IMG/VR virus record: IMGVR_UViG_3300037360_000021
Coordinates: 1 to 49,333 of that record
DNA length: 49,333 bases
Strand: one strand, 5' to 3'
DNA from: a virus
Numbering within the stretch: the stretch's first letter is position 1; every line of letters starts with the position of its first letter. A program made the position numbers and the translations under genes. This document shows, piece after piece, positions 1 through 49,333 of the stretch. The notes beneath the pieces were generated by a model. It did no database searches and was not told the DNA's origin. It saw only the letters and a list, made by a program, of their open reading frames with translations.

Positions 1-2151
1 TATCTCGTACATAAAGCACGTCTGACCCGTCGTAGATGTTAGAGTTACCGTGAAACTCGTTCCCGCAACAACTCCCGATATGGTATACGGAGTTGTTAAA
101 AGTGGTGCTACGCAAGTTGGGGTGGATGGTAGATCAGACGCAAACGTGATCGGAATCAGAAAGATTCTGCTGTGCGTCGTTACCGCCGTTGTATTCACCG
201 TGTAGGTTGCCGTTAGGGTTGGGATGACGAACGCGCCCGCCGATGCGGACCCGCAAGCACCCGGAGATGCCGCATTGATTGCACAGTTGGTTGCTGTCGA
301 GTACGTAGCTGCTGATTCGTTGCCCACTACTGCTAATCCAGTTGCGTTGATTGTTGCTGCCAATTGAGTTGTAGTCGTTCCTCCGACGTTGAAGGTAATC
401 ACCTTGCCCGTGTTGGCCGTGGCGATATTCAAGTTGTCGGTGGACGCATACATGTAGCAGTCATCAGCCGCGCCGGAATTGTACGCCGCCTGGTTGTAGG
501 TGGACGAGTTGCAGCCTACGTCAAGGTAGTGGGTGGTCTGCGATCCATTGTCAGAAGTGGCAACTAAATCGCTCGAAGCAGCGTTGTCAGAGGATGTATT
601 CATTACGTTGATCTGGGTGGTGTTGGCAACGTTGCTCTCTGTGGCGTTGATGACCGCGCCCACCAGCGGAGTGACGGACCCAGCTTGAAAGTTTGCAGCC
701 TGGAATCCAGTGAGTCCAGTAGTGCCAGTCTGCGTGAGCGCCAAAGTTGCGGTGGGGTTAGTCCCCGGAGCGCCCATCACGTTTTGCAGACAAGACGCTT
801 CCGTACCCTGAGTACCCGCACCGCTTCCGTAATTATTAGTCAAGCAAAACTTCGGGGAGTTTACAGCCGCCGTAGACTGAATTACGGGTGAGCCTGTCGA
901 GCAAGTAGACCCTGCCGCATTGGTCACGGCAATGTATGTCGCAGAACTGGCAATCACAGGGAAAGTCGTGCCGTTGTTTGCCGTGCAAGTCGTGAAACCA
1001 GATACGGTCACAGCCGGAATTCCCGCATAAGCTCCGGCAGGGAAACCAACAGCCATCGCACCGCCCGTAATCGTGCCAGCAAGAGACGTGGTGGAAGCAG
1101 CGCTGACCACGGTTGATCCTGCCGCCGCTGTTTCGGTGACGCCCCACCAGTTCGTGTAGGTAATCGCAGAAGTGCTGGCTGCTGTCAAAATAAATACGCC
1201 GTTATTGCTCGGTGTAGTCAAGCCGGAAACTGTCACGGCATACCCGGTTGCGAGAGAACCCGGAAAGGTGCCAGTAATCGTGACCGTGCCGGAGCTTCCA
1301 TAAGACCCGGTGTAGGCCACGGCGTAGCCTGTAGTAGTCTGGCTAGAAGCAGCCTGTTGCGTGGCCGCAGTCAAAGTCAACGTCGCGCCAATTATCGGCA
1401 AAGCGTTTTGAAGAAGTTCCTGTGGCGCATTGGCAACATTTGTGTACTGCGCCAGGATATTGCTTGGCTGTGTCCCATTCAAAGAGATGTAGACCGCCTT
1501 GTTTGCTACCCCGTTAGCAAGGTACATATTGCCCGCCGTGGAAAGCAAACTTGTATCCCCCGCGAGTCCGATATTAAAAGCAGACGGGCAGTTGAAACCT
1601 GAATTGTTAATTCCTAGCCACATGAATCCGAGAGTATTTGTGCCTGTATCCTGCGTAGCTGAGTATCCAGACTGAGAGCATACTCCACTATTGAAATTCT
1701 GGATGTTCGTCTGCACGATTCCGGCGTAATTCTGTCCGATACTCAACCAATTTCCAGCACCCAGAGAAGCATTGCTGCTTCCTAAATTCAGTCCGATTCC
1801 TGGAGTCCAAGTATGGTTCGCATCGAACCCAGTAGTACCCGTTCCCGTCTGATACGGAATTTGGTAGATCGCTCCGCCCGCTAGATTAGTTGCTGTACCC
1901 GACGCACCAGCCGTAAGCACAGCCCACGTACCAGTTCCCGCCGTAATGTTTTGGCAGGAATACTGTAACCCGGTCGTCACTACCTGCTGATTAGCCACAC
2001 CCTGAGCGCAAGCTCCAGATGGTGCGCTGCTTACACTAACGGCTCCTCCGTAAACGGTAAGGCTTCCATAGTTTCCTACTCCAACTTGTCCGTTTTGCGC
2101 ATAGGAAACAGCACAAATCATCAACACCGCAACTAAGAGAATCCTTTTCAT
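1..2151 (-). CDS. Secreted Gly/Thr/Ser-rich tail-fibre-like protein, 3' end beyond the window
   Basis: The frame stays open from an ATG at 2151 to the left edge (717 codons without a stop), so the C-terminus is missing. The N-terminus is a textbook signal peptide: MKR, a hydrophobic core (ILLVAVLMICAV), then a likely signal peptidase site SYA|QN. The rest is low-complexity beta-type sequence rich in G, T, S, A and N with scattered Cys, including an Ig-like stretch near residues 270-310. The last ~90 visible residues (from about NCAINAASPGACGSASAG) form a beta domain of a kind I associate with acidobacterial and soil-phage surface proteins; this is recollection, not a search. The start follows an AGGACG ribosome site and lies 4 bp after the previous gene. 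A tail-fibre or appendage role is inferred from position and composition; an exported non-virion protein is the main alternative. Confidence 0.7.
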   Translation of the reverse strand, partial: MKRILLVAVLMICAVSYAQNGQVGVGNYGSLTVYGGAVSVSSAPSGACAQGVANQQVVTTGLQYSCQNITAGTGTWAVLTAGASGTATNLAGGAIYQIPYQTGTGTTGFDANHTWTPGIGLNLGSSNASLGAGNWLSIGQNYAGIVQTNIQNFNSGVCSQSGYSATQDTGTNTLGFMWLGINNSGFNCPSAFNIGLAGDTSLLSTAGNMYLANGVANKAVYISLNGTQPSNILAQYTNVANAPQELLQNALPIIGATLTLTAATQQAASSQTTTGYAVAYTGSYGSSGTVTITGTFPGSLATGYAVTVSGLTTPSNNGVFILTAASTSAITYTNWWGVTETAAAGSTVVSAASTTSLAGTITGGAMAVGFPAGAYAGIPAVTVSGFTTCTANNGTTFPVIASSATYIAVTNAAGSTCSTGSPVIQSTAAVNSPKFCLTNNYGSGAGTQGTEASCLQNVMGAPGTNPTATLALTQTGTTGLTGFQAANFQAGSVTPLVGAVINATESNVANTTQINVMNTSSDNAASSDLVATSDNGSQTTHYLDVGCNSSTYNQAAYNSGAADDCYMYASTDNLNIATANTGKVITFNVGGTTTTQLAATINATGLAVVGNESAATYSTATNCAINAASPGACGSASAGAFVIPTLTATYTVNTTAVTTHSRIFLIPITFASDLPSTPTCVAPLLTTPYTISGVVAGTSFTVTLTSTTGQTCFMYEI

Positions 2152-2155
2152 CGTC

Positions 2156-2542
2156 CTACCTCGTCAACAAAACCGTCATTGTTACTGTTGCATAATTCGC
2201 CAAAGCAACTACTTTCACGCGAGTAAACCTTGCCCAGAAAGACGGAAGTTCAATCCTTCCTACGTTTCCCGCATTTATCGTTCCTGTCGTTAAACTTGCA
2301 ATCGTTACATAGTGCGAGTCTTGGTCTATATCCGCTGTCTGCACGTCAATTTCAAACGCTCCAGGCGCTCCACTAAACGCTATGTCAAACGATATTCCCC
2401 ACGGATAAAAGATTCCTGGAATACGAGAAATCATGCACGCTACACTAGACTCGCCAACATACACAGACTCATTCTGAAACAAATAAGTCTGCGCTCCTTG
2501 CGCTATCAACGTCGCTTGTCCCGGACTTGCATAAGGTGGCAT
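2156..2542 (-). CDS. Small structural-region protein, function unknown
   Basis: A 128-residue protein with no family I recognise. It has no signal peptide or membrane segment and is mostly alternating hydrophobic/polar sequence that suggests beta structure. A very strong ribosome site (TAGGAGG, 8 nt before the ATG) overlaps the stop codon of the upstream 412-aa gene, so the two are probably coupled. Its place between a connector-like protein and the secreted fibre-like protein suggests a minor virion or tail component; this is inference from position only. Confidence 0.7.
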   Translation of the reverse strand: MPPYASPGQATLIAQGAQTYLFQNESVYVGESSVACMISRIPGIFYPWGISFDIAFSGAPGAFEIDVQTADIDQDSHYVTIASLTTGTINAGNVGRIELPSFWARFTRVKVVALANYATVTMTVLLTR

Positions 2543-2554
2543 TTTTGTTTCCTC

Positions 2555-3793
2555 CTACCAACCTACGTTGGCTTGGTTCCCTGTGTATGAATCTGGTTGC
2601 CCGTCACACGGAGCGTTCATGCGGGCCTTGGTGAAGTAAAGTTCCATCAAATTTCTATCCGCGATACGTGCTTGTCTCAACAAATCCTTATACTCTTCGT
2701 GATAGGCCTTTGCCAAAAACTGCCAGTTTGCGCCAGACCCGCGTTCCATATCGTCGCCTTTGGAACCTTCCTTCCAAAGACAGCACATTTCGTAAGTCCT
2801 TTGTCTTACCAATTCTTCACTTAAAGGATAAGCAATCGTGTCGTTCGGATTTACTAGCGGTGGTAAGTTGCATTGGCATTGGAATGTGTAGCTTAAAATC
2901 GAAATTGGGTGCGGCCATAATTCCACCAAAAGCTGACCATATGTTGCGCTTCCTGGCCTCGTATCAGTTCCATACGGAACTACGGCAGTTGGCTGATCGA
3001 ATATTTCGCGCTGGGCGTCTTCTACGGAGAGGTCGATCTGCGTCCAACTCCACCAGTCCATCTGCTCATTATTTTGCGTATCGCGAATATCCATCCATTT
3101 ACGGAATCCAACAGGACAAGGATAATAAGCCTGGTACACGCAATATTGTCCGTTCGTCTGTGCCGGTTCTACCCAGAGACGGTCGGTTGTTATTGTTGCA
3201 ATCAATGTAACAGAAAATGTAGCAGCCGTTCCGCCTTCAGAGAACGTCACATATGGCGTTGTATAGCCGCTCCCTGCCGTCAGAACGATGGGCGGTAGGG
3301 TAACCGTCCCATTGGCGTTCACAGTGACAGAGAGCGTGGCTCCTGCGCCTATGGATGGGTCAAGAACGGGTACCGTATACGTTCCTGGGGTTTGGCCTAA
3401 TCCTGGAGTCAAAACTGTAGCGTAAGCAACCGTGCCGTTATTTCCTACCCCGATGATGTTGTACAGGCTGTAGTAGGGAACGCGGATTTGCTGCTGCGTC
3501 AATAATGGCGGATACGGAACATTCGCAGTCCAAGCCGCTGTAGCGACAGCATCGGCTGTGATCGTGTTTGTGAATGGAACTACTGTAATTGTTCCGGGAC
3601 TCAAGAAATTCGTTCCGGCGTTCGGTCCACCTAGAAGTGAAGGGGTTAACCAGCCTCCAGTGACGTTCTGGAAACTCCAGACGTTTTCCATCTGTATCTT
3701 CGTGTATGCTTCGTTAATTCTGGTCGCGGCTAGTCCCCTATTCATGCCTGAAAAGGTTCCCAGCACATCTTGAATGATATTCTGAAACGCCAC
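2555..3793 (-). CDS. Virion structural protein, possible head-tail adaptor or tail tube protein
   Basis: A 412-residue protein starting at GTG with GGGAG about 9 nt upstream. The N-terminus (residues 1-50, GMNRGLAATRINEAYTKI) and the C-terminal half (aromatic-rich, then a Glu/Arg-rich helical tail) resemble phage adaptor or tail-tube-A type proteins. A Gly/Thr-rich insert around residues 120-200 contains GSGY...P.V.FSEGGTAATF, a motif shared with the two structural proteins encoded at 4934-5488 and 5547-6392. It ends with TAG. The adaptor assignment is tentative and rests on layout, length and general sequence character. Confidence 0.6.
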   Translation of the reverse strand: MAFQNIIQDVLGTFSGMNRGLAATRINEAYTKIQMENVWSFQNVTGGWLTPSLLGGPNAGTNFLSPGTITVVPFTNTITADAVATAAWTANVPYPPLLTQQQIRVPYYSLYNIIGVGNNGTVAYATVLTPGLGQTPGTYTVPVLDPSIGAGATLSVTVNANGTVTLPPIVLTAGSGYTTPYVTFSEGGTAATFSVTLIATITTDRLWVEPAQTNGQYCVYQAYYPCPVGFRKWMDIRDTQNNEQMDWWSWTQIDLSVEDAQREIFDQPTAVVPYGTDTRPGSATYGQLLVELWPHPISILSYTFQCQCNLPPLVNPNDTIAYPLSEELVRQRTYEMCCLWKEGSKGDDMERGSGANWQFLAKAYHEEYKDLLRQARIADRNLMELYFTKARMNAPCDGQPDSYTGNQANVGW

Positions 3794-3806
3794 GTCTCAT
3801 CACTCC

Positions 3807-4154
3807 CTACTTGCCTGCAACCCGTTTCCGCGTAGTTTTCTTCCGCGTCTGTGGCTTCTTTGCCACACTTTTTGGCTTTGGTCCTGCTACGCGCTTCTTG
3901 CTCGAATCTTTCTCATGCTTATTCCAAGCGTCCTCGTTTTTCAGATGAGCTTGCTTTTCCCTGATATTGTCTTCTTTGTTGCCTGGAGTTTCGTATTCAT
4001 GACTGTAACCCGCGTATTGTTTCTCAGCTTGTTTCCGATAACGACCATGCTTCCACTTTTCCGTAGAACCCTTCCCGTAGTATTCTCCTTTGGTTATTCC
4101 ATAGGGAATATCTGATTTAACGGAAGGTTTCTTTGTGGATTTCTTAGTCGCCAT
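3807..4154 (-). CDS. Highly basic small protein with C-terminal KRVAGK
   Basis: A 115-residue Lys/Arg-rich protein starting MATKKSTKK and ending RKRVAGK, with a second copy of the tail motif inside (KKRVAGPK). No conserved domain is recognised. The composition is histone-H1-like, which fits nucleic-acid binding. The neighbouring 79-aa basic protein ends with the same KRVAGK. I see no clear ribosome site before the ATG, which lies 6 nt after the stop of that neighbour, so translation may be coupled. A DNA-condensing or virion internal protein is inference. Confidence 0.65.
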   Translation of the reverse strand: MATKKSTKKPSVKSDIPYGITKGEYYGKGSTEKWKHGRYRKQAEKQYAGYSHEYETPGNKEDNIREKQAHLKNEDAWNKHEKDSSKKRVAGPKPKSVAKKPQTRKKTTRKRVAGK

Positions 4155-4160
4155 AGGACA

Positions 4161-4400
4161 CTACTTTCCCGCAACGCGCTTGTGAGTCTTCTTGTGGTTC
4201 ACTGGCTTCTTCGCCGCAATCGCAACCTTTGCCAATCCGCCAACAATCTTCTTGCTACCCGCTGTACCACCCTTGATCGTAGCGTGTTTCTTCCCATTCT
4301 TCTTGCGGTTGTGAACCTTATGAGCCACCGCTGGATTATCAGGAAAATGCGCGTCATCCCCATCTTCCATGCTCTTCTTGCTCATTTTCATCTTTGCCAT
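4161..4400 (-). CDS. Basic small protein with C-terminal KRVAGK
   Basis: A 79-residue Lys/His-rich protein with an acidic patch near residues 12-20 (EDGDDAHF) and a C-terminal Ala/Lys stretch ending KKTHKRVAGK. That ending matches the next gene (3807-4154), and both stop with TAG directly after KRVAGK, which argues that TAG is a genuine terminator here. GGAGGA precedes the ATG. It is one of five tiny basic proteins in the structural block; function unknown, nucleic-acid binding inferred from charge. Confidence 0.65.
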   Translation of the reverse strand: MAKMKMSKKSMEDGDDAHFPDNPAVAHKVHNRKKNGKKHATIKGGTAGSKKIVGGLAKVAIAAKKPVNHKKTHKRVAGK

Positions 4401-4415
4401 GATTCCTCCTCCGTC

Positions 4416-4595
4416 TTAATCTTCTTTTTCGTTGGCGGGAACTCCCTGTCGGTAATACTTCGGGAACTCTTCGTTAGTCTTCCTAGCAAGGTCAATTTCG
4501 CCTGATGCTTTGGTTCCGCCAACGACATAATTTGTCGGCGTAATTTTCGCAGCAGACCCTCCGCCATACGTGTTGTAGATGCTCTTGGTCGCCAT
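4416..4595 (-). CDS. Small structural-region protein, unknown
   Basis: 59 residues from the second of two adjacent ATGs; AGGAG lies 5 nt before this one and only 2 nt before the first, at 4598. The sequence is Gly/Ala/Thr-rich at the start and charged at the end (NEEFPKYYRQGVPANEKED). No family is recognised. It sits in the same tight row as the basic proteins and is probably co-translated with them. Confidence 0.6.
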   Translation of the reverse strand: MATKSIYNTYGGGSAAKITPTNYVVGGTKASGEIDLARKTNEEFPKYYRQGVPANEKED

Positions 4596-4607
4596 CATTG
4601 CTCCTAG

Positions 4608-4793
4608 TTACTTGAGGATAGTTTTCTTGCCAGACTTCTTTTTGCCACCCGTCTTCTTGCCACCAACTTTCACTTTTCCTGTTCCTTTGTGAACATGGAT
4701 CGTCGAATGACCTTTGATATGGTGGTTGGCCTTCACTGTGTGCTTTGCGTGGCTTGGCGATGGTGTCTTGTGAATCTTAGATTTCGTGGGCAT
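4608..4793 (-). CDS. Lys/His-rich basic mini-protein
   Basis: 61 residues beginning MPTKSKIHKTPSPS and ending in a Gly/Lys-rich tail. The start was chosen because AAGGAG lies about 8 nt upstream; the longer frame from 4826 has no such site. The ribosome-binding leader (aaggagaaacacaatg) is the same as the one before the 38-aa basic protein at 9131-9247. A DNA-binding or DNA-condensing role is inferred from charge only. Confidence 0.65.
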   Translation of the reverse strand: MPTKSKIHKTPSPSHAKHTVKANHHIKGHSTIHVHKGTGKVKVGGKKTGGKKKSGKKTILK

Positions 4794-4846
4794 TGTGTTT
4801 CTCCTTTTCGTTTGGTACTTATTCAAAATCCTTGTCTTACCGAAAA

Positions 4847-4884
4847 CGCCCCCTGCGATTACCCTTCCGGGACCACAGAGGGCG
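4847..4884 (-). terminator. Hairpin with short U tract, likely terminator or processing site
   Basis: Arms CGCCCTCTG and CAGGGGGCG (minus strand) pair over 9 bp with one G-U, and the loop holds a second small CCC/GGG hairpin. TTTT follows on the minus strand. It lies between the 184-aa gene and the 61-aa basic gene. Confidence 0.55.
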
Positions 4885-4933
4885 TAAGTGTCTGTCCACC
4901 GGGAGAGGATAGAATCAGACCTTGTGTTAAAAC

Positions 4934-5488
4934 TTAGTATTCACCACCAAAACCTGCAAGCTGTATAGTTTCAGCCGATAGGTTGGTTCCTGCTGGAACT
5001 TCAATACCGTTTACTATGCCAATCGTTGCGGTAAGCGTTGGAGGAGTTCCACCAGTGGCAGCGCTCACTGTGGGAACAGACAAATACCCTGAACCAGACG
5101 ATGTTATATTAATAGCAGTCACAGCAGAAGTCGAAACCGTGATAGTACCTGTCGCGTTTCCAGTAGAGAACGTGAGCGCATAAGTTCCAGCAGTCATTCC
5201 AGAACCGCCCGAAGAACTAACACCATCCACGCCAAGTTGATTACCCGCATAGACCCACTTAAGTTTCCAAGTTGGTCGTACTCCAGATGAACTTTGTGCA
5301 GGAACAACAGCGTAGTTTCCGCTAAGAGATAACACATCAGACGTAATCGTATCAATGTATGTGTGAGAAGGCGAGAGTTGCGATGGATCGCCTCCTAAAA
5401 CATAAGACGCAGGTCCGTTACCGTACCCTACCCACGCGAATCTCCGACCAATCAAATCTGGGTAACCAGGAATTAGTGTTATCAGCAT
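4934..5488 (-). CDS. Structural protein with a GSGY-type beta domain
   Basis: A 184-residue protein. Residues 1-90 are a mixed domain (MLITLIPGYPDLIGRRFAW...). The C-terminal part is Gly/Ser/Thr-rich and carries SGSGYLSVPTVSAATGG followed by TPPTLTATIG, a motif also present in the neighbours at 2555-3793 and 5547-6392. It lies two genes downstream of the capsid gene. A minor virion, decoration or tail component is likely by position; the exact role is unknown. Confidence 0.65.
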   Translation of the reverse strand: MLITLIPGYPDLIGRRFAWVGYGNGPASYVLGGDPSQLSPSHTYIDTITSDVLSLSGNYAVVPAQSSSGVRPTWKLKWVYAGNQLGVDGVSSSGGSGMTAGTYALTFSTGNATGTITVSTSAVTAINITSSGSGYLSVPTVSAATGGTPPTLTATIGIVNGIEVPAGTNLSAETIQLAGFGGEY

Positions 5489-5513
5489 GATTTCTCCTTA
5501 CTGCAAAACTTGC

Positions 5514-5534
5514 GGGGCGGTATTTCACCGCCCC
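5514..5534 (-). terminator. Perfect 8-bp hairpin between structural genes
   Basis: GGGGCGGT, a 5-nt loop, then ACCGCCCC. Only a weak T-rich stretch follows on the minus strand (gcaagttttg), so it could be a partial terminator, an RNase processing site or an mRNA-stabilising hairpin. Confidence 0.45.
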
Positions 5535-5546
5535 ATCCATTAATGA

Positions 5547-6392
5547 TTAGTCTTGGACCGTTGGACCGTTAAGAAGAACCTTGAATGGCGTGATTGCCGT
5601 ATTTGTAACGGCCACTCCGTCAAGGACGTATCCAATTGCGTATTGGGTGAAAGTAGTGCTCGAAGTTGTCATCAATCCAATTGGGGATGATGAAGCCGCG
5701 ATAGCAAATGTACCTGCGGTTTGAAGTACTGTCGCAGCATCCAACACAGTAGCAATTCCAAGTTCCTGCACAAATCCATAGTTGCCCGGTGTAATTGAGT
5801 TCAAGAACACCACAGGGCGAACTAGCACACCATTTGAAGACGCAATATCTGCGCTGGTAACTTGATTGACTGCGTACCCCATCTGAACATTAAGAGTAGG
5901 AGGAGTTCCGCCAGTTCCAGTAATCGTTGCAGTTGGGAGTGAGGTAAATCCAACACCCGGAGTCAACAATGTGATTGCTACAGTCGTTGCAGTCAGCACA
6001 ACAACTTGGTATGTTGCCTGAGTCGTAGCACCACCGCCTGATGTGGTTCCTGTAACAGAGGTTCCTACTGTCATACCGGAACCAGCTACAAGCTGCACAA
6101 TGTTCTGGACAAACTGACCTGGTTGAATATAGCCAACCGTACCAGCCTTGACGTTAGCAGCGGTAGCGTTCGATGCTACATACACATAACGATACCGACC
6201 AGCGTGCAACAGTCCATTTGTCGGATAGGACAGTTGATTAGCTTCCTGCTCCGTAAGGTCGAAGTAGTCACCAAGATTCAATCCACCACCCGCATACTGG
6301 AGGCCAGTGATCGGATCGCTCATGCCTGACTGCGACACGCTATTCACGTTGTTAAGAGGACCAAATGTTGGCAATGCTTGTTGAAGTGGCAT
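5547..6392 (-). CDS. Probable head decoration or minor capsid protein
   Basis: A 281-residue protein directly downstream of the capsid gene. Residues 30-80 (GGLNLGDYFDLTEQEANQLSYPTNGLLHAGRYRYV) and the C-terminal part (FAIAASSSPIGLMTTSSTTFTQ, then GYVLDGVA) look like a compact surface protein. A Gly/Thr-rich insert at about 100-175 contains TPGVGFTSLPTATITGTGG followed by TPPTLNVQMGY, the shared structural-gene motif. A decoration role is inferred from its place after the capsid gene and its composition. Confidence 0.6.
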   Translation of the reverse strand: MPLQQALPTFGPLNNVNSVSQSGMSDPITGLQYAGGGLNLGDYFDLTEQEANQLSYPTNGLLHAGRYRYVYVASNATAANVKAGTVGYIQPGQFVQNIVQLVAGSGMTVGTSVTGTTSGGGATTQATYQVVVLTATTVAITLLTPGVGFTSLPTATITGTGGTPPTLNVQMGYAVNQVTSADIASSNGVLVRPVVFLNSITPGNYGFVQELGIATVLDAATVLQTAGTFAIAASSSPIGLMTTSSTTFTQYAIGYVLDGVAVTNTAITPFKVLLNGPTVQD

Positions 6393-6436
6393 CGTAAATC
6401 TCCTTGACTACATTCTCGAAATCAAACTTGTTGTCA

Positions 6437-6468
6437 GCCTGACTGCCTAATTACTCAAACAGTCAGGC
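6437..6468 (-). other. Perfect 9-bp inverted repeat downstream of the capsid gene
   Basis: GCCTGACTG and CAGTCAGGC flank a 14-nt loop. No U tract follows on the minus strand, so a classic terminator is unlikely; mRNA processing or stabilisation of the capsid transcript fits better. Confidence 0.5.
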
Positions 6469-6475
6469 GTTAATC

Positions 6476-7747
6476 TTAGGCGGTGAATCCGAATCCTAGT
6501 GCGTTTTGCCTTGGCTGGGCGCAATATAGGTTCGTTGCCAAGCGCATGAAGATTGTATCCACGCTCACGTTATTCCACTGGCTCGTCCTGCGCACTCCAA
6601 AGTTCCATCCGGGCTTGTCTGTCGTCCGTAGTTTGAACGTCTCAGGAGTCAAGAAGTAAATCGCTTCTGACGGCTGAATCAAAGCATTCGATGGCATACC
6701 AGAGTTAGTTGGAGACAGAGCTACGTTTGCACCTGCCGCGCTTACATACTGTGGAGTTTGGAAAGCTATCGTGGTGGTGTTCGATCCTACGCCGTCAACC
6801 AAGCTCGTGTTTCCAGACGCTCCACCAGACGCAAGAGGAATGTAATACTGAGCGTTTGCAGACGGTGCCAGAGGATCGGAATAAATCTGCGTTCCGTTGA
6901 AATCCAGAGCATCCCAAGTAATATCATGCTTCGTGTTGGAAATGTCGCGCCGATAAGCATCCAACGCAATCGCAATCGCCTTGAATCCAAATACGTTCGT
7001 GATTCCCAACTTCGGCTTGCCACCTGTGATCTTGCACTGAGACCAAAGCTGCATCAAAGAACCAAAGTTAATCTGTCCAGGGCCGCTCGTTGCAGGAGCC
7101 GACGTTGTACCAGTCGTTACCTGTTGTCCAAGATACAACGGAGTCACGTTAATTGACGCACCTACCGCGCCGTTACGTGCCTGTGAACCGTAAGACTTGT
7201 AGATGTTTCCATACAGCGACGGATCAATACCGTTATTCAAAGCCTCGTCCAAACCGTTGCTCACCTTGCTACGGTTATCCAAAACTGTCGAAGACGATAC
7301 CTGTCCATGACGGAAAGAGTCCATCTCAAGCATCGTATTGATCTGCATGACCAACGCTTCCATAAAAATAGCGTACAGATCAGCAATTCGCGCAGGACCA
7401 GAGTTAATAACACCACCCTGCTTCGAGCCGTCATCCATTTCCCAATCGTCCATCGGGAACCAAGAAGCGTATCCCTTCTCGTAGAACTTCAGCTTGTCAG
7501 TGATCTGATTACGAGTCACTGTGATCGTCTGACCAGGGTTTACGCCTCCGCCCTGTGGACGACCATAAAGGAAGACTTCCGTCATGCCCGCGCCACCAAG
7601 GTAAGGGTCTGCTACGCCAGAATGACGAAGCTCTTCGAGAAACGGGGTTCCAACGAAGAAGTTATTCCAGACCGTCTCCTTGCGTACCGACTCCAGGTTG
7701 GTAGCATCGATTTCATTAACCAAAGGGTCTTGCGGTGTAAATGCCAT
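6476..7747 (-). CDS. Major capsid protein (probable)
   Basis: A 423-residue protein that would form the icosahedral shell. It starts MAFTPQDPLVNEIDATNLESVRKETVWNNFF in pattern and ends VDTIFMRLATNLYCAQPRQNALGFGF, where the closing W.N.S.D..F.R.A..... phrase is typical of phage coat proteins. A Gly/Ser/Thr-rich region near 190-230 and 320-350 suggests surface loops. The assignment rests on length, on its place just after the coiled-coil scaffold gene (46 bp gap) in the order portal, scaffold, capsid, and on the absence of another candidate. The fold (probably HK97-like) is inferred. Confidence 0.8.
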   Translation of the reverse strand: MAFTPQDPLVNEIDATNLESVRKETVWNNFFVGTPFLEELRHSGVADPYLGGAGMTEVFLYGRPQGGGVNPGQTITVTRNQITDKLKFYEKGYASWFPMDDWEMDDGSKQGGVINSGPARIADLYAIFMEALVMQINTMLEMDSFRHGQVSSSTVLDNRSKVSNGLDEALNNGIDPSLYGNIYKSYGSQARNGAVGASINVTPLYLGQQVTTGTTSAPATSGPGQINFGSLMQLWSQCKITGGKPKLGITNVFGFKAIAIALDAYRRDISNTKHDITWDALDFNGTQIYSDPLAPSANAQYYIPLASGGASGNTSLVDGVGSNTTTIAFQTPQYVSAAGANVALSPTNSGMPSNALIQPSEAIYFLTPETFKLRTTDKPGWNFGVRRTSQWNNVSVDTIFMRLATNLYCAQPRQNALGFGFTA

Positions 7748-7793
7748 GATGGTTTCCTTTCAGCAGTTAAGCTGTTCTTAAAATCTGTTTCTC

Positions 7794-8771
7794 TTACGCT
7801 ACAACCGATTCGCGCTCTTCAATTGCCTTGTGAATATTATTCAAGGTCAACTGTCTGCGCTCATTTGCGCTCATCTTCGTTGGATCGGGACGCTCACCTT
7901 GAGCTACTGCCCGCTTCAACTCTGTAAACTTTGCCGACCCAGGAGGCAACTTCGTATCAGGATTGCTGCTCATCTGCTCGGCTCTCAAACGATCCTTGGA
8001 CGCAAACTCAGCCTCACGAGCATCCAACTTAGCCTTCCATTCAGCATCCGCAGCAGTTCTGGACGCGGCTGCAATCTCATCATCATGCTTCTTTGCTTCC
8101 GCCGCACGATGCTCCGCTTCCTTCTCCGCAAACTTAAATGTCCTAGCCGCATACTCCATCGGGCTAAGTTTAATTGCGTCTGCCTTCGCCACTAGATCGC
8201 TAGGAGAAATAGGAATTGGAGTTCCATAAAGTTGCTGATACTTCCAATTAATATCTTGAATTGTGTGTACTCCCTGATCCAAACGCTTCATAATCGCATC
8301 TTCTGAGAATGTAGGAGTTCCGGGAGTCTTTACTGGGTCTACTACTGGAGCAGGAGGGGTAAAATTAGGAAGGTCCGCAGGAGCAAAATTCAAATCTTTC
8401 AATCCTGTAATCTGAGTCTTATAGTAAGCTGCTGCTGCTTGTGCGTCCGCTGCTTCCTTTGCCAACTTCTGTCTTTCTGTTTCCCAAGCTGCTACGCCCG
8501 GATTATATGTGGTGTTCCAAAACTCGTCTACCGATCTCTTGTTCAACTCTGCGGCGTCCTGTGCGGCCTTCGCTGCCGTTGTTAATTCCTCTTGCGCTTT
8601 CCTATCCGCCTCGGCCTTCGCTGCTGCTTCTACCGCCGCTTTATGCTTTTGTTCCGCTTCCGTCTGTACGCCAGTCACATAACCGTTAAGCCCATTTAGA
8701 GCTTTCGCGTCAAGAGCATCAATTTGTTCCTGACTCCAACCGGATTGCTTCAACACTTCTGCTATCGTCAT
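7794..8771 (-). CDS. Scaffolding protein (probable)
   Basis: A 325-residue, charged, Ala/Lys/Glu-rich protein. Residues 35-120 and 190-260 are predicted coiled coil with AEA/KAE repeats; a Pro-rich hinge lies near 135-160 (NFTPPAPVVDPVKTPGTPTF). The N-terminus (AEVLKQSGWSQEQIDALDAKA) looks like a short helical head and the C-terminus is basic. Such proteins guide procapsid assembly and leave the head before DNA entry. Position immediately upstream of the capsid gene in transcription order supports this strongly. Confidence 0.75.
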   Translation of the reverse strand: MTIAEVLKQSGWSQEQIDALDAKALNGLNGYVTGVQTEAEQKHKAAVEAAAKAEADRKAQEELTTAAKAAQDAAELNKRSVDEFWNTTYNPGVAAWETERQKLAKEAADAQAAAAYYKTQITGLKDLNFAPADLPNFTPPAPVVDPVKTPGTPTFSEDAIMKRLDQGVHTIQDINWKYQQLYGTPIPISPSDLVAKADAIKLSPMEYAARTFKFAEKEAEHRAAEAKKHDDEIAAASRTAADAEWKAKLDAREAEFASKDRLRAEQMSSNPDTKLPPGSAKFTELKRAVAQGERPDPTKMSANERRQLTLNNIHKAIEERESVVA

Positions 8772-8803
8772 GGTTCACTATTCTCCCGGATTTCCTTGTT
8801 GTC

Positions 8804-9106
8804 TTAATATGGTGGCTGTTGACTCGTAGGCGTTGGCTGTGGCGGTGCTACCATCTTCGTCTGCGCCTCACCAATCGCCTGCACGATTTTGTTCAATTCG
8901 GCAGCGATCTGTGGATAGGCTTGCGCAATTTCTTGCGCTGCTTGGCTCCATTTACCTAAAAGCATTTGGATTTGATTTGCTGGACCCTGAGACGGTTGGC
9001 CTTGCTGACCTCCACCATCAGGAGGTGGGGGAGGAGGGGCAGCACCCGCTCCTTGAGGAGGAGCGCCGCCCTGTTGATCCGTAACTGGCATAGAATTCGT
9101 AGTCAT
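8804..9106 (-). CDS. Pro/Gln-rich small head-region protein
   Basis: 100 residues. The first 45 are Pro/Gly/Gln low complexity including a run of six prolines; residues 48-85 form a clean amphipathic helix (QMLLGKWSQAAQEIAQAYPQ). Such short proteins are common between portal and scaffold genes, but I cannot name a role. The ATG is preceded by GGAGAG. It is in frame with and 24 nt after the 38-aa basic gene. Confidence 0.65.
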   Translation of the reverse strand: MTTNSMPVTDQQGGAPPQGAGAAPPPPPPDGGGQQGQPSQGPANQIQMLLGKWSQAAQEIAQAYPQIAAELNKIVQAIGEAQTKMVAPPQPTPTSQQPPY

Positions 9107-9130
9107 TGATCTCTCCGTTAGAGGGTTAGA

Positions 9131-9247
9131 CTACGCCTTGATTGCGAGCTTGTGAGCTGCACGCTTTGCACGACCCTTAACTCCGCGAGATTTCTTGGCT
9201 GCAACCTTCTTGATGTGAGCTTTTCCACCTACGTGACGCTTTGGCAT
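9131..9247 (-). CDS. 38-residue basic protein
   Basis: MPKRHVGGKAHIKKVAAKK begins a very Lys/Arg/Ala-rich protein. The start is set by AAAGGAG at the right spacing; the same leader precedes the basic gene at 4608-4793. The product resembles short ribosomal-protein or H1-like tails and could bind packaged DNA; this is inference. It is the first gene after the terminator hairpin at 9295-9327. Confidence 0.6.
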   Translation of the reverse strand: MPKRHVGGKAHIKKVAAKKSRGVKGRAKRAAHKLAIKA

Positions 9248-9294
9248 TGTGTTTCTCCTTTGAATGTGGTTCAACAAGTTTTTGGACACGAAAA

Positions 9295-9327
9295 ACCGGC
9301 CAGAAGCCGATTTCGCTTCTAGCCGGT
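9295..9327 (-). terminator. Strong rho-independent terminator, minus strand
   Basis: ACCGGC-x-AGAAGC pairs with GCTTCT-x-GCCGGT around a 7-nt loop, giving 12 bp with one mismatch, followed on the minus strand by TTTTT. It stands 48 bp upstream of the scaffold/capsid operon, so it may act as an attenuator or leader hairpin rather than a final stop. Confidence 0.7.
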
Positions 9328-9425
9328 ACTTGTTCTTGCCACAAGGCAAGGGGCACGCGCTATTTCTTGACTACTTCAGTTCTTAACGCTCTTGTTCCAG
9401 CGTCTTGTTCTGTTCGTCTTTATAA

Positions 9426-9454
9426 AAAGTAGAGCATATCTGACCATTTGTCAA
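9426..9454 (-). promoter_or_regulatory. Sigma70-type promoter for the scaffold/capsid operon
   Basis: On the minus strand TTGACA (9449-9454), 17 bp, TACTTT (9426-9431). It would start an RNA about 170 nt upstream of the 38-aa gene, with the hairpin at 9295-9327 in the leader. Confidence 0.5.
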
Positions 9455-9513
9455 GTCTTTTTTACGTTTCTGCGAACTTTTCTTCAAAAATCTTTTCTTC
9501 GCCACTTTTTAAG

Positions 9514-9542
9514 TTGAAATCCTTTAAGCGCAGGAATATAAT
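9514..9542 (+). promoter_or_regulatory. Strong sigma70-type promoter for the DNA methyltransferase
   Basis: TTGAAA (9514-9519), 17 bp, perfect TATAAT (9537-9542). The spacer contains AAGCGCAGG (9526-9534), a motif repeated in other control regions of this genome, which may be an operator. Confidence 0.8.
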
Positions 9543-9557
9543 CAAGTGGGAGAAACA

Positions 9558-10226
9558 ATGAAACCGTATTATTCTCATAACGGAATAACAATCTGGAACT
9601 GTGATTGCAAAGAAGTCCTACCGACTCTTCCCAAGTGCGACCTGCTACTGACAGACCCACCGTACAAGCTGGTCGCGTCTGGGGGGGGAATAGGAGCTAA
9701 ACGAGAATACCTATCCTCTATAGATGGTGAGCTTGACGACGGGTTCGATACGAGTATCCTAGCGCCATTCAAGAATTGGATGGTATTCTGTGCCAAACAA
9801 CAACTCTTGGAAATTCTTTCCCTTGCATCTCAAAGGCGATGGATGCTCTTGACGTGGAATAAACCGAATCCTACGCCTCTGGTCAACGCGAACTACCTTC
9901 CCGACACAGAGTATATCGTCCATTCTTTCGAGGATTCAAGTTGTCTTTTTGGAGGATACGAATCACGTAGCAGATACATTGTTTGTCCAGCAGAGCAAAA
10001 CGGATGGATGGGACATCCCACAGTAAAACCCCTCTCCGTTATGCTACGGCTAGTTTCAGTCGCAAGCGGAGAGGGGCAAACAATCCTCGATCCGTTTTGT
10101 GGAAGTGGTACGACACTGGTAGCAGCCAAGAAACTAGGACGAAAAGCAATCGGTATAGAAATCCGCGAAGATTATGCAGAACTCGCAGCTAAACGTCTTT
10201 CCCAAGAAGTATTCGATTTCGGTTAG
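9558..10226 (+). CDS. Site-specific DNA methyltransferase (beta class, N4/N6)
   Basis: A 222-residue adenine-N6 or cytosine-N4 methyltransferase that uses S-adenosylmethionine. The catalytic motif LTDPPY lies near residue 33-38 and the SAM-binding motif DPFCGSGTT near residue 187-195, an order that defines the beta class; GHPTVKP before the SAM motif is also typical. ATG at 9558 follows GGGAG. It is the only plus-strand gene in the left 33 kb, has its own strong promoter, and ends 1 bp from the convergent 79-aa gene. No restriction gene is adjacent, so protection of phage DNA from host enzymes is the likely role. Its placement and strand suggest a separately acquired cassette. Confidence 0.9.
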   Translation: MKPYYSHNGITIWNCDCKEVLPTLPKCDLLLTDPPYKLVASGGGIGAKREYLSSIDGELDDGFDTSILAPFKNWMVFCAKQQLLEILSLASQRRWMLLTWNKPNPTPLVNANYLPDTEYIVHSFEDSSCLFGGYESRSRYIVCPAEQNGWMGHPTVKPLSVMLRLVSVASGEGQTILDPFCGSGTTLVAAKKLGRKAIGIEIREDYAELAAKRLSQEVFDFG

Positions 10227-10227
10227 A

Positions 10228-10467
10228 CTAAAGTTCTTTGTCTCCAAGTTTAAGAATTGTCCGTATTTGACTGGTTTTAGTCTCAGGTATTTTTTCATTT
10301 TGCTCAATGTTGATCCCTTGGATATACCCTTTGTTATATAAAACAATGAGCTTACCGTCAGTATTGGTCGCTCTCAACAGTTCGTCTACTTCCGCAACCT
10401 GAGCTGGAAGTTCGATTGTTGCTTCTGTTCTCAGCACGTCACGTTGAATTTTGATTTTGATACCCAT
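10228..10467 (-). CDS. Small protein after the portal gene, unknown
   Basis: A 79-residue, beta-rich, charged protein (MGIKIKIQRDVLRTEATIEL...). AAAGGAGA lies 8 nt before the ATG, 23 bp after the portal stop. It ends 1 bp from the convergent methyltransferase stop. No family is recognised; it is probably a co-expressed accessory head protein. Confidence 0.6.
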   Translation of the reverse strand: MGIKIKIQRDVLRTEATIELPAQVAEVDELLRATNTDGKLIVLYNKGYIQGINIEQNEKIPETKTSQIRTILKLGDKEL

Positions 10468-10490
10468 TATTATTATCTCCTTTTCACAAG

Positions 10491-12635
10491 CTATGATTCT
10501 TTTACGACCGTCCTGGGTGTTCCACCTGCTCCCCCTTTGGAGGCCAATTTTGGTGACGCCTGCCCCGAAGGTGGCCGTCCCCCCGCGTGCTGTCCTGCTG
10601 GTCCTTTGCCGCCTCCTTTACCGCCCTTACCACCCTGTTCTCCACCTTCCAATACAGACGGATCAATCCCCATTTCCTTCAACTTCATGAAAGCCTTAGC
10701 CTTAGCAATAATCGCCATGACCTGCAATTCTGTTTCCTCGTTGAAGTATTTTTCCTTTTCAGTCGATCCCGGTGAATCTCCCCAGTTCGCTATGTCGATT
10801 GTTTTCATCACAGTAGACCAACTTAAAGGCGCTCCGCTGCGCTTTAATTGCAGCATCATCATCTGACGCTGCATAGCCGTGATCCTGAGTAGCGTATTCG
10901 GAACAGTGACAAGACGAAGTTTGTTCGCAAAAAACTTCGCTCTGGTCAGACGGTCGTACATCGACTTCGTTGTAGGGAATTGACCACTTAATAATTCATC
11001 TGGCAGATGGCTAGGAACCATATCGTCAGGATTGTAGTCAAACATTTCCTTCGCTATGCTGTCCGGTCCTACATATTCAATAAGCCTTGCAGCGTCAAAC
11101 CATTGAGGAATAAGAGTTTTCATCCTCTCTCCTACGCGCTTATTGGCTTTTTCTATCCTCATCGCAATTCCCTTAGCGATAGGACCGATAGATTCCAGCA
11201 TTTTATCTGCTGTGTCGTTGGCGATATTCATTTTCATGTTGGAAAGGTTCCCAACATCATTCAATCCAAGCTGAGCTAACTCTTTATCACCCAAGTATTT
11301 AAGGTACGTTTCATTTATTTGTGTCACTCTCACTGAATCAGGTAACAGCGATTGGAATGTCTTTGTCGGCTCTCCACCTGCAAGTCCTAGCCTTACATCA
11401 GGTTCAAAAATATCAAAATGCTCAATCTTCGCTCCACCGTTGGTATCCAAATCATACCCCATTGGAGGATTCATTCCTGCCGTAAGAACCTGATCCATCA
11501 GCCTTTCGTGCTTCCTAATCGTGTTCTCAATTGACGCGACATCCCCTACTAATGACCGTCCTAGCGGTTCCCATGCCCAATCATCCACTGTATACTGAAT
11601 GACTGGTATTTTGGAGTCCCAATCGAAGGAAGTACCGTCATACATCGGCCTGTCCAGTCCTGAAGACGTAATGATGAGCCGTAGGTTAGGGTAGATTCTA
11701 CAATCTTCAGGCATCGCTGGACGACTGTATGGTTTTCCATCCCTCATCCCTCCAAAAATAGGCTGTCCCATAGACGGGACTTTATAGAACCAGGACGTTC
11801 CCGGATCACCCATCTGCATCTCTTTTCCCGTAGTGTTGATCCGTATGTCTCTAATAAATGTGTATCTTATCTCTGTGTACAGGTTTCCAAAACTCCGGCT
11901 CTGTACATCCCCAACCATTCCATAACGAAACGTAGCAGCAAAATCCTGCCGCTGTGCCTGAATTAAAGTTTTGTAATTATTTCTTCCAACTGTTTGAAGT
12001 TGGCCTTGGAATAGAGGAAATTTCGCACTCGCCTCTGCAATGGGCATATAATCATAAACCGTGCAAGCATAACAATCTTGAATATCGTTTGACCAAGCAG
12101 GTATCTGGACTGGAACTACATCTAATAGCCCTAGCGCATCAAATGTCATTTCTCTTGGTCCAAATCCGTACTCTGTCGGACGAACTTTAGGCCATAAATA
12201 TCCAATGCCGCAAACTGTTGCGTACTGCAAAACTTTTAGGATTTGGTAGGGAAAATCTGACTCTAAATAAACACATTTGCTTACCTTTGTAAGCATCTCT
12301 GCCATTGCTTTATAGGCAGGTACGTCTGAGCTAAACCCCGCAATTTCACGTACTTCCGCAAGGGTTTCGCAGAATTTCCGAATGTTGTATTTTAACTGAT
12401 TTGTGACTAGCGTACTTTTTGTTTTATCGTTAAAAACTCCATCAAACACACGCAGATTTCTGTTGAGATTCCTATAAGCCGAGGAGCCAGATAGATAACC
12501 CTCACCTTCTGAAATACACTCTTCAATCCAGCCGATCTTTTCACTCGCAGATGCCTCCCAGTTAGGCACCTGCCACCTTACGGTTTCAAGTTTAGAAGGC
12601 ACACCGCATCGCTTTCCTCCCGGTACGTGTCGCAT
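10491..12635 (-). CDS. Portal protein (probable)
   Basis: A 714-residue protein that would form the DNA-entry ring at one head vertex and dock the terminase. The central part (WYKVPSMGQPIFGG-like wing region, VDDWAWEPLGRSLVGDVASIENTIRKHE) and the helical stem (NLSNMKMNIANDTADKMLESIGP) match what is seen in large portals of podovirus-like phages. The last ~60 residues are a Gly/Lys/Pro-rich tail (GGEQGGKGGKGGGKG). It lies upstream of scaffold and capsid genes, as portals do. The start is uncertain: ATG 12635 has AAGG directly against it; a GTG at 12602 has GGGAGG about 13 nt upstream. It ends with TAG followed six codons later by TAA. Confidence 0.75.
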   Translation of the reverse strand: MRHVPGGKRCGVPSKLETVRWQVPNWEASASEKIGWIEECISEGEGYLSGSSAYRNLNRNLRVFDGVFNDKTKSTLVTNQLKYNIRKFCETLAEVREIAGFSSDVPAYKAMAEMLTKVSKCVYLESDFPYQILKVLQYATVCGIGYLWPKVRPTEYGFGPREMTFDALGLLDVVPVQIPAWSNDIQDCYACTVYDYMPIAEASAKFPLFQGQLQTVGRNNYKTLIQAQRQDFAATFRYGMVGDVQSRSFGNLYTEIRYTFIRDIRINTTGKEMQMGDPGTSWFYKVPSMGQPIFGGMRDGKPYSRPAMPEDCRIYPNLRLIITSSGLDRPMYDGTSFDWDSKIPVIQYTVDDWAWEPLGRSLVGDVASIENTIRKHERLMDQVLTAGMNPPMGYDLDTNGGAKIEHFDIFEPDVRLGLAGGEPTKTFQSLLPDSVRVTQINETYLKYLGDKELAQLGLNDVGNLSNMKMNIANDTADKMLESIGPIAKGIAMRIEKANKRVGERMKTLIPQWFDAARLIEYVGPDSIAKEMFDYNPDDMVPSHLPDELLSGQFPTTKSMYDRLTRAKFFANKLRLVTVPNTLLRITAMQRQMMMLQLKRSGAPLSWSTVMKTIDIANWGDSPGSTEKEKYFNEETELQVMAIIAKAKAFMKLKEMGIDPSVLEGGEQGGKGGKGGGKGPAGQHAGGRPPSGQASPKLASKGGAGGTPRTVVKES

Positions 12636-12655
12636 CCTTAGATACGGCTAAACGA

Positions 12656-12684
12656 ATCGTAAAGGAAAAACATTCGTATGTCAA
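12656..12684 (-). promoter_or_regulatory. Sigma70-type promoter for the portal gene
   Basis: Minus strand: TTGACA (12679-12684), 17 bp, TACGAT (12656-12661), with +1 expected near 12649, about 14 nt before the ATG. It begins directly after the U tract of the upstream terminator. Confidence 0.75.
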
Positions 12685-12696
12685 GAAAAAAATAAA

Positions 12697-12716
12697 CGGC
12701 GATCCGAAGACCGCCG
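12697..12716 (-). terminator. Rho-independent terminator with TTCG tetraloop
   Basis: Eight-bp stem CGGCGGTC/GATCGCCG (one G-U) closed by TTCG, followed on the minus strand by TTTATTTTTTT. It ends the small operon 14311-13051 and is followed at once by the portal promoter. Confidence 0.85.
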
Positions 12717-12721
12717 CCCTT

Positions 12722-13050
12722 TGGTCTTAAATCATTAGCACCTTTCGTTTACACTCATTGACGGACCCATCCAAAACTATCCCCTCGACGCCCCGCCATG
12801 CCACGCCTGCGTTACTACACCGTGCCCGAACCTACCGTCCTCATCGTTCCACAACTGTCCATCCTAAACTAACGCGACCTGCCGTTCATGTCCTAGACAA
12901 ACCTTTGCGTTCCTCGTCACTCCTTACCTGCGTTTCCCCGCCTCGCCACTCCAATGCGAGCCTGACCGTACCTGCGATTCCAAACACAGCCATACTCAAC
13001 ACAACCGCCCATTCCAACCATACCTGCCGCACCAGAACCTACTCTCTCGC
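12722..13050 (-). repeat. Non-coding 330-bp region with degenerate ACCTGCG repeats
   Basis: No convincing gene lies here; the plus-strand frame is Pro/Thr/Ser/His filler. The strand is strongly C-rich (minus strand G-rich). A degenerate word, ACCTGC(G/C) or ACCTAC, recurs at about 12806, 12831, 12878, 12927, 12971, 13023 and 13038; the spacing is 44-52 bp across the middle copies and shorter (15-25 bp) at both ends. It lies between the 144-aa gene and the terminator and would be the 3' untranslated part of that transcript. Protein-binding sites, a structured RNA or a packaging site are all possible. Confidence 0.4.
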
Positions 13051-13485
13051 TTACTCAGCCAGAGCTTTACGAATTTCCTTGATTACCAACGACAACTCTT
13101 TCAACCGTGAATATCTTTCCTCAAAACGACGCATATCCTCCTGCGCGTCTGATAAAAGTTGTGCCTTGTACTGCCGATTGGAAAGAACTGCAACGGTTTC
13201 TCTGTACCCTCCACCATCATTTTCACGATCTGGAGTAAGGCTACAAAATACACGAAATGATTGATCTTTCCCATCCACTTCGATGTACTGAATTGTTGTG
13301 CGAATCAATTGTCTCGCTTGTTGTAGACGATACTGATTTGCCGCTTCTGTATCGTCCCATGTGAACCGAGTATGCAGCGGAGAATTTATGGGACGGGCTG
13401 ATTCCACCACGTCTTCTGGTTTCAGCAGCCCGTCATTCTTCGCAGCGATTGTTCGGAGTTCTGAAATAATCGCTTCTGTTGCCAT
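13051..13485 (-). CDS. Conserved phage protein, function unknown
   Basis: 144 residues. The middle part (LHTRFTWDDTEAANQYRLQQ, then ARQLIR) matches a phrase I know from many phage and prophage proteins of unknown function; the C-terminus (residues 100-144) is helical and charged. The start overlaps the stop of the upstream 216-aa gene by one base, so the two are coupled. They share the promoter at 14318-14345 and the terminator at 12697-12716. Confidence 0.7.
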   Translation of the reverse strand: MATEAIISELRTIAAKNDGLLKPEDVVESARPINSPLHTRFTWDDTEAANQYRLQQARQLIRTTIQYIEVDGKDQSFRVFCSLTPDRENDGGGYRETVAVLSNRQYKAQLLSDAQEDMRRFEERYSRLKELSLVIKEIRKALAE

Positions 13486-14135
13486 TATTTCGCCTCCTCA
13501 ATCTTAAACAATCCCCAACCCATACCAGCAGAAGACTTGGAATCAGGACGACCCTCACATAGTCCTACCTGTTCTCCTACGCGCATAAGGAGATTCGTCA
13601 CATCGGTAAGGCTGAAAATGTCAGCGTCGAAACGAATACGGAGAACTGCCTTCCATTCATCCCACATCGGACGAATACGAATGTCGCATACGCCTGTTGC
13701 GTTTCGGACAGCCATCTTCACTGGCCTTGGCTCGCCCTCAACAATACGAACAAGAGGTGTACCCTCATCGCGGTCAAAACCATCTGCTTCAATAAAAACA
13801 CTTAGCTTTCCAAGTGTCATTTTGAAGTTTACAAGGCGGCAAGCCGAGATCATCGCATTGCGAAAAGCAGACGCAGGTAGACCGCACCATCCTTCGCGGC
13901 TGATATGCTTTGCGCCTTCGTATAGGCTATCGAAATCCTTGGATTCTCGCTTCGCGCCCTTCTTTGCTTGACTGCCAGCGCGTTGCCGAGCTTCCATCTC
14001 TTCCAATGCTTTTTGTGGGAACTTGTTGATGACTAGAGGGGCTACGCCATAGATGTGAAAAACTCCAATTTGAAACTTTGGAGGCTTGATTTGAACAACC
14101 ATCTGCTGTTCACTGCTGTTCGTCTTCGCTTTCAC
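13485..14135 (-). CDS. Conserved phage protein, possible RAMP/Cas7-like fold
   Basis: A 216-residue protein. Features include FHIYGVAPLVINKF at the N-terminus, GWCGLPASAFRNAMISACRL at about 80-100, TGVCDIRIRPMWDEWKAVLR near 145, and a Gly-rich ending AGMGWGLFKIEE. The pattern of a G-P-x-x-F-x-x-A helix, a C-R-x-R-P-x-W strand and a terminal Gly-rich strand recurs in a widespread phage family. It is reminiscent of ferredoxin-like nucleic-acid-binding folds, but that is a weak inference. It is translationally coupled to the next gene and shares its operon with a zinc-ribbon protein. Confidence 0.65.
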   Translation of the reverse strand: MKAKTNSSEQQMVVQIKPPKFQIGVFHIYGVAPLVINKFPQKALEEMEARQRAGSQAKKGAKRESKDFDSLYEGAKHISREGWCGLPASAFRNAMISACRLVNFKMTLGKLSVFIEADGFDRDEGTPLVRIVEGEPRPVKMAVRNATGVCDIRIRPMWDEWKAVLRIRFDADIFSLTDVTNLLMRVGEQVGLCEGRPDSKSSAGMGWGLFKIEEAK

Positions 14136-14158
14136 GTGTTATTCCAATATGCCTTGAA

Positions 14159-14311
14159 TTAGCGAGTGTCGGATTTGGTTTTACGCGGTCTGTCCCAGTA
14201 AGGTGATTTGCACTCAGCGCAGCGAAGTGGCTTGTCGCCATTTACGCTACTCCATTCGTGTCCACACCTACTGCAAATCCAGATCACTACCTTCTGTAAT
14301 CGCTGTGGCAT
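14159..14311 (-). CDS. 50-residue zinc-ribbon protein
   Basis: The frame MPQRLQKVVIWICSRCGHEW continues to CAECKSPYWDRPRK. Two Cys pairs (CSRC and CAEC) 17-18 residues apart form a rubredoxin-like zinc ribbon, and the CKSPYWDRPR phrase is common in small phage and archaeal regulators. The promoter at 14318-14345 would start RNA exactly at the ATG, so the mRNA looks leaderless; AGAGGTG lies 12 nt upstream as a weak alternative ribosome site. It heads the operon 14311-13051. Confidence 0.75.
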   Translation of the reverse strand: MPQRLQKVVIWICSRCGHEWSSVNGDKPLRCAECKSPYWDRPRKTKSDTR

Positions 14312-14317
14312 ATTAAA

Positions 14318-14345
14318 AGTATACACCTCTGGTGCGCACTGTCAA
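14318..14345 (-). promoter_or_regulatory. Promoter giving a leaderless zinc-ribbon mRNA, with palindromic spacer
   Basis: Minus strand: TTGACA (14340-14345), 16 bp, TATACT (14318-14323), then six bases and the ATG. The spacer contains the palindrome GTGCGCAC (14332-14339), and a second TTGACA lies at 14354-14359. A repressor bound at the palindrome would block both core elements. Confidence 0.75.
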
Positions 14346-14388
14346 GTAAAATCTGTCAAACGTCTACTGTTTTTTTGTATATCCCGTT

Positions 14389-14574
14389 TCAACTCAAAAG
14401 CTCTATTACCTGCTTGCGAAACTCCTCTTCCTTTTTGAAGTTCCTATGCACTTCCCCGTCTTCTAGATGGGAGTGTCCATAAAACTTGTACGAAAGATCG
14501 TCTATGTTTTTTCGCAGTTTCGCTATTTCGTTTCTTACTTGCTTGATTTCATACATCACATCTTCAGTATCCAT
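14389..14574 (-). CDS. Small coiled-coil protein, unknown
   Basis: 61 residues from the ATG at 14574, which has GGGAG 5 nt upstream; a start at 14586 (abutting the previous TAG stop) is possible. The sequence is a charged helix (MYEIKQVRNEIAKLRKNIDD) with a short His/Asp tail. No family is recognised. Confidence 0.6.
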   Translation of the reverse strand: MDTEDVMYEIKQVRNEIAKLRKNIDDLSYKFYGHSHLEDGEVHRNFKKEEEFRKQVIELLS

Positions 14575-14586
14575 TTCATCTCCCAT

Positions 14587-15393
14587 CTACCGTCCTTGTT
14601 CAAAGGCTTCCGCGTGAAGGTACGATTCCCGCTCAAACGCGGTAGGGTCTTTCCTGTTCGCGTTGTTTTCCAATGCCCTTCGCATGAACTCCCGATTGAT
14701 TGGATTCCTAGCGTTTGCGTATTTCGTCCTCATCTCTGATCTGATCTCGCTTGCAAACTCATTTTCAATCGCACCACGCTCGGCCTGTTGACGATTATGA
14801 TCGACCCTCTCCTGACGCCTCTGAAGTTCCGAGTACCTCTCAGCCTCGTGAACATTATTGCAAACGATTTTCTCGTATCCTCTCGGCGCAGGACAATTCT
14901 CAGGCATCCCGCTCATTACTTTTCCAGAAGAGTCACGATAAAAAACAGGTTTCCTACCCAGTTGCGCCGCCCCTCGACTCCAAGACTTCGGCCTCAGATC
15001 ATACGCCATATCCGACGCTCGATTGGAAATCCTCATCCATATATAGAGGATAGCGTTTTTGAATCCTGGTCCGCGCATAGGATAATCTCTTGAAGTCATC
15101 CAATCTATACCGCACCAGTGACTCACATCTTCGATTACGTCCTTGTTCTCTAGGAAATACGTTCCGTTGTATACAAACCACTTTCCATTTTGAAACCAGC
15201 AACATTCCATCCTACCGTCATGCCAAGCAATTACCTTTTGAGCGTCCTGCGCGGGTACACGCTTCTTGACATTCACCCACCGATTAGACGCCTTCAACGC
15301 ACGATCCTGTTCCTTGCGCTCTTTCTTGAGAGCTTCCATCTCCGCTTTAAGGATAGAAATGCGATCTGAAATTATTGTAGATGCCGTACTCAT
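14587..15393 (-). CDS. DUF551-like domain protein with coiled-coil flanks
   Basis: 268 residues. Residues 1-35 form a coiled coil. Residues 38-98 (WVNVKKRVPAQDAQKVIAW..., ending VSHWCGI) match the DUF551 pattern, W.....P..g..Vl....g, then a terminal THW-like motif. The C-terminal 90 residues are Glu/Arg-rich helix. The domain is common in phages and of unknown function. The start overlaps the upstream stop by 4 bp. Confidence 0.65.
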   Translation of the reverse strand: MSTASTIISDRISILKAEMEALKKERKEQDRALKASNRWVNVKKRVPAQDAQKVIAWHDGRMECCWFQNGKWFVYNGTYFLENKDVIEDVSHWCGIDWMTSRDYPMRGPGFKNAILYIWMRISNRASDMAYDLRPKSWSRGAAQLGRKPVFYRDSSGKVMSGMPENCPAPRGYEKIVCNNVHEAERYSELQRRQERVDHNRQQAERGAIENEFASEIRSEMRTKYANARNPINREFMRRALENNANRKDPTAFERESYLHAEAFEQGR

Positions 15394-16073
15394 TGACCGT
15401 CCTCCAGTTGAAGTATCTCCGATTGACCGCTTGTTATTTCCATAGTTTCTATAGCTGGAACTCTACGAATAGTTCCGTACCCTTCGCCGTTCTCCGCTCT
15501 CTTAAATCCTAAAAGACCGCCTCCAGTTCTCGGTGCTATACGCAGGTTCTTTTCCTTGTCCCTTGCGTACATATCTTCTGTCAAGAGTTCACCTGTCGCA
15601 TCATCCTTACATTCTTCCCCGCGCTCCAATGCAAGTTTACCATACGGAGTCGTCATCAGGTGCATGAAATTATCACTGAATTTCATCTTGCTGATGACTT
15701 CCAACGTCGCCGCATGACGCTCTGGATACGTCATATCCGCTGGATTTTTTCTCTTCCTCTGCCTTACCAGTTGCTCTTTATTCTCGAAATAGTCCCTATC
15801 GCTTATCCTACGCGCTCTTGATTCTGCATAACGAGGTTGAATCCTAGTCCACTGGAAACTGTCGAACTTGGACCGTTCTCCTAGTTTCTCAATATCCCGG
15901 TTGCCAAAGTAGAAGATCGGCCCCCAAGCACGATACTTAATTACCAACTCGAATTCGTCCGTACCTCTACACTGGATAGAACCACGATCCCACACTACCG
16001 TGGTCCATGGTGTCCAGAGAATGAGACAGTTCTCGTGTTCGTTGAGTCGCTTGGTGAGTTTTATAGATTTCAT
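15390..16073 (-). CDS. Unknown protein of the small-gene block
   Basis: 227 residues, mixed alpha/beta, aromatic-rich N-terminus (LILWTPWTTVVWDRGS), a basic middle (RQRKRKNPADMTYPERHAAT) and a helical segment near 125-160. No motif is recognised. It overlaps its neighbours by 4 bp at both ends (TGA/ATG), so it is translated as part of a coupled series. Confidence 0.65.
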   Translation of the reverse strand: MKSIKLTKRLNEHENCLILWTPWTTVVWDRGSIQCRGTDEFELVIKYRAWGPIFYFGNRDIEKLGERSKFDSFQWTRIQPRYAESRARRISDRDYFENKEQLVRQRKRKNPADMTYPERHAATLEVISKMKFSDNFMHLMTTPYGKLALERGEECKDDATGELLTEDMYARDKEKNLRIAPRTGGGLLGFKRAENGEGYGTIRRVPAIETMEITSGQSEILQLEDGQ

Positions 16074-16558
16074 GCCTTGCCTCGTTTCGATAAATCACCG
16101 TATGTGAATAGTTTCCTGCCCGGTTTATCCCATTCGAGACGTGGCAATAACTCTTTTCCTACACTTGCTCTATCAAGGTTCTCCCATATCCAATCACTAT
16201 AATCCGCCATACGTTTATCTGTGAGAGCCACAATATCCACTTTGCAATCCTTTAATCCTTCGCTATCGTGAATCGCACCTCTGACGTATTCTATGATGCT
16301 GTCGCCTTCTTCGCGTGTGATCGTAACCGCGCCCATTGCGTTCTTAACGCGCTCGTATATCGGAGTTCCTGGTACATCAATCTTAATTTCGCTCATCTGT
16401 CTCCTTTGTGTCTCTTTCTCTTTTTTCTCTTGAAACTCTACACGGATTCTTTCTTCTGCCTCTTTCAAGGACTTCTCATCGTGATAGTATAGAGGCTCAT
16501 CCATCGGGTCTGGAGAGAAAGCATATCCACCGCCACTTTCATCGACTGGGTGATTCAA
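16070..16558 (-). CDS. Unknown protein with two good in-frame starts
   Basis: 162 residues from ATG 16558 (GGAG about 10 nt upstream), or 108 residues from an internal ATG at 16396 that has AAAGGAG at ideal spacing. The part after the internal start (MSEIKIDVPGTPIYERVKNA) looks like a self-contained domain, while the first 54 residues are charged linker. Two products are possible. No family is recognised. Confidence 0.6.
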   Translation of the reverse strand: MNHPVDESGGGYAFSPDPMDEPLYYHDEKSLKEAEERIRVEFQEKKEKETQRRQMSEIKIDVPGTPIYERVKNAMGAVTITREEGDSIIEYVRGAIHDSEGLKDCKVDIVALTDKRMADYSDWIWENLDRASVGKELLPRLEWDKPGRKLFTYGDLSKRGKA

Positions 16559-16560
16559 AC

Positions 16561-16824
16561 CTATCTCCTCATCAACGAGTTAATTCCGTCTCGCGTCCCT
16601 TGATGCGCCCGATTGTACGGAGTTAGCAATTCGCGGTCTGGCACAAAACCATCGTTTTCTTTCCTAGGATTATTCGTCAAATCAACGATGTGTCCGCCGT
16701 CAGCACCGTACTTATACACACGGTCGTAATCGCTCTGTTCCTGCACTATCTCAGATGGTTTAGCCGCTATCTCTACAGGCTCGTCACTACGATTCCTGTC
16801 GTTCCACCACTGGATGATTCCCAT
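16561..16824 (-). CDS. Small unknown protein
   Basis: 87 residues, charged and probably largely unstructured (MGIIQWWNDRNRSDEPVEIA...). GGGGAGG precedes the ATG at good spacing. The start overlaps the 3' end of the 108-aa upstream gene by 38 bp. Function unknown. Confidence 0.6.
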   Translation of the reverse strand: MGIIQWWNDRNRSDEPVEIAAKPSEIVQEQSDYDRVYKYGADGGHIVDLTNNPRKENDGFVPDRELLTPYNRAHQGTRDGINSLMRR

Positions 16825-17113
16825 TGTTCCTCCCCGCTACAAAATCTGCAAACCGCAAAAGCATTGCCGCCTCTTGCTCTAGCTTTGCAGCGATCCGTAT
16901 CTGAATACGATTGCTTTTTTCTTCCTCTGTCCTGCTCTGCATCGGGAACTTTCGGCCCATTATTTGCTGTGCCATTTGATGAGCCGCTTTTCGATCTGCA
17001 TCAGAAGTTTCAGATGTGAATGCTAATGCAGCACTCTTTCGAGATTCAGCGTATTTAGTCTTCTCTTGCGCTTCTTTGCGGAGCCATTGTTCTAGCTCTG
17101 TAGCTGTATCCAT
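16787..17113 (-). CDS. Small helical protein, unknown
   Basis: 108 residues from the ATG at 17113, chosen because GGGAGGGG sits just upstream; the longer frame from 17170 has none. It is an Ala/Glu/Arg-rich helical protein (TELEQWLRKEAQEKTKYAES). It ends with tandem stops TAG TGA. Confidence 0.6.
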   Translation of the reverse strand: MDTATELEQWLRKEAQEKTKYAESRKSAALAFTSETSDADRKAAHQMAQQIMGRKFPMQSRTEEEKSNRIQIRIAAKLEQEAAMLLRFADFVAGRNNGNHPVVERQES

Positions 17114-17124
17114 TTCCCCTCCCG

Positions 17125-17394
17125 TTATTGTGCCAAGAGTCTCAGGTAGTCGTAAACATCTTGTGCGCACTTATTCTGCTCATGTTCCGGCTTGTTATCA
17201 CGAACAGATTCAAACAATTTCTTCCACAGATGAACGCTATACGGAAGACCAGCCATGATCCTCTTAAAATGCGCTTCCTCGCGGCGTTTCCAGAAGGCAT
17301 CGTCCATGATTGGAGATTTAATCCAACTCATACTAAGCCACAGAATAGGTATTGTCGCAAGAGTGAAACAAAGTATCAATACTTCATGGTTCAT
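17125..17394 (-). CDS. Small membrane-anchored protein
   Basis: 89 residues with one N-terminal membrane segment (residues 4-22, EVLILCFTLATIPILWLSM) and a charged cytoplasmic-looking tail. GGGAGGGG precedes the ATG. A role in lysis or superinfection exclusion is conceivable, but nothing in the sequence proves it. Confidence 0.6.
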   Translation of the reverse strand: MNHEVLILCFTLATIPILWLSMSWIKSPIMDDAFWKRREEAHFKRIMAGLPYSVHLWKKLFESVRDNKPEHEQNKCAQDVYDYLRLLAQ

Positions 17395-17406
17395 TTACCC
17401 CTCCCT

Positions 17407-17643
17407 CTATTGAAACCTTTCACGATATGACTTTAACGCTTCGTCTGCATCAAAGGTAGCATCGTCTAATCTTTTTCCTTGTTCTAACTGTGACTGCAAA
17501 ACATTAGACCATATCGCACGCTCGTCTTGAATATCTTCCCTACGAGCAGATTCCGCCCGATCCTCTTTCTCTTGCTCACGATAACTCCGTTGGAGAACGT
17601 CTTCTCTTTTTTCTGTTTTCATTGTTGTCAACATTATTCTCAT
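17407..17643 (-). CDS. Charged helical protein after the terminase gene
   Basis: 78 residues, Glu/Arg/Asp-rich coiled-coil type sequence. The ATG at 17643 follows the terminase TAA by one base and uses GGGAG inside the terminase gene. Internal ATGs at residues 4 and 8 are alternatives. Function unknown. Confidence 0.55.
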   Translation of the reverse strand: MRIMLTTMKTEKREDVLQRSYREQEKEDRAESARREDIQDERAIWSNVLQSQLEQGKRLDDATFDADEALKSYRERFQ

Positions 17644-17644
17644 G

Positions 17645-19729
17645 TTACCACTCTCCCACTGAAAATGCGTTACTCATACAGCGACCCTTGTTTGGGTCTG
17701 ACTTCTTCCTACTCGGCTGTGCGTACCGTCTCTGTGACCGTGCCGATAAATCATCGTATGTGTGGCAGTTCAAATAGCTTTGCGCTGCGGCACGTATCCT
17801 ATCGTCATGCTTGTTTTGTTGGTGAATCATCTTGTCACGTCCACCATCATTCGATCTACGCTCAAGAGTTTTTAACTCCTCTATCAACCACTTCGACATA
17901 GGAACATACCAACCACCGTTAACAGCCTCAACAAACCTATCCATTAAAATAGGAACTGTTGTCCTATTCGAGTACCAACCTTCCCTATGCTTATTCTCAT
18001 CCTTTACCTTCTTTCCGTCAAGTCTTCCGGGGGTGTGGTGGTAGTTGAAACCCATAATTTTTAACTGGTTCTGACAAGTATCTCCCGGTCCTTCCACCTG
18101 CTCAATCGAAAACTTTACTCCTCTATAATGACCTGAAATCTGTCCGTACCACGACGCCATTGCCGCTAGGAATGGTACTGCCTGAGCGGGGCTAAAACGA
18201 TTAGCCGTAAGCTCTGCGCATTGCATATCCACACTTGATCCTGTAGATACCCTAGTCATAGACGCACAGAATCGGTCCTCATCCTCGTTTCCTAATCCAT
18301 GCGCTGTATCTACTCCGCAGCTATACGTTGCACCTTTTATCGGAGGCTCATATACTAGGAGTTTATCAAACGTATTTGCTTCCGTTTCCTCATCTATCGG
18401 AAGCAAAGGTACAAGTTCCCAATCATAACGCTCATCACGATTGTTTTTGTGTGTTAGATGAATTACTTCCTTATTAAAATCAATATCTGATTCTCTTGGC
18501 TCAAACTCCTCTAAAATAGAGTGTCCTGTGATTGCATAGACTTGGTATTGATTCCTGCGAACCTTTTCTCCTCCTGTCCTAACCTCATAAATATCGTCTT
18601 CCAACTCCATGATTGTCTCTAAGTCAAAGACACTATCATGGACTCCAGTAAGAGCCTCAAAGTCATCCGCTGGTAAACGTGCCGCGTGTTGCTGTAGAGA
18701 GTGTCTTTCACGCGCTTGGTCGTACTCTAACTCCCACCAATACTGCTGTTCAATAGGTACTCGATAATCTGCACCTACCACCTTTGCCAGATACGGAGTG
18801 TTACGGATGTAAGATTCACATCTAGTAATATGCGCTCTGGTAGCATCCATTCTTCTTTCGTAGAATCCTGGTGGTACAGGATGCGCTCGTATCCAGTCTG
18901 CTTGAGGATACATATCTGTTGCCAAAGGCCACGATATAAATACAGGACACATTCTTCCTGTTCCTGTCGCCATTTTTAATTTTTGTGACTTCCAGAAATC
19001 AGGAAACCATCCTACGTTTCCTGAACCAGTTCCCTCAAACACCATAAACAAGTTCTTATTCGCGTGCGTAGCAGGAAGCAGTCCTTCCTCAATTACGTTA
19101 TGAGGATTAGGGATGATACCAATCTCCGAGATCAAAATATTCTGCGGTGTTTGTCCTTGCGCGATACCCTTCGGTTGCATACCAGACTCAACCATAAGGC
19201 GCGATCCGTTGCTAAACTTTCTTTTTGAAGATATATTAGGAACTAGCCAAAACGGACACTTTTCGTAAGATGTATCGAATTTGATCTCAATTTCGGCTGA
19301 TTTCGATGCTTGTACTGATGCCATTACAGAAAGAGTGTTTGGAACGAAAAGCATTTTATGATTAAAATACAATGCTACGAGTGTCGTGATCCCGACCTGC
19401 CTGGCCTTCAAGCAGATAATCTGAATACCAGCCTGTTGTTCCTCTAAATCAGCAACAACCGAATCAAATACGTCTTGTGACTTACGATTTTGGAACTTTA
19501 CTATATTTCCACCCTCGTCTGTCACATAAGCATAATTGTCACGCCAGTAATGGTAGCTTAAACCACAGAGAACCTGCTCGTTTAGAATCCAACGACGTAT
19601 TTCTTCCCGTCTCTTTTGAGTTATAGAAGCAACAGATTCAATCCATGAACCCTTAGAGTTACTTCCTATTTTCGTTATGTTTTTTACGTATTCTGAAAAT
19701 TCCTGAACTTCTGGAAACGTGTGACGCAC
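17645..19729 (-). CDS. terL: Terminase large subunit (ATPase and nuclease)
   Basis: A 694-residue packaging motor that cuts concatemers and pumps DNA into the head. A Walker A variant of the terminase type is seen as KARQVGITT (near 105), Walker B as ILISEIG (near 190), and the RNase-H-like nuclease as GVDTAHG (near 470) with HDDRIRAAAQSYL near 650. The annotated start is GTG at 19729 without a ribosome site. The frame is open 23 codons further upstream to the TAG that ends the 81-aa gene, with no ATG, so the true start or an amber readthrough is unresolved. It ends next to the 78-aa gene. Confidence 0.9.
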   Translation of the reverse strand: MRHTFPEVQEFSEYVKNITKIGSNSKGSWIESVASITQKRREEIRRWILNEQVLCGLSYHYWRDNYAYVTDEGGNIVKFQNRKSQDVFDSVVADLEEQQAGIQIICLKARQVGITTLVALYFNHKMLFVPNTLSVMASVQASKSAEIEIKFDTSYEKCPFWLVPNISSKRKFSNGSRLMVESGMQPKGIAQGQTPQNILISEIGIIPNPHNVIEEGLLPATHANKNLFMVFEGTGSGNVGWFPDFWKSQKLKMATGTGRMCPVFISWPLATDMYPQADWIRAHPVPPGFYERRMDATRAHITRCESYIRNTPYLAKVVGADYRVPIEQQYWWELEYDQARERHSLQQHAARLPADDFEALTGVHDSVFDLETIMELEDDIYEVRTGGEKVRRNQYQVYAITGHSILEEFEPRESDIDFNKEVIHLTHKNNRDERYDWELVPLLPIDEETEANTFDKLLVYEPPIKGATYSCGVDTAHGLGNEDEDRFCASMTRVSTGSSVDMQCAELTANRFSPAQAVPFLAAMASWYGQISGHYRGVKFSIEQVEGPGDTCQNQLKIMGFNYHHTPGRLDGKKVKDENKHREGWYSNRTTVPILMDRFVEAVNGGWYVPMSKWLIEELKTLERRSNDGGRDKMIHQQNKHDDRIRAAAQSYLNCHTYDDLSARSQRRYAQPSRKKSDPNKGRCMSNAFSVGEW

Positions 19730-19798
19730 GAGTTCAATACCATTCTGTGATTCATAGAATGAGATATTTTGCTCGATAATCTTCTGGCTATAGATAGT

Positions 19799-20044
19799 CT
19801 ACCTCACCAAACTCCTAGTGCTTTTCGGCACCCACGACGGCAGCAACCCTAGTATCCGTCTCCCGTATGCGACCTCGTTATCGTCCAGACAGTCCTTCAA
19901 ATCATCAACCGAATCAAAGATTTGCCGGTTATCAAAAGAAATAAAATGAGCTTCCAAAGTATCGTAAAAAGCAAATTCCCGCGACCATTCAGGATCGTGC
20001 GGGTCTGTGGCTATCTGTTTTCCAAGGTCAATAAACCTAATCAA
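19799..20044 (-). CDS. Small acidic phage protein, unknown
   Basis: 81 residues. The phrase REFAFYDTLEAHFISFDNRQ and the acidic DSVDDLKDCLDD match a small family I have seen in phages and prophages, function unknown. It overlaps the upstream stop region and ends at TAG; the terminase frame continues directly behind this TAG in the same phase. Confidence 0.65.
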   Translation of the reverse strand: MIRFIDLGKQIATDPHDPEWSREFAFYDTLEAHFISFDNRQIFDSVDDLKDCLDDNEVAYGRRILGLLPSWVPKSTRSLVR

Positions 20045-20935
20045 TCACCCCTCCAACAATCTTTGTCTAATCGGAACAAGTTTGTCTTGTATCTCATTCG
20101 GACTAGGAAACAGATTCTCAAACCCATCATCCCCATCTACTTCCGCGTCCACTACATTACCGCCACCATTGTTATTCTGACCACCACCGTTACCTCCAAA
20201 TACTGCAACCTGCTTGCCAATAAATGTTGGTCCTTTCGGCGATTGCAAAAATCCGTTGACTATATCCAACGCCTCTCTATCCTTTACGCCTCCAGCCATC
20301 TTTGCGAACTTGATTCTATTCTTTGTGATCTCAGGATGACTCGATACCGCTAGGAATCTACTCTTATTCCAACTGTAGGTCTGCACCGCCATCTGGATAG
20401 CCCCAAGTAAGTATATCGGATTCACTTTGGCTTTTATCATTATAGCTTCCCACGGCAATCTGTCCCTATCGCCAACAGGAATCTTATCGTAAACCTTCAG
20501 AAAATCCGCTACCACTTCATCGTTCGTTGCAAAACGCATAGCCTCAAGAGCGGTTCTTAGTCCGCCTTTGAGACTTTTTTTCAACATTGGGGTTATCTGC
20601 GGTAACGACTGCAACGCCTCCGGCTTTACCTTCAACCTCTTCAACGCTTGAAGTGTCCTGCTCTCCAACGCTGACAGCTTTGGGACTGGCATCAACGACT
20701 TTGGCTTTTTCTGGCGGATGGTCGATGATCCATTGTCGGCTTCGCTCTCCGACAATTCCGGCGTCACCTTCTGGGTCTCCAATGTCGGTGAGCCATTCGT
20801 CAATGGGGGTGTTGTCTCCTGATCCTTGCCGCTCTCGGATTTTATCTTCTTCGGTTGGGACGCGACTGAGGACGGCTTCTTTTTGTTGTCCTGGTCGAGG
20901 CCAGTATCGAGTTCCTGCTTGTCGAAATTCTTCAT
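20045..20935 (-). CDS. Terminase small-subunit-like protein
   Basis: 296 residues. The first ~80 are Lys/Ser/Pro-rich and probably disordered; residues 85-215 are a helical domain (TLQALKRLKVKPEALQSLPQ, then WEAIMIKAKVNPIYLLGAIQ). A Gly/Asn-rich linker precedes an acidic C-terminus. Location two genes before the large terminase and the helical, possibly DNA-binding core suggest the small terminase or a packaging partner; no decisive motif. GGAGAG lies 6 nt before the ATG. The first 131 codons overlap the 150-aa gene in another frame. Confidence 0.5.
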   Translation of the reverse strand: MKNFDKQELDTGLDQDNKKKPSSVASQPKKIKSESGKDQETTPPLTNGSPTLETQKVTPELSESEADNGSSTIRQKKPKSLMPVPKLSALESRTLQALKRLKVKPEALQSLPQITPMLKKSLKGGLRTALEAMRFATNDEVVADFLKVYDKIPVGDRDRLPWEAIMIKAKVNPIYLLGAIQMAVQTYSWNKSRFLAVSSHPEITKNRIKFAKMAGGVKDREALDIVNGFLQSPKGPTFIGKQVAVFGGNGGGQNNNGGGNVVDAEVDGDDGFENLFPSPNEIQDKLVPIRQRLLEG

Positions 20936-20996
20936 TGAAACTCTCCAACGCTGTAGCTATTCGTTCAAACGCAAATGCAAGACGTTCTTCGTACAT
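20544..20996 (-). CDS. Protein overlapping the terminase small-subunit-like gene out of frame
   Basis: 150 residues with AAGGAG 5 nt before its ATG. The N-terminus is a short helix (RLAFAFERIATALESFNEEF) as in many small phage proteins, followed by an acidic Asp/Glu/Gly region and a basic end. It shares 392 bp with the next gene in a different frame, and both have good ribosome sites. Either two genes truly overlap or a frameshift joins them. Confidence 0.6.
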   Translation of the reverse strand: MYEERLAFAFERIATALESFNEEFRQAGTRYWPRPGQQKEAVLSRVPTEEDKIRERQGSGDNTPIDEWLTDIGDPEGDAGIVGERSRQWIIDHPPEKAKVVDASPKAVSVGEQDTSSVEEVEGKAGGVAVVTADNPNVEKKSQRRTKNRS

Positions 20997-20998
20997 GT

Positions 20999-21469
20999 CT
21001 ACTCCTTATAGTATTTCTTGACCATTTTTTGAAGATTGATTAAAGCGTCCTTCGCTAATCTCTCAATCTCTTCATTGCTAGTTCCAATGGTGATATATTT
21101 TCCATCATCTACCGTTATCGTTTGTCCCGGAACTACACTCTGCGCACCTCCGCCCGTCCATGAAGCAAACGCTTTTACTTCTTTTGTTTTTTTGTTAGGA
21201 ACTGCTTGCCTCCAAAAGATCACATAACGAATATTGGTTAAGTCTATATCGGACGGGACTATTCCTTGTTCAAATTGCCACTCGCAATATCCATCTATGT
21301 TCCCAATTACCTTGTACGAACCGTGCCCCCATGCTGGTTTATCTGTCCCGTCAGGAACTTCTTGATGAATTTCCTTGGCTATTTTCCCAAATATCCAGTG
21401 TGGAGGTTTATTATCCTCCATGCGCTGTATCGCCGCACTTTGCTCTGGTGTTATTAAACTTTCAATCAT
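20999..21469 (-). CDS. Unknown protein, possible OB or beta-barrel domain
   Basis: 156 residues from ATG 21469, with AAAGGAGG upstream and a one-base overlap with the previous stop. It contains PPHWIFGKIAKEIHQEVPDG and a beta-rich middle (GSYKVIGNIDGYCEWQFEQG), then a Lys-rich helical end. I recognise no family. Confidence 0.6.
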   Translation of the reverse strand: MIESLITPEQSAAIQRMEDNKPPHWIFGKIAKEIHQEVPDGTDKPAWGHGSYKVIGNIDGYCEWQFEQGIVPSDIDLTNIRYVIFWRQAVPNKKTKEVKAFASWTGGGAQSVVPGQTITVDDGKYITIGTSNEEIERLAKDALINLQKMVKKYYKE

Positions 21470-21672
21470 CACGCCTCCTTTGGTTCCATCTGCGAACGAA
21501 TAACCTCTGCCATCATCGGAACTACGCACTGCGCTGTCTTCCTACTGGCATTGTACATCGCATCCATGTACCGATTCACCGCCCAATCAGCGTCCATGTC
21601 GGGATAACGCGCCTTAACCTCGGCACGCACGGTATCCTCAAGTTCGATCATCGTTTCCAGTTTGGTCTTCAA
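21469..21672 (-). CDS. Small helical protein, TTG start
   Basis: 67 residues if it begins at the TTG that overlaps the upstream TGA (TTGA); an ATG at codon 8 (21651) is an alternative. The sequence is a continuous amphipathic helix set with conserved-looking DADWAVNRYMDAMYNASR. Function unknown. Confidence 0.55.
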   Translation of the reverse strand: MKTKLETMIELEDTVRAEVKARYPDMDADWAVNRYMDAMYNASRKTAQCVVPMMAEVIRSQMEPKEA

Positions 21673-21821
21673 TTTACCCCTTGATAGTCGTTTTTACGCT
21701 TAGGGTTCTTCCACAAATCAAGAAGTACAGGACACATCACTGGTGCTGATTTGTGTATCCCACGCTTACCAGACTCTCCGCAAATACGCTCACATTCCAA
21801 TTTCTTCTCTTGATCTGTCAT
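21669..21821 (-). CDS. 50-residue Cys-containing protein
   Basis: Starts MTDQEKKLECERICGESGKR and ends with a basic KRKNDYQGVN. Three Cys are present (residues 10, 14, 30). The start overlaps the upstream TAA by one base and its stop overlaps the TTG of the next gene, so it fits a coupled series of tiny genes. Function unknown. Confidence 0.55.
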   Translation of the reverse strand: MTDQEKKLECERICGESGKRGIHKSAPVMCPVLLDLWKNPKRKNDYQGVN

Positions 21822-22654
21822 TACACCCACCCTCCACCCATGTTAGCCAGTTTTGGTCCTTCATCTTCCACTGGAGAATAATCCAAATCCATCGCTCCCC
21901 CTACTGACGTATTAGGAACCATAGGAGCATTTTGAGCAGCAGGTACTAATCCTGGTAATGGATTAGAGTTTGTCCTGTACAAAGCAGGATCAATAGGATT
22001 CTGCTCGATTGCCGGTATTGGTTGATACGGTTGATTCATCCTAGCCGGATCGGTAAAATCTTGCATCGGCGTATTAAATGATTGCGTCGGATACGATTGC
22101 ATCGCTACTTGAGGATCAATTGTTCCTCCTAGCGCCTTTATGGTTTGAATCAGCCTTGGCATTCTAGCTTTTAGACGTGCAGCCATTTCATCATGATACG
22201 CTAGTTTTTCCGCTGTTTCTTCGTACTCTTTTTCCGCTGTAGAAAGAGCTTGTCTGTAAACTTTAGATACTGTTTGGTTTTCCTTTGAGGCGCGTTTCCT
22301 CCCCTTTTCCGCAGGAGTCACACGTAGCGTCTGTGGAGAAGAAGGAATAGAATCTACAGTAGTAATTGGTTGTGTCTTTGGCTCTTCTTTGTAGATAAAT
22401 GGGATTGGACTAGTAGAACCAGATATTGATTTTACTTTTTCTTTCATGGCATCAATGATTGAATTTGACCTACCTATTTCTTCTCTATTTCGATCTATAC
22501 CATCTTGAGTCTCTGTGTCAATTAAAACAATCTCTTCCTTTTGCTTACCCCACCTTTTCGCCGCCGCTTGCTTAGCAATCGTGCTACGCTGCTCTTTCGT
22601 CAGTTTCTCGGCCCGTGCGTTCCCGCCGTTCGATCCTCGTTTCGATTCGGACAT
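21821..22654 (-). CDS. Protein with N-terminal KGG/AAAKRW-type basic motif
   Basis: 277 residues. The N-terminus GGNARAEKLTKEQRSTIAKQ followed by AAAKRWGK is a well-known short basic motif of stress-induced and phage proteins, probably nucleic-acid binding. Residues 125-175 are coiled coil; the C-terminal 90 residues are Pro/Gln/Asn/Met-rich and probably disordered. The exact role is unknown. The ATG is preceded by GGGAGAAAG. Confidence 0.65.
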   Translation of the reverse strand: MSESKRGSNGGNARAEKLTKEQRSTIAKQAAAKRWGKQKEEIVLIDTETQDGIDRNREEIGRSNSIIDAMKEKVKSISGSTSPIPFIYKEEPKTQPITTVDSIPSSPQTLRVTPAEKGRKRASKENQTVSKVYRQALSTAEKEYEETAEKLAYHDEMAARLKARMPRLIQTIKALGGTIDPQVAMQSYPTQSFNTPMQDFTDPARMNQPYQPIPAIEQNPIDPALYRTNSNPLPGLVPAAQNAPMVPNTSVGGAMDLDYSPVEDEGPKLANMGGGWV

Positions 22655-22764
22655 TCTTTCTCCCGGTGGTTCAGTGATTCAATTCCTGCGACTGCCCGTT
22701 TATCGGCTCATCGCACCATGTACGGGCGCAACTTCGGTGCCTCTTTCGAGGAGCCGCAGGATTC

Positions 22765-23115
22765 TTATCCTAACACTGCCCTTACTACCAAACCAAACAT
22801 CTCATCCTTGAGCCGCTGGCATTCTGGCAATCCATCGTAGGGAATGAAGCAAGGATGCTCCTTCGTATCAGGATTCTTTACCGGGCCATACTTCCATCCA
22901 GTTGCGCGTTTCTCCGCGAGCCATCCTTCGTGTGATTGCTCAGGAGTTGTTTCAGGGTTTGATACAATCATCCGCACGCCTGATTCCGCACTGTCTTTCT
23001 GCCACGATGGAGCATCTTCCCACTTCGGTTGAGATGTGTCGCCAAGTGCCAAACAAAGCACTCTATTAGCTTCGTGAGCGGCCATTGCCGCCCTTGCAAT
23101 TACTTCATGCTCCAT
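22765..23115 (-). CDS. RyR-domain protein
   Basis: 116 residues. The C-terminal half reads PEQSHEGWLAEKRATGWKYG then VKNPDTKEHPCFIPYDGLPE, a clear RyR (ryanodine-receptor type) domain as found in many phage proteins. The N-terminal half (AAMAAHEANRVLCLALGDTS) is the usual preceding helix with QPKWEDAPSWQ. In phages the domain is of unknown ligand. The gap of 110 bp after it holds no gene I can support. Confidence 0.85.
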   Translation of the reverse strand: MEHEVIARAAMAAHEANRVLCLALGDTSQPKWEDAPSWQKDSAESGVRMIVSNPETTPEQSHEGWLAEKRATGWKYGPVKNPDTKEHPCFIPYDGLPECQRLKDEMFGLVVRAVLG

Positions 23116-23127
23116 GATTTTCTCCCG

Positions 23128-23601
23128 TTAGAAACTAGGTTCATTCTCCAGATCAACCGCCCCACCACCCGATGCCGTCTGCTCCAATGAGGCAACTCCT
23201 GTTCTCCTAGTGTAGCGCCTCTTCAACCTCTCAGGCATCCGAGACTCTCCAGCCTCGCTAGGCTCTGGCAACGGCTCAGGAATCTTACTACGCTCACGTA
23301 CAGCCTCAAGATCGAGTTCCTGCGGAATCTCCAGCTTCTCATCCACATCGAACGGAGTCACCGTTACCGTCTCTGTAGATGTAGGAATCTCTCCCTTTGG
23401 CTGGATATTTACGGTAAAAGTCTCTTCCGTAACGTCCATCGCGTACATTTTCAGGTTTATTGTAACCGTTCCTGAAAATCCTTGACCGTAACTATCAGCT
23501 TCTCTCAGGTTGCATGAATACTTGAGTTTACGACGAATTTGATTGAGGACATACTCGATAACTTCCGTTCCTGAAAGACCCTCAACATTTACTTCTGCCA
23601 T
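23128..23601 (-). CDS. Unknown two-part protein
   Basis: 157 residues from the ATG at 23601 with AAGGAG at good spacing (the upstream ATG 23607 abuts that site). Residues 1-90 form a small alpha/beta domain (EVIEYVLNQIRRKLKYSCNL); the rest is Pro/Glu/Arg-rich linker ending in an acidic tail. No family is recognised. Confidence 0.6.
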   Translation of the reverse strand: MAEVNVEGLSGTEVIEYVLNQIRRKLKYSCNLREADSYGQGFSGTVTINLKMYAMDVTEETFTVNIQPKGEIPTSTETVTVTPFDVDEKLEIPQELDLEAVRERSKIPEPLPEPSEAGESRMPERLKRRYTRRTGVASLEQTASGGGAVDLENEPSF

Positions 23602-23642
23602 GAACATCTCCTTTTGAATCTGTTGTTTGGGTGATTATTCCA

Positions 23643-23933
23643 TTAAAAATCGTAATCGTCCTGCTCGTCCTTGGGTTTCCGTAGGCTTTTGCGGCTTACT
23701 TTTCCGTTCTTCTCGTACTTTTTCCGCAATTCCTCAAACTTCGCAATTGTAGCAGGTTGAGGGATAATTAAACCAGCCTCAATGCTCTGAATCGTCCTGC
23801 GACTCACCTCTGTAACTTCCGCTAAGAGCTTTTGAGTCAGTCCGTTATCTATCCGAAACTGCTTCCATGTAGCCGCGATAGACTGCATTTCTCCCTTTAT
23901 TTCTGTATCCATTATACGCTTGTTCCGACCCAT
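23643..23933 (-). CDS. XRE-family helix-turn-helix regulator
   Basis: 96 residues. A Cro/CI-type HTH spans about residues 20-75: WKQFRIDNGLTQKLLAEVTE then SRRTIQSIEAGLIIPQPATI. The C-terminus is Lys/Asp-rich. Its own promoter (23950-23978) contains AAGCGCA against the -10 box, a motif repeated in other control regions here, so it may regulate itself and those sites; this is inference. GAGAGG precedes the ATG. Confidence 0.9.
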   Translation of the reverse strand: MGRNKRIMDTEIKGEMQSIAATWKQFRIDNGLTQKLLAEVTEVSRRTIQSIEAGLIIPQPATIAKFEELRKKYEKNGKVSRKSLRKPKDEQDDYDF

Positions 23934-23949
23934 GCTTGCCTCTCAATCT

Positions 23950-23978
23950 TTTATATGCGCTTTGTTCGCGTCTGTCAA
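23950..23978 (-). promoter_or_regulatory. Strong promoter of the XRE regulator
   Basis: Minus strand: TTGACA (23973-23978), 17 bp, TATAAA (23950-23955). AAGCGCA (23956-23962) sits directly upstream of the -10 box. Confidence 0.8.
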
Positions 23979-23981
23979 GCC

Positions 23982-24197
23982 CTATTTCGCTGTATCCACC
24001 ACTTCTTCCCACCTGTCTCTTCCGCCAACATGGGTTTTGCAGACGCGATCAATGAAAATCCTCGCATTCCGGTTATTTTTACGCACCCACTCAATAGCTT
24101 CGTCTTGAGTTGCGCGGATCGCGCTGGCTCTTTCCGATCCTGGCCTTCTCACTGCAAACGATCTATCTTCCTCTCTTTCGATATAAAAATCTGTCAT
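23982..24197 (-). CDS. DUF2188-like protein
   Basis: 71 residues. The pattern YIEREEDRSFAVRRPGSERA then SAIRATQDEAIEWVRK, ending with GGRDRWEEV, fits the small DUF2188 family, in which a short beta hairpin precedes a helix. Function unknown. Its start overlaps the upstream stop by 4 bp. Confidence 0.65.
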   Translation of the reverse strand: MTDFYIEREEDRSFAVRRPGSERASAIRATQDEAIEWVRKNNRNARIFIDRVCKTHVGGRDRWEEVVDTAK

Positions 24198-24592
24198 CTA
24201 GTGATTCCTCTCCTAGCGCGAACTAAAGCCTCTGCTACCGCATCCAAACACTCTTCATGTGACCGACGAATCCACTCATCATCATCCATCACGTTAAGTT
24301 TTGGGTTATCCCTCCACAACGATTCTTTAATGTGGAGTAATTCATGCACCATCCGAACTTCCATATCGTTTCGGAAGAGACGATCATACTCCGGTATCAT
24401 TCCGTTATTCGATAGAAGTACAATGATCGCCCCGTTGTAGCGACGTGTCGCGCATCTACCTGCCGAATCTCCTAACTCATCTCTTTGTGAAAATCGAAAC
24501 TCGATGTCCCAGTGGTCAAGACGTAACTCCCGTTGCCAATAAGATAGATACTCTTTAGCTTGTTGGAGTTCCTTTTCTTCTATTTCAGTCAT
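24194..24592 (-). CDS. Small zinc-metallopeptidase-like protein
   Basis: 132 residues from ATG 24592, which overlaps the previous TGA (ATGA) and has AAAGGA upstream. HELLH (about residue 82) in MEVRMVHELLHIKESL is a zinc-dependent HExxH motif; the N-terminus (YWQRELRLDHWDIEFRFSQ) and a downstream Glu-rich helix fit small phage metallopeptidases. The substrate is unknown; a role in processing phage or host proteins is only a guess. Confidence 0.7.
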   Translation of the reverse strand: MTEIEEKELQQAKEYLSYWQRELRLDHWDIEFRFSQRDELGDSAGRCATRRYNGAIIVLLSNNGMIPEYDRLFRNDMEVRMVHELLHIKESLWRDNPKLNVMDDDEWIRRSHEECLDAVAEALVRARRGITR

Positions 24593-25200
24593 ATTTTCTT
24601 TTCCTTTGCGAGTTCCGATTTCAACTGCGTCCACAATGGCTCCATGTCAATCCTCTGCTTGCCAGAATACCAGCACGACGGTCCTTGCGCCTTAATGACG
24701 ACGTTAAGCGCGTCTATTGCCGCTCCTACATCATCTGACAGTTCTCCATCATCCGCAAGATCGTCAGACCACTCGCTTCCGTCAAGAGTGTGAAGATACT
24801 GAGGATCGCAGATGACCACGTGCATCTCCGGCTCCTCGCCTCGCTTCGTAGCATCTTCCAACTCCCAAAACATCGCGTCTAATAGTTGACCTTTATCCCA
24901 AAAATACTTGTCATGATCGTCATCGCACGTTGGAGTTACACCGTCCCAATCCGCGATAGGCAAAGCATAATACTTTTCGCTGTCTATCTTTGCTTGGCAA
25001 GAACGGCAGCGTGTTTCTCCTTGCCGCATTATCGCTCCGCACACACACTTCTGGTGCGTACAGCCAGACCACCGCGCCCCATGCTCACTGCTAGGGTTAT
25101 CTCCGGGATAGAAGTGTCCTAGACGTGACTTCCAACCCGGCATATCAACGCGAGTCGCTGATTCGTCGCTGTTGTACATTACTACTTTTTCGTCCGTCAT
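24589..25200 (-). CDS. Cys-rich conserved phage protein
   Basis: 203 residues. A zinc site is likely from CTHQKCVCG...CRSC (about 47-70). The middle part DGVTPTCDDDHDKYFWDKGQ and the C-terminal CWYSGKQRIDMEPLW are unusual, acidic and aromatic. It is coupled to the metallopeptidase gene. Function unknown. Confidence 0.6.
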   Translation of the reverse strand: MTDEKVVMYNSDESATRVDMPGWKSRLGHFYPGDNPSSEHGARWSGCTHQKCVCGAIMRQGETRCRSCQAKIDSEKYYALPIADWDGVTPTCDDDHDKYFWDKGQLLDAMFWELEDATKRGEEPEMHVVICDPQYLHTLDGSEWSDDLADDGELSDDVGAAIDALNVVIKAQGPSCWYSGKQRIDMEPLWTQLKSELAKEKKI

Positions 25201-25214
25201 TTGATCCTATCCCA

Positions 25215-25613
25215 TCACCTAATAAGTTTGTACTCATAGGCCGTAGAGTCTACAATCCTGCGCTTATCAACCAAATGACACCCATACTCTGGAAGTCGAA
25301 GATCACGAATCCTGCTCTTCACGGACGAATCGCAAACGTAGACTGCTGTTGCTACTTTAAGACTAGCTTGTATCGCCCAAGGAGTCATCCAACCCTTACC
25401 GCGCATGATCCGCAGTACCATACCGTTCAACGTCTTACGACTAGGTTCAACTGCGTTAAAGTTGAACAGTTCCTTTGCCTTCTGCTCCGCATTCTCGTAC
25501 CCAAAGTCTAACAGAAACTCGTATCCTTTGCTCTCAAGAAAATCAGCCGCACGTTTAACTTGCGGTGATACTACAATCCGATGTTCCTTGCACCATTCAT
25601 GAAGTTCGCTCAT
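25215..25613 (-). CDS. Winged-helix DNA-binding-like protein
   Basis: 132 residues. The C-terminal half, MRGKGWMTPWAIQASLKVAT then SSVKSRIRDLRLPEYGCHLV, with a final YEYKL, is a winged-helix pattern seen in phage proteins that bind DNA. The N-terminal part is helical. It could be a regulator or an accessory replication protein. Confidence 0.65.
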   Translation of the reverse strand: MSELHEWCKEHRIVVSPQVKRAADFLESKGYEFLLDFGYENAEQKAKELFNFNAVEPSRKTLNGMVLRIMRGKGWMTPWAIQASLKVATAVYVCDSSVKSRIRDLRLPEYGCHLVDKRRIVDSTAYEYKLIR

Positions 25614-25848
25614 TTTTCCTCTCCTCTTCCCAGTGCCTTAACTTTGCAGCACATGAGTTTGTGCAGCACCTACGGATACCATCCGGCATCCTATTCAACT
25701 CTCGTACCTTCCACGTAAACAACTTAAAGCACCATGTACAACGAAGATTTAAGCTAATCATCGTATATATATGCTTGATCTCCCCGCACTTGCACATATT
25801 CCTGCCGTCTAACCGGAACCTATGACACTCTGAGCAGATAGCAGCCAT
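25597..25848 (-). CDS. Zinc-ribbon protein
   Basis: 83 residues with Cys pairs CSEC, CKCG, CTWC and CC/C, enough for two zinc sites. The C-terminal end (HWEEERKNERTS) is charged. It overlaps the next gene by 17 bp. One of many Cys-rich small proteins in this block; partner unknown. Confidence 0.6.
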   Translation of the reverse strand: MAAICSECHRFRLDGRNMCKCGEIKHIYTMISLNLRCTWCFKLFTWKVRELNRMPDGIRRCCTNSCAAKLRHWEEERKNERTS

Positions 25849-25849
25849 C

Positions 25850-26056
25850 TTAATCCCTACGCATCAAACTGAACTCTGATGGCTTACCATTAGGCCAATT
25901 CCAGTCACTTACGTCGCATACTCCTTTTTCTGTTAGGCAAACATCACATCCACCTGTCCAGAAAGTTGCTACGTGTCCTGTCGGCCACACTGCTCCGTTA
26001 TGTTCTGCGCATTCTCGGCATATAGTGAAGACTCCTACCAGTTTGTCTTTCTTCAT
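25850..26056 (-). CDS. Cys-rich small protein
   Basis: 68 residues from ATG 26056 (ATGA overlap with the previous stop, GGGAG upstream). CREC...H...GGCDVC...C suggests a zinc site; the phrase FTICRECAEHNGAVWPTGH is seen in related phage mini-proteins. Confidence 0.65.
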   Translation of the reverse strand: MKKDKLVGVFTICRECAEHNGAVWPTGHVATFWTGGCDVCLTEKGVCDVSDWNWPNGKPSEFSLMRRD

Positions 26057-26286
26057 ATTTTCTCTCTCCCGTTCCAATTACTCACTATCCGCTCCACACT
26101 CGCAGCGATAGGATAGGTGCTGAGAGTCTTCTTATGGACTCGGCAGTTTGGGTCAAGAGACGTTACCTTGATCCCTTGCAAGTCGTAAGGCTCTCCGTTG
26201 TTATGACAGGAACACTTTGCCTCTGGAGACCACTTTGCAGTAGTCTCCACTATATCGTCATCCTCGTTTTCGATCCATCGCCTCAT
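26053..26286 (-). CDS. Small Cys/His protein
   Basis: 77 residues with CSCHNN and NCRVH forming a possible metal site. No family is recognised. It lies 27 bp after the methylase gene and is coupled to the next gene. Confidence 0.6.
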   Translation of the reverse strand: MRRWIENEDDDIVETTAKWSPEAKCSCHNNGEPYDLQGIKVTSLDPNCRVHKKTLSTYPIAASVERIVSNWNGREKI

Positions 26287-26313
26287 AAATTGTCCTTATT
26301 AGAATGAAGATTA

Positions 26314-27276
26314 TTACTCTTCTATTTCATCACTATGATCATCGTCACTTTCTTCACTAGAAAACAATCCGTAATTTATACTAGTTGCACGTTCTAGGTT
26401 CTTGCACGACTGCTCCCAGTATGATGTTTTTAGTTCACTACCAACGAATCTCCTGCCGTTCCGTATTGCTACATATCCAGTAGAACATATGCCTGCGAAT
26501 GGATCGTATACTGTGTCTTTAGGGTTAGACCATAGATGAACACACCTTTCTATTAAGTCTAACGCCATAGGACAGATATGTCTTTCGTCTTGATTCTCCC
26601 TTGCTTCTCTTCCGTTTAATGTGCGGGTAAAGTCAATATCCATCCAAACAGGTGATGCGTATCTTCTCCACCTCTCGTGAGATAATACTCCATTTTTAGG
26701 AGGATTTTCACCAAAGAACCATTCTAAACCTTTTTCATGAGCAATTGGTTCTGTATTTTCTCCAGGTTTTCTAAATGCAAGAATGTATTGAGGAATTCCT
26801 GCCCTAACTTTAGAAGAATCCTTGCAAAGTTGTTTGTGCATCAATCCTATGGCTTTAGTGCGAGTTGCTTCCAGCAATGGATCTTTCCATGCGCAATGTT
26901 CGCTGTGGAATATAAAACCAGCGTCAATGAACTGACGGATTATATCTCCCCTGAAATCTTTTAGTCCAATATATCCATCTCGGCTTTTCATTGCAGGGAT
27001 ATTCATGCAATCAATAGCTACAATTCTACCTTTCTTCGTAACCCTAAATAATTCATCAATCAACAACCTAAAATGAGTTTGAAACTCTTCATCATTTCTG
27101 CTATTCCCCATATCGCGTTCGCTTCCAGAATAGCAATATAGATTTGAATATGGGCAAGATGTAACGGTTAGATCAATTGATTCTGTCGGTAAAGACTTGG
27201 CAATCTCTACGCAGTCGGCATTGTAAGAAACCCAATCTGTTCCTGATTTTTGATTTAGAACTTTTGAAGTAATCAC
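26314..27276 (-). CDS. DNA methylase of the helicase-linked type
   Basis: 320 residues. The Rossmann-type fold is indicated by DPFAGICSTGYVAIRNGRRF near the C-terminus (motif I, DPFxG with the usual GSGTT replaced) and TSCPYSN near residue 40 (motif IV, SCPY instead of DPPY or SPPY). GTG at 27276 overlaps the helicase stop (GTGA) and has AGGGGG at ideal spacing; a TTG at 27297 is less likely. Phages often pair such a methylase with an adjacent helicase. The altered motifs leave base specificity uncertain, and activity itself is not assured. Confidence 0.8.
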   Translation of the reverse strand: MITSKVLNQKSGTDWVSYNADCVEIAKSLPTESIDLTVTSCPYSNLYCYSGSERDMGNSRNDEEFQTHFRLLIDELFRVTKKGRIVAIDCMNIPAMKSRDGYIGLKDFRGDIIRQFIDAGFIFHSEHCAWKDPLLEATRTKAIGLMHKQLCKDSSKVRAGIPQYILAFRKPGENTEPIAHEKGLEWFFGENPPKNGVLSHERWRRYASPVWMDIDFTRTLNGREARENQDERHICPMALDLIERCVHLWSNPKDTVYDPFAGICSTGYVAIRNGRRFVGSELKTSYWEQSCKNLERATSINYGLFSSEESDDDHSDEIEE

Positions 27277-28676
27277 TTCGATCCCCCTACTAACCAATCT
27301 GGTATATCCATTTCATGTTTAGGTTCGTAAGGAGTTACTTCACGAACTGTTCCTGTTAAGTTTAACCTAGTCAAGTCTTGCATGTTTGCTACCATTTCAT
27401 CAGCCATTTGATTAGCTTCTTTTTCTTTCCTCTTCAAATTCTCAAGTACATTCCCCTCTGTCGATGCAGCGATGATGTGGACGTGTACGGGTTTCGTTTG
27501 TCCGAATCTCCAACAACGCCTTACAGACTGAAAGAAACTCTCAAAACTATCCGTGACCCCAATGTGAATCATATGTGAGCATGATTGAAAATTGCTCCCA
27601 AAACCGAAAATTGAACTTTTACTAACGAGCCTTTTAATCCACCCATCAGAAAACTCCAATGCGCACTGTGCTTTATAGTCTGGTATATCTGAACCTGTTA
27701 CTTCTACCGCACCGTCTAATGCTTTGGTTATAGTGTCGCTTTCTCTGTTTAAGTTTGTCCATATTAGCCATATTTCTTCAGGTTCATTGTTTACAATTTC
27801 TATAGCCTTTCCAACTCGATCATCTACCGTTGACCTACGTGCAGAAAGACGTTCACTTAATGTTTCTGCTGGCATCGCAAACAACATTCCTTCGCTCGGC
27901 TTATTTACTTTAACAATATGTTCGTGATAAACCAAAGGTGGAAGTATGAACGGACCATCATCGTATCCACAATCTCCCGGAGTACGCATATTTACAGCCC
28001 ACGAACATACCCATTTCCAAAAGTCGTTACGAGCGTGACCTTTCAACCTCCACTTTTGAGTTTCTCCTCCATTATGCGTAAAGAACATGGAAAGCATTTC
28101 ATTGGCAGTCATCACCCCCAAAAATTCTGCATGATTTCCCAACTCCATGTAGTCATTAGGAGATGGAGTGGCAGTCGCACATAATTTATACGGTGTGTTC
28201 TTAAACGATTCTATAAGTTGATTTCTTGTAGAACCATCAAAAGATTTAAGGATGCTCGACTCATCGAGAACCACTCCACTGTAATCGGCAGGATCAAAGT
28301 GATCTAATCTCTCGTAGTTAGTTACGACTATAGAAACATCCTTTGATTCTTCTGAATTATGACAATACTTTACGTTTTCAATTCCGAACTTTTCAGACTC
28401 TCTTACCATCTGAAAACACACAGACAGTGGGGCTAATACTATAACAGGCATCCCAGTATGAGATGAAATTATCCTTGACCATTCAATTTCAATTAGAGAT
28501 TTTCCTAATCCGGTTCCTAGAAATGCAGCAGACCTACCAAGACGCAACGACCATGAAGTAACATCTCTCTGGTGAGGAAACATATTAGTATTTAACTCTG
28601 GAATATCGGTCAACCCTGAAACTATAGGGGTGTACCTTTTTCTTTCCAGAAATTTTTCATACTGTGAGTTATCCAT
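27273..28676 (-). CDS. SNF2-like superfamily 2 helicase
   Basis: 467 residues. Motif I is GTGLGKS, the DEAD-box equivalent is LDES, motif III is TATPSPND, and the motif VI region is QSVRRCWRFGQT, together an SF2/SNF2 DNA-dependent ATPase. The chosen ATG 28676 has GGGAG upstream; 28700 is an earlier in-frame ATG. It is translationally coupled to the methylase, which suggests a joint role such as modification of phage DNA, or a replication or repair function. Confidence 0.85.
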   Translation of the reverse strand: MDNSQYEKFLERKRYTPIVSGLTDIPELNTNMFPHQRDVTSWSLRLGRSAAFLGTGLGKSLIEIEWSRIISSHTGMPVIVLAPLSVCFQMVRESEKFGIENVKYCHNSEESKDVSIVVTNYERLDHFDPADYSGVVLDESSILKSFDGSTRNQLIESFKNTPYKLCATATPSPNDYMELGNHAEFLGVMTANEMLSMFFTHNGGETQKWRLKGHARNDFWKWVCSWAVNMRTPGDCGYDDGPFILPPLVYHEHIVKVNKPSEGMLFAMPAETLSERLSARRSTVDDRVGKAIEIVNNEPEEIWLIWTNLNRESDTITKALDGAVEVTGSDIPDYKAQCALEFSDGWIKRLVSKSSIFGFGSNFQSCSHMIHIGVTDSFESFFQSVRRCWRFGQTKPVHVHIIAASTEGNVLENLKRKEKEANQMADEMVANMQDLTRLNLTGTVREVTPYEPKHEMDIPDWLVGGSK

Positions 28677-28706
28677 GTACTCTCCCATACAATGTTTCAC
28701 TTAACT

Positions 28707-28735
28707 ACTTTCTCACAAGCGCAGGATAAAGTCAA
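28707..28735 (-). promoter_or_regulatory. Candidate promoter of the helicase/methylase pair
   Basis: Minus strand: TTGACT (28730-28735), 17 bp, GAAAGT (28707-28712; only A2, A4 and T6 match). CCTGCGCTT lies in the spacer (28717-28725), as in the methyltransferase promoter at 9.5 kb. Confidence 0.4.
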
Positions 28736-28941
28736 GGTTTTTCTGCGCCTATTTTCGCGCAATCAGGCCAATGTGGACACTTCGGAACTTTCCCCGTATG
28801 CTCCATAACATACTTTCCGTGCTTAACACACTCTCCACCAGCCCTATGCTCCCCATCGTGTCCTTTTTGTAACACACACGAAAAGTACGATCCCCAACGA
28901 GGGATGAAACTTGCCGCGTACTCTCCGCACTGGTCTTCCAT
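28732..28941 (-). CDS. Cys-rich mini-protein
   Basis: 69 residues with C...C...H..EH...C, then CPHWPDC, a small zinc-binding pattern seen in phages. Its stop overlaps the -35 box of the helicase promoter. Function unknown. Confidence 0.6.
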   Translation of the reverse strand: MEDQCGEYAASFIPRWGSYFSCVLQKGHDGEHRAGGECVKHGKYVMEHTGKVPKCPHWPDCAKIGAEKP

Positions 28942-29885
28942 TACTTGCCTGATTCCTTGCCGCGCCGGTAGGCTTCGAGTATGACGACCTTTCCGTGTTC
29001 TGTTAATCCACTCAAAAGAGGAATACCTATAATATGGTCGGATGATGAGAGCAAGTCTTTGATCTCATCCGGTACTTCCGGCTTTGACGGCGGGTCGAGG
29101 TCGGCGAGAATCTTTGTAATGAAGATTTCTCCGTCTCCCGTATCGGTATAGTGATAGTTTCTCCGAATCGCTTCCGCTACCTCATGTTTTGTCCACCGAT
29201 CCTCTGGATGCTCCACCGTTCCTTCTAAATGTGTTCCCTCGCCACGCTCTAAACTCTGTCCTTGGGCACACGATGGGCATGAACCATGTCTATCCTTTAG
29301 TTTAGTAAAATCTCCTATCATAAATCCTCCACTATCTTTGCATTTCTTTAGTTCAACATCTAATTTATGACCGTCTGGATGAGCAGGACAGATAATCATC
29401 CTAGTATTAATGTTTACCGTGACTTCTCCTCCCTTTTTTAGGATACAAATAGTCTCCGGTTCCGGCGCGAGGAACATCCGACGCTGCCACTCGCTCCATA
29501 AATCGTTCAGCCGGGTGTGAATAGACAACGCCGCCTCTTTCTTTAGCGCAGTATCGCCTACAAACCAATACTGAAGAGAATCCTCCAACAATTCTCGCAC
29601 AACCTTCTCGTCGGGAAGAGTCCGGTTCTCCGACAGCCAGCGCATAGCCGCTTCACATAGCACAAGACGAATCTTTTCCGTCAGAACAAATGACTGGCTG
29701 TATTTTAACTCCCCGTACGCCGATGAAACCGCCTTCAACATCCCTTCCGGCACAATGTATCTCTTGTCGCTCATCCCGTATTTCCTTTCCACAAAGTCCT
29801 TTATACTGGTTGATGGAATCTTTATTTCTTTGCCATCTTCCATATCCTTCATTACTTCTTCGAGAACACTTTTCTTATCGCTCAT
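28941..29885 (-). CDS. Unknown protein with zinc-like centre
   Basis: 314 residues from ATG 29885, with AGGTGG upstream; the longer frame from 29957 lacks one. The N-terminal half is helical (LTEKIRLVLCEAAMRWLSEN); the middle has CPAHPDGH and CPSC, and the C-terminus is alpha/beta. It overlaps the next gene by 11 bp. No family is recognised. Confidence 0.6.
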   Translation of the reverse strand: MSDKKSVLEEVMKDMEDGKEIKIPSTSIKDFVERKYGMSDKRYIVPEGMLKAVSSAYGELKYSQSFVLTEKIRLVLCEAAMRWLSENRTLPDEKVVRELLEDSLQYWFVGDTALKKEAALSIHTRLNDLWSEWQRRMFLAPEPETICILKKGGEVTVNINTRMIICPAHPDGHKLDVELKKCKDSGGFMIGDFTKLKDRHGSCPSCAQGQSLERGEGTHLEGTVEHPEDRWTKHEVAEAIRRNYHYTDTGDGEIFITKILADLDPPSKPEVPDEIKDLLSSSDHIIGIPLLSGLTEHGKVVILEAYRRGKESGK

Positions 29886-30210
29886 CTTTCCACCTATCCC
29901 CGTTTTCATAACGCTCTCGTTCTTCATCAGTGAACCATGCCTGTCTTTCAACCTCATCTACAGTATATAAGTGCATCCCATTCTCTACAATCCTACTTGC
30001 GTCTTGCCCCCAGTTTACTTTTTCTCCTGACGGTTTCCCATGCGCAATAAAAGACGGTCCTACCTCTCGAATAATATGCGTTCCCAAAACAGAATCAATC
30101 TGGTAAACCGTATCAGGCTTAAATAGAGGAGTATCTGACTCTTGACCTTGTACCTTCCCTAACATAAGACCGTCATCTCTCATAACAAATCTTGCGTAAA
30201 TTTCGCTCAT
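29875..30210 (-). CDS. Small unknown protein
   Basis: 111 residues, beta-rich (YARFVMRDDGLMLGKVQGQE) with an acidic helical end. Its start overlaps the upstream 42-aa gene (ATGA). Function unknown. Confidence 0.6.
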   Translation of the reverse strand: MSEIYARFVMRDDGLMLGKVQGQESDTPLFKPDTVYQIDSVLGTHIIREVGPSFIAHGKPSGEKVNWGQDASRIVENGMHLYTVDEVERQAWFTDEERERYENGDRWKDER

Positions 30211-30335
30211 CCCCTAACCATCCTCTCCAACTCCCACCGCAGCACCTTTAAATCCATCAAAGTCTTTCTGTACTCACCCATCCCCAAAACATCGTCCACT
30301 CGATCAAGAAACTTACTGTTTACTATCTTTGGCAT
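30207..30335 (-). CDS. 42-residue basic/helical mini-protein
   Basis: MPKIVNSKFLDRVDDVLGMG begins a helical protein of 42 residues. It overlaps its upstream neighbour by 23 bp and its stop overlaps the next ATG (ATGA). GGGGGAGG lies 11 nt before the ATG. Function unknown. Confidence 0.5.
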   Translation of the reverse strand: MPKIVNSKFLDRVDDVLGMGEYRKTLMDLKVLRWELERMVRG

Positions 30336-30447
30336 TCCATAATTTCCTCCCCCATTTAGGCCATCCATCCGTAAAACCTTTGTATACTAGAATTCCATAT
30401 TGCAATAAAACAACTACAATAAGAACTCCTGCAACAATGTTCTTCAT
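30313..30447 (-). CDS. 44-residue single-membrane-span protein
   Basis: MKNIVAGVLIVVVLLQYGIL forms one clear membrane helix followed by a Trp/Lys-rich tail. The ATG overlaps the stop of the 115-aa gene (ATGA). Such peptides can be spanin- or holin-like, but no lysis gene is near, so the role is open. Confidence 0.6.
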   Translation of the reverse strand: MKNIVAGVLIVVVLLQYGILVYKGFTDGWPKWGRKLWNAKDSKQ

Positions 30448-30791
30448 TTCTTTACCAACCCTTCCTCTGTTGCCTTCCAGCCTTTGTTCCAGACTACCGT
30501 GTTATCCTGTAGAGATTTATTACGTCGCCGTCTTTCCTGTGCGCATCCCGGACATCCGGTAATCGGATCACATAAACCATCCTCTGCGGTTGCCATCATA
30601 TAGCATCCTTCTTCTAATTCTTCTCCGGTATCAGGATTATATTCTGGTGGTTTCATTTTCCTAAGCGAATTATGCTTTCCAGCGTTCCTGTACACAACTA
30701 ATTCTGCCAAGCACTCCTGTACCTCTTCTGAGATGTTGCACATCATCGGGTCGTAGGCCAACTGGTCTAATCGCTCATCGGAAACGCTCAT
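30444..30791 (-). CDS. Cys-containing unknown protein
   Basis: 115 residues with helical N-terminus (RLDQLAYDPMMCNISEEVQE) and a possible metal site CDPITGCPGC. The ATG overlaps the 31-aa gene stop. Function unknown. Confidence 0.6.
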   Translation of the reverse strand: MSVSDERLDQLAYDPMMCNISEEVQECLAELVVYRNAGKHNSLRKMKPPEYNPDTGEELEEGCYMMATAEDGLCDPITGCPGCAQERRRRNKSLQDNTVVWNKGWKATEEGLVKK

Positions 30792-30883
30792 TTATCCATT
30801 CCTTTCAAAATTGCCTCAAGAACCATCAACCCCAAAACCGCTAAAACTGAATAAGCTAAACCATAAAACATCTTATCCATCAT
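30788..30883 (-). CDS. 31-residue membrane peptide
   Basis: Two adjacent ATGs (30883 and 30880) follow GGGAGAG. The sequence MFYGLAYSVLAVLGLMVLEA is one membrane helix. The stop overlaps the next ATG (ATGA) and the start overlaps the 49-aa gene. Function unknown. Confidence 0.5.
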   Translation of the reverse strand: MMDKMFYGLAYSVLAVLGLMVLEAILKGMDK

Positions 30884-31029
30884 CGTCTCTCTCCCGTCAA
30901 CACATCAAACAATTCAGTCAGTGTACAGTGAGCGCATTGCCACATAGTACACTTCCTACCCCGCACGTCCATGTCTCCTAGTTCTTTCCATACGTGACCG
31001 AATCGGAGCCAGCACAAAAATCGTTTCAC
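30880..31029 (-). CDS. 49-residue Cys/His mini-protein
   Basis: GTG at 31029 overlaps the upstream TGA (GTGA). LCWLRFGHVWKELGDMDVRG then CTMWQCAHC resembles the small prophage zinc-ribbon family with LxCxLGxHxW...C..C. Function unknown. Confidence 0.6.
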   Translation of the reverse strand: MKRFLCWLRFGHVWKELGDMDVRGRKCTMWQCAHCTLTELFDVLTGERR

Positions 31030-31235
31030 TTAGCACTCCCTGTAAAATCAAGAAAACTCCACCACACATGATCGAAATTATATACCGCTTCTGGTGGACA
31101 CGTATCAATTTTCCTAGTCGGCAACTTGCTCACTTTCTCGTTTTCAAAGTCGCCACCGTGGTCCTTGCAGTACAGATGTTCTCCAATCGCGTGAAAGCAT
31201 CGTGGGCAGTGGGCGCTATCTTTTATTGTTTCCAT
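31026..31235 (-). CDS. Zinc-binding mini-protein
   Basis: 69 residues with CPRC...GEHLYCKDH and a single later Cys; the C-terminus is aromatic (VWWSFLDFTG). AGAGG precedes the ATG. Function unknown. Confidence 0.6.
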   Translation of the reverse strand: METIKDSAHCPRCFHAIGEHLYCKDHGGDFENEKVSKLPTRKIDTCPPEAVYNFDHVWWSFLDFTGSAK

Positions 31236-31257
31236 TTCATATGCGGCCTCTTATAAC

Positions 31258-31443
31258 TCAAAATCTCGAAAGCGCATCATAATAAGATCGTCCATTATTT
31301 TCCTTAACCGCTCTTTGAAACGGGGTATTAGTATAGAAATTATCCGCAATCAAAGGCATAGCCTTACTCCACGCCGCGTTTATCTCCTTCCAAAGCAATA
31401 TCTTACGATAAGCGCGTGCTACTCCCGGTCGAAGTTTACGCAT
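31258..31443 (-). CDS. Small basic helical protein
   Basis: 61 residues, Lys/Arg-rich (RPGVARAYRKILLWKEINAA). It overlaps the upstream gene by 8 bp. No family is recognised. Confidence 0.55.
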   Translation of the reverse strand: MRKLRPGVARAYRKILLWKEINAAWSKAMPLIADNFYTNTPFQRAVKENNGRSYYDALSRF

Positions 31444-31732
31444 TCTTTTTCCTCACATAGAACCGAAGCGTAGTCAGATCGTACCCGCGCTCCTCTAGTT
31501 CTTTAATAAACGAGTTTCCGTACTTTGTCCACAGTATTCTCGGAGAACCCAAAGGCGCATCCCAATTCGTACTACAATCATTACCGCTTAGAGTATTATG
31601 CAAAAGATGGGAATCACATTTAGAAATTCCCGGACCCCAGTAGTAGCACAAATCAGGTTCGTTCCCATCAATACGCCCCCACTACGCTCGAAGCTCACCG
31701 TCTTTAATCTTTGGCTTGCGGTAGCGTTTCAT
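31436..31732 (-). CDS. Conserved small phage protein with an in-frame amber codon
   Basis: The start ATG 31732 has GGAGGG upstream and overlaps the stop of the previous gene (ATGA), so it is well supported. Sixteen codons later an in-frame TAG (31682-31684) interrupts the frame, which then continues for 81 codons: WGRIDGNEPDLCYYWGPGIS, then a Cys/His stretch, then ELEERGYDLTTLRFYVRKKN. The part after TAG matches a known phage pattern (PD..Y.WG.G..K.D..LL ... RGYD..TL.F...K), and it begins before the only later start (TTG 31651, no ribosome site). Readthrough, a suppressor tRNA, a real nonsense mutation or a sequencing error are possible. Confidence 0.55.
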
Positions 31733-31902
31733 GATTCCCTCCATGACCATCCCATACATAATCTATAAATCTTTCTAAATGGTTGCCATCCGTAGCACCA
31801 TTTCCGGCCTTCCACTTCCGAGTCACAACGGAAGCACAAAAACGGACTAGAATCGTCAACCGGATCATAAGCGCAACCAAACAATTTACAGGAAATTTTC
31901 AT
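31729..31902 (-). CDS. 57-residue Cys-rich mini-protein
   Basis: ATG 31902 follows GGAGAGGA. CKLFGCAY...CFRC matches the small zinc-ribbon type seen in prophages; Trp-rich end. Its TGA overlaps the next start (ATGA). Confidence 0.65.
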   Translation of the reverse strand: MKISCKLFGCAYDPVDDSSPFLCFRCDSEVEGRKWCYGWQPFRKIYRLCMGWSWRES

Positions 31903-31909
31903 TCCTCTC

Positions 31910-32590
31910 CTAGTCGAATACCCGTTCCCGCTCCATACGCCGTAACGTCTGCTCTGGAGTCTCCCCCGCAAGCATCTCATACCCACAGCCCACCGTACCG
32001 CCCTTCCACGATCCTGTACGCTCCCCTACCTCATCGTCAAAGGCTACGCTGATACTCTGGCGTACCTTCTCAAACAAACCCGTCCAAGTGAATCCTTTCG
32101 GCCTCCATGCCATCCGATCAACATAAACCGTAGCCGTCCGGTTCTGGACCTCACCGCTTTTTAACTTGTACGTGTACGGAAAAGAAAACTCTTCACGTCC
32201 ATCCGGCTCCTTGTCTTCCCAACACCCAACATAAGGAACCCACGACCCGTCCGCACACCGTACCTCATGCCGCTGGAAAACACTAGAGAACCAAGGCAAG
32301 TCCCAAATCTTTGTCGCCTCATTCCAGTGAAAGTGAATGCAACCGTCGCCAGACGAAAAACCCCACTGCTGCCATTCGCGCATCCAATGCTCACGCTTAG
32401 ACGGTGGAACATACTGAAGCGGAAAATACAGAAAGATATTTAGCAACAGAAAATGAACGTGAAGCATCCACGGCCATTTATCCTCATCGTTTCCGGTATA
32501 GATTACGTCGAATGCGACACCCCACCGATTCCAGTAAACCTCGAAAATTCCAGGGGCGCGAAATCCGCGATCCTCTTTAATGATGTGCAT
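31910..32590 (-). CDS. Conserved phage protein, function unknown
   Basis: 226 residues from ATG 32590 with GGGAG upstream. The sequence has conserved-looking phrases GFSSGDGCIHFHW, a Trp-rich middle, YTYKLKSGEVQNRTATVYVD and VGERTGSWKGGTVGCGYEML followed by GETPEQTLRRME. I know this pattern from other phages, but it has no assigned role; a beta-rich fold is likely. Confidence 0.65.
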   Translation of the reverse strand: MHIIKEDRGFRAPGIFEVYWNRWGVAFDVIYTGNDEDKWPWMLHVHFLLLNIFLYFPLQYVPPSKREHWMREWQQWGFSSGDGCIHFHWNEATKIWDLPWFSSVFQRHEVRCADGSWVPYVGCWEDKEPDGREEFSFPYTYKLKSGEVQNRTATVYVDRMAWRPKGFTWTGLFEKVRQSISVAFDDEVGERTGSWKGGTVGCGYEMLAGETPEQTLRRMERERVFD

Positions 32591-32660
32591 ATTATCTCTC
32601 CCGATGATTCTTTTCCTACCCGCTACTAGATTACCCGTCAATTTCGGGTCGCCTTAATTC

Positions 32661-32873
32661 CTAACGAATCAGATTCCGATTAGCCGCCAACGACTTTTTC
32701 TTCGCCACTGGAATCTTCTGCTCCAGCAACCTCGCCACAGCCTCCACCAACAACGGAATGTAAACCTCATTACCGCATAGCGACCGCATCGGACTCCGCA
32801 ACTCCGAAACCAATTCCGCGTTCGTCCAGCCTCGGATTATTTTCTGCTTGCCTAGTATTTCATCCCGGTCCAT
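32661..32873 (-). CDS. Small helical protein
   Basis: 70 residues, helical with a basic C-terminus (KKKSLAANRNLIR). The pattern WTNAELVSELRSPMRSLCGN and PLLVEAVARLLEQ is a two-helix unit. Function unknown. Confidence 0.55.
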   Translation of the reverse strand: MDRDEILGKQKIIRGWTNAELVSELRSPMRSLCGNEVYIPLLVEAVARLLEQKIPVAKKKSLAANRNLIR

Positions 32874-32897
32874 TTAACACCCCATCATTATGGCACG

Positions 32898-33212
32898 TCA
32901 TCCCAAAATCGTAATCATCTCTGTCACGTCACCGCTTCCATTCCTTACCGTCAGATTCAGAGGCGCTAGATTACGTTTTGGCTTAATCACCTGCCATACC
33001 GCATCCATATGTTTACTTTCCCCGCGCTCGTCCCTGAAATCGGCAAAGCTGGTGCAATACTCCTCGCCCTCATCATCCGAATTACGACACAAAAAATCCG
33101 CAGCCATTGGCAATTTATGCTCTTTGCAAATCTCAATGATCTTAGCCATGAGAGGCGCAATCTGCTCATCATACACCTGTTCTAAATCAAAACTCTCCAT
33201 TTTCTCGCTCAT
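32898..33212 (-). CDS. Small unknown protein
   Basis: 104 residues from the second of two overlapping ATGs (GGGGAG 6 nt upstream). Helical N-terminus (LEQVYDEQIAPLMAKIIEIC) and a beta-type end. It is coupled to the ribbon-helix-helix gene (TAATG). Confidence 0.6.
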   Translation of the reverse strand: MSEKMESFDLEQVYDEQIAPLMAKIIEICKEHKLPMAADFLCRNSDDEGEEYCTSFADFRDERGESKHMDAVWQVIKPKRNLAPLNLTVRNGSGDVTEMITILG

Positions 33213-33214
33213 CA

Positions 33215-33577
33215 TTATCTCCCCTTACACCCTTTTTGATGAAGACCATTTAACCCGCCACACAACAGGCACCCACCGCCCCGATCTGGCTCCTCACCCG
33301 TCGCCACGCGATTACCCCCGCCACTCCCGCCAACCCTACCTGACGACGCATAAGCCACCGGCCTCACCACAGGCTCCTCAATATCCAGAACCCCCACGCC
33401 GCCAGACTCAGCCGATTTTTGCACCGCCATACATCCACCATCCTTTTTATCTGCCCATTCTTGAAGAACACCCACCAATATATACGCACGGCTCCGATCT
33501 TTAATCTTTGCGACCTCATCCGCCGCAATTACGATCTCCTCTGGAACCCTAATCGAAATATGCTTTGTAATACCCAT
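33215..33577 (-). CDS. Ribbon-helix-helix regulator with a Gly-rich, Cys tail
   Basis: 120 residues from ATG 33577. The N-terminus KHISIRVPEEIVIAADEVAK then DRSRAYILVGVLQEW is a CopG/Arc-type RHH DNA-binding domain. A Gly-rich linker leads to CLLCGGLNGLHQKGC, a likely zinc site. It is the first gene of the leftward region and directly follows its own promoter, so it probably controls that region. The mRNA appears leaderless (see 33584-33613). Confidence 0.85.
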   Translation of the reverse strand: MGITKHISIRVPEEIVIAADEVAKIKDRSRAYILVGVLQEWADKKDGGCMAVQKSAESGGVGVLDIEEPVVRPVAYASSGRVGGSGGGNRVATGEEPDRGGGCLLCGGLNGLHQKGCKGR

Positions 33578-33583
33578 GAACAC

Positions 33584-33613
33584 ATCTAAACACAAATAAA
33601 CACACCTTGTCAA
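33584..33613 (-). promoter_or_regulatory. Leftward promoter giving a leaderless RHH mRNA
   Basis: Minus strand: TTGACA (33608-33613), 18 bp, TTAGAT (33584-33589), then GTGTTC and the ATG at 33577, which would be +1. The overlapping TTTAGA at 17-bp spacing would shift +1 by one base. GTGTTCATG also follows the -10 box of the endonuclease-like gene at 37.3 kb. Confidence 0.6.
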
Positions 33614-33646
33614 GCCCTTTCCTCAATTTTTTTCTACGCATATTTT

Positions 33647-33753
33647 CCTGCGCTTACCTACGTATTTAATTCCAATTTTTATTTATTTATTATTCTCCTG
33701 CGCTTGTACACGTACCTGTTTATTTTATTTTCTATTCTTATTTTTCTGCGCTT
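33647..33753 (+). repeat. Three CCTGCGCTT copies, about 50 bp apart
   Basis: Copies at 33647-33655, 33697-33705 and 33745-33753 (the last starts with T), at 50 and 48 bp, in an AT-rich stretch. On the minus strand each is followed by A/T-rich DNA (e.g. AATAATAA), as in the methyltransferase promoter. Confidence 0.6.
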
Positions 33754-34220
33754 TCGACTTAATTTCCCGGTTTTTATATGCAGAGACCGAAGCCGTCAGT
33801 CGTTCATGAGCCGTGCGTCACTCAGGACAACTGCACATGGACTGCCATACTGGACTATAATACAATAAAAGTTGTGGATTACCGTAAAATATAGTGGTAC
33901 ACGCGCATTTTATCCCATTCTTTGAAATAGGCTCTGCCGTCCCGTACACTGTATCGCTACCATTGCGCCTATATCCCTGTAATATGCCTCTAATATGCCT
34001 GTTTATGGCCTTTATCGGCCTATACAGCGCTCCCGCGCCGATAGATGCGCCTGTACCGGCTCACAGCGCTCGCCGATGCGCCTTAATAGCGTTATCTTGC
34101 GCCTAATATTTGATAGCGCTTAGTGAAGATCGTTGGTGGGCAAAAAGCCGTCACTTGTCTTTGAATAAACACCGCGTGCAAGTGTGTACAAACGGCAGAG
34201 CATTAAAGTTGAGCGCGACA

Positions 34221-34309
34221 AATAAATATCGGCGCATTGAAATAATAATCGGGAGTCCATCGAATAAATACCGGCTGCATAATAATCGGCTGCTGAAATA
34301 AATATCGGC
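34221..34309 (+). repeat. Iteron-like array, AATAAATATCGGC
   Basis: Five related copies: AATAAATATCGGC (34221), AATAATAATCGGG (34241), AATAAATACCGGC (34263), ATAATAATCGGC (34279) and AATAAATATCGGC (34297). The CGG cores are 20, 22, 15 and 19 bp apart, about one to two helical turns. Initiator-protein binding sites are the usual explanation for such arrays. Confidence 0.6.
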
Positions 34310-34315
34310 TTGAGT

Positions 34316-34341
34316 GGGAGACCGCTACGCGGTCCGCTCCC
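34316..34341 (+). other. Long GC-rich hairpin next to the iterons
   Basis: GGGAG-ACCGC, 3-nt loop, GCGGT, a 3-nt bulge, CTCCC: ten base pairs. No T run follows, so it is not a typical terminator. Confidence 0.4.
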
Positions 34342-35049
34342 GCGTCCCTGTCTATCCCTGTAGAGTGTTTACTAGATGAATAGTATTTGATTCCTATCGG
34401 CATTATGGTATTCCATAGATTCGCTTTTAATTCGACGTTATCAGATAGTAACGCTGTGACCGTGCCAATTATTACCATATAGTCAACAGATGTGCATAAT
34501 CGTCAATGTTTACGCGGGTTTTCGTGTTTTCCTATTGACTAAGTAGTAACAATCCGAAACAGGCGCAGTTTTGTTAGTAAGTGATTGATTTTAATGATGT
34601 TGCTGCACATGAATTGAGTGTAAAGTTTACCAGATAGTACATAGCAGCGCTGCGATTCTAAGGCACCTTGTAGGCGCAGATAAATAAATATGAGGGTATC
34701 CCATAGGTATACTCGCAAACGTTCGTTAGAACAAAAATACAGTTTTTAATATCTCTCGATTATCGGCGCATTCTCCGCCCGCTTTTATGCCTCACTTAAG
34801 AGGGTAATACCCTCTACACTTCCGGCTGCTCACAGTCCTACCTTATATATAGATAACCTGTAGAGTGTTTTGATTATCCTATCGGCGTCAAGGTTCCGAG
34901 TACAGCGCTCCCGCTATCCTATATATAGATGCACGCGGGCAGTGTACCTTTATTCCTTGCGCATCATGTAAAATCTAAGCTATTGATTCTACGCGATATA
35001 AATAAATGTTTCCCTAAATAGTGGTAAATGTTTACTCTTTTGTTGGGGA

Positions 35050-35071
35050 AGTGGTAAATAAATACCACTTT
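35050..35071 (+). promoter_or_regulatory. Palindrome AAGTGGTA-N6-TACCACTT, candidate operator
   Basis: Perfect 8-bp arms around AATAAA. A half-site with the same AGTGGTAAAT lies at 35020-35029. It stands just upstream of the rightward promoter, a good place for a repressor or activator. Confidence 0.5.
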
Positions 35072-35121
35072 GCATTTTAATCGCTTCTCATTAAAATCAA
35101 CTATATACACGTTTACAGAGT

Positions 35122-35149
35122 TTGGCACGTTGCTTGCTAAGTATAGAGT
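35122..35149 (+). promoter_or_regulatory. Candidate rightward promoter
   Basis: TTGGCA (35122-35127), 16 bp, TAGAGT (35144-35149). AGGAG then precedes the ATG at 35171. TAGAGTGTT also occurs at two places further left. Confidence 0.5.
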
Positions 35150-35170
35150 GTTGTACAGGAGATTGAACAC

Positions 35171-36205
35171 ATGAGCGTATCGCCAAAACAATTGACCGCG
35201 TTACTCGCAGCCATGATTCCTGCCCGCTTGCCGTTACTAATTACAGGCGCGCCGGGAGTTGGCAAGTCTGACATTATCTCTCAAGCGGCAGCAAGCGCTG
35301 GAGCAGACCTGCTTATCTCACATCCTGCCGTAGCGGACCCGACAGATGCTAAAGGGTTACCATGGCCAAAAGCCGATGGAAACACCGCCACTTTCCTGCC
35401 TTTTGGTGAACTGGCAACGGCAATAAATGCCGTTCGTCCTACAGTTTGGCTGCTAGACGATCTAGGGCAGGCCACTCCTGCCGTACAAGCTAGCTTTATG
35501 CAGTTAATCCTTGCGCGACGGGTAAACGGTCACATCTTGCCGGATTGCATTACCTTTGTTGCCGCGACGAATCGGCGCAGTGACCGTGCCGGAGTATCAG
35601 GGATTTTAGAGCCGGTAAAATCACGGTTTGCGTGCATTGTTGATCTTGAAGCCAATATCGATGACTGGAGTACATGGGCATACGCTCACAGCGTATCGCC
35701 TATGCTGATAGCATTTTTGCGCTTTCGTCCTGAATTGCTTTGCAATTTTCAGGCTACGGCAGACCTTACAAACTCGCCAGTTCCGCGCACGTGGTCTCAC
35801 GTTGCCAAACTCGAAGCGCTGAATTTGCCCGCTGAAATTGAATCGGCTGCATTTTCGGGAGCGGTCGGCGAAGGTGCTGCTCTTGAGTACCTGTCTTTCA
35901 GGTCCATGTATCGGTCCCTTATCAATCTTGACGCGATTCTCTTGAATCCTGATACTGCCGCTATTCCTAGCAAGCCTAGTGAATTGTATGCTGTATCGGT
36001 TGGACTCGCAGCCCGCGCAAACGATAACAATTTTGCACGTATCGCAACCTACGCCACCCGGCTTTACACTGAAGCGGATCATGGCGAGTTTGCCGTATTG
36101 CTAGTCCGTGACGCGATTAGACGCGATGAAAAGATTCAATATACCGATTCTTTCGTTCGTTTGAATTCCGGTCCCATCGGCCAATTGATAAGCGGCAGAG
36201 AGTAA
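35171..36205 (+). CDS. MoxR-type AAA ATPase
   Basis: 344 residues. Walker A is GAPGVGKSD (near 25), Walker B is VWLLDDLG (near 95), and AATN (near 138) is a sensor-1 motif; a helical C-terminal part follows. MoxR ATPases act as chaperones that load or activate VWA-domain partners, and a VWA/metallopeptidase protein is encoded at 37933-39081. AGGAG lies 9 nt before the ATG. It opens the rightward operon; the cellular target is unknown. Confidence 0.85.
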   Translation: MSVSPKQLTALLAAMIPARLPLLITGAPGVGKSDIISQAAASAGADLLISHPAVADPTDAKGLPWPKADGNTATFLPFGELATAINAVRPTVWLLDDLGQATPAVQASFMQLILARRVNGHILPDCITFVAATNRRSDRAGVSGILEPVKSRFACIVDLEANIDDWSTWAYAHSVSPMLIAFLRFRPELLCNFQATADLTNSPVPRTWSHVAKLEALNLPAEIESAAFSGAVGEGAALEYLSFRSMYRSLINLDAILLNPDTAAIPSKPSELYAVSVGLAARANDNNFARIATYATRLYTEADHGEFAVLLVRDAIRRDEKIQYTDSFVRLNSGPIGQLISGRE

Positions 36206-36258
36206 TTTTTATCCTTCCGCCATGCCGTAAACGTACCATAACCGATTATCAGGAGAAT

Positions 36259-37134
36259 ATGACAATGACAATGACCGATCTTCACACTCGCGCAATGCTC
36301 GTTAGCTTGCGTATCAGCGCATGGTCTGCCCGCAAGTATGACCGCAAAGTGTCTCAAGAGACCGCGACTTTGCACAATACCACTCTTGACGCGGGCAGGT
36401 ATAACAAGTGCCTGCTGCCCGGTGACGCTCCAGCATATAAGGCGCTGGTCTCGCACATTGCCAACTTGCGCGTACTGAATTACGCGCAGACCTTGCCGTG
36501 GTCAGATGATGGTTGGAGAATGCTGCCGGTGAAGAATTATCAGGCGTACACCGATACAATCCGACAAGGCTTCCATACGGCAGACAGTTTGCTGTCTGAC
36601 TTCATTTCAGAGTATCCTTCCTATCGGCTTGAGGCACAGCGGGTTCTAAACGGAATGTTTCAGGATTCCGATTACCCTACAAACATTCGTGACCGCTATG
36701 AATGGACCGTGGAATATGCGCCTGTACCGCAAGGTATTGACTTCCGCGTTACGCTTGCACAGAGTGAGATTGATACCATTGCCGCCCGCACCGAAGAACG
36801 TGTACAGCAAGCATTCACAGCGGCAATGCAAGGGAAAGACGGCGCAGTTGATAGGTTGCGGAAAGTGGTATCGGCGATTGTTGAAAAATGCTCTTCTCCT
36901 GATGCAATTTTCCGCGATACATTGATAGGGAACGCAAGGGAACTTTGCGACGTGCTTACACGTTTGAACGTCACCGAAGATCCACAACTTGAAGCGCTCC
37001 GCCGTCAAACGGAATTACTCGCCAGCACGGAACCTCAGACACTCCGTGACGTTCCCGAAGTTCGCGCCGATGTAGCAAAGCAAGCGCAGAGCATTCTGGA
37101 TTCCATGACCGCGACTTACGGAAACATTTTCTAG
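36259..37134 (+). CDS. DUF3150-like middle protein of the MoxR/VWA module
   Basis: 291 residues, mostly helical, with an Arg/Gln-rich middle (EERVQQAFTAAMQGKDGAVD). I place it in the DUF3150-like group because it lies between MoxR and the VWA gene, as that group does in other phages, and has similar length. AGGAG precedes ATG 36259 (ATG 36265 is an alternative). It could be the bridging subunit of a three-part machine; sequence motifs alone do not prove this. Confidence 0.55.
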   Translation: MTMTMTDLHTRAMLVSLRISAWSARKYDRKVSQETATLHNTTLDAGRYNKCLLPGDAPAYKALVSHIANLRVLNYAQTLPWSDDGWRMLPVKNYQAYTDTIRQGFHTADSLLSDFISEYPSYRLEAQRVLNGMFQDSDYPTNIRDRYEWTVEYAPVPQGIDFRVTLAQSEIDTIAARTEERVQQAFTAAMQGKDGAVDRLRKVVSAIVEKCSSPDAIFRDTLIGNARELCDVLTRLNVTEDPQLEALRRQTELLASTEPQTLRDVPEVRADVAKQAQSILDSMTATYGNIF

Positions 37135-37172
37135 TTTCCTATCGGCCTGCCCGTGCCGTGATAACGGGCAAT

Positions 37173-37202
37173 TTGACAATCGTTAGCCGTATCGAATACA
37201 GT
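37173..37202 (+). promoter_or_regulatory. Promoter TTGACA-N18-TACAGT
   Basis: TTGACA (37173-37178), 18 bp, TACAGT (37197-37202), with CGAATACAGTTTAG at its right end; the same 14 bases end the promoter at 42426-42455. A 6-bp hairpin (GCCCGT/ACGGGC) lies just before, possibly ending the upstream transcript. Confidence 0.65.
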
Positions 37203-37270
37203 TTAGCAAGCATGAACGCAAGCATTATGGGAAGGATTCTATGACCGCTCAAGGTAAAACGACCGGATTA

Positions 37271-37300
37271 TTGCTTGACTCGCACATTGTACGGTATACT
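37271..37300 (+). promoter_or_regulatory. Candidate leaderless promoter of the endonuclease-like gene
   Basis: TTGCTT (37271-37276), 18 bp, TATACT (37295-37300), then GTGTTC and ATG 37307 at the expected +1. Confidence 0.5.
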
Positions 37301-37306
37301 GTGTTC

Positions 37307-37933
37307 ATGAGCAAACCACTTGATCTAGCAGGAAAAAATTTTGTAAGACTGACAGTAGTTAAACGCGCAGGGAGTACATCTAAAGGAAACACTTTATGGG
37401 AATGCCTCTGCGTTTGCGGCAAGACTTTAATCCTTCCGGGAAAAAATCTTGTCAATGGTAACACTCAATCATGCGGATGCTTGAAGAGTGATTCTACATC
37501 GGCACGGATGCGCGAAAGTCGCACAACTCACGGACTCTCACGGACTCTCACTTATCACACTTGGAATACGATGATTGACCGCTGTACAGAACCTAATAGC
37601 GAAAAATATCCGATATACGGTGGACGCGGTATTACCATCTGTGAACGGTGGATGAAATTTGAGAATTTTCTCGCCGATATGGGCGAAAAGGTTCGCGGTA
37701 TGTCAATCGAGAGAATCAACAATAACGGCAATTATGAGCCGGAAAATTGCAAATGGGCAACTCCGAAAGAACAGGCAAACAATACGCGCAGGAATCGGAG
37801 AATTGCCCATAATGGAGAAAATTTAACGCTTGCAGAATGGTCACAGCGTTTAGGCGTTACTCCATCGACTCTTCACGAAAGAATAGCCAAACATGGCGAG
37901 TTTATTGCCCTGTCATTTGAGAGGAAACGGTAA
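37307..37933 (+). CDS. Homing-endonuclease-like protein
   Basis: 208 residues. A Cys-rich N-terminal finger (CVCG...SCGC) is followed by YHTWNTMIDRCTEPN, YPIYGGRGITICERW and MSIERINNNGNYEPENCKWA then TPKEQANN, the usual phrase set of a phage HNH-like/AP2-associated homing family, and a C-terminal HTH-like module (LAEWSQRLGVTPSTLHERI). It is encoded between two genes of the MoxR module, a typical free-standing insertion. ATG 37307 is preferred over 37241. The stop overlaps the next start (TAATG). Confidence 0.65.
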   Translation: MSKPLDLAGKNFVRLTVVKRAGSTSKGNTLWECLCVCGKTLILPGKNLVNGNTQSCGCLKSDSTSARMRESRTTHGLSRTLTYHTWNTMIDRCTEPNSEKYPIYGGRGITICERWMKFENFLADMGEKVRGMSIERINNNGNYEPENCKWATPKEQANNTRRNRRIAHNGENLTLAEWSQRLGVTPSTLHERIAKHGEFIALSFERKR

Positions 37934-39081
37934 TGTCTGCTCAATCAAAAATGGCTTCCGCCCGTGTTTCGTTAGTTTTAGACCAACCTTTTTTTGGTTC
38001 CCTTGCCTTATCCCTGAAGTTCAAAGAGGATACAGGCTGTGAGACCGCATGGACTGACGGGCGGTCACTTGGCTACAATCCTACGTTTATCGAATCCTTG
38101 CCGCATGACCGCGTGACCGCGCTAGTCGCGCATGAAGTCATGCATTGTGCAATGGGTCACCCATGGCGGAGAGAAGCTCGCGATTCTAAAAATTGGAATA
38201 TCGCCTGTGATTATTCCATAAATTCAGAATTACGTGATTCCGGCTTTACTTTGCCCGCTGGATCATTGTTTCCTAGTGTTTCGGGAAAATCGGCGGAATG
38301 GCATTATGCCCGCGTTCAACAGAATGACAAGCCGCAACCTAACGGCAATGGGAACGGTCAAGGGCAGGGCAATAATCCAGCGCAAGGGCAAAGCAAGCCG
38401 GACCCGCTCGGAGAAGTAAGGGACGCTCCGAGCGATATAGACGCCGATGGAGACCCGGCTCCCACTGAGCAAGAATGGAAACAAAAAGCGGCGCAGGCAC
38501 TAAACGCCGCTAAGATGTGCGGCAAATTGCCCGGTGGACTCGCAAGAACGGTCAAGGATTCTCTCAAGGCTAAGATCGATGTACGGTCCCTGTTACTCCG
38601 TTTTTTTAGTGAACGTTGCAATTCAGATTATTCATGGACGCGGCCAAACTCCCGCTATGTCGCATCAGGATTGTACCTGCCCGCTCTTGAGTCAAAGGAA
38701 CTCGGAGAGATCGCAATAGGCATAGACACATCTGGCAGCGTATCGGCGGAGTCACTTTCCTTTGCCCGTGGAACACTTGAGTCTATCATTGAAGAATTAT
38801 CACCGTTAGCTGTAAACGTCTATTACTTTGATTCCGAAGTATCCAGCATTGACCGCTTTGATAAAGGCGATACCTTGACGTGGAAGCCGACAGGGTTCAG
38901 TGGAACTGATTTTAGGCCGGTACTCAAGGCCATTGAAGATGATGGTACAGCGGTCTGTGCCGTGATAATTACGGACCTCGAAGGTCCGTTCCCTGAGTCT
39001 TGCGACTTGCCTGTAATATGGCTATCAACAGATGAACAGAATACTGCTCCGTTTGGCGAGACCGTTTACTTGGACCGCTGA
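37933..39081 (+). CDS. DUF2201-type metallopeptidase/VWA protein
   Basis: 382 residues. The N-terminal part has AHEVMHCAMGHPWRREARDS, a zinc metallopeptidase HExxH motif with further His; the middle is Gly/Asn/Gln-rich linker (NGNGQGQGNN); the C-terminal part has IGIDTSGSVSAESLSFARGT, a von Willebrand A MIDAS motif. This is the DUF2201 architecture found next to MoxR ATPases in phages. The physiological substrate is unknown. Confidence 0.85.
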   Translation: MSAQSKMASARVSLVLDQPFFGSLALSLKFKEDTGCETAWTDGRSLGYNPTFIESLPHDRVTALVAHEVMHCAMGHPWRREARDSKNWNIACDYSINSELRDSGFTLPAGSLFPSVSGKSAEWHYARVQQNDKPQPNGNGNGQGQGNNPAQGQSKPDPLGEVRDAPSDIDADGDPAPTEQEWKQKAAQALNAAKMCGKLPGGLARTVKDSLKAKIDVRSLLLRFFSERCNSDYSWTRPNSRYVASGLYLPALESKELGEIAIGIDTSGSVSAESLSFARGTLESIIEELSPLAVNVYYFDSEVSSIDRFDKGDTLTWKPTGFSGTDFRPVLKAIEDDGTAVCAVIITDLEGPFPESCDLPVIWLSTDEQNTAPFGETVYLDR

Positions 39082-39166
39082 TTCCTACGCGGGCAGGGTA
39101 ATCCCTTGCCCGTCACTGTCAATCGTTCCTAGTGGCCTTACAGCACGTTCTAGGGGCCATCTAACC

Positions 39167-39211
39167 TTTGATAGGGAACCAAACCGTTTTTAATTCCTAT
39201 GGCGATAGGAA
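39167..39211 (+). promoter_or_regulatory. Start-associated repeat, with palindromic partner
   Basis: TTTGATAGGGAACCAA (39167-39182), followed by the inverted repeat TTCCTAT-GGCG-ATAGGAA (39194-39211). It stands upstream of the 80-aa gene and belongs to the TTTGATAGG family described under findings. Confidence 0.6.
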
Positions 39212-39236
39212 AATTCAGAACAGGGAGAATCGAATC

Positions 39237-39479
39237 ATGGCAAAGTATCACGTAATGCTAAACCGTGACGTAGTAACGACTATAGGCCACTTGGTCATTT
39301 CCGGCATAGTCGATGGGAAAGAAACGGTTATAGCCCCTCCTACCAGCTTTATACAGACAGCCGGGGCGCGAGTGTTCAAAACAATCAAGGCCGCAAAGGG
39401 ATTTATCGCGGCGCAACGGGCAAGCCATGGGCAGGATGTATGCTCAGACGTTTACCTTGACATTGACTGCCTTTGCTAA
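39237..39479 (+). CDS. Small unknown protein
   Basis: 80 residues from ATG 39237 with GGGAG upstream. The N-terminal half is beta-type (YHVMLNRDVVTTIGHLVISG), the end helical with Cys. No family is recognised. Confidence 0.6.
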   Translation: MAKYHVMLNRDVVTTIGHLVISGIVDGKETVIAPPTSFIQTAGARVFKTIKAAKGFIAAQRASHGQDVCSDVYLDIDCLC

Positions 39480-39485
39480 CCGCCC

Positions 39486-39520
39486 GCCGGACGCATCCGG
39501 CAAGCAGGGCAGACGCCCTG
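39486..39520 (+). other. Two adjacent GC hairpins
   Basis: GCCGGA-cgca-TCCGGC (39486-39501) and CAGGGC-agac-GCCCTG (39505-39520). The word GACGCATCCGGCA appears again near 40132. No T run, so not a clear terminator. Confidence 0.4.
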
Positions 39521-39578
39521 GGAGAGAGGACAAACAACCGGCAGCGGAGAGCTGCAAACGGCTTTGGAGGCCAGTATA

Positions 39579-39857
39579 ATGTCCAACAAAATCACTTTTA
39601 GCGTAATCGTCCGCGATGCAAATTCTTGGGATCAATCCACCGGGATCTGCGCAGAGCTTGCCAATTGTGGCCATGCTCACCGCACAATTGAGGCCGCGCA
39701 GCATTGCATGGAGCAGCTCACTGCATGGCATTGCCTTTGCGGGCGCACCACGCAGAGCTATGCGCCTTGCTGCCACACGCCCCACAACAGCACATCGGCT
39801 CGCTGGTATCATGCGCAGATCGAGGCCAGCAACGGCGAGGCGGTGATCCATGGATAG
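39579..39857 (+). CDS. Cys/His-rich protein
   Basis: 92 residues from ATG 39579 (GGAGG upstream). CGHAHRTIEAAQHC and CLCG...CCH suggest metal sites. It overlaps the next gene by 8 bp. The composition is richer in GC than its neighbours. Function unknown. Confidence 0.6.
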   Translation: MSNKITFSVIVRDANSWDQSTGICAELANCGHAHRTIEAAQHCMEQLTAWHCLCGRTTQSYAPCCHTPHNSTSARWYHAQIEASNGEAVIHG

Positions 39858-40122
39858 CTACAAGCCTTGCTGCTCCAACTCTCTCCCGCGCAAGCAGCAA
39901 TGTTTGGCTTGCGCGGATTACTGGCGAGCTTACATGAGGCGCTATATGGCCATCTGGCAGGATGAGCGGAAAAAGGCGAAAATCTGCCAAGAATGCGGCA
40001 AAGTGAGGGTGGAGAGGGGGCATACACGCTGCAAAGAGTGCTTGGCCCTCCATCGCGGCATCCGGTACGATAAGTACGCTTTGCCTGATCCTAATCGGCG
40101 CTATCGCTCTGTATCAGCCTAA
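39850..40122 (+). CDS. Zinc-finger-like protein
   Basis: 90 residues with CCSN...CLAC...CQEC...CKEC (four Cys groups) and a basic helix. It could bind nucleic acid. Function unknown. Confidence 0.6.
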   Translation: MDSYKPCCSNSLPRKQQCLACADYWRAYMRRYMAIWQDERKKAKICQECGKVRVERGHTRCKECLALHRGIRYDKYALPDPNRRYRSVSA

Positions 40123-40146
40123 CCGCCCCTGACGCATCCGGCACGC

Positions 40147-40164
40147 TTTGATAGGAAACCAATT
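40147..40164 (+). promoter_or_regulatory. Start-associated repeat
   Basis: TTTGATAGGAAACCAATT, 20 bp upstream of the 112-aa gene start. Confidence 0.6.
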
Positions 40165-40184
40165 CAACACTTGGAGAGTGCTTT

Positions 40185-40523
40185 ATGGTTCATCCTGATT
40201 ACATCATCGGCGCAGTTTTACTGCTTGTCATTTTTGCTCTTCTTCCTATCCGCATCCGGTACGAACGGGCGGAGTATGAAGCCGAGCGCAAGGCCGAAAA
40301 GCCGCAACCTAAAATGATTCCTGAAAAATTGGATGAATTTGCCGGAGTCCTGGCCGCACAATGGACCGATGAATTTCTCCATGAGGCCGGACACCTGCTG
40401 GACGACCGACCGTATCCTCTTCAACCGTCACGGCACATCAAAGCACCTATCAGGCATGATGCGCCGTACCAGATCACCAAAGTCATTCTACCGATGGAGT
40501 CCGACCACCAGAAGTGGAATTAA
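40185..40523 (+). CDS. Single-span membrane protein
   Basis: 112 residues with one membrane helix at 7-22 (IIGAVLLLVIFALLPI), then a charged cytoplasmic-type tail with WTDEFLHEAGHLLDD. TTGGAG precedes the ATG. HEAGH is HExxH-like but without supporting context. Confidence 0.6.
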   Translation: MVHPDYIIGAVLLLVIFALLPIRIRYERAEYEAERKAEKPQPKMIPEKLDEFAGVLAAQWTDEFLHEAGHLLDDRPYPLQPSRHIKAPIRHDAPYQITKVILPMESDHQKWN

Positions 40524-40549
40524 CTGTTAACCTGTTTTTGATTCCTTGT

Positions 40550-40567
40550 GCGATAGGAGAAACATCT
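40550..40567 (+). promoter_or_regulatory. Start-associated repeat containing the ribosome site
   Basis: GCGATAGGAGAAACATCT directly before ATG 40568; AGGAG is the likely ribosome site. Confidence 0.55.
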
Positions 40568-40705
40568 ATGAAAGATATTCCTGGAGAAACCGTCTACGGA
40601 GTGCCAAACTGGAAAACGTTTTTGGGTCTTGGAACTCTCACCGCCATTGACCTGCTGCTTATCGGCGCGGTCCTTTGGTTCCTACGCGCTAAGGGAATTA
40701 TGTAA
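40568..40705 (+). CDS. 45-residue membrane protein
   Basis: One membrane helix (GLGTLTAIDLLLIGAVLWFL), short ends. ATG 40568 has AGGAG upstream. Function unknown. Confidence 0.55.
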   Translation: MKDIPGETVYGVPNWKTFLGLGTLTAIDLLLIGAVLWFLRAKGIM

Positions 40706-40729
40706 GCATTGGCAAGCAACGTGCAAGCA

Positions 40730-40746
40730 TTTGATAGGAGATCGAA
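40730..40746 (+). promoter_or_regulatory. Start-associated repeat containing the ribosome site
   Basis: TTTGATAGGAGATCGAA, directly before GTG 40748. Confidence 0.6.
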
Positions 40747-40747
40747 A

Positions 40748-40873
40748 GTGACTCAGACAGAGCGCAGGATCAAACGGCTATGGCTTGCGGGGCGCACTTC
40801 ATATGAGATCGCCGCTGAGATCGGCATGAATGAACGTATGGTACAGGGCATACTTGACGACCTTGGACTTTGA
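40748..40873 (+). CDS. 41-residue helix-turn-helix peptide
   Basis: MTQTERRIKRLWLAGRTSYE then IAAEIGMNERMVQGIL reads as one HTH of the sigma-4/Trp-repressor type. GTG start after AGGAG. Its TGA lies inside the next TTTGATAGG element. A DNA-binding role is plausible. Confidence 0.65.
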   Translation: MTQTERRIKRLWLAGRTSYEIAAEIGMNERMVQGILDDLGL

Positions 40874-40886
40874 TAGGCAACCAATT
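40869..40886 (+). promoter_or_regulatory. Start-associated repeat
   Basis: TTTGATAGGCAACCAATT, 8 bp upstream of ATG 40894, overlapping the previous stop. Confidence 0.65.
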
Positions 40887-40893
40887 GGAGAAT

Positions 40894-41109
40894 ATGAAAA
40901 TGACTTCTAGCGTGTTGGCAAGTCAAGCAGAGCAGTTCCGAGAGATATTCGGCGTTCGTCTAGCACCGTTTTGGCTTGGGCCACTCCGCCTTGACGTTGT
41001 GAAGTTCGATGAACAGCTAGTCCATCCACGGGCCGGGGAAAGCACGGCGCAAGCTGTAGAGCGGAGATGGGGCAAGGATGCGCTTGATTTAGTTCGCATC
41101 CTGCTGTAA
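40894..41109 (+). CDS. Small protein, unknown
   Basis: 71 residues from ATG 40894 (TTGGAG upstream; ATG 40900 is an alternative). Helical C-terminus (AQAVERRWGKDALDLVRILL). No family is recognised. Confidence 0.55.
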   Translation: MKMTSSVLASQAEQFREIFGVRLAPFWLGPLRLDVVKFDEQLVHPRAGESTAQAVERRWGKDALDLVRILL

Positions 41110-41124
41110 TTGATAGGCAACCAA
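41110..41124 (+). promoter_or_regulatory. Start-associated repeat
   Basis: TTGATAGGCAACCAA, 22 bp before the next start. Confidence 0.6.
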
Positions 41125-41146
41125 AACGATTACCGGGAGAATGAAA

Positions 41147-41368
41147 ATGCTGATGACCGAAACCAATACGCCGGAAATGTCGAAGCGGATCATACGTGCC
41201 GCTAAATTCATCCTTGGGCCGGGATGCTACAGGACAGACTTTGAACACGGCCAATGGTGGGTAACACGTCCTGGCTCTTATGAGCAATGGTCTGTAGTCG
41301 ATTGCCAAACCGAAGGCGGGGTTGATTATCTCGACTTTGAGAAAGTGTCAGAGGGAGAGGAAAAATGA
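41147..41368 (+). CDS. Small protein, unknown
   Basis: 73 residues; of two in-frame ATGs (41141, 41147) the second has better spacing to GGGAG. Aromatic middle (GQWWVTRPGSYEQWSVVDCQ). It overlaps the next start by 4 bp. Confidence 0.6.
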   Translation: MLMTETNTPEMSKRIIRAAKFILGPGCYRTDFEHGQWWVTRPGSYEQWSVVDCQTEGGVDYLDFEKVSEGEEK

Positions 41369-41742
41369 TCGACGGAATACTCTACAAAACACGTTTTACA
41401 GAGATAGGCTTCACGATGGTTGAGCCGGGATTCTGGCGCTTCGTTGACCTGTCAGACGCGCAAGACGGCAACAAAAACAATATGCACTGTGTTGGCGTGA
41501 ATTACGCAACGAAGGCCGAACTCCTAGCCAATGTGGAACGCTACGCGGCAGAGTACGGCTGCGAAGGCTCTAACAAGCCAACACCGCCCGACGAACTCCT
41601 GGCACAAATCGCACAGCGTTATCTTGGAATCAAGACGCTGGAGATTCAAAACTCAGACTCACTCGACTTTCACAGCTTGTCAGTGTGGAACGTCAAAGCC
41701 GCTCTTGAGGCTGCATGGAAAGCCGGGAAGTCCAATGCCTAA
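41365..41742 (+). CDS. DUF6900-like domain protein
   Basis: 125 residues. The end ELLAQIAQRYLGIKTLEIQN then SDSLDFHSLSVWNVKAAL, and EAAWKAGK, matches a pattern (IA...L...TLE.R.SD..DFH...VW....AL..A...G) seen in small mobile-element proteins, function unknown. It overlaps the next gene by 8 bp. Confidence 0.65.
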   Translation: MIDGILYKTRFTEIGFTMVEPGFWRFVDLSDAQDGNKNNMHCVGVNYATKAELLANVERYAAEYGCEGSNKPTPPDELLAQIAQRYLGIKTLEIQNSDSLDFHSLSVWNVKAALEAAWKAGKSNA

Positions 41743-41914
41743 AAACAGAATCATAGTACAGGCAACGGTGAACGGAGAGCACGGCGAATGGACTGCCAGT
41801 TCTAAAACAAAGACTGTCCAAGAAATGATCGATTGGATGGAAGCCAACCGTAAGCCTGAAGTGGAACTTCGATACTTGGGAGATTACGGTTATCTTTCTC
41901 CTAGTCGCGTCTAG
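41735..41914 (+). CDS. 59-residue protein, unknown
   Basis: MPKNRIIVQATVNGEHGEWT then VQEMIDWMEANRKPEVELRY. It starts inside the end of the previous gene. No family is recognised. Confidence 0.5.
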   Translation: MPKNRIIVQATVNGEHGEWTASSKTKTVQEMIDWMEANRKPEVELRYLGDYGYLSPSRV

Positions 41915-41952
41915 GTTTTCAATGTACCATAACGAATCTACGGGAGACCAAA

Positions 41953-42129
41953 GTGACCACTCGAATGATTACGCAAGCCGAAGAACACTCTGGGCAATAC
42001 TCAAGCCTACAACGTGCAAAAGCCGCTGCCAGACTCGCAACTGTGGAGTACAAGCGCAAACACCGCGTAGTTTTAGATCGCACATGGCGCAACATGGAAG
42101 AGCGTTTGTGCTGGTACGTTTGTCTTTGA
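41953..42129 (+). CDS. 58-residue basic helical protein
   Basis: GTG after GGGAG. MTTRMITQAEEHSGQYSSLQ then RAKAAARLATVEYKRKHR. It ends within the next TTTGATAG element. Function unknown. Confidence 0.55.
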   Translation: MTTRMITQAEEHSGQYSSLQRAKAAARLATVEYKRKHRVVLDRTWRNMEERLCWYVCL

Positions 42130-42142
42130 TAGCGGTCCAATT
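42125..42142 (+). promoter_or_regulatory. Start-associated repeat, divergent copy
   Basis: TTTGATAGCGGTCCAATT, overlapping the previous stop and 21 bp before ATG 42164. Confidence 0.5.
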
Positions 42143-42163
42143 CAACCGAATGGAGATATGTTT

Positions 42164-42406
42164 ATGGCAGGATCAATCATCATTCACGGCCATAGTTTGC
42201 TCAAGATGGAGCAGAATAAACAGCATCAAGCAAAGTGTTCCTGCGGCGCATCGGGAGCCGTTCTAATGGTTCCTAGCGCAACAGGCCGAGCTAAGGCGCG
42301 GCGCAACTGGCACGATGAACACAAGCGCGATGTATGGCGGCGATTGCATCCTGAAGACTTTCAGGAAGATCGCCCGATGTATGCCGACATGGAACCAAAA
42401 CAGTAA
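42164..42406 (+). CDS. Small Cys/His protein
   Basis: 80 residues from ATG 42164 (GGAG 8 nt upstream; 42158 is too close). CSCG and a later His-rich helix (RAKARRNWHDEHKRDVWRRL) suggest a zinc-ribbon plus helix. Function unknown. Confidence 0.55.
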   Translation: MAGSIIIHGHSLLKMEQNKQHQAKCSCGASGAVLMVPSATGRAKARRNWHDEHKRDVWRRLHPEDFQEDRPMYADMEPKQ

Positions 42407-42425
42407 ACTTTCTTTCGTTTTCCAC

Positions 42426-42455
42426 TTGACAAGCGTATGTGAGAACGAATACAGT
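42426..42455 (+). promoter_or_regulatory. Promoter TTGACA-N18-TACAGT
   Basis: TTGACA (42426-42431), 18 bp, TACAGT (42450-42455), right end identical to the promoter at 37173. Confidence 0.65.
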
Positions 42456-42481
42456 TTAGAAAGTGGAAGCAAGAAGCAAGC

Positions 42482-42664
42482 ATGACGCAAGGAAACAAAA
42501 TTCAGGGAAGGGAGGATGCAAGTAAAACCATTCGATTGCAGGGGAACGGGCCTAGCAAGGTTTTCATAGAGGTGAAAACCGGGTTGCCAGCTAATGAACT
42601 GGGTACGCAACTCCTCTTCAGACCGGCACGAATGGTAACAAGCATCCAAAGGGAAACAAAATGA
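42482..42664 (+). CDS. Possible small protein, weak evidence
   Basis: 60 residues, MTQGNKIQGREDASKTIRLQ and so on, without a good ribosome site, overlapping the next ATG (ATGA). It may be only leader sequence between the promoter and the next gene. Confidence 0.3.
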   Translation: MTQGNKIQGREDASKTIRLQGNGPSKVFIEVKTGLPANELGTQLLFRPARMVTSIQRETK

Positions 42665-43004
42665 ACGTAAGCATTAGCAAGCAGTATGAGGAAGGTTTTA
42701 GCATTGTCGTTGACGATGCAACCCGCAATGAAGTTCTCGCCATTCGCTCACTCACTGACAAGCAGCAGGGAATCGCTTTGACTCCTGTTGCTTTTGAACC
42801 TGAAACATCCTACGCGAATGGTCTCAAGATCGCCAGCAGGCTTTTATTGAGGCTGCACGGCTCCACTTTCAATCTCACGGAAACAAAATTCTGGCAATCA
42901 AGTATATCCGTACACTTTCCGAGCCTACCTTGAATTTGAAGGACGCAAAAGACTTGACGGATTACGCAACTCTCCAGATTAACTTTCTGGACTGGTTGAA
43001 GTAG
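42661..43004 (+). pseudogene. Small gene interrupted by a frameshift
   Basis: From ATG 42661 the frame runs normally to about 42810 (MNVSISKQYEEGFSIVVDDA ... TSYA). Coding quality then continues in the -1 frame from about GEWSQDRQQAFIEAARLHFQ to DLTDYATLQINFLDWLK with a stop at 43002-43004. The two pieces make a natural ~114-residue protein. A one-base loss near 42810-42830 explains this; no typical slippery site is seen. A sequencing error or decay is likelier than programmed frameshifting. Confidence 0.5.
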
Positions 43005-43043
43005 CTTTTCTGTACACAACTCAAGCATCCGGGAGAGCAAGCA

Positions 43044-43379
43044 ATGCCACTGACCACCATGCACGCGCAAGCATTGAAAGAAGAGATCGAAAACCTGTTA
43101 ACTCATGGCATGGAGCAGGTATCAGTGAAAGAATTTTACCGGCGTTATGATAGTGCCGGTTTTCGCTTTGAACCGTCCTACACCATTCGTCAATTTTGCC
43201 GGTATCTGACAGGTCCACGGGCCGGTAAACTCTCACCTTGCGCGGCTATGTACGCCATTCACAAAGCAAGCAATTTGAGTTACGCGCATATCGATCTTCC
43301 TGAAAGTGAGCGTACCAAGTTCAGGACACTGCGTCACAGTATATTTGCCGTTAGTCGCGGCTACATCTTGGAACCCTGA
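43044..43379 (+). CDS. Unknown helical protein
   Basis: 111 residues; GGGAGAG upstream. SVKEFYRRYDSAGFRFEPSY then TIRQFCRYLTGPRAGK suggest a small alpha-helical DNA-binding-like protein, but no family is recognised. Confidence 0.6.
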   Translation: MPLTTMHAQALKEEIENLLTHGMEQVSVKEFYRRYDSAGFRFEPSYTIRQFCRYLTGPRAGKLSPCAAMYAIHKASNLSYAHIDLPESERTKFRTLRHSIFAVSRGYILEP

Positions 43380-43390
43380 AAGGAATCAGC

Positions 43391-43573
43391 ATGACAGACG
43401 AACTCCGTTACCTGCTACACGATACAGAAGAGCATATTGTCTCTCTATTCCGTGCTATCAATCCTAACGCTAACTATGAATCTGACTATGCCGACCATCG
43501 TGTAGAAAATCGTATGGCCGACAATGATTCTATCGTGAAACGCATCCGTAAGGCTCTCAAAGGTGACGCATGA
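43391..43573 (+). CDS. Small helical protein
   Basis: 60 residues, AAAGGAA upstream. MTDELRYLLHDTEEHIVSLF then RIRKALKGDA. Stop overlaps the next ATG (ATGA). Confidence 0.55.
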   Translation: MTDELRYLLHDTEEHIVSLFRAINPNANYESDYADHRVENRMADNDSIVKRIRKALKGDA

Positions 43574-43800
43574 GCCTAGCAGACGCTATCGAACGCAACC
43601 GCGCAAGACAGGCACAAAAACGCACTGGCGAACCTGTAGAGCAGAAGGAAATAGGATTGAAAGCGTACTCAGTCAACGTGATTACTAATCCTTTGCGCTT
43701 TATGGTTGAGTTGGGCCTTGAACCTCCAGCGCACCACGAAACCAGAACCATCTACGGCGCATCCTTAGCGGATGCCAAGAAACGGGCAGGGATCGAATGA
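43570..43800 (+). CDS. Small basic protein
   Basis: 76 residues (MSLADAIERNRARQAQKRTG...). ATGA overlaps on both sides show translational coupling. Function unknown. Confidence 0.55.
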   Translation: MSLADAIERNRARQAQKRTGEPVEQKEIGLKAYSVNVITNPLRFMVELGLEPPAHHETRTIYGASLADAKKRAGIE

Positions 43801-43985
43801 GCGCAGAATACGAAATCGCATTAAACGCTGTACGTGAGGCAACACGGAAGTTTAAGTCCGTTCGTGACTCCTATCGCGCTGGGAAAGCCAGCGATGCCGA
43901 ATTCCTTGCGGCAAGGGCTATCTACGATGAGGCCGACCGCGTGTATGAAGTAGCCTACGCCAAAGAACAAAAGACAGGAGATTGA
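43797..43985 (+). CDS. Small helical protein
   Basis: 62 residues, one long amphipathic helix (ALNAVREATRKFKSVRDSYR). Coupled to the previous gene by ATGA. Confidence 0.55.
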   Translation: MSAEYEIALNAVREATRKFKSVRDSYRAGKASDAEFLAARAIYDEADRVYEVAYAKEQKTGD

Positions 43986-43988
43986 GCG

Positions 43989-44036
43989 ATGACAGCACTG
44001 ATTCATGCAGCAAGAGAATTGAAGAGGGCGCTATGA
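43989..44036 (+). CDS. 15-residue mini-ORF
   Basis: MTALIHAARELKRAL follows a strong AGGAG and overlaps the start of the zinc-finger gene (ATGA). It may be a coupling or leader peptide rather than a functional product. Confidence 0.35.
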   Translation: MTALIHAARELKRAL

Positions 44037-44221
44037 CGTGCGAGGCTTGCATGGGCTTAGGCTGGCGTAGGCGTCAAGTCCCTCACGAGTGTATCCCCGG
44101 CTCCCTAGTGTGGGTTACACGCCCCTGCAAATTTTGTAACGGAAAAGGAACCGTCAACGTAATTAATGCTCTTAGCGCGAAAGATAAGGCCGCGAATGAA
44201 AGAGAGGAATCCAATGTTTGA
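44033..44221 (+). CDS. DnaJ-type zinc-finger mini-protein
   Basis: 62 residues. CEACMGLGWRRR and CKFCNGKG are two CxxCxGxG motifs as in the DnaJ central domain. It may bind unfolded protein or act as a redox/zinc adapter. GAGGG precedes ATG 44033. Confidence 0.7.
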   Translation: MTCEACMGLGWRRRQVPHECIPGSLVWVTRPCKFCNGKGTVNVINALSAKDKAANEREESNV

Positions 44222-44747
44222 AAACATCGTGCAATCAATTATCTGCTCTGAGTTTCAACAGCGCTTTACGCGCAACGGTGAATACTCACAAGGTTCATCG
44301 TCTTCAACTGATAAGGCCATGCACGTGAAATTCTCCCTATCCACATCCTACGCGATTGAGGAAGGGTATCGTAACCTTCACATCCTGATTTTCGGTGGAG
44401 GCTCCAACTATATCAGCGTCTTCGCCAAACTTGATTGGAACGTTACTCCTATCTCCGATGAAGAAAATGAACCTGAATATACTCAGGGCCAAACACCTTG
44501 GGTGTTCTACGGATGCCATGACTCCTGCTGGCGCGATGCTGTCCACATAATCATTTGGGAGTTCCGTGAACGAATCAGTTCTATCGACTGGGTTTTTGGA
44601 GGATGGTACAAAATCACTCCCATGGAAGATAAGTACCTCGAAGACTCGCGTAACGCTCATTACAAAAAACGGAGAAGACAATCCTCTTGGCAAAAAGTCT
44701 CTGAGTTGGAGTTTCACTTCGACACAGAGAAAAATAACCCTGCTTAA
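44214..44747 (+). CDS. Unknown aromatic-rich protein
   Basis: 177 residues from ATG 44214 (GAGAGGA upstream). It has beta-type segments (YRNLHILIFGGGSNYISVFA) and a Trp-rich middle (ERISSIDWVFGGWYK). No family is recognised. Confidence 0.6.
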   Translation: MFENIVQSIICSEFQQRFTRNGEYSQGSSSSTDKAMHVKFSLSTSYAIEEGYRNLHILIFGGGSNYISVFAKLDWNVTPISDEENEPEYTQGQTPWVFYGCHDSCWRDAVHIIIWEFRERISSIDWVFGGWYKITPMEDKYLEDSRNAHYKKRRRQSSWQKVSELEFHFDTEKNNPA

Positions 44748-44873
44748 TTGTGGTTTTCCTCTTGATAAACATTATCCAACTGTGCGAATTTTATATCAGC
44801 GTTGGGAGACGCTAAGGATTTTCTACGAATCTCCATAGGATCGGAGAGAGTAGCGTACCGGGAGAATTATGAA

Positions 44874-45890
44874 ATGGCAACTGCATTAGCATCCTTCACT
44901 CCTGAAGTGGCGGCAATGCCTATTACCCTTGTCGCCAATGCTTCAACTACCAAGCTTCCCACCACTCTAAAACAGGTTGGACAGCGGCGGGACTATCAAA
45001 TGATTGACCCGCGCAAGATTGACATCGAACCGGGCTTTAATGCTCGTGATTATACCCTTCCAGAAAACCGCGCTCACCTTGATCGTCTGAAACTGCTTCT
45101 CATTGAAGCGGGGCGTGTCAATGAGCCTATCACTGTACGATTGAATCGTGAGACAGGCCGCGCTACCGTAATCGATGGTGAATGTCGCTTACGTGCTACT
45201 TTGGAATTGATTGCAGAGGGCGTTCATCCTTTTACCGAAGCTGATATGCCTTGCTATCCCGCGCCCCCAGGGAGCGACGATGAGGCTACACGGCGCTTTG
45301 CTTCCCTCTATGCGAACGAAGGCAAGTCCTTTTCCAAGTGGGAACTCGGACGTGGGTATCAGGCTCTATTTTACCTAAATATCTCCATTCCAACAATCGC
45401 CAAGAAAACGGCAAACTCTGAGGCGTTCGTTCGTGAGTGCATCGAACTTTCCAATGCCCCGGACGAACTGAAACAGCTTCTCTCGTCTCAGGCTGTGAGT
45501 CCCGCTGAGGCTATCCGCATTGTTCGTAGTGAGGATGTTCCTTCCGCCGTATCCGAGCTACAGGCCGCTGTGCAAGCCAAGAAAGCCAAGGGCGAAAAAG
45601 GCCCAGTCAAGAGAGCAAAGGCAAAGACTCTTCCACCAGCAAAACCTCAGACCGAAAACGATACAACTCTTAATGCGGTACAGGCCAAAAGCAAGCCCGC
45701 AAACAATGAATTGCTCAAGGCTCTGACCGATGGACTATGGGAACTGATAAACGATGTGGCCGTGTCTGACTTGGATGATGAGGACTTGGAGCGCGTATCC
45801 GTTGACCGGCTCCTGCTCTTAAAACTGGCATCCTTGATCGTTACCGAAGACGACTTGAAAGCTGTCGGAGCACAACCCGCAAAGTTTTGA
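44874..45890 (+). CDS. ParB-domain protein
   Basis: 338 residues from ATG 44874 with GGGAG about 9 nt upstream. The ParB/Srx-type N-terminal domain spans about 45-120 (NEPITVRLNRETGRATVIDG then ECRLRATLELIAEG); a helical DNA-binding-like middle and a Lys/Pro-rich linker lead to an acidic C-terminus. In phages such proteins act in DNA segregation, transcription control or as nucleases. No ParA is in the window. Confidence 0.8.
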   Translation: MATALASFTPEVAAMPITLVANASTTKLPTTLKQVGQRRDYQMIDPRKIDIEPGFNARDYTLPENRAHLDRLKLLLIEAGRVNEPITVRLNRETGRATVIDGECRLRATLELIAEGVHPFTEADMPCYPAPPGSDDEATRRFASLYANEGKSFSKWELGRGYQALFYLNISIPTIAKKTANSEAFVRECIELSNAPDELKQLLSSQAVSPAEAIRIVRSEDVPSAVSELQAAVQAKKAKGEKGPVKRAKAKTLPPAKPQTENDTTLNAVQAKSKPANNELLKALTDGLWELINDVAVSDLDDEDLERVSVDRLLLLKLASLIVTEDDLKAVGAQPAKF

Positions 45891-45958
45891 GAGGCCGTTT
45901 CCCTCAATATTGATTTTCAATCCTAACTGCTAACTGTTTTCTGAAAAGAGGAATTACG

Positions 45959-46267
45959 ATGTGCAAATTTGCTAGCTTTGTTCTGACAAAGGACCGTGAG
46001 TTTTGGTCTGAAACTGGAGATTCCCATAATGATATTATCCGAGAAAACAATCTCACTGAGTTGAAAGCAGATGCGGCTGATTACATCGATGCCAGCGGTT
46101 GCACGGCTCTCACTGAGTTGAAAGCAGATGCGGCTGATTACATCGATGCCAGCGGTTGCACGGCTCTCACTGAGTTGAAAGCAGATGCGGCTGATTACAT
46201 CGATGCCAGCGGTTGCAATCCAAACCTGAAAATCAAATCCCGCAGAGGAGCAACGATTTATCGTTGA
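45959..46267 (+). CDS. Repeat protein with three identical 19-residue units
   Basis: 102 residues. The N-terminus (MCKFASFVLTKDREFWSETG then DSHNDIIREN) matches a small phage family; then LTELKADAADYIDASGCTA occurs three times (last unit ends GCNPN), a leucine-rich-like repeat. The three DNA units of 57 bp at 46052-46216 are identical. A binding role such as host-protein or surface interaction is inferred from the repeat type. Confidence 0.75.
   Translation: MCKFASFVLTKDREFWSETGDSHNDIIRENNLTELKADAADYIDASGCTALTELKADAADYIDASGCTALTELKADAADYIDASGCNPNLKIKSRRGATIYR
46052..46216 (+). repeat. Three perfect 57-bp direct repeats
   Basis: Units 46052-46108, 46109-46165 and 46166-46216 (last one shorter), encoding the repeats of the 102-aa protein. 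No silent differences are seen, so expansion was recent. Confidence 0.9.
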
Positions 46268-46276
46268 TTGATAGTC

Positions 46277-47281
46277 ATGGATCACCTGAATTCCATCCGT
46301 GCCGCTCTGTGTGCATCGGCTCCCGTAGTCGCGGTCCCTATCAAGGACCATAGGCCGCTGTGCTTCAACCGGAAACTCCTATGCGGTGTCCTAAAAGGCG
46401 TCACCATTGACACCGTAGAAGTGATTATCGGGAGTTTGGGTCACGCCGGTAGTCGTTATCTCAAGATTACCGGGCGTGATGGTAATGTCCGCACTTCCTG
46501 TAAATTGCTTTCCATGCGGCAAGAGGATGCGCAGAGGGAACTAAGCGACTGGTCAGAGAAGGAACGCAAACGCCGCGTCAAGGTTGCCATGATGGGAGTC
46601 CTATCGGCGCAAGAGCAACGCGCAATGAAACTCAAGGCCGCTGAGAAGGCCGGGGTTGCTGAATTGATAGCAGCCCAAAAAGATGAGAAGGCTATCCTAG
46701 CCGCTGCCAGATCGCACACTAACCCTGTCCTAACTCCGGTAGATACTGAGGCACGGCAAGACATTCTTGATTCCTATGCGGCCTTCAGAAACCAGAGAGC
46801 GAATAGGAAACGCGGCTCTGTCATTCGTTGGCAACTCAAGAAGTTGGAAGAGGAGAAGGCAAAACTGGTCAAGGTCCAATGCGAGTATGAGATAAAGAAT
46901 CCTGTTGCCTCGTTTGGCCGTCGCTACAAAGTTCTCAAGAGTAAGAAGACGGTCCTTCGCTCACAGAAAAAAGCTCTCCGGTATGCCTCTATCGTCTACC
47001 AGATAAGAACACTGGAAAATCAATTCAAGAGTCTTTATCCTCCAGTCTGGCGGCAATGGAACTCACTCGAAAATGGTGGCTACTGGATTGATTCTTGGAT
47101 TACCAAACGACCACAGGAACAAACTTATACCGTCTCTGATTCCTTGCGCTATAGGGATGATGAGGAAGAGGAAACCAACTCCGCCCAACTCAGGCGCATA
47201 GCGGAACACTTGAAGAATGTTAGGGCGGATATTCGCGCCTTGACTCCACCAGAAGACGAAGAACTTCCTATTGCTGCTTGA
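46277..47281 (+). CDS. Unknown Lys/Glu-rich coiled-coil protein
   Basis: 334 residues from ATG 46277. The N-terminal 90 residues look like a beta domain; the rest is helical and coiled (EKERKRRVKVAMMGVLSAQE ... KKLEEEKAKLVKVQCEYEIK). No family is recognised. A ribosome site is not clear. Confidence 0.55.
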   Translation: MDHLNSIRAALCASAPVVAVPIKDHRPLCFNRKLLCGVLKGVTIDTVEVIIGSLGHAGSRYLKITGRDGNVRTSCKLLSMRQEDAQRELSDWSEKERKRRVKVAMMGVLSAQEQRAMKLKAAEKAGVAELIAAQKDEKAILAAARSHTNPVLTPVDTEARQDILDSYAAFRNQRANRKRGSVIRWQLKKLEEEKAKLVKVQCEYEIKNPVASFGRRYKVLKSKKTVLRSQKKALRYASIVYQIRTLENQFKSLYPPVWRQWNSLENGGYWIDSWITKRPQEQTYTVSDSLRYRDDEEEETNSAQLRRIAEHLKNVRADIRALTPPEDEELPIAA

Positions 47282-47294
47282 TAGGAGACAAAAT
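47278..47294 (+). promoter_or_regulatory. Start-associated repeat
   Basis: TTGATAGGAGACAAAAT, overlapping the previous stop (TGA TAG). Confidence 0.6.
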
Positions 47295-47308
47295 AAGGGA
47301 GAATGAGA

Positions 47309-47713
47309 ATGGGAAAATCAAGGATTCAACTAACAGATACAGGGTTTTCTGCCGCAATGAAACTGAGTGACGGTAATCCTGGCGCATTAACCGTTTGCGC
47401 TAGGATACTCAAAGAGGGAGGAGCCATTGACCCTGATTCAGCCTTTGGTGGATTGGGAGACCTTCTCGACTTGGACACACTGGAAATCTACGGCTCTCGC
47501 ATCTGGATGCTTTACAAGGATGTATGCGGAGAGGATTTGCGGGTTACGTGCGCGATTCTCAGGGCATGGCAACTTGGGTTCCTGTCAGACGTGGACTTGA
47601 GGAGCGCAATCGAAGGCTCTGGAATAGATCACGTCTTGGATGTTCCTGCGTTAGTCAAGCAGGTTGAGGATCGTCTACCTGACTTTCAACGGGCGGAAAC
47701 AGTTACCGCCTGA
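47309..47713 (+). CDS. Unknown small protein
   Basis: 134 residues from ATG 47309 (GGGAG upstream). Mainly helical: FSAAMKLSDGNPGALTVCAR then ALVKQVEDRLPDFQRAETVT. No family is recognised. Confidence 0.6.
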   Translation: MGKSRIQLTDTGFSAAMKLSDGNPGALTVCARILKEGGAIDPDSAFGGLGDLLDLDTLEIYGSRIWMLYKDVCGEDLRVTCAILRAWQLGFLSDVDLRSAIEGSGIDHVLDVPALVKQVEDRLPDFQRAETVTA

Positions 47714-47717
47714 CAAC

Positions 47718-47736
47718 CGGCAGTCGTGCGCTGCCG
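47718..47736 (+). other. Small hairpin CGGCAG/CTGCCG
   Basis: Six base pairs around a 7-nt loop after the 134-aa gene, without a T run. Confidence 0.3.
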
Positions 47737-47824
47737 TCAGTTCCTTGGCTTGAGGCTTGCAGGAGGTGGCCGAAATGATTCCTAACGCGCCGGGGAATTG
47801 ACGGGAGCGCAAGATGCTCAACTC

Positions 47825-47840
47825 TTGATAGGAGATCAAA
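47825..47840 (+). promoter_or_regulatory. Start-associated repeat, self-complementary copy
   Basis: TTGATAGGAGATCAAA, where TTGAT and ATCAA can pair and AGGAG is in the loop, directly before ATG 47841. Confidence 0.7.
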
Positions 47841-48038
47841 ATGAATTGCCGATACTGCGGTAAAGAAATCGAGAAGAGAGGCTTTGATTGGGTTCACACC
47901 GAAAGCACCCGATACCGTTGCACAGATAAGCCAACGCCGGACCCGCAACAGTACGCAGAACCTTTCTATACTGAATCCTTCGACAATCCTAGATTGATAG
48001 GAGATCAAACAGTTTTACAGGAGAGAGAAAATGGCTAA
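47841..48038 (+). CDS. Zinc-ribbon protein with element-derived tail
   Basis: 65 residues. CRYCGKEIEKRG...C is a half zinc-ribbon. The last ~15 codons read through the next repeat element (RLIGDQTVLQERENG), so the tail looks recently added. It overlaps the next start. Confidence 0.55.
   Translation: MNCRYCGKEIEKRGFDWVHTESTRYRCTDKPTPDPQQYAEPFYTESFDNPRLIGDQTVLQERENG
47994..48009 (+). promoter_or_regulatory. Start-associated repeat, inside a coding end
   Basis: TTGATAGGAGATCAAA, same self-complementary form, 22 bp upstream of ATG 48031. Confidence 0.65.
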
Positions 48039-48225
48039 CATGAGCTACTGCCGATTCGAGAACACTGCCGATGACTTGCAAGATTGCTTTGACCACTGGG
48101 ACGATACTCCAGACGAAGAATTAAGCAGCGACCACGAACAGCGCGGGAAGAAACGCCTCAAACGGATTATCCTTGAATTTGCCGATATATTCGGTTGGGA
48201 AGACGCCAACGAAAATGATGAGTAA
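48031..48225 (+). CDS. Small conserved phage protein
   Basis: 64 residues. MANMSYCRFENTADDLQDCF is a phrase known from small phage proteins; acidic-helical end (EFADIFGWEDANENDE). GGAGAG precedes the ATG. Confidence 0.65.
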   Translation: MANMSYCRFENTADDLQDCFDHWDDTPDEELSSDHEQRGKKRLKRIILEFADIFGWEDANENDE

Positions 48226-48232
48226 CTAACCG

Positions 48233-48250
48233 TTTGATAGGCAACCAATT
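48233..48250 (+). promoter_or_regulatory. Start-associated repeat
   Basis: TTTGATAGGCAACCAATT, 18 bp before ATG 48269. Confidence 0.65.
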
Positions 48251-48268
48251 CAACTAGGAGAAAACACC

Positions 48269-48445
48269 ATGAAGATAGACTTCCAGAACCTCAACATCCA
48301 ACCAATGCCCAACCCGAAAATGCTCTCCGTAGAACGTGTCTCCGTCTCTACACTAGGACAAGACGGAAAGAACGGCAACACGTCAGATTACGGTTTCATC
48401 CGCAATCCTTCCGTGCATCCTAGCGCAATAGCCGAAAGGCGGTAA
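48269..48445 (+). CDS. 58-residue protein, unknown
   Basis: MKIDFQNLNIQPMPNPKMLS then DYGFIRNPSVHPSAIAERR. CTAGGAG lies upstream. No family is recognised. Confidence 0.5.
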   Translation: MKIDFQNLNIQPMPNPKMLSVERVSVSTLGQDGKNGNTSDYGFIRNPSVHPSAIAERR

Positions 48446-48449
48446 GACT

Positions 48450-48827
48450 GTGGAAAAATTGTTCTGTTTCGGATCGAATTCTGCGGGAAAACATGGTGCC
48501 GGAGCAGCCGCCTATGCCTACAAGTCTCTCGGTGCAGAGTGGGGCGTAGGAGAAGGACCAACAGGGCAATGCTATGCTATTCCAACAAAGGATAGGAATA
48601 TCCAATCACGTTCTCTCGAAGAAGTTTGGAATAGCATAGACCGTTTTATCTCCTATGCGAACAACCATCCTGAACTAACTTTTCAGGTAACGCGGATAGG
48701 ATGCGGACTAGCAGGCTTTGCGGACGAAGATATTGCTCCTATGTTCGCAGATTCTCCAGATAACTGTGAGTTTGATTCAGCGTGGCAACAGTGGCTTCCA
48801 GCCAAGAAAGTTTGGGGTACATTCTGA
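48450..48827 (+). CDS. A1S_2505-type / macro-like phage protein
   Basis: 125 residues, GTG start. LFCFGSNSAGKHGAGAAAYA, then CYAIPTKDRNIQSR and VTRIGCGLAGFADEDIAPMF define a family common in phages (pattern FGSN..G.HGAGAA ... YAIPTKD ... IGCGLAG), perhaps nucleotide- or ADP-ribose-binding. It overlaps the next gene by one base. Confidence 0.75.
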   Translation: MEKLFCFGSNSAGKHGAGAAAYAYKSLGAEWGVGEGPTGQCYAIPTKDRNIQSRSLEEVWNSIDRFISYANNHPELTFQVTRIGCGLAGFADEDIAPMFADSPDNCEFDSAWQQWLPAKKVWGTF

Positions 48828-49333
48828 TGAAAGAAATTATCGTTTCATCTCAGGTTGATTTTGATGCTCTACCGAATAGTTTTGATGAGTATACTCGAAT
48901 TCTCATCAAAAACACCACGAGTAAACTCGTGGTGAAAATCTCGCGGGAGAACTCATCTGTCGAGGCGTGGGAGAACTCATCTGTCGTGGCGCGGGGGAAC
49001 TCATCTGTCGTGGCGCGGGAGAACTCATCTGTCGTGGCGCGGGAGAACTCATCTGTCGAGGCGTGGGAGAACTCATCTGTCGTGGCGCGGGAGAACTCAT
49101 CTGTCGTGGCGTGGGGGAACTCATCTGTCGTGGCGTGGGAGAACTCATCTGTCGTGGCGCGGGAGAACTCATCTGTCGTGGCGCGGGAGAACTCATCTGT
49201 CGAGGCGTGGGAGAACTCATCTGTCGTGGCGCGGGGGAACTCATCTGTCGAGGCGTGGGAGAACTCATCTGTCGAGGCGTGGGAGAACTCATCTGTCGTG
49301 GCGCGGGGGAACTCATCTGTCGTGGCGCGGGAG
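48827..49333 (+). CDS. Tandem octapeptide-repeat protein, runs off the window
   Basis: 169 codons are visible, without a stop, so the C-terminus is missing. Residues 1-40 are unique (MKEIIVSSQVDFDALPNSFD...). From about residue 41 the protein is a chain of 8-residue units (E/G)NSSV(V/E)A(R/W), about 16 in the window. Such short regular repeats usually form a beta-solenoid. It starts at ATG 48827 inside the previous stop (TGATG). A minus-strand frame over the repeat is only its shadow. A surface or fibre function is inferred. Confidence 0.8.
   Translation, partial: MKEIIVSSQVDFDALPNSFDEYTRILIKNTTSKLVVKISRENSSVEAWENSSVVARGNSSVVARENSSVVARENSSVEAWENSSVVARENSSVVAWGNSSVVAWENSSVVARENSSVVARENSSVEAWENSSVVARGNSSVEAWENSSVEAWENSSVVARGNSSVVARE
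48913..48934 (+). other. Perfect 9-bp hairpin at the repeat-domain border
   Basis: CACCACGAG, TAAA loop, CTCGTGGTG, inside the coding sequence just before the first repeat unit, flanked by A runs. Confidence 0.5.
48947..49333 (+). repeat. About sixteen 24-bp tandem repeats
   Basis: Units of 24 bp (consensus GAGAACTCATCTGTCGTGG then CGCGG) differ at only three positions (gag/ggg, gag/gtg, gcg/gtg in the last codons). They encode the octapeptide units and continue past the edge. Confidence 0.95.

Follow-up and report, generated by a model that had tools for sequence, protein, structure and literature searches.

An in-frame amber codon in a translationally coupled, conserved small gene of an uncultured tailed phage

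The window analyzed here is a 49,333-base IMG/VR phage sequence (IMGVR_UViG_3300037360_000021) from an uncultured tailed phage, taken at its full length. The focal gene is a small minus-strand gene with an in-frame TAG near its start, and the features around it are as follows.

31237..33279 (no strand): variable block that includes the focal gene and the Acb3-like gene; in sister phage G022 its place is taken by about 0.4 kb carrying another small gene
31258..31443 (-): downstream gene of 61 aa with its own GAGG; its start overlaps the end of the focal gene
31436..31732 (-): focal gene, a frame of 98 codons from a conserved family of small phage proteins, broken at codon 17 (from translation and homology)
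31649..31651 (-): TTG at codon 28, the first standard in-frame start past the TAG, without a good ribosome site
31682..31684 (-): in-frame TAG at codon 17, context GCG TAG TGG (from the sequence; same triplet in IMGVR_UViG_3300050021_000111)
31729..31902 (-): upstream gene of 57 aa, with an ATGA overlap with the focal start (from the sequence)
31737..31742 (-): GGAGGG, Shine-Dalgarno-like, 5' of ATG 31732 (from the sequence)
31910..32641 (-): neighbor matching Pfam Acb3 (CBASS inhibitor; PF25187), E=1.1e-51

Translation of 31436-31732 (-) gives MKRYRKPKIKDGELRA, the stop, and then WGRIDG...YVRKKNA before the final stop; counted from ATG 31732, the frame consists of 16 codons, the TAG, 81 sense codons and a TAA. 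An earlier note, made from the letters alone, had assigned this start on the strength of the GGAGGG, which is spaced four bases from the ATG, and the ATGA overlap, and had placed the TAG at codon 17 with 81 open codons after it; the sequence and its translation bear out both statements. The post-TAG stretch contains neither a second stop nor a frameshift and keeps the conserved residues of the family. Its codon-usage score is 0.11 in frame, compared with -0.02 and -0.04 in the other two frames, and lies in the normal range (17th percentile among gene windows).

Homology matches found with tblastn span the TAG, the best example being a Tunturiibacter phage protein (55% identity over residues 2-94, E=1e-27), so the open frame after the TAG exceeds what chance would give. 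The tblastn relatives come from phages of Tunturiibacter, Myxococcus, Vibrio and Nitrincola and from an EBPR podovirus, and an alignment search found 40 further IMG/VR relatives. None of these 40 has an internal stop within its match, with some of them being remote and matching the C-terminal part only. Full-length members share an N-terminal K-R-x-R-x-P-K..G-x-L-x-x-W-G pattern that runs across codon 17, in addition to a C-terminal RGYDLTTLRF. As the conserved N-terminus spans codon 17, any start past the TAG would differ from the family's own; the relatives begin upstream of codon 17 rather than after it, in agreement with the earlier claim that the coding pattern begins before the TAG.

The alignment of relatives at codon 17, which had been proposed as a check, returned sense codons and never a TAG. 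Seven distinct relatives from phage records have a sense codon there, and among 27 aligned relatives the column reads Y 11, Q 6, R 4, I 4, S 1 and K 1, that is, mostly Tyr (TAT/TAC) or Gln (CAG/CAA). Over half of these codons (15/27; TAT, TAC and CAG are the commonest) are a single base change away from TAG. With the stop kept in no relative examined, the TAG is, on this alignment, derived relative to the family. Two individual homologs are informative for comparison. The Tunturiibacter phage Tunturi_5 protein (PP885688.1, gp164) has the same start region as well as the 55% identity over residues 2-94, and carries Ala where the window has its TAG. The orf49 region of Nitrincola phage 1M3-16 (KJ534580.1) belongs to the same family and, as the only other interrupted member encountered, is likewise broken by an in-frame stop; however, this stop is a TAA elsewhere in the gene, which indicates an independent event and hence that loss is tolerated by the family.

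The focal family had no match above threshold in Pfam, NCBIfam, PADLOC or PHROG, and a structure search with the focal model found no resembling solved or viral model. The model itself came from AlphaFold2, run on an alignment of the family; Gln stood in for the TAG for modelling only. The predicted fold is confident (pLDDT 91.6), with residues 13-19, 27-32 and 90-94 forming strands and residues 38-49 a helix, which places codon 17 inside the first strand. According to this model, the 16-residue product would be unable to fold, and restart at either codon 21 or codon 28 would yield products without the first strand.

A separate assembly bears on whether the stop is genuine. IMGVR_UViG_3300050021_000111 is identical to the window at 297/297 bases of the focal gene, TAG included. 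Across the 28.6 kb over which the two align there are 41 differences, and all except one of these fall in two tight clusters; by this measure they are nearly one strain assembled twice, so that the second copy is uninformative on selection after the TAG. One cluster (35518-35683) holds 27 differences within 166 bases, mostly at one codon position; with the remaining 28 kb almost identical, it is a putative recombination tract or chimera. The identical gene makes a base error unlikely. A sequencing or assembly mistake at 31682-31684, which the earlier note had listed as an option, is thus contradicted by the same 297 bases in an independent assembly, and we regard it as extremely improbable.

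We also examined whether TAG is decoded throughout this phage. TAG ends 22 of the 80 ORF calls in the window (these calls are mechanical and include some non-genes) and is therefore not depleted as a terminator, while 21-24% of the relatives' long ORFs end in it. When G022 (~90% identical) and the window were compared in both directions, the core genes showed no clear internal stop, and the stop-containing matches were mainly antisense frames or shifts of ends or starts. General recoding of TAG was rejected on its use as a stop and on the lack of other clear in-frame cases, which upholds the earlier view that other genes in the window use TAG as a genuine stop. TAG-recoded phages (code 15; e.g., crAss-like phages, PMC9523058, PMC7886860) likewise have in-frame TAG within phage genes; the window differs from them in having one such codon only, in the frequency with which TAG ends its ORF calls and in that no CUA tRNA was found. 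Judged from sequence comparison, the TAG is real and does not reflect general recoding.

Two other candidates for stop readthrough were considered and rejected. The frame of 2555-3793 runs into 2156-2542, but the latter comes with a TAGGAGG site and an ATG of its own. Similarly, the 81-aa gene at 19799-20044, which ends in TAG, is in frame with the terminase, which has no ATG, GTG or TTG there. Here the TAG is a true gene end, because in sister phages the terminase begins at the codon aligned with ATC, and the 81-aa gene has an end apart from it (a TGA in L063 and L064).

The terminase start is an observation in its own right. In the large subunit gene (17645 to about 19795, -), there is no ATG, GTG or TTG upstream of GTG 19729, and homology continues upstream as far as an ATC that has GAGGT before it (region 19729-19801, -). 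At exactly this position, sister phages have ATC (L062-L065, L079), ATG, GTG or TTG, and a clear ribosome site accompanies several of these codons. An AUC start for an essential gene seems to be conserved across several lineages, and we consider it a better lead than the focal amber codon. In addition, the terminase genes of three relatives are overlong by about 0.7 kb or more (L075:1501-4361, L076:1501-4431, L119:5697-9731), suggesting a possible intron or intein.

Since a suppressor tRNA had been put forward as one explanation, with a search for the anticodon CUA as the check, tRNA genes were sought in 67 kb of this phage (perhaps half its genome lies outside), and none were found in the window, in the 18 kb by which G002 extends it, or in G022. 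The rest of the genome could hold one. More distant terminase relatives of 122-136 kb carry large arrays of 26-36 tRNA genes; if this phage has such an array, it would fall outside the sequenced portion. Across the whole or partial arrays of 18 relatives, no tRNA found has the anticodon CUA; UCA occurs in three cases and UUA in one doubtful ARAGORN call. The latter, a "suppressor" tRNA in G010, was discounted, as its anticodon stem is poor and a sister phage has Lys(UUU) there. The UCA (opal-decoding) tRNAs lie in large arrays of phages related via terminase or a tRNA-region gene (L112:7423-7493, L114:8880-8953, L150:8504-8577), and a tmRNA gene (tag AEDNALPMAA) was seen inside the tRNA array of two relatives (L147:3027-3442, L148:6624-7036). 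Searching for the remaining genome from both contig ends returned G022 only, and a tRNA-region protein used as query found no contig in the samples that yielded this strain. The window ends in a 24-base tandem repeat of 16 copies (48942-49333), and G022 breaks at the same repeat.

Considering these results, the locus is probably explained by a recent single-base nonsense mutation that inactivated a small, dispensable accessory gene. Ribosomes would initiate at ATG 31732 and terminate at the TAG after 16 residues, and the 98-residue protein would be absent or present only at trace level from ordinary misreading. A conserved frame is interrupted by a stop that relatives do not have, as expected of a nonsense allele. 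A check for decay after the stop found no further lesion, the only other copy being the identical one from nearly the same strain. The intact frame fits a very young mutation, in which it is expected, and equally fits a gene under continuing selection. Alternatively, the TAG could be read through, by a phage or host suppressor tRNA or by inefficient termination, giving full-length protein at a reduced or regulated level. The open frame with its retained family residues, the large tRNA arrays of the 122-136 kb relatives (some tRNAs with UCA, one called as UUA) and the fact that any array of this phage would sit in its unsequenced part are in line with readthrough, but its main signature when programmed, a stop conserved among relatives, is missing. 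With TAG freely used as a terminator, no tRNA in the window or its 18 kb extension, no CUA among the tRNAs found at the corresponding location in 18 relatives and the sole UUA call having a poor stem in the place of Lys(UUU), we consider readthrough unlikely. Its most specific form is very unlikely: here, with no general recoding, an amber-decoding tRNA in an unsampled large array would make expression of the focal gene, a neighbor of an anti-CBASS gene, tRNA-dependent and hence tied to the infection stage.

Ribosomes might instead restart after a 16-codon leader at a non-ATG codon (ATT at codon 21, after GTGGGGGCGT, or TTG at codon 28), yielding a functional N-truncated protein. The TAG is close to the gene start, where reinitiation is easiest; published work in eukaryotic cells documents that translation can resume at non-canonical codons once an early stop has ended it (PMC4648390), and the terminase of the same phage apparently starts at ATC, pointing to non-standard starts in use. 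Against this, the products would miss strand 13-19 wholly or mostly, full-length relatives retain the N-terminal KRxRxPK...GxLxxxWG, and the TTG has no strong ribosome site upstream, so that restart appears rather improbable. Among the four options of the earlier note, a pseudogene is accordingly the best supported, and readthrough loses ground for want of a conserved stop. Weighing against the nonsense-pseudogene reading is the general argument of Belinky et al (2021; PMC7918605) that bacterial genes with an in-frame stop are frequently no pseudogenes. The same study describes such stops as common and usually short-lived, and finds phages and transposons, as a COG category, over-represented among stop-interrupted genes. 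The focal gene resembles these interrupted genes in having one in-frame stop, being otherwise intact, and in that the stop position is unconserved in distant relatives.

The genomic context agrees with loss of an accessory gene. The block at 31237-33279 is absent from G022 despite ~90% identity, as would be expected of an accessory, dispensable gene, and no match to the gene was found in 20 relatives picked by TerL or Acb3, many of which are fragmentary. This placement beside an Acb3-like gene suggests a dispensable gene with an accessory, perhaps host-range or counter-defense, function. We infer a recent origin for the mutation and a protein that the phage can do without under current conditions. 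If this is a plain nonsense allele, the consequence is small: the phage is losing an accessory gene located in a variable block, and gene callers would wrongly place a 71-aa start at TTG 31651. Readthrough, by contrast, would make it a rare instance of an amber codon switching a single gene in a phage where TAG otherwise remains a stop. Elsewhere in the window, a perfect 57-base tandem repeat within an ORF (46051-46217) encodes LTELKADAADYIDASGCTA repeats.
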